In this document: positions 1-14,295 of the stretch, one piece after another
How the letters are laid out: each line of letters begins with the position of its first letter
Position numbering within the stretch: position 1 is the first letter of the stretch
NCBI GenBank assembly: GCA_030146905.1
Contig: JASLAV010000914.1
Span: forward strand, 1-14,295
Origin: Lentzea sp.
GTDB lineage: Bacteria; Actinomycetota; Actinomycetes; Mycobacteriales; Pseudonocardiaceae
Direction: 5' to 3'
Length of the DNA: 14,295 nt
Translations under genes and position numbers: made by a program
The notes under the pieces: model-generated
What the model saw: the letters and a program-made list of their open reading frames with translations, nothing else
Database searches by the model: none
Told to the model about the DNA's origin: nothing

Positions 1-1
1 G

Positions 2-406
2 TGGACCCAGTTCGAATCCTTCCCGGCGTTCATGGACGGTGTGGAGAAGATCGACCAGCTCACGCCGACCAGGACCCACTGGACCACGAAGATCGGCGGG
101 GTCGTCCGCGAGTTCGACGCCGAGATCACCGAGCAGCACCCGGACGAGCGCGTCGCGTGGACCACGGTCGAGGGACCGACGCAGGGTGGCGTGGTGACCT
201 TCCACCGCCTGGACAACGACACGACCAGGGTGCACCTCCAGATGGAGTACGCCCCTGAGACCCTCACCGAGAAGGCGGGAGCCGCGCTCGGCGTGGTCGG
301 CCACCGGATCGAGGGTGACCTGAAGCGGTTCAAGGAGTTCATCGAGAACCGCGGCACCGAGACGGGCGCGTGGCGTGGCGACGTGGCTCCGCCGCCCCAG
401 GTCTGA
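2..406 (+). CDS. SRPBCC family protein (polyketide cyclase/dehydrase-like), 5' partial
   Basis: The reading frame is open from the first complete codon at base 2 (W-T-Q-F-E-S-F-P-A-F-M-D), so the gene enters from the left and the ATG at base 32 is probably internal. The visible part matches the C-terminal two-thirds of a small SRPBCC (START/Bet v1-like) protein: alternating beta-strands around HWTTKIGG, VREFDAEITE, RVAWTTVEG, GGVVTFHRL and TRVHLQMEY, then a long C-terminal helix (IEGDLKRFKEFIENRG). The fold binds hydrophobic ligands; actinobacterial members of this class have no established reaction. The ending ETGAWRG is, from memory, recurrent in actinobacterial SRPBCC proteins. The stop lies 12 nt before the sigma factor start, so the two may be cotranscribed. 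I am confident of the family and have no specific function to offer. Confidence 0.85.
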   Translation, partial: WTQFESFPAFMDGVEKIDQLTPTRTHWTTKIGGVVREFDAEITEQHPDERVAWTTVEGPTQGGVVTFHRLDNDTTRVHLQMEYAPETLTEKAGAALGVVGHRIEGDLKRFKEFIENRGTETGAWRGDVAPPPQV

Positions 407-418
407 TCGCGGTGCACG

Positions 419-1138
419 TTGACGCCAGACCAGCACGCGGCGTTCGAGGACCTCGCGCGCACCGGCCGGGACACGCCGCGTTATTACGCGCTGCGTGACC
501 GGCTGGTGCGCGAGTACCTCCCGCTCGCCCGGCACATCGCCCGCCGCTTCAGCGAACGCGGCGAGCCCATGGAAGATCTCGCGCAGGTGGCGGCGGTCGG
601 GCTGATCAACGCCATCGACCGGTTCGACGTGAACAGGCAGACGGACTTCCTGTCCTATGCCGTCCCCACGATCACCGGCGAGGTGCGGCGTCACTTCCGG
701 GACCAGTGCTGGGCCGTGCGCGTCCCCCGCAGGTTGAAGGAACTCTGCGACGCGATCGACGGCGCGACCGCCGAGCTGTCGCACAGGACCGGGCGATCTC
801 CCACCCCCTCGGAGATCGCCCGGCACCTCGGGGTGTCGCTGACCGACGTCTACGAGGGCCTGCGCGTCGAGAAGAACGTGGCCTTCGCGCCGTTGGACGC
901 TCTGGAGAGTTCGACGGTCGACGACCCCGCACTGGAGGGGGTCGAGATCCACGAGGCCCTGCAGCCGATGCTGCGGGGCCTTCCGCGACGTGAGCGGACC
1001 ATCGTGGTCCTGCGGTTCTTCGGCCGGCTGACCCAGACGGAGATCGCGCGCCGCGTCGGCATCTCGCAGATGCACGTCTCGCGGTTGCTCACCAAGTCGC
1101 TGGAGCAGCTGCGGCACAACCTGCTGGCGGAGGAGTGA
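419..1138 (+). CDS. RNA polymerase sigma factor, SigB/SigF/SigG subfamily
   Basis: This is a 239-residue group 3 sigma-70 factor that would direct RNA polymerase to stress or development promoters. Region 2 spans about residues 25-100 (LVREYLPLARHIARRF, then DLAQVAAVGLINAIDRFD and the -10-recognition stretch around YAVPTITGEVRRHFRDQ). Region 3 follows at about 105-155 (VPRRLKEL, PTPSEIARHLGVS). Region 4, with its helix-turn-helix, is at about 185-235 (LPRRERTIVVLRFF, LTQTEIARRVGISQMHVSRLL). There is no region 1.1, as expected for this class. The start is a TTG 12 nt after the upstream stop. No good Shine-Dalgarno is visible, so the start rests on family length and conservation from residue about 18. 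Members are normally held by an RsbW-type anti-sigma factor, but none is encoded in the window. A STAS protein at 4420 is a possible, unproven, part of such a circuit. Confidence 0.93.
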   Translation: MTPDQHAAFEDLARTGRDTPRYYALRDRLVREYLPLARHIARRFSERGEPMEDLAQVAAVGLINAIDRFDVNRQTDFLSYAVPTITGEVRRHFRDQCWAVRVPRRLKELCDAIDGATAELSHRTGRSPTPSEIARHLGVSLTDVYEGLRVEKNVAFAPLDALESSTVDDPALEGVEIHEALQPMLRGLPRRERTIVVLRFFGRLTQTEIARRVGISQMHVSRLLTKSLEQLRHNLLAEE

Positions 1139-1180
1139 GATGGGCGAGCGCGGATGTCCGGTTCCGGCGATACTGAAAGC

Positions 1181-1606
1181 ATGAACCGGCTGCGGTGGCC
1201 CCAGAAGCTGGCGATCGGCACCGGCGCGCTGCTCGTGCTCTGGGGGATCGCCGGCTTCTTCGTCACGGGCTTCTCGGACTTCGCCGGCCAGTCCGGCACG
1301 TGGGTCCTCGGCCTGCGCGTCAACCCGCTGCAGAACACGCTCCACGTCGTGTTCGGCGCGGCGCTGCTGCTGGCGTTCCCCCGCCTGAAGGCGTTGAGCG
1401 GCACCGGCCTGCTGGTGGCCCTGCTGTGCCTCGTGACGTTCGGGTTCGGCACGGCACGCTACGACGACCAGGTCGTCAACTTCCTGAACGTCAACTCCGG
1501 CAGCAACGCGGTCCACCTGCTGGCGGGGTTCGCGGCACTGGCGGCGGCCCAGGGAGCCGTCTGGTGCCGCCAGTGCGATCGCGCCGCCGCTCTCAAGGCC
1601 GCTTGA
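1181..1606 (+). CDS. DUF4383 domain-containing membrane protein
   Basis: This small integral membrane protein (141 residues from the ATG at 1181) has four hydrophobic segments, roughly residues 9-28, 44-63, 68-88 and 104-124. The pattern around NPLQNTLHVVFGAALLLAF and NSGSNAVHLLAGFAALAAA, two N-x-x-H-hydrophobic repeats, is what I recognise as DUF4383. The function of the family is unknown. An in-frame ATG at 1154 would add nine polar residues. I prefer 1181 because the hydrophobic core begins ten residues later, and because a weak -10-like GATACT ends six bases before it; neither start has a clear ribosome site. The last 14 bases overlap the 3' end of the convergent topoisomerase gene. Confidence 0.85.
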   Translation: MNRLRWPQKLAIGTGALLVLWGIAGFFVTGFSDFAGQSGTWVLGLRVNPLQNTLHVVFGAALLLAFPRLKALSGTGLLVALLCLVTFGFGTARYDDQVVNFLNVNSGSNAVHLLAGFAALAAAQGAVWCRQCDRAAALKAA

Positions 1607-2516
1607 GCAACCTCAGCACCGCCCGCTCCGGATCGCCCTTGCCGATCACCTCGCCCTTCTCGAAGGCTTCGACCAGGCGGGGGTCCACGTAGGACTTCCG
1701 CGCGACGGCCGGCGTGTTGCCCAGGTGCTCGGCCACCTCCTTCATGACCTCGCTGACCGCGCGCTTCGTCGGCTTACCCCGTTCGCGCAGGGCGTGGGCG
1801 AACGCTTCCGCCGCCCTGACCGTGGCGTGCCAGGTCCGGAGGTCCTTCGCGCTGAACTCGTCGCCGACCAGCTCGCGGAAGCGTTCGTTGACGTCGTCGG
1901 CGGTGATGTCGAAGACGCGGCAGTCCGGTGTGCGGTCCTTGAGCAACGACCGCACGGCCCGCGCCAGCTGGGGGTCGGCGATCTCCTCGTCGACCTCGAC
2001 ACCGTGCTTGGCCGGGAAGCGGAACCTGACCCGGTCACCCCGCACGCCGAGGTGCTCGCAGAGCAGGGTCGCGACACCGTGGGTGCCGTTGTCCTCCGCG
2101 TACTGCTCGTGACCCACGCGGAAGACGCCCCGGTCGAGCATCCGCAACGCGACGGCGAGCAAACGATTGCGTCCGCGCGTCCTCATGTCCGCCACGACCT
2201 GCTCGCGGAACTTCCCGAGGCGCGGCGCGAGCCTCAGGACGCGGTCGAACTTCTCCGCGTCCCGATCGGTGCGCCACTTCTCGTGGTAGAGGTACTGGCG
2301 GCGGCCCGCGTCGTCGTACCCGACGGCCTGGATGTGGCCGTTGGGGTGCGGCGAGATCCAGACGTCGCGCCACGCGGGCGGGATGACCAGTGCTTTCACC
2401 CGCGTGATGTCATCCGCGGTGAGGGTCTCGCCCTGTGCGGTGAGGTAGCGGAAGCCCTTGCCCTGGCGGCGTCGGGTCCAGCCCGGTCCTGCCGGGTCGC
2501 TGCGGCGCAGTCTCAT
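1593..2516 (-). CDS. DNA topoisomerase IB (poxvirus/bacterial type)
   Basis: This 307-residue type IB topoisomerase relaxes supercoils by a transient 3'-phosphotyrosyl nick. The N-terminal domain (about 1-90) contains the DNA-clamp signature VIPPAWRDVWISPHPNGHIQ and YLYHEKWR. The catalytic domain carries the expected pentad: R133 (FRVGHEQY), K170 (FPAKHG), R227 (KDLRTWH), N267 (LGNTP) and the nucleophile Y276 (ARKSYVDPR). Asn rather than His at the fourth position, nine residues before Tyr, is what I recall for the Deinococcus radiodurans enzyme, so this is normal for bacteria. The length fits chromosomal bacterial TopIB. The ATG is preceded by GGAG seven bases upstream on the minus strand, which supports the start. 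It is divergent from the ligase at 2566 across only 49 bp, and its 3' end overlaps DUF4383. Chromosomal copies of this kind are usually accessory to TopA. Confidence 0.95.
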   Translation of the reverse strand: MRLRRSDPAGPGWTRRRQGKGFRYLTAQGETLTADDITRVKALVIPPAWRDVWISPHPNGHIQAVGYDDAGRRQYLYHEKWRTDRDAEKFDRVLRLAPRLGKFREQVVADMRTRGRNRLLAVALRMLDRGVFRVGHEQYAEDNGTHGVATLLCEHLGVRGDRVRFRFPAKHGVEVDEEIADPQLARAVRSLLKDRTPDCRVFDITADDVNERFRELVGDEFSAKDLRTWHATVRAAEAFAHALRERGKPTKRAVSEVMKEVAEHLGNTPAVARKSYVDPRLVEAFEKGEVIGKGDPERAVLRLLKRP

Positions 2517-2529
2517 GTGGTCACTCCGA

Positions 2530-2555
2530 GATTGATCAGCTTGGGCTCCGGGTAC
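2530..2555 (+). promoter_or_regulatory. Possible SigB/SigF-type promoter ahead of the carboxylate-amine ligase
   Basis: GATT at 2530-2533, 16 bases, then GGGTAC at 2550-2555 resembles the GTTT-N14-17-GGGTAT pattern known for actinobacterial SigF/SigB-class factors. It ends ten bases before the ATG at 2566, which lacks a clear Shine-Dalgarno, so a leaderless or near-leaderless transcript is conceivable. The window itself encodes a sigma factor of that class. The match is imperfect and the region is short and GC-rich, so this is a weak call. Confidence 0.22.
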
Positions 2556-2565
2556 CCGCTCGCCG

Positions 2566-3633
2566 ATGAACGACTACACGGTTGGGGTCGAGCAGGAGTT
2601 CCTGCTGGTGGATCCGGACACCAGAAGGCCTGTCCCGCTCGCGCCGGAGGTGCGCTCCGTCGCGCACGCACCCGGCGACCTGGACGTGCAGGGCGAGCTG
2701 ACGCCGTTCCAGATCGAGATCGCCACCGGCGTGACGTCGTCGTTCGAGGAGCTGGACGACCAGGTGCGGCGTGGCCGCCGGGTGCTCGTGGACGCCGCCG
2801 ACGCCGCCGGGTGCAGGCTGGCCGCCACGGGCATGCCCCCGATCGGCGAGGCGGGACCCCCGCCCGGATCGGATGATCCTCGTTATCACCAGATCGAGTA
2901 CTCCCACCGACAGCTCGTGAGCGGAACGGGCGCGTGCGGGCTGCACGTGCACGTGGGTGTCGAGTCGAAGTCCGAGGCGCTGGCGGCGTCCAACAAGGTG
3001 CGGGCGTGGCTGCCGACGCTGCTCGCGCTGAGCGCGAACTCCCCTTACTACGCGGGAGAGGACACCGGGTACGCCAGCTGGCGGTTCATGGTGTGGTCGC
3101 GCTGGCCGGTGAGCGGACCCCCTCCCCACTGGGACTCCCCCGAGCACTACGACAGCACCGTCGACGCGCTGATCAGCTCGCAGGTGCTGCTCGACAGGGC
3201 GATGGTGTACTGGGACGTGCGCCCGTCGGCGGATCATCCGACCGTTGAGGTGCGCGTCGCGGACATCCCCCAGCTGGCAACGGAAGTCTCCGTCCTCGCC
3301 GAGCTGATCAGGGCCCTCGTCGTGACGGAACCCTCCGAACAGCGGGTGGACGACTCCGTGCTGCGAGCGGCATATTGGCGGGCGTCGCGCGACGGGGTCG
3401 ACGGGCTGGCCGCCGATCCGCGCACCGGACACCTCTCCCCCGGGTTCGACCGGGCGGTGCGCCTCGTCGAACACGTCGGGGCGGCTCTGCGCGAGCGCGG
3501 CACACTGTCTACTGTGGAGCGGCACATCGACTGGTTGCGCCACAACGGCTGCGGTGCCGCCCGGCAACGACGCTGCCAGGACCCCGAGTCCCTTGTGGAC
3601 ATGCTGATCGCCCGAACGCGTGAGGAAATCTGA
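2566..3633 (+). CDS. YbdK-family carboxylate-amine ligase (GCS2, glutamate-cysteine ligase type 2)
   Basis: This 355-residue ATP-dependent ligase joins a carboxylate to an amine; E. coli YbdK has weak gamma-glutamylcysteine synthetase activity, and physiological substrates in actinobacteria are uncertain. Family signatures run in order: GVEQEFLLVD (residues 7-16, acidic metal/ATP site), ELTPFQIEIATG (44-55), YHQIEYSHRQLVSGTGACGLHVHVGV (about 107-132, with the HVHV strand), LLALSANSPYYAGEDTGYASWR (about 152-173) and YWDVRPSADHPTVEVRVAD (215-233). The length matches the family and no key block is missing. The C-terminus includes a Cys-containing stretch, NGCGAARQRRCQ. The ATG at 2566 is the natural start for the GVEQEF motif. 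Its stop codon overlaps the start of the next gene by one base, so the two are translationally coupled. It is too short to be the EgtA type of ergothioneine clusters. Confidence 0.93.
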   Translation: MNDYTVGVEQEFLLVDPDTRRPVPLAPEVRSVAHAPGDLDVQGELTPFQIEIATGVTSSFEELDDQVRRGRRVLVDAADAAGCRLAATGMPPIGEAGPPPGSDDPRYHQIEYSHRQLVSGTGACGLHVHVGVESKSEALAASNKVRAWLPTLLALSANSPYYAGEDTGYASWRFMVWSRWPVSGPPPHWDSPEHYDSTVDALISSQVLLDRAMVYWDVRPSADHPTVEVRVADIPQLATEVSVLAELIRALVVTEPSEQRVDDSVLRAAYWRASRDGVDGLAADPRTGHLSPGFDRAVRLVEHVGAALRERGTLSTVERHIDWLRHNGCGAARQRRCQDPESLVDMLIARTREEI

Positions 3634-4400
3634 TGCGCCTCCCCACTCCCCGCGGCCACATGAGCTCCGCTCTGGTCGCCACGCTGCGCGAGCCCCCGGT
3701 ACCGCGCCCCGCACTGCTCGCCAGTGTCGGCACCAGGGAGCTGTGGGCGGACGACGACCTGCAGCTGTCGCTGTGGATCTGCTACGAGCTGCGGATGCGC
3801 GGCTTCGACGACGTCGCGGCCGGCTGGGAGGACCACCCCGCCCTCACCCAGTTCCACGCGGCGCTGGAGTCGCGCTGGGAGTCCGGCCTGCGCACGCTGA
3901 CCGAGGTGACGTCGCCCGCCCCGCTGTCCGCGGAGGGCGCGGCGGAGCTGCGCAGGCACCAGTCGTTCTGGCAGCCGCGCCAGGAGATGCGCTCGGTGCT
4001 GCGCGACATCCAGGGCGACGCGTACGGCGCTCGTTCGGACCGGACCCATTCGGTGCTGTTCACGGTGACGTTGCGCGACCTCGACCCCGCCGTCGGCGTG
4101 GACGAGATGCCCGCGCCCACCCTGGCCCTCGCGAACGCGCTGTCGTTGTTCGGCTTCCACCGGCGCCTGGTGGGAGCCCTGGTCGGGTTCCTGACCGCCG
4201 TCGACACCATCGGCGGTGACCCGTTCGCGCAGCTGCTGCCAGTGCAGTGCCCGCCGGAGGACGTCTGCCTCGGCTTCACCGTGTGCCACGAGCTGCACGC
4301 CCGCCTCACCGAGCACGTCCACTCGTCCCTGCAGGCAGGACGCACCTCGGTGAGGGGCCGTTGGCTGGCCTCGCACGGCCGTATTAACGTGGGGTGCTGA
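3633..4400 (+). CDS. Heme-oxygenase-like (iron-containing redox enzyme family) protein, short and probably lacking its metal site
   Basis: This 255-residue protein is translated from an ATG overlapping the ligase stop by one base, with GAGGAAA six bases upstream; an in-frame ATG at 3660 is less favoured. DLQLSLWICYELRMRGFDDVAAGWE (about 42-66), DIQGDAYG (125-132), THSVLFTVTLRDL (138-150) and LANALSLFGFHRRLVGALVG (166-185) follow the order I recall for the actinobacterial 'iron-containing redox enzyme' branch of the HO-like oxidase fold. In that family, from memory, these sites read YELHYRGF and DEYG, and a later helix carries H-V-E-A-D-A-V-H-E. Here the His is Arg54, the Glu is Ala130, and the last helix is absent: the protein jumps from GALVG to a tail (EDVCLGF to AGRTSVRG) that fits the family's C-terminus, roughly 40 residues shorter. 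I infer a protein that has lost metal-dependent chemistry or been repurposed. Fold assignment is fairly sure, function unknown. Confidence 0.75.
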   Translation: MRLPTPRGHMSSALVATLREPPVPRPALLASVGTRELWADDDLQLSLWICYELRMRGFDDVAAGWEDHPALTQFHAALESRWESGLRTLTEVTSPAPLSAEGAAELRRHQSFWQPRQEMRSVLRDIQGDAYGARSDRTHSVLFTVTLRDLDPAVGVDEMPAPTLALANALSLFGFHRRLVGALVGFLTAVDTIGGDPFAQLLPVQCPPEDVCLGFTVCHELHARLTEHVHSSLQAGRTSVRGRWLASHGRINVGC

Positions 4401-4407
4401 CATCTTG

Positions 4408-4417
4408 AAGGGAGAGA
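4408..4417 (+). promoter_or_regulatory. Ribosome binding site that sets the STAS gene start
   Basis: AAGGGAGAG lies immediately before the GTG at 4420, at normal spacing. A TTG at 4405 is in frame, but the site would then fall inside the coding sequence, so 4420 is the better start. Confidence 0.7.
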
Positions 4418-4419
4418 GC

Positions 4420-4782
4420 GTGCACGACCCTTCCGCGCTGGCCTCCGTGGCCGCCGACCGGCTCGCGCCCGACGTCGTCGTGCTGCGCGTGTCCGGTGAG
4501 CTCGACACCACGAGCAGCAGTGAGCTGACCGGTCCCCTGGAAAGTCACCTGGTGGAGGCGAACCGCGCTGTCGTCGTCGACCTCGGTGGCGTGAGGTTCC
4601 TCGGTTCCGCCGGTCTCGAGGCCCTGGTCCTGGGGCAGCAGCGCGCGTCGAAGGTCGGTGTCGACTTCGTCGTCGTCGCGTCCTCCCGTGCCGCGTTGCG
4701 TCCGATCGAGGCGACCGGCCTCGACGCCGTGTTCACGATCCTGGGGTCGGTGGACGAGGCGGCGGAGCGCTACACCTCCTGA
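4420..4782 (+). CDS. STAS domain anti-sigma factor antagonist (anti-anti-sigma factor)
   Basis: This single-domain STAS protein has 120 residues from the GTG at 4420. Proteins of this type bind an RsbW/SpoIIAB-like anti-sigma kinase when unphosphorylated and release the sigma factor. The fold is clear: VVVLRVSGELDTTSSSELTGPL (about 19-40), then the strand-turn-helix VVVDLGGVRFLGSAGLEAL (about 51-69) and VDFVVVASSRAALRPIEATGL. The phosphoacceptor loop reads G-S-A-G-L with Ser63, where the Bacillus proteins have D-S-S/T-G-L. Such variants occur in actinobacteria, so it may still be phosphorylated. It begins 19 bases after the HO-like gene and could be part of that operon. No cognate kinase or phosphatase is present in the window; the sigma factor at 419 is a candidate end target only by class. 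Confidence 0.92.
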   Translation: MHDPSALASVAADRLAPDVVVLRVSGELDTTSSSELTGPLESHLVEANRAVVVDLGGVRFLGSAGLEALVLGQQRASKVGVDFVVVASSRAALRPIEATGLDAVFTILGSVDEAAERYTS

Positions 4783-4787
4783 CCGGG

Positions 4788-4809
4788 AGCGGGCGTGCTC
4801 GCGCCCGCT
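4788..4809. terminator. Hairpin between convergent STAS and deaminase genes
   Basis: AGCGGGCG (4788-4795), a six-base loop, and CGCCCGCT (4802-4809) form a perfect 8-bp stem. It sits between the + strand STAS stop (4782) and the minus-strand deaminase stop (4808-4810), where a bidirectional terminator is expected. There is no T tract on either side, as is usual in high-GC actinobacteria. Confidence 0.6.
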
Positions 4810-5254
4810 ACTCCTGGCCGATGTCCTCGTACCAGAGCTCCGGGCGTTCGGCGATGAACGTCGTCATCAGCTCGATCAGCTCCGGGTCCTCGACGACCGT
4901 GATGCCGACGCCGTGCTCCGCCAGCCAGTCGTGGCCGCCGTGGAACGTCGTGGCCTCGCCGATCAGCACGTTCGAGATGCCGAACTGGCGGACCAGGCCG
5001 CTGCAGTACCAGCACGGCGAGAGGGTCGTGACCATCGTCGTGCCGCGGTAGCCGCGCTGCCGGCCTGCGTTGCGGAAGGCCGACGTCTCGGCGTGCATGG
5101 AGGCGTCGCCGTCCTGCACGCGCCGGTTGTGACCACGGCCCAGCAGACGGCCGTCGCCGTCGAAGAGCGCGGCACCGATGGGGATCCCGCCCTCGGCGAG
5201 TCCCGTCCGCGCCTCTTCGACGGCGACGGCGAGCATGTCTTCAGCGGAAGTCAT
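4808..5254 (-). CDS. Nucleoside/cytosine deaminase, yeast FCY1-like (CDA superfamily)
   Basis: This 148-residue zinc-dependent deaminase most likely converts cytosine to uracil in pyrimidine salvage. The zinc site is complete: H54-A-E56 (the Glu is the proton shuttle) and P80-C81-W-Y-C84. The C-terminal stretch FIAERPELWYEDIG (about 133-146) closely resembles the end of Saccharomyces FCY1 as I recall it (ERPQDWFEDIG), including the acidic residue that reads the cytosine ring. That makes cytosine deaminase more likely than guanine or tRNA-adenosine deaminase. Length is close to FCY1 (158). It is unrelated to the amidohydrolase CodA of E. coli. The start lies ten bases after the protease stop on the same strand, so the two may share a transcript, but a secreted protease and a cytosolic salvage enzyme have no evident common job. 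Confidence 0.88.
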   Translation of the reverse strand: MTSAEDMLAVAVEEARTGLAEGGIPIGAALFDGDGRLLGRGHNRRVQDGDASMHAETSAFRNAGRQRGYRGTTMVTTLSPCWYCSGLVRQFGISNVLIGEATTFHGGHDWLAEHGVGITVVEDPELIELMTTFIAERPELWYEDIGQE

Positions 5255-5264
5255 GTCGCTGAAG

Positions 5265-7589
5265 CTACTTCGTCTTGAACAGTTTCACCGTCATCGACGT
5301 GCCGCTCTGGCGAACGACCCGCAGCCCGACACCGGCAGCGGGCAGCTTCACGCCCGCGTTCGGCTGTTCCGGGTACCAGAACTGCCGGGTGTCGTCGAAC
5401 ACCGGCTGGGCCGCCGCGCCGCGGACGTAGGACGCCTTGCCGTTGACGTGCAGCGTGAAGGAGTCCGACTTCTGCAGGGAGAACGGCGCGTCGTAGCCGC
5501 TGACCGCCGGGGACCAGCGCTGGCCCTCCAGGTTGTGCAGCGGTGCCGGGTTGGCGTCGACCGGCAGGATCAGGCCCTCACCGGGGTGCTCGCTGACGTT
5601 GTTGTCGAGGAAGCTCGTGTTCCACAACGAGACGAGCAGGCGGTCCTGGTACGGGAAGTGCTCCACGAAGTCGGGCTTGTCCGGGAAGCTGTAGCGGTAC
5701 GGGCCGGTCTTGTTGTACTTGCCGTACGACTCGTAGGTGCGGTTCGACGCGATGTAGAACTGGTCGAACGTCTTCGTCTCCTTGCCCTCGGTCGTGCGGA
5801 AGCCACGCGTGGTCCACAAGCCGGTGGTCTCGGCGCCGTCGGTGAGCACGGGTGCGCCGTCGGCGGTCACGGTGATCGAGTCGGCGAAGAACCCTCCCAG
5901 CGCGAGGGCACCGTCGGTCCGGTACGCCAGGCGCAGCTTTGTGGTCTTGCCCGCGTAGGCGTCCAGGTTCACGCTCAGGTCGACCCACTGCCCGCCGGAG
6001 GACGCGCTGAGCGCGGGCGCGTCAGCCGAGTCGCGCTGGAACGGTGCGCCGTTCGCGACGCCGTCGAGCTGCGTCCAGCTGCCGTCCTCGTTGGAAGCCT
6101 CGACGTAGAGGTAGTCGTAGTCGGCCTCGATGTCGTAGCGGGCCTTCATCGTCAGCGCCGCCGTGGTCCTGCCGCGCAGGTCGAGCGGGACGGTCATGGA
6201 GTGGTCGAGGTCGTTGCCCTTCTCGCTCCACCACATCCTGGTGCCCTCGAACGGAGCGCCGTAGTCGAACGACTTGGAGATGTCGGGCAGCACCACGACG
6301 AGGCCCTGTGCCTTCGCCGAGTTGTACTCGTGCGGGCCGAGCTCGAAGACGCGTTCCTGGCCGGCCACCGCGACCTCGTAGTCGAGCCAGCCGAGCTGCA
6401 GCTTGTCCCACGCGGAGAACTCGTTGGCGCGCTCACCCGGAGCCTCGCCCTGCGCGTTCACCCGGTTCTGGGCCATGATCGACCACCAGTTGACGCCGTT
6501 CGCGCCGCCGTTGGTGTCGTAGTGGTCCGGCAGGCCGAGGTCGTGGCCGTACTCGTGCGCGAAGACGCTGACGCCGCCGTTCTCCGGCTGCACGGTGTAG
6601 TCGCCGACCCAGACGCCGGTCTCCCCGATCTGCGCGCCGCCGAGCTTGTTGGTGCCGGGGCCGGTCGAGTAGTTCTTGAACGCGTACCCCCGGTGGCTCC
6701 ACAGCGCGTCCTCGCCCTGCAGCGGATCCCCGTCGGCCTGGTCGCCACCGGCGTGCACGATCTGGAAGTGGTCGACGTAGCCGTCGGGCTCGTTGAACTC
6801 GCCGTCGGCGTCGTGGTCGTAGCGGTCCCACTGGTCGTACTCGGCCAGCGAGGCCTTGATCTCCGCGGCGGTCCTGCCCGCGGCCTGCTGGTCGGCGACC
6901 CACTGCGTGACCGCGTCCTTGATCAGCTCACGCGAGTTGTCGCAGATGTTGTCGTTGCACGGGTAGCCGTTGCTGCGGCCGTAGCGGGCCTCGTTGTAGC
7001 GGAGCTTGACCCAGTCCGAGACGGTGCCGTCGACCGTGTACCGCCCGGAGGACTGCTTGTCGTAGAAGTTCGCGACGGAGTTGGCGTCCTTCGCGCGGGA
7101 GAAGTAGAGCTCCTGGAAGTACTGGCGGCTGAAGTCGGGGCGCCAGATCGTCGTGTTGTCCTTCGCCCTGTCGGGCTCGGGGATCTGGTTGTGCACGGGC
7201 CCGTCGAACCGCTGCGGCCCCGGCGTGTTCGGGTTGGTGTCGCGGTCGGGGTAGTCGGGGTGCCGCTCGTCGCCGAACTCCGCGAGGATGACGAAGATCT
7301 TGTCGGTCTTCTCCCGCTTGAGCTCGACGTACTGGTCCTCGCCCTTCTTCTTGCCGACCTTCGCGACGGTGCTGCTGCCCCGCTTCTCGGTCCTCGTCTC
7401 GCCGGTCAGCACGTCGGCCAGGGCCTGCTGCTTGAGCGCGCGGCGCTTGACCTCCAGCTCGTGCAGTTGCTCGTCGGACTGCCGCGCTTCCGGCTTCTCG
7501 GGCTGCGCGGGCGGTGTCGCGGTGGCCGGTGCGGCCAGCCCCGCGGTGATGAGCGCGAGCACCGCTGCTCCCGCCAGAACTCTTCTCAC
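5265..7589 (-). CDS. Secreted M6-family metalloprotease (immune inhibitor A type)
   Basis: This 774-residue extracellular zinc protease starts with a Sec signal peptide (MRR, hydrophobic LAGAAVLALITAGLA, probable cut after A-T-A near residue 24). A propeptide-like charged segment follows to about 90, then the catalytic domain. The zinc site is H345-E346-Y-G-H349-D-L-G-L-P-D355, with a Met-turn at W-S-I-M372, as in M6 peptidases. An EF-hand-like DHDADG loop (258-263), followed by PDGYVDHFQIVHAG, matches the calcium-binding region conserved in InhA. C211 and C216 may form a disulfide. The C-terminal half holds a beta-sandwich region (about 415-600) and a further domain. The start is GTG, with GAGAGGGGAA six bases upstream. 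InhA-type enzymes degrade host or environmental proteins; the substrate here is unknown. The deaminase gene follows at ten bases. Confidence 0.96.
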   Translation of the reverse strand: MRRVLAGAAVLALITAGLAAPATATPPAQPEKPEARQSDEQLHELEVKRRALKQQALADVLTGETRTEKRGSSTVAKVGKKKGEDQYVELKREKTDKIFVILAEFGDERHPDYPDRDTNPNTPGPQRFDGPVHNQIPEPDRAKDNTTIWRPDFSRQYFQELYFSRAKDANSVANFYDKQSSGRYTVDGTVSDWVKLRYNEARYGRSNGYPCNDNICDNSRELIKDAVTQWVADQQAAGRTAAEIKASLAEYDQWDRYDHDADGEFNEPDGYVDHFQIVHAGGDQADGDPLQGEDALWSHRGYAFKNYSTGPGTNKLGGAQIGETGVWVGDYTVQPENGGVSVFAHEYGHDLGLPDHYDTNGGANGVNWWSIMAQNRVNAQGEAPGERANEFSAWDKLQLGWLDYEVAVAGQERVFELGPHEYNSAKAQGLVVVLPDISKSFDYGAPFEGTRMWWSEKGNDLDHSMTVPLDLRGRTTAALTMKARYDIEADYDYLYVEASNEDGSWTQLDGVANGAPFQRDSADAPALSASSGGQWVDLSVNLDAYAGKTTKLRLAYRTDGALALGGFFADSITVTADGAPVLTDGAETTGLWTTRGFRTTEGKETKTFDQFYIASNRTYESYGKYNKTGPYRYSFPDKPDFVEHFPYQDRLLVSLWNTSFLDNNVSEHPGEGLILPVDANPAPLHNLEGQRWSPAVSGYDAPFSLQKSDSFTLHVNGKASYVRGAAAQPVFDDTRQFWYPEQPNAGVKLPAAGVGLRVVRQSGTSMTVKLFKTK

Positions 7590-7620
7590 TTGTCGTTCCC
7601 CTCTCGAAATCCCGGGGCGA

Positions 7621-7632
7621 CGCTACGTAGCG
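7621..7632. promoter_or_regulatory. Perfect 12-bp palindrome upstream of the M6 protease gene
   Basis: CGCTACGTAGCG reads the same on both strands and lies 32-43 bases upstream of the protease GTG. A weak -10-like TAGCGT on the minus strand falls within it. Position and symmetry suit an operator for a dimeric repressor or activator of the protease gene. No regulator gene is nearby, so the role is inferred. Confidence 0.4.
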
Positions 7633-7660
7633 GGCCTGCGGCTCGACACGTCCGAAAGTC

Positions 7661-7674
7661 TGGTGTGAGCACCA
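7661..7674. other. Small hairpin abutting the long palindrome
   Basis: TGGTG, the tetraloop TGAG, and CACCA form a 5-bp stem-loop that ends one base before the long foldback. It may be chance in GC-rich DNA, or part of the same regulatory region. Confidence 0.3.
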
Positions 7675-7675
7675 C

Positions 7676-7834
7676 GGCGTGTCCCGTGGGTCCGTTCGAT
7701 GAGAGTCACGGTCGAGAGTTCCGGAGGCGGTACCGCCGCGACGCCCTCATACCGGGCGTATTCGGGTGTTGCGGCGGTGCCGTCTCCGGGGCCCTCGGCC
7801 GCGACTATCGCGGACGAGACCCACGGGACACGCC
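7676..7834. repeat. 159-bp near-continuous palindrome (foldback): MITE-like element or structured leader
   Basis: The two halves mirror each other about base 7755 with no gaps. The outer 17 bases match perfectly: GGCGTGTCCCGTGGGTC at 7676-7692 and its reverse complement at 7818-7834. Further in, 7721-7739 pairs with 7771-7789 (17 of 19 Watson-Crick, 2 G-T), and 7741-7752 pairs with 7758-7769 around a 5-base loop. By my count, of 77 opposed positions 59 are Watson-Crick, 8 are G-T in the + strand and 10 are mismatched. Pairing stops abruptly at both ends. There is no open reading frame I believe in it and no clear target-site duplication. It separates the divergent protease and Nramp genes, and ends 76 bases before the transporter start. 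A non-autonomous transposable element or a transcribed hairpin both fit. Confidence 0.85.
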
Positions 7835-7841
7835 CCAGCTG

Positions 7842-7898
7842 TTGACCGATTGCCCGGTACGTCGGAAAGGTGGGGATTCCGTTCCCCGCGTGTTCGTC
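7842..7898 (+). promoter_or_regulatory. Leader of the Nramp-related gene with a TTGACC box and small hairpin
   Basis: TTGACC at 7842-7847 matches a -35 element, but I find no convincing -10 at 16-18 bases. GGGGA (7872-7876) and TCCCC (7883-7887) form a 5-bp stem-loop 11 bases before the ribosome site GGGAGG (7899-7904). I see no known metal riboswitch consensus here; the call is weak. Confidence 0.25.
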
Positions 7899-7910
7899 GG
7901 GAGGTCGACA

Positions 7911-9398
7911 GTGCCGTCGATGCAGATCGGAGTGAGCAGGCCGCCGCTGGACGTGGCGGACCTGCCGGAACCGGAGGAAGTCTTCAAGGTCCGCAAGCTG
8001 GGACCGCGGCAGATCGTCCAGTTCGTCATCGGCCCGAGCCTGATCGCGCTCGGCATATCCATCGGCAGCGGCGAGTGGCTGCTCGGCCCGCAGGCGGTCG
8101 GCAGGTTCGGCTTCGTCGGCATCGGCTGGGTCATCACCGTGTCGGCGCTGCTGCAGACGTTCTACAACGTGGAGATCGCCCGCTACGTCATGGCGACGGG
8201 CGAGGCACCGGTGGTCGGCTGGGGCCGCGTGCCACCGGGCTGGAAGTTCTGGGTACCGGTCTCGCTGGCGGTCTTCTACTTCGCGTTCCTCTTCGGCGGC
8301 TGGGCGGCGGGCGCGGGGCAGGGCCTCTTCGCGCTGTTCGCGGGCCGCGGCTACCGGCCGGACGAGATCGAGTACGTGCGACTGCTCGCGATCGGCCTGC
8401 TGGTCGTGGTCTTCCTGATCACGGCGAGCGCGCGCAAGGTCTCACGCGCGCTCGAACTGGTGAACTGGGGCCTCGTCGGCACGCTGCTGCTGGTCCTGAC
8501 CGTGGTGACGCTCGCGGTAGTGCCGTTCTCCGTGTGGTGGGAGGGGGTGCGCGGCCTGGTGACCCCGGCGGCACCTCCCGCCGGCATCACGGCCACCCAG
8601 CTGGGTGGTCTGGCCGGGTTCACCGCCCTCGCGTCCGGCCTGAACTGGTACGCGATGAGCCACTACCGCGACAAGGGCTACGGCATGGGCCATCGTGTCG
8701 GGTTCATCTCCGGCATGCGTGGTGGCAAGCAGGAGCTGCGCCCGGTCGGCGTGACCTTTGTGGACAGTCCCGCCAACGCTTCCCTGTGGAAGCGGTGGTA
8801 CCGGTTGCTGTTGATCGACCAGTGGGCGGTGTTCTTCGTCGGTGCGATGCTGGGCATGTTGCTGCCCACCGTGCTGATGGCGCATCTTGTGTCGGTGTCC
8901 GGGCAGCAGCCCACCGCTGCCAACGTCCCCACGTTCACCGCTGAGCAGCTCGGCGCTTTGTACGGGCAGGGCATGTTCTACCTGATGCTGATCGTCGGGG
9001 TGTTGGTGCTGTTCTCCACCCAGCTCGGGATCTTCGAGGCCTTGGTTCGGAACTTCACCGATGCCGTGCACGCTGTTTCACCTCGGTTGCGTGCTCGGAT
9101 CGACGAGGATCCGCGGCGGTTCTACTACCCGTTCATGTTGCTGGTGCTGGTTCTCATCTCCGGGGCCCTGCATCTCGCTCTGCCCGTGGAGTTGGTGCAG
9201 ATCTCGGCGAACATGTCCAATCTTGGGGCGTTGATGTTCCCGTTCGCGCTGATGTACCTGAATTCTCGGCTGCCTCGGGCCGCCCGGCCTCGGTGGTGGC
9301 ACTATTCGATCTTGGTGTTGAACGTTGTGTTCTTCGGGTTCTTCTTCGTCAACTTCGTTTACGAGTTCGTCAGCGGAGGGCCGTTGGTTCGGTTCTGA
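7911..9398 (+). CDS. Nramp-related transporter with non-canonical ion site (GSGE type)
   Basis: This 495-residue polytopic membrane protein has the Nramp/APC layout with about 11 hydrophobic segments. The first, IGPSLIALGISIGSGEWLLGPQAVGRFGF, aligns with the Nramp TM1 that normally contains D-P-G-N. Here the four positions are G52-S-G-E55. The segment expected to be TM6 reads ASGLNWYAMSHYRDKG (about 241-256) and lacks the M-P-H motif. Members annotated as 'Nramp family' with G-S-G-E exist, to my recollection, in actinobacteria and planctomycetes, but their substrate is not established. A cytoplasmic loop of about 50 residues after TM6 is rich in Gly/Lys/Arg. The GTG at 7911 is chosen because GGGAGG lies six bases upstream; an in-frame ATG at 7920 is too far from it. 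Leu TTG codons are absent in the first 300 codons and frequent after. Confidence 0.82.
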   Translation: MPSMQIGVSRPPLDVADLPEPEEVFKVRKLGPRQIVQFVIGPSLIALGISIGSGEWLLGPQAVGRFGFVGIGWVITVSALLQTFYNVEIARYVMATGEAPVVGWGRVPPGWKFWVPVSLAVFYFAFLFGGWAAGAGQGLFALFAGRGYRPDEIEYVRLLAIGLLVVVFLITASARKVSRALELVNWGLVGTLLLVLTVVTLAVVPFSVWWEGVRGLVTPAAPPAGITATQLGGLAGFTALASGLNWYAMSHYRDKGYGMGHRVGFISGMRGGKQELRPVGVTFVDSPANASLWKRWYRLLLIDQWAVFFVGAMLGMLLPTVLMAHLVSVSGQQPTAANVPTFTAEQLGALYGQGMFYLMLIVGVLVLFSTQLGIFEALVRNFTDAVHAVSPRLRARIDEDPRRFYYPFMLLVLVLISGALHLALPVELVQISANMSNLGALMFPFALMYLNSRLPRAARPRWWHYSILVLNVVFFGFFFVNFVYEFVSGGPLVRF

Positions 9399-9421
9399 GG
9401 TTGGGGTTCCGGTTTCGGGCG

Positions 9422-9436
9422 CGGGGCTCCGCCCCG
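9422..9436. terminator. Hairpin terminator after the Nramp-related gene
   Basis: CGGGGC, loop TCC, GCCCCG gives a 6-bp GC stem beginning 24 bases after the stop codon. The motif GGGGCTCCGCCCC is, from experience, very common after actinobacterial genes and acts like a T-less terminator; it may also count as a small extragenic repeat. Confidence 0.6.
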
Positions 9437-9649
9437 GACCCGCCAACTGATCAAGGACCGGCCAGCGCGGCGGGCGGGTTGATGGCACGCCAGTTGCTCA
9501 TCGCGGCCGCGCGTTGAGTAGATGGGGCGCGTTCGCCGTGGGGTGGGCTTGCCTTCCTGTCGCGACGCGCCGAACGCTGTCTCAGCGCGTTGCCAGGCGC
9601 CTCTCAGTTTCATGTGGCTTGATGGACGTACAGGACATAGGGAGGCATC

Positions 9650-9922
9650 TTGTTCGGCTTGGTCGGCTGGGTGATCGGGTGGATCTTGACGCTGTTCATC
9701 GTCGTGATGATCGGCCGGATGATCGTGGACTGGGCGGTCACCTTCCAGGCTCGCGGTGACTGGGTGTGGAAGGTGCGCCGGGTCACCCACGGCATCACCG
9801 AGCCCGTGTTGTCGCCGGTGCGCAAGGTTTTGCCGCCTGTGCGGTTCGGTGGGTTCGGGTTGGACCTGGCGTTCACCGTGGTGTTCATCGCCGCGCTGAT
9901 CCTGCGGTCGATCGTGTGGTGA
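9650..9922 (+). CDS. YggT family membrane protein
   Basis: This 90-residue protein has two hydrophobic segments, VGWVIGWILTLFIVVMIGRMIV (about 5-26) and LDLAFTVVFIAALILRSIV (about 71-89). They flank a basic loop with the family hallmark GITEPVLSPVRKVLPPVRFGG (about 48-68; typical form T-D-P-x-L-x-P-x-R+x-x-P). YggT/YlmG proteins are small inner-membrane proteins; in actinobacteria one copy usually sits beside sepF and wag31 in the division cluster. That context is absent here, so this is an orphan copy or paralogue. The start is TTG, with AGGGAGG four bases upstream (9639-9645), a strong site that justifies the rare codon. The last 38 bases overlap the 3' end of the convergent oxidase gene. 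Confidence 0.9.
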   Translation: MFGLVGWVIGWILTLFIVVMIGRMIVDWAVTFQARGDWVWKVRRVTHGITEPVLSPVRKVLPPVRFGGFGLDLAFTVVFIAALILRSIVW

Positions 9923-11438
9923 GCACGCCGGGGTTGAGCACTCCGGCGGGGTCCAGCGCGGCCTTGGCACCGGACAGGGCCGCGCTGAAGACGTCCGGGC
10001 GTTGGCGGGTGTACCAGGACATGTGGTCGCGGCCCACGGCGTGGTGGTGGGTGATGGTGCCGCCCGCGTTCAGCAGGGCCTCGGACACCGCCGCCTTGAT
10101 CTCGTCCCACTGGGAGGTCAGGCTGCCCCAGCGGCCCGGCGCGTAGATGCCGTAGTACGGCGCCGGGCCGTCCGGGTAGACGTGGGTGAAGCGGCACGTG
10201 ACCACTCCGATGCCGCAGATCTCGCGCAGCGCCGTGGTCGCGGCTTCCACCACCGAGGCGTGCAGTTCTTCGAAGCGGTCCCAGGTGCAGGCCGTCTCGA
10301 ACGTCTCGGTGATCATCGCGTGCTGCGCCATCGCGTCGCGTTGGTAGGGCATGCGCAGGAACGACTCCCGCCAGCGAGCGGACGCGCCCTCGGTCACCTC
10401 GCCGTCGCCGCAGAGTTCCAGGGCGCGGGCCAGTTGTGCGTCCACCGGGTGGTCCGCCGACTCGAAGGCCAGTACCAGCACGGACTGCGCCGACCCCGCG
10501 TTGAGGAACGCCTCCGCCGGGTCCAGCAGGCGGCAGTTCGCCGGGTGGAGGCCCGACTGCGCGATCAGGCGCGTCGCCTCCACCGCGCGGTCCCACGACG
10601 CGAACCGCACCGAGGCGCCCGCGCGGTGCACCGGCGGTGACTGCAGGCGCATCCACGCCTCGGTGATCACGCCCAGAGCGCCTTCCGAGCCCAGGAAGAG
10701 CCGGTCGGGGGACGGGCCCGCGCCTGAGCCCGGCAGCCTGCGCGACTCGCTGACCCCTGCCGGAGTGACGACCCGCAGCGACTCGGTCAGGTCGTCGATG
10801 TGCGTGTGGAGGGTGGCGTAGTGGCCGCCCGCGCGGGTTGCCAGCCAGCCGCCCAGCGTCGAGAACTCGAACGACTGCGGGAAGTGCCGCAGGGTGAGGC
10901 CGTGCGGTTTGAGCTGGGCCTCCAGTGACGGGCCCAGCACGCCGGCCTGGACGCGCGCGGCACGGCTCGTCGGGTCCACCTCCAGGACCTGGTCCAGGTT
11001 TCCCAGGTCCAGCGTCACCACTCGGTCGAGGTCGCGCGGTTCGACGCCGCCCACCACGGAGGTACCACCACCGAACGGGATGACGGCCGTGTCGTTGGCG
11101 GCGCACCAGTCCAGGACGTCGATGACGTCCTGCTCGGTGCGGGGGCGCGCGACGGCGTCCGGCAGCGGGCCGACGTCGCCGGCCAGGTTGCGGGTGACGT
11201 CGCGGTAGGCCTGGCCGCGGGCGTGGGTGAGCCGGTCGACGGGATCGGTGGAATAGAGGTCGCCCGGCGGTTCGATGCGCGGGTCCGGGAGGTCCAGTCG
11301 TGACGGGTCCGGTGGTGCGTGGAACGTCAGGTCCGCGTCCGGGAGCACGGCGCGGACGCGGTCGGCCAGCGCACGGCGTTCTTCCGGGGTGACGGCGTCC
11401 TCGACGGTGCCCCAGCCCCACCACGACCTCGTTGTCAT
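9885..11438 (-). CDS. FAD-binding oxidase, alkyl-DHAP synthase (AGPS)-like
   Basis: This 517-residue flavoprotein belongs to the vanillyl-alcohol-oxidase/AGPS superfamily. The FAD domain (about 90-265) has ARPRTEQDVIDVLDWC, the PP-loop PFGGGTSVVGGVEP (121-134), PHGLTLRHFPQSFEFSTLGGWLATRAGG (about 178-205) and LFLGSEGALGVITEAWMRL (247-265). The C-terminal cap ends with THHHAVG (HHH at 464-466), the triple-His feature of AGPS, and LDPAGVLNPGVL. AGPS makes ether lipids in eukaryotes by exchanging acyl for alkyl on DHAP. Actinobacterial homologues are common, and many probably oxidise other substrates, so I do not assign that reaction. The ATG at 11438 follows a -10-like TATGGT by eight bases, with no Shine-Dalgarno, suggesting near-leaderless expression. 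The 3' end runs 38 bases into yggT. Confidence 0.9.
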   Translation of the reverse strand: MTTRSWWGWGTVEDAVTPEERRALADRVRAVLPDADLTFHAPPDPSRLDLPDPRIEPPGDLYSTDPVDRLTHARGQAYRDVTRNLAGDVGPLPDAVARPRTEQDVIDVLDWCAANDTAVIPFGGGTSVVGGVEPRDLDRVVTLDLGNLDQVLEVDPTSRAARVQAGVLGPSLEAQLKPHGLTLRHFPQSFEFSTLGGWLATRAGGHYATLHTHIDDLTESLRVVTPAGVSESRRLPGSGAGPSPDRLFLGSEGALGVITEAWMRLQSPPVHRAGASVRFASWDRAVEATRLIAQSGLHPANCRLLDPAEAFLNAGSAQSVLVLAFESADHPVDAQLARALELCGDGEVTEGASARWRESFLRMPYQRDAMAQHAMITETFETACTWDRFEELHASVVEAATTALREICGIGVVTCRFTHVYPDGPAPYYGIYAPGRWGSLTSQWDEIKAAVSEALLNAGGTITHHHAVGRDHMSWYTRQRPDVFSAALSGAKAALDPAGVLNPGVLTTRSTAGSARR

Positions 11439-11446
11439 GGCGAGCA

Positions 11447-11452
11447 ACCATA
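11447..11452 (-). promoter_or_regulatory. Putative -10 element of the FAD oxidase gene
   Basis: On the minus strand TATGGT (TANNNT form) ends eight bases before the ATG. The 122-bp gap to the CHAT gene stop has no other strong signal that I see, and the gene lacks a ribosome site, so a leaderless transcript is plausible. No good -35 was found. Confidence 0.4.
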
Positions 11453-11560
11453 AGTGAAACGCCGATGTTCTGGAACGACCGGAGCACGAACGGGCAGGGG
11501 CGCTGCGGCCAGACCGCGCTGACGCTCCACAGCTCTTCGCCGAGGTGACCGCGGCCGGGC

Positions 11561-14149
11561 CTACCCCGCGCCGAAGCACACGAAGCCGACGGCGGCGGCG
11601 TAAGCGGCGTCGTCGGCCGACTCCCGCTGCACCGACGCCAGAGCCTCCGCCGGAGCCACCCCGGCGGCGAGCTTGCGGTGCAGCTCCACCATCACCGGCG
11701 CGGTGCCGTCGGTCGGCACCGGCACGACAGGCGCGATCAACGTCCTGGTCCCCAGGCCGAGCAGAGCCGCGGTGAACCCCATCAGCTCGTCGCCGGGCCG
11801 GACAGCGGACTGACCGGTGTCGCACGCCGACAGCACCACGCGGGTCGGCGGGGTGCGCAGCCGTTCGATGTCGTAGACGGTCAACGGGCCGTCAGCCAGC
11901 TCCAGCGCGGAGAACAGCGGGTTGTCGACGCGGAACGAGCCGTGCGCGGCGATGTGGGCCAGCGCGGCACCGTCCATTGCGGACGCCACAGCGCTCACCG
12001 TCGCCTCCGAGCCGACGAGCACGCGTCCCGGCACGTGTGCGCTGATGGCCTTGATCTCGTCCGGGGCGGCGGCCATGCGCGGGCCGGCTGCCAGCACCGC
12101 CTCTCCGGAGGCGTCGGCCACGGAACACGCGCGCAGCCACACCGAGGCCGAAGGCGCGACCGTCACCTGGCGGTTCAGCACGGCCCACGGCAGGCCGTTC
12201 AGGGCGCCGGTGGGCACCACGACCAACGGGCGGCCGTCGATCCGCGAAGCCACCGGGTCCAGCAAACGCCTGGCCAGCAACGAGGCCGCGTGCGACGCGG
12301 ACGAACGGGCCACGGCGAGGTTCGGCAGGTGCGGAGGCAGGGTCACGAGCCGGTGCAGGGCGAAGCGCAGCAACCGGATCTCGCGCACCACGCCGTCCAC
12401 GGCGCCCAGCGAGTGCAGGGACGCGCGGCCGTCGGCCAGCACGACTGCCATCAGCGTGCCGTCGTGCTCGACGAACTCGATCAGGGCCGACGACCCCAGC
12501 GCCGAGGCCAGCGATCCGACCGGCGGTGGCTTGAACACCGCGACCTCGCCGGACACCTGCCTGGTCAGGTCGCGGACGCGCTGCTCGGCGCGCACCAGCT
12601 GCACGCGCAGGGAACCGGCGGGTTTCCCCGCCAGCACGGCGGACTCGACGTCGGCCGCCACCGCGCGCAACGACGCCAGGGCGTCTTCGAGACGCGGATC
12701 GTCCGGCGGCGACACGGACTTCATCCGCAACGCGCCTGCTCGCCAGCTCTCCGTCCACGACAACACCCGCGCCGCGTTCCCCGAGGCGACGGCCAGCCGC
12801 AACCCCTCCAGCGCCAGGGCCTGGCCCTGGACGCCGGTCGACGCGCGCAGCTCGGCGGCGCCCAGCGACACCCGGTACTCGTCCAGCAGCCCGATCCCCC
12901 GACGCAGAGCGGACGAGGTGCCGCGGACGTCGCCGGAGACCTTGCGCCGCAACGCTTCCGCGTACCAGCCGCGCACGCGCAGGCCGGCGGGACCGCGCAG
13001 GCGCGCGGTGGCGGCGAGGCCGAACTCCGCGACGGCACGGGTGCGGTGGCCGAGGTCGGCGGCCACCAGACCGGCGTCGATGCGTGCCTCCAGAGCCGGC
13101 AGCCGCCAGTCCATCGCGTCCAGCTCGGTGGCGACACGGGACAGTGCCAGCCGCAACGGCCGCGAGCGGTCGCCGCGCAGCACTGCCGCGTGCAGTTCCA
13201 GGTATCGCGCACCGGCCGCCCACAGCAGGCGCTGCTCGCGGCGGAACCGGCGGCGCGCCTCTGCGGCGAAGCCGTGGGCGGCGTCGGGATCGTCGTCCAG
13301 CAGGGCGATCCGCGCGCGGAAGTACAACGCTTCCGAGACGCCCAGCGGGTTCTTCAGCGTCTTCAGCTCGGTGATCGCGCGGTCCGCCGCGACACGCGCC
13401 TCGTCCAGCAGTGGCACCGAGACGAGCAGTTCCAGGCGGTTCACCAGCAGCACGGGACGCATCACGTCGAGGCGGCGGTACACCTCCTCCGCCTTGTCGA
13501 ACAACGTCAGCGCGGCCGGCACGTCGCCGCCGCGGGTCGCCATGATGCCCGCGTTCCAGTGCACGTCCGCGACACCGAGCTCCTGGCCGAGCTCCCCCAG
13601 CAACGAGGCGGCCAGCGAGAAGTCGGCGGATGCCTCACGCATGTTGCCCACGTACGCGCGCACGAGACCGCGGTTGTTCAGAGCGCGCGCCTCGACCAAC
13701 TGGTCTCCCACACGGCGTGCGCCGGCAATAGCTGCCGTGTAGTCGCGTTGGGCGTCGTCGTAACGGGTCAGGTAGTGGAAGACGACACCGCGTTGCATCA
13801 GGGCGGCGACGGCGTCGGCTCCTGTCAGCTCCGGCATCGCGTCGTCCAGCAACGTCAGCGCCTGCTTCTGCTTGCCCGTGTAGGCGAGCACCCACGCCAG
13901 GCTCATCTGCGCCAGAGCGGACAGGCGGGGCAGCGACGCCTCGGAGGCGATGCGGATCGAGCGGCGCAGGTGCCGTGCCGCACCGGGGAAGTCGTGCATC
14001 TCGCGCAGCGCGAGACCGATCGCGCGCTCGGCGATCGACCATTCCGAGCGGTCGACCGTCGCGCGGAGGACGGCGCGGGCCATCTCCACGGCCTCGCGCG
14101 GGTTGCGCTGCCTGGCCTCCAGCGCGTCCTCCGCACGAAATTCGGTCAC
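11561..14149 (-). CDS. TPR-CHAT protein (caspase-fold peptidase with tetratricopeptide-like repeats)
   Basis: This 862-residue protein has an all-helical TPR-like N-terminal region (about 1-460). Repeat-like pairs include EWSIAERAIGLALREMHDFPGAARHL, LVEARALNNRGLVRAYVGNMREASADF and LGVADVHWNAGIMATRGGDVPAALTLF. A linker (about 470-570) follows, then a C-terminal CHAT domain (about 590-860). The caspase-like dyad is present: H736 in HIAAHGSF and C776 in VVLSACDTG, checked at the codon level. RVDNPLFSALELADGPLTVYDI between them and GDELMGFTAALLGLG after are typical of CHAT. Such proteins cleave partner proteins on a signal; TPR-CHAT architecture is shared with Csx29 of type III-E CRISPR, but there is no CRISPR here. 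The start is GTG with no Shine-Dalgarno and TAAAGT six bases upstream, suggesting a leaderless mRNA. No signal peptide or membrane segment is seen, so it is cytoplasmic. Substrate unknown. Confidence 0.93.
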   Translation of the reverse strand: MTEFRAEDALEARQRNPREAVEMARAVLRATVDRSEWSIAERAIGLALREMHDFPGAARHLRRSIRIASEASLPRLSALAQMSLAWVLAYTGKQKQALTLLDDAMPELTGADAVAALMQRGVVFHYLTRYDDAQRDYTAAIAGARRVGDQLVEARALNNRGLVRAYVGNMREASADFSLAASLLGELGQELGVADVHWNAGIMATRGGDVPAALTLFDKAEEVYRRLDVMRPVLLVNRLELLVSVPLLDEARVAADRAITELKTLKNPLGVSEALYFRARIALLDDDPDAAHGFAAEARRRFRREQRLLWAAGARYLELHAAVLRGDRSRPLRLALSRVATELDAMDWRLPALEARIDAGLVAADLGHRTRAVAEFGLAATARLRGPAGLRVRGWYAEALRRKVSGDVRGTSSALRRGIGLLDEYRVSLGAAELRASTGVQGQALALEGLRLAVASGNAARVLSWTESWRAGALRMKSVSPPDDPRLEDALASLRAVAADVESAVLAGKPAGSLRVQLVRAEQRVRDLTRQVSGEVAVFKPPPVGSLASALGSSALIEFVEHDGTLMAVVLADGRASLHSLGAVDGVVREIRLLRFALHRLVTLPPHLPNLAVARSSASHAASLLARRLLDPVASRIDGRPLVVVPTGALNGLPWAVLNRQVTVAPSASVWLRACSVADASGEAVLAAGPRMAAAPDEIKAISAHVPGRVLVGSEATVSAVASAMDGAALAHIAAHGSFRVDNPLFSALELADGPLTVYDIERLRTPPTRVVLSACDTGQSAVRPGDELMGFTAALLGLGTRTLIAPVVPVPTDGTAPVMVELHRKLAAGVAPAEALASVQRESADDAAYAAAVGFVCFGAG

Positions 14150-14155
14150 GGCAAC

Positions 14156-14183
14156 ACTTTATCCGCTGTGGTAGCTTGATCAA
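14156..14183 (-). promoter_or_regulatory. Putative leaderless promoter of the TPR-CHAT gene
   Basis: On the minus strand TTGATC (14178-14183), 16 bases, then TAAAGT (14156-14161) form a plausible sigma-70 promoter. The -10 ends six bases before the GTG, which would put the transcription start on or next to the start codon. The absence of a Shine-Dalgarno agrees with this. Confidence 0.5.
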
Positions 14184-14186
14184 GCT
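14173..14186. promoter_or_regulatory. Perfect 14-bp palindrome in the CHAT divergent promoter region
   Basis: AGCTTGATCAAGCT is self-complementary over 14 bases and overlaps the putative -35 box of the CHAT gene. It lies 41 bases before the divergent gene at 14227. This is a good position for a shared operator of both genes; no regulator is identified. Confidence 0.45.
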
Positions 14187-14226
14187 CGGTCGGGGTGCCC
14201 GTCAACGCTGCTTTAGTGAGGCCGTG

Positions 14227-14295
14227 GTGTCGAAAACGCCAGAAAGCGCGGAGCTTTACCAAAGAGCTTTTCTGCAGCTCATCGCCGAGGACAAG
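14227..14295 (+). CDS. Unknown protein, start only (3' partial)
   Basis: An open frame begins at GTG 14227 and continues to the window end: MSKTPESAELYQRAFLQLIA plus EDK. GTGAGG at 14216-14221 is five bases upstream and supports this start; the adjacent in-frame GTG at 14224 is only two bases from it. The 23 visible residues look like the start of a helical soluble protein, with no signal peptide. They are not enough to name a family. The coding is richer in A/T than its neighbours (AAA, CCA, GAA, CTT, CAA, AGA, TTT). It is divergent from the TPR-CHAT gene and may be its partner. Confidence 0.55.
   Translation, partial: MSKTPESAELYQRAFLQLIAEDK

Follow-up and report, generated by a model that had tools for sequence, protein, structure and literature searches.

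The 159-nt foldback at positions 7676 to 7834 of the window, the 14,295-nt stretch of Lentzea sp. DNA analyzed here, is very probably a MITE. Specifically, it appears to be one old copy of an imperfect hairpin of ~160 nt that is moved by an IS5-type transposase, and in which the fold of one strand is under selection. The probability of this reading is roughly 80%. The ends of the hairpin, its target, and the empty sites in related genomes say that this is a putative MITE of the DDE type, as judged by comparison of sequences.

The arms of the foldback (7676-7752 and 7758-7834, 77 nt each) enclose a 5-nt loop and form the longest inverted repeat in the window. An earlier, sequence-only reading of this DNA described a 159-bp foldback with perfect 17-bp ends and a 5-base loop, and both an inverted-repeat search and a pair count bear this out. 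The earlier hand count of 59 Watson-Crick and 8 G-T pairs out of 77 positions is reproduced exactly; there are also 4 A-C and 6 transversion mismatches, and the outermost 17 pairs are all Watson-Crick. As RNA, the hairpin is predicted to fold at -140.7 kcal/mol, versus a mean of -75.9 for shuffled sequences (z -15.0), with none of 200 dinucleotide shuffles equaling it. The inverted repeat makes up the whole element, and no gene was recognized within these 159 nt. No Rfam family was matched at the gathering score in the window and the eight loci searched. Three sub-threshold matches were seen at E values up to 1, the best being MIR820 at 33.4 bits versus a gathering score of 196. These are taken as what any long hairpin yields, and a known RNA family was rejected as the identity of the element. 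An intrinsic terminator T run is absent 3' of the hairpin, where the sequence reads CCAGCTGTTGACC. The element, its parts, and its neighbors are as follows.

5265..7589, minus strand: neighboring gene for a secreted M6 (InhA-like) metalloprotease, outside the element; open reading frame and domain match.
7672..7675, no strand: left flank CCAC, probable relic of a copy of the CTAG target, decayed in the window; CTAG is 95 of 166 family flanks.
7676..7834, plus strand (the G-U-rich strand): likely mobile hairpin element, 159 nt; inverted repeat, fold, relatives in 23 of 24 Lentzea genomes, and alignments.
7676..7692, plus strand: left terminal inverted repeat, GGCGTGTCCCGTGGGTC; pairs with the right end at 17 Watson-Crick positions, and IS5-type elements have TGTCC equally far from CTAG.
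7744..7766, plus strand: apical core, CCCTCATACCGGGCGTATTCGGG, where the family is best conserved; alignment of 38 cores.
7818..7834, minus strand: right terminal inverted repeat; 17 Watson-Crick pairs and TGTCC spacing from CTAG, as for the left end.
7835..7838, no strand: right flank CCAG, probable relic of a copy of the CTAG target; basis as for the left flank, plus the gapless alignment of G001 once 163 nt (159 + 4) are omitted.
7911..9398, plus strand: neighboring gene for an Nramp-family transporter, outside the element; NF037982, with the GTG start placed by eye behind GGGAGG.

Relatives of the hairpin are found throughout the genus. At an E value of 0.001, the hairpin was matched in 12 of the 14 Lentzea genomes reached from transporter loci and, in a larger set, full or partial relatives are present in 23 of 24 Lentzea genomes, a few of which have weak or partial matches only. 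The best Lentzea relative is up to 96% identical over 158 of the 159 nt. There are up to 33 matches per Lentzea genome among the candidates scored, which numbered at most 35 for any genome, with some copies counted on both strands. A family survey matched 60 of 297 genomes, 37 of them outside Lentzea, where two candidates per genome were scored and many matches cover the inner part only. At the class level, 19 of 394 genomes gave matches, under strict filters, to a covariance model built on the inner 75 nt; in three of the 19 (loci L413, L423, and L424), the match is by eye unlike this element. Some of the 394 could belong to the same family as Lentzea. Plasmid and phage collections yielded no hairpin match. 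As in a MITE, then, the element is short (159 nt), lacks a transposase gene, occurs in many dispersed copies, and has terminal inverted repeats, with 17 perfect end pairs in the window and covarying ends across 58 copies.

Some copies depart from the common form. A 57-bp derivative (L148, G010:C19:546459-546523) lies between two CTAGs and keeps both ends while having lost most of the hairpin, which fits end-driven movement. A more distant Lentzea subfamily (L059, L069, L070, L071, L113) has ends like GGCCTGTATCGAAGTCC and an altered apical loop, CATACCGGTGTTGTATG. Two copies in one genome, L088 (G001:C39) and L092 (G001:C23), have 300 nt of right flank in common and unlike left flanks, which could reflect rearrangement, a longer repeated unit, or a join made in assembly.

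What is the situation at the window locus itself? The flanking genes had been read as a secreted protease and an Nramp-related transporter, and an M6 InhA-like domain and NF037982 confirm the two assignments; the transporter (7911..9398) has no Pfam match at 0.001, and its family comes from NF037982. The window transporter is 86-93% identical to counterparts in 11 Lentzea genomes. These Lentzea relatives lack the hairpin at their loci, where conservation from the transporter side reaches almost to the insertion point. For example, the site is empty in G001, which aligns gaplessly across the insertion point once 163 nt (159 + one 4-nt flank) are omitted, and in G004, which aligns with one extra base; the ~16 nt nearest the insertion point are poorly conserved, such that the empty-site call rests on length and on sequence further out. 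G020 also lacks the hairpin at this site and has a local deletion there. The sequence-only reading had listed, among other candidate roles, a MITE-like element with an unlinked transposase, to be recognized by dispersed copies and by empty sites in relatives. Both have been found (23 of 24 Lentzea genomes; G001 and G004 empty), and CTAG on both sides of copies and IS5-like ends lend further support. Because both of its CTAGs have decayed, the window copy is most likely an older insertion between divergent genes, absent from the relatives seen. The stretch from the protease to the transporter (window 5265-7911, L001-L012) is changeable in Lentzea: the protease is missing or a remnant beside the transporter in several species, and extra sequence lies between both genes in others.

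Its location could also suggest that the hairpin is a 5' leader of the Nramp transporter gene and conserved together with it. Indeed, the hairpin ends 76 nt upstream of the GTG start and has the same direction as the transporter. Such a leader is extremely unlikely, since a search with the hairpin drew a blank in all 48 loci that surround related transporters (11 from Lentzea), the hairpin is missing from G020, and copies elsewhere have unlike flanks. A conserved leader was rejected on the basis of the 48 loci. The same loci, and the Lentzea relatives that keep the transporter side without the hairpin, leave both the transporter leader hairpin and the insulator between divergent genes, each a candidate role in the sequence-only reading, unsupported at this locus; the conservation upstream of this transporter that would have favored an RNA element was not seen around related transporters. 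The window copy is probably without a role for the transporter.

The copies elsewhere reveal the target. Among 83 elements (length 140-166, end score at least 13), the flanks are CTAG in 95 of 166 cases, and the next commonest flanks, TTAG, CCAG, and CTGG, are each one change from CTAG. One site is available in both states. In G027, two convergent genes overlap in a single CTAG that forms both stop codons, with proteins ending in ...CAALGID and ...ERATETV. In G004, the same site reads CTAG-element-CTAG, and both genes keep their own TAG, with proteins ending in ...CAALGVD and ...ADKAEKV. The filled site in G004 and the single CTAG in G027 amount to a target duplication with an empty site elsewhere, as for a MITE; with a CTAG target, a 4-bp duplication (CTAG), a 2-bp duplication (TA), and CTAG as the element end are indistinguishable.

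Gene ends are strongly over-represented among the sites. Of the 79 elements with at least 250 nt on both sides, 53 have a coding-like frame whose stop codon falls precisely at one flank or both, and 16 of 79 have such a stop at each flank. At control CTAG sites in Lentzea loci, from which 147 sites beside hairpins or IS-like ends were left out, the corresponding values are 46 of 165 and 2 of 165 (Fisher p 7e-9 and 4e-7, respectively), with stop and context classes taken from an open-frame and GC3 rule rather than from annotation. Under the control's own rule of at least 300 nt on both sides, which leaves out the window and three short loci, a stop is at the flank in 44 of 55 copies and on both sides in 15 of 55. 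In G673, which has at least 12 copies, 12 of 12 closely similar scored copies lie at a stop codon; because they are closely similar, these copies are probably recent. The enrichment for stop codons may reflect a targeting preference or survivorship.

Other sites have features of their own. L064 (G006:C24) and L115 (G005:C2) have GTAA/TTAC flanks, with the right flank common to the two species, and their target seems to be GTAC-like rather than CTAG. L070 (G002:C6) and L376 (G017:C5) belong to different hairpin subfamilies and lie, in two species, at the stop of one gene (...TWQQV), whose end was apparently hit by separate insertions. In L052 and L072, both from Lentzea, and in L409, the CTAG beside the hairpin is followed by an apparent other insertion sequence (TGTATTGACC or CTGTAGTGAC), as if the hairpin borders had been reused as targets; this insertion sequence looks IS481-like.

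Which transposase could move the element? IS5-family (IS427-type) transposons are the likely movers, judging by their ends and flanks. The Lentzea IS5-family elements, which we take to be of the IS427 group, have an orfA with DUF4096 and an orfB with a DDE domain, are ~870-1025 bp long, and mostly have C-TA-G flanks. The orfA piece of L211 matches PF13340, and the orfB piece of L214 matches PF01609 and PF13586; against NF033580 (IS5 transposase), the orfB piece scores 143.2 bits and the orfA piece 109.4, just below the cut-off of 110. The ends of these elements are of the TGTCC type, e.g., GGGCCTGTCCTGTGGATCTT, GGGCGTGTCCGCCGGGTCAT, and GTGCGTGTCCTGTAAGTCAT. When 17 IS ends were compared over 18 nt with 95 hairpin ends, the best match was 14-16 for 14 of the 17, and 13, 13, and 11 for the others, the end scoring 11 being shifted by one base. 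Other CTAG-adjacent 18-mers, masked by position, gave a mean of 9.0 and a median of 9 (n = 479), with 33 at 14 or more, most of which are by eye further hairpin or IS ends. An earlier control of 546 18-mers, filtered against TGT-like starts and with some hairpin ends remaining, had a mean of 8.7. The best match between an IS end and a hairpin end is 16 of 18 within Lentzea and 17 of 18 with a hairpin outside Lentzea (L203, L383), between different genomes; some IS (L120, L181, and L150 among them) were found via a pattern that already contained TGTCC, and others via protein searches. No IS was found with ends equal to the 17-bp repeat of the window. The hairpin has ends in common with an autonomous element, as expected of a MITE, and they are similar, not identical. 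The transposase alone does not bring the hairpin, given that G024 has 34 matches to the IS transposase piece and no hairpin match at an E value of 0.001.

The imperfections of the window hairpin had been interpreted as the decay of an ancestral perfect palindrome. An alignment of 58 of 72 collected copies (length 143-163, end score at least 14, L229 left out) does not support this, since the copies have mismatches in common and many compensatory changes in the stem. Pair 19/141 is G-G in 57 of 58 copies, 42/118 is A-C in 47, 72/88 is T-C in 53 of 55 counted, and 73/87 is C-T in 51 of 54 counted. Many of the imperfections in the window are therefore not private decay, because they recur in other copies, and the decaying palindrome was rejected. 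End pairs vary as CG, GC, TA, and AT at the same pair, and the inner stem also has paired changes. In 50 Lentzea copies, hand-chosen from 73 eligible, 95.4% of cells pair, both-sided changes occur at 33 pairs versus 17.7 in shuffled alignments and 8-17 pairs in slid registers, and covariation cells number 225 versus 53 in the control. Compensatory changes thus exceed the shuffled and slid controls, as they would for a structured RNA; palindromic DNA could give the same result. Strong conservation of the apical core, CCCTCATACCGGGCGTATTCGGG, extends to genomes outside the genus; one Lentzea subfamily has a variant loop, and the stem below the core covaries (38 cores aligned, of which 19 come from outside Lentzea and the other 19 from Lentzea or the window; L394 left out).

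There is a further signal that is not expected from palindromic DNA alone: the pairing is strand-specific. In 35 disjoint pairs of close copies (70 of 77 aligned copies), single changes between Watson-Crick and G-T number 127, and those between Watson-Crick and A-C number 28; the pairs may share a few tree branches, making p values optimistic. The excess is seen for G-C pairs (70 versus 19) and A-T pairs (57 versus 9). With fold-based pairing, it is 99 versus 11 in 23 pairs, and 42 versus 9 in the 15 pairs with at least 90% identity. Outside Lentzea, G-T outnumbers A-C by 210 to 14 in 20 loci from 14 genomes; one of these copies, L377, has the opposite preference (GT 3, AC 6). At the class level, where 15 of 20 loci were used, the count is 136 versus 18 once the apical motif alone sets the orientation of each copy, and the same strand is favored in 15 of 15 copies; in the model's own orientation, these copies have GT 93 and AC 61. 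The loci left out of this set are L407 and L426 (Lentzea G001), and L413, L423, and L424, in which no CTAG-flanked hairpin was seen; the ends of L410 and L420, which were kept, are poorly set. The favored strand reads CCTCRTACYGGGCGTAYTCGG or the nearest form. At most a slight bias toward plus-strand RNA had been read from the window copy; that holds for this copy alone and fails for the family, where the bias is strong (127 versus 28).

Strand-asymmetric deamination was rejected as the source of the G-T excess, because A-T pairs shift too (57 versus 9) and paired positions have nearly as many A/G changes (76) as C/T changes (79). The few non-pairing sites have 12 C/T and 6 A/G changes, too few to explain the excess. 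Conserved pairing within a single strand is not explained by a transposase that cuts and pastes double-stranded DNA, which counts against the MITE reading. The strand-specific wobble and the conserved loop imply that one single-stranded form is under selection, at least in the lineages that yield new copies. Since G-U is a standard RNA pair, this form is probably RNA.

How might such an element spread and persist? In the reading preferred here, an IS5-type transposase supplied in trans would bind the hairpin ends, cut the element out, and join it to a CTAG. Insertion at the stop of one gene, or at the common stop of convergent genes, would be harmless because CTAG is palindromic and provides TAG on both strands, and such copies would survive. 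At some point, the favored strand would work in single-stranded form, and a hairpin of transcribed RNA is the likeliest such form. Selection would probably concern chiefly how the element itself propagates or is tolerated, rather than a regulatory task at individual sites, since the bias is independent of which neighboring gene would transcribe the element: the ratio of G-T to A-C changes is 27:5 for transcription of the plus strand, 27:3 for the minus strand, 44:14 for both, and 20:3 for neither.

A different weighting of the same observations would make the hairpin a host regulatory element (a terminator, insulator, or 3'-end stabilizer) that was spread by transposition and kept for helping upstream genes. 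Copies do lie at gene ends, often between convergent genes, and one insertion may have been maintained in place: L230 and L319 have flanks that are 86 and 91% identical and elements that are 85% identical, and 12 of their 14 pair differences keep pairing. They are probably one old insertion in two species, which suggests selection or constraint in place too. Three pairs of copies have both flanks alike, and this is the sole usable one, with L298/L330 lying in one genome and L070/L376 belonging to different subfamilies; that both flanks are common in only two or three pairs of copies itself sits poorly with a host function. A role at host 3' ends also predicts that the bias should reverse with the transcribed strand, whereas it is the same for both (27:5 and 27:3). 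In addition, the orientation of copies is not significantly biased (24 versus 13, p 0.10), and no T run follows the window hairpin. A host function is unlikely overall, if still worth serious consideration. Alternatively, templated repair or template switching inside the hairpin could maintain the match between its arms, without any selection for function. Arm-to-arm conversion could account for the 58 double changes that keep Watson-Crick pairing in the 35 close pairs, but it does not predict that copies from many places keep G-T on the same strand, nor does it predict the conserved apical core and common mismatches, and it is decidedly improbable as the explanation.

The strand-specific conservation and the fixed tetranucleotide at the foot of the hairpin would also fit single-strand HUH/Y1 elements (IS200-IS605 or REP-RAYT type), in which a Y1 enzyme would recognize the hairpin of one strand with CTAG at its foot. 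The empty CTAG versus CTAG-element-CTAG fits such a mechanism as well as it fits a duplication. A Y1 transposase as the mover is disfavored and very unlikely, because PF01797 was not found in 13 of 24 Lentzea genomes, including six of the ten with at least 12 hairpin matches (G001, G004, G010, G011, G020, and G023). Moreover, the hairpin ends resemble DDE-type IS5 ends, and both ends are conserved alike. A last idea stays with the IS5-type enzyme: the structured single-stranded hairpin, as RNA or as one DNA strand, could itself be needed for IS5-type propagation, with CTAG stops as a safe harbor. For example, a cis-acting hairpin RNA could recruit, regulate, or guide the enzyme. This is a speculative proposal with a small chance of being correct; if true, it would mean a DDE-type transposon system with a structural-RNA component.

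What are the implications of a hairpin MITE moved by IS5-type transposons? It would be a repeat family, present in several genomes of the class, that puts strong hairpins exactly at the 3' ends of actinomycete genes and leaves the genes intact; in this way, it could change where transcription ends at many genes. Ordinary MITEs are not expected to show strand-specific pairing, which is a sign of function.

In a keyword search of the literature, no hairpin family of actinomycetes with CTAG as its target was found described. Bacterial MITEs have been treated in general terms (excerpts of PMC2229807 and PMC10969869), and several known systems resemble the hairpin in part. An actinobacterial IS5-type element has been published with CTAG 4-base direct repeats (excerpt of PMC9241763), matching the target here, and the Lentzea IS have TGTCC-type ends; such IS5-family elements carry a transposase gene, whereas the hairpin is a 159-nt inverted repeat with no gene of its own recognized. 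The REP and REPIN sequences associated with RAYTs are dispersed, imperfect extragenic hairpins with a tetranucleotide at one end, according to excerpts of PMC2817692, PMC3116915, and PMC3733652. The hairpin is likewise imperfect, with a fixed tetranucleotide and many dispersed copies; however, REPs are 20-40 bp long in these excerpts, whereas the hairpin is ~160 bp with DDE-type IS5-like ends, and six of ten hairpin-rich genomes lack a Y1 match. ERIC/IRU and Correia/NEMIS elements are small repeats with TA termini and stem-loop transcripts, for which RNA-level effects on neighboring mRNA have been reported, with orientation being important for ERIC (excerpts of PMC2229807 and PMC2649163). The likeness to the hairpin is drawn here from these descriptions, and the excerpts do not mention placement at stop codons. 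The closest parallel in form is RUP of Streptococcus pneumoniae, described in an excerpt of PMC2229807 as small, non-coding, and present in many copies, with ends like those of IS630-Spn1 and insertion at TA; this 2007 text, in the part available, names RUP as the sole case with IS-like ends. RUP and the hairpin are alike in their small size, lack of coding capacity, copy number, and inverted-repeat ends that resemble those of one IS family. They differ in that the hairpin's partner is of the IS5/IS427 type, its target is CTAG, often at stop codons, and the fold of one of its strands is conserved beyond the genus.
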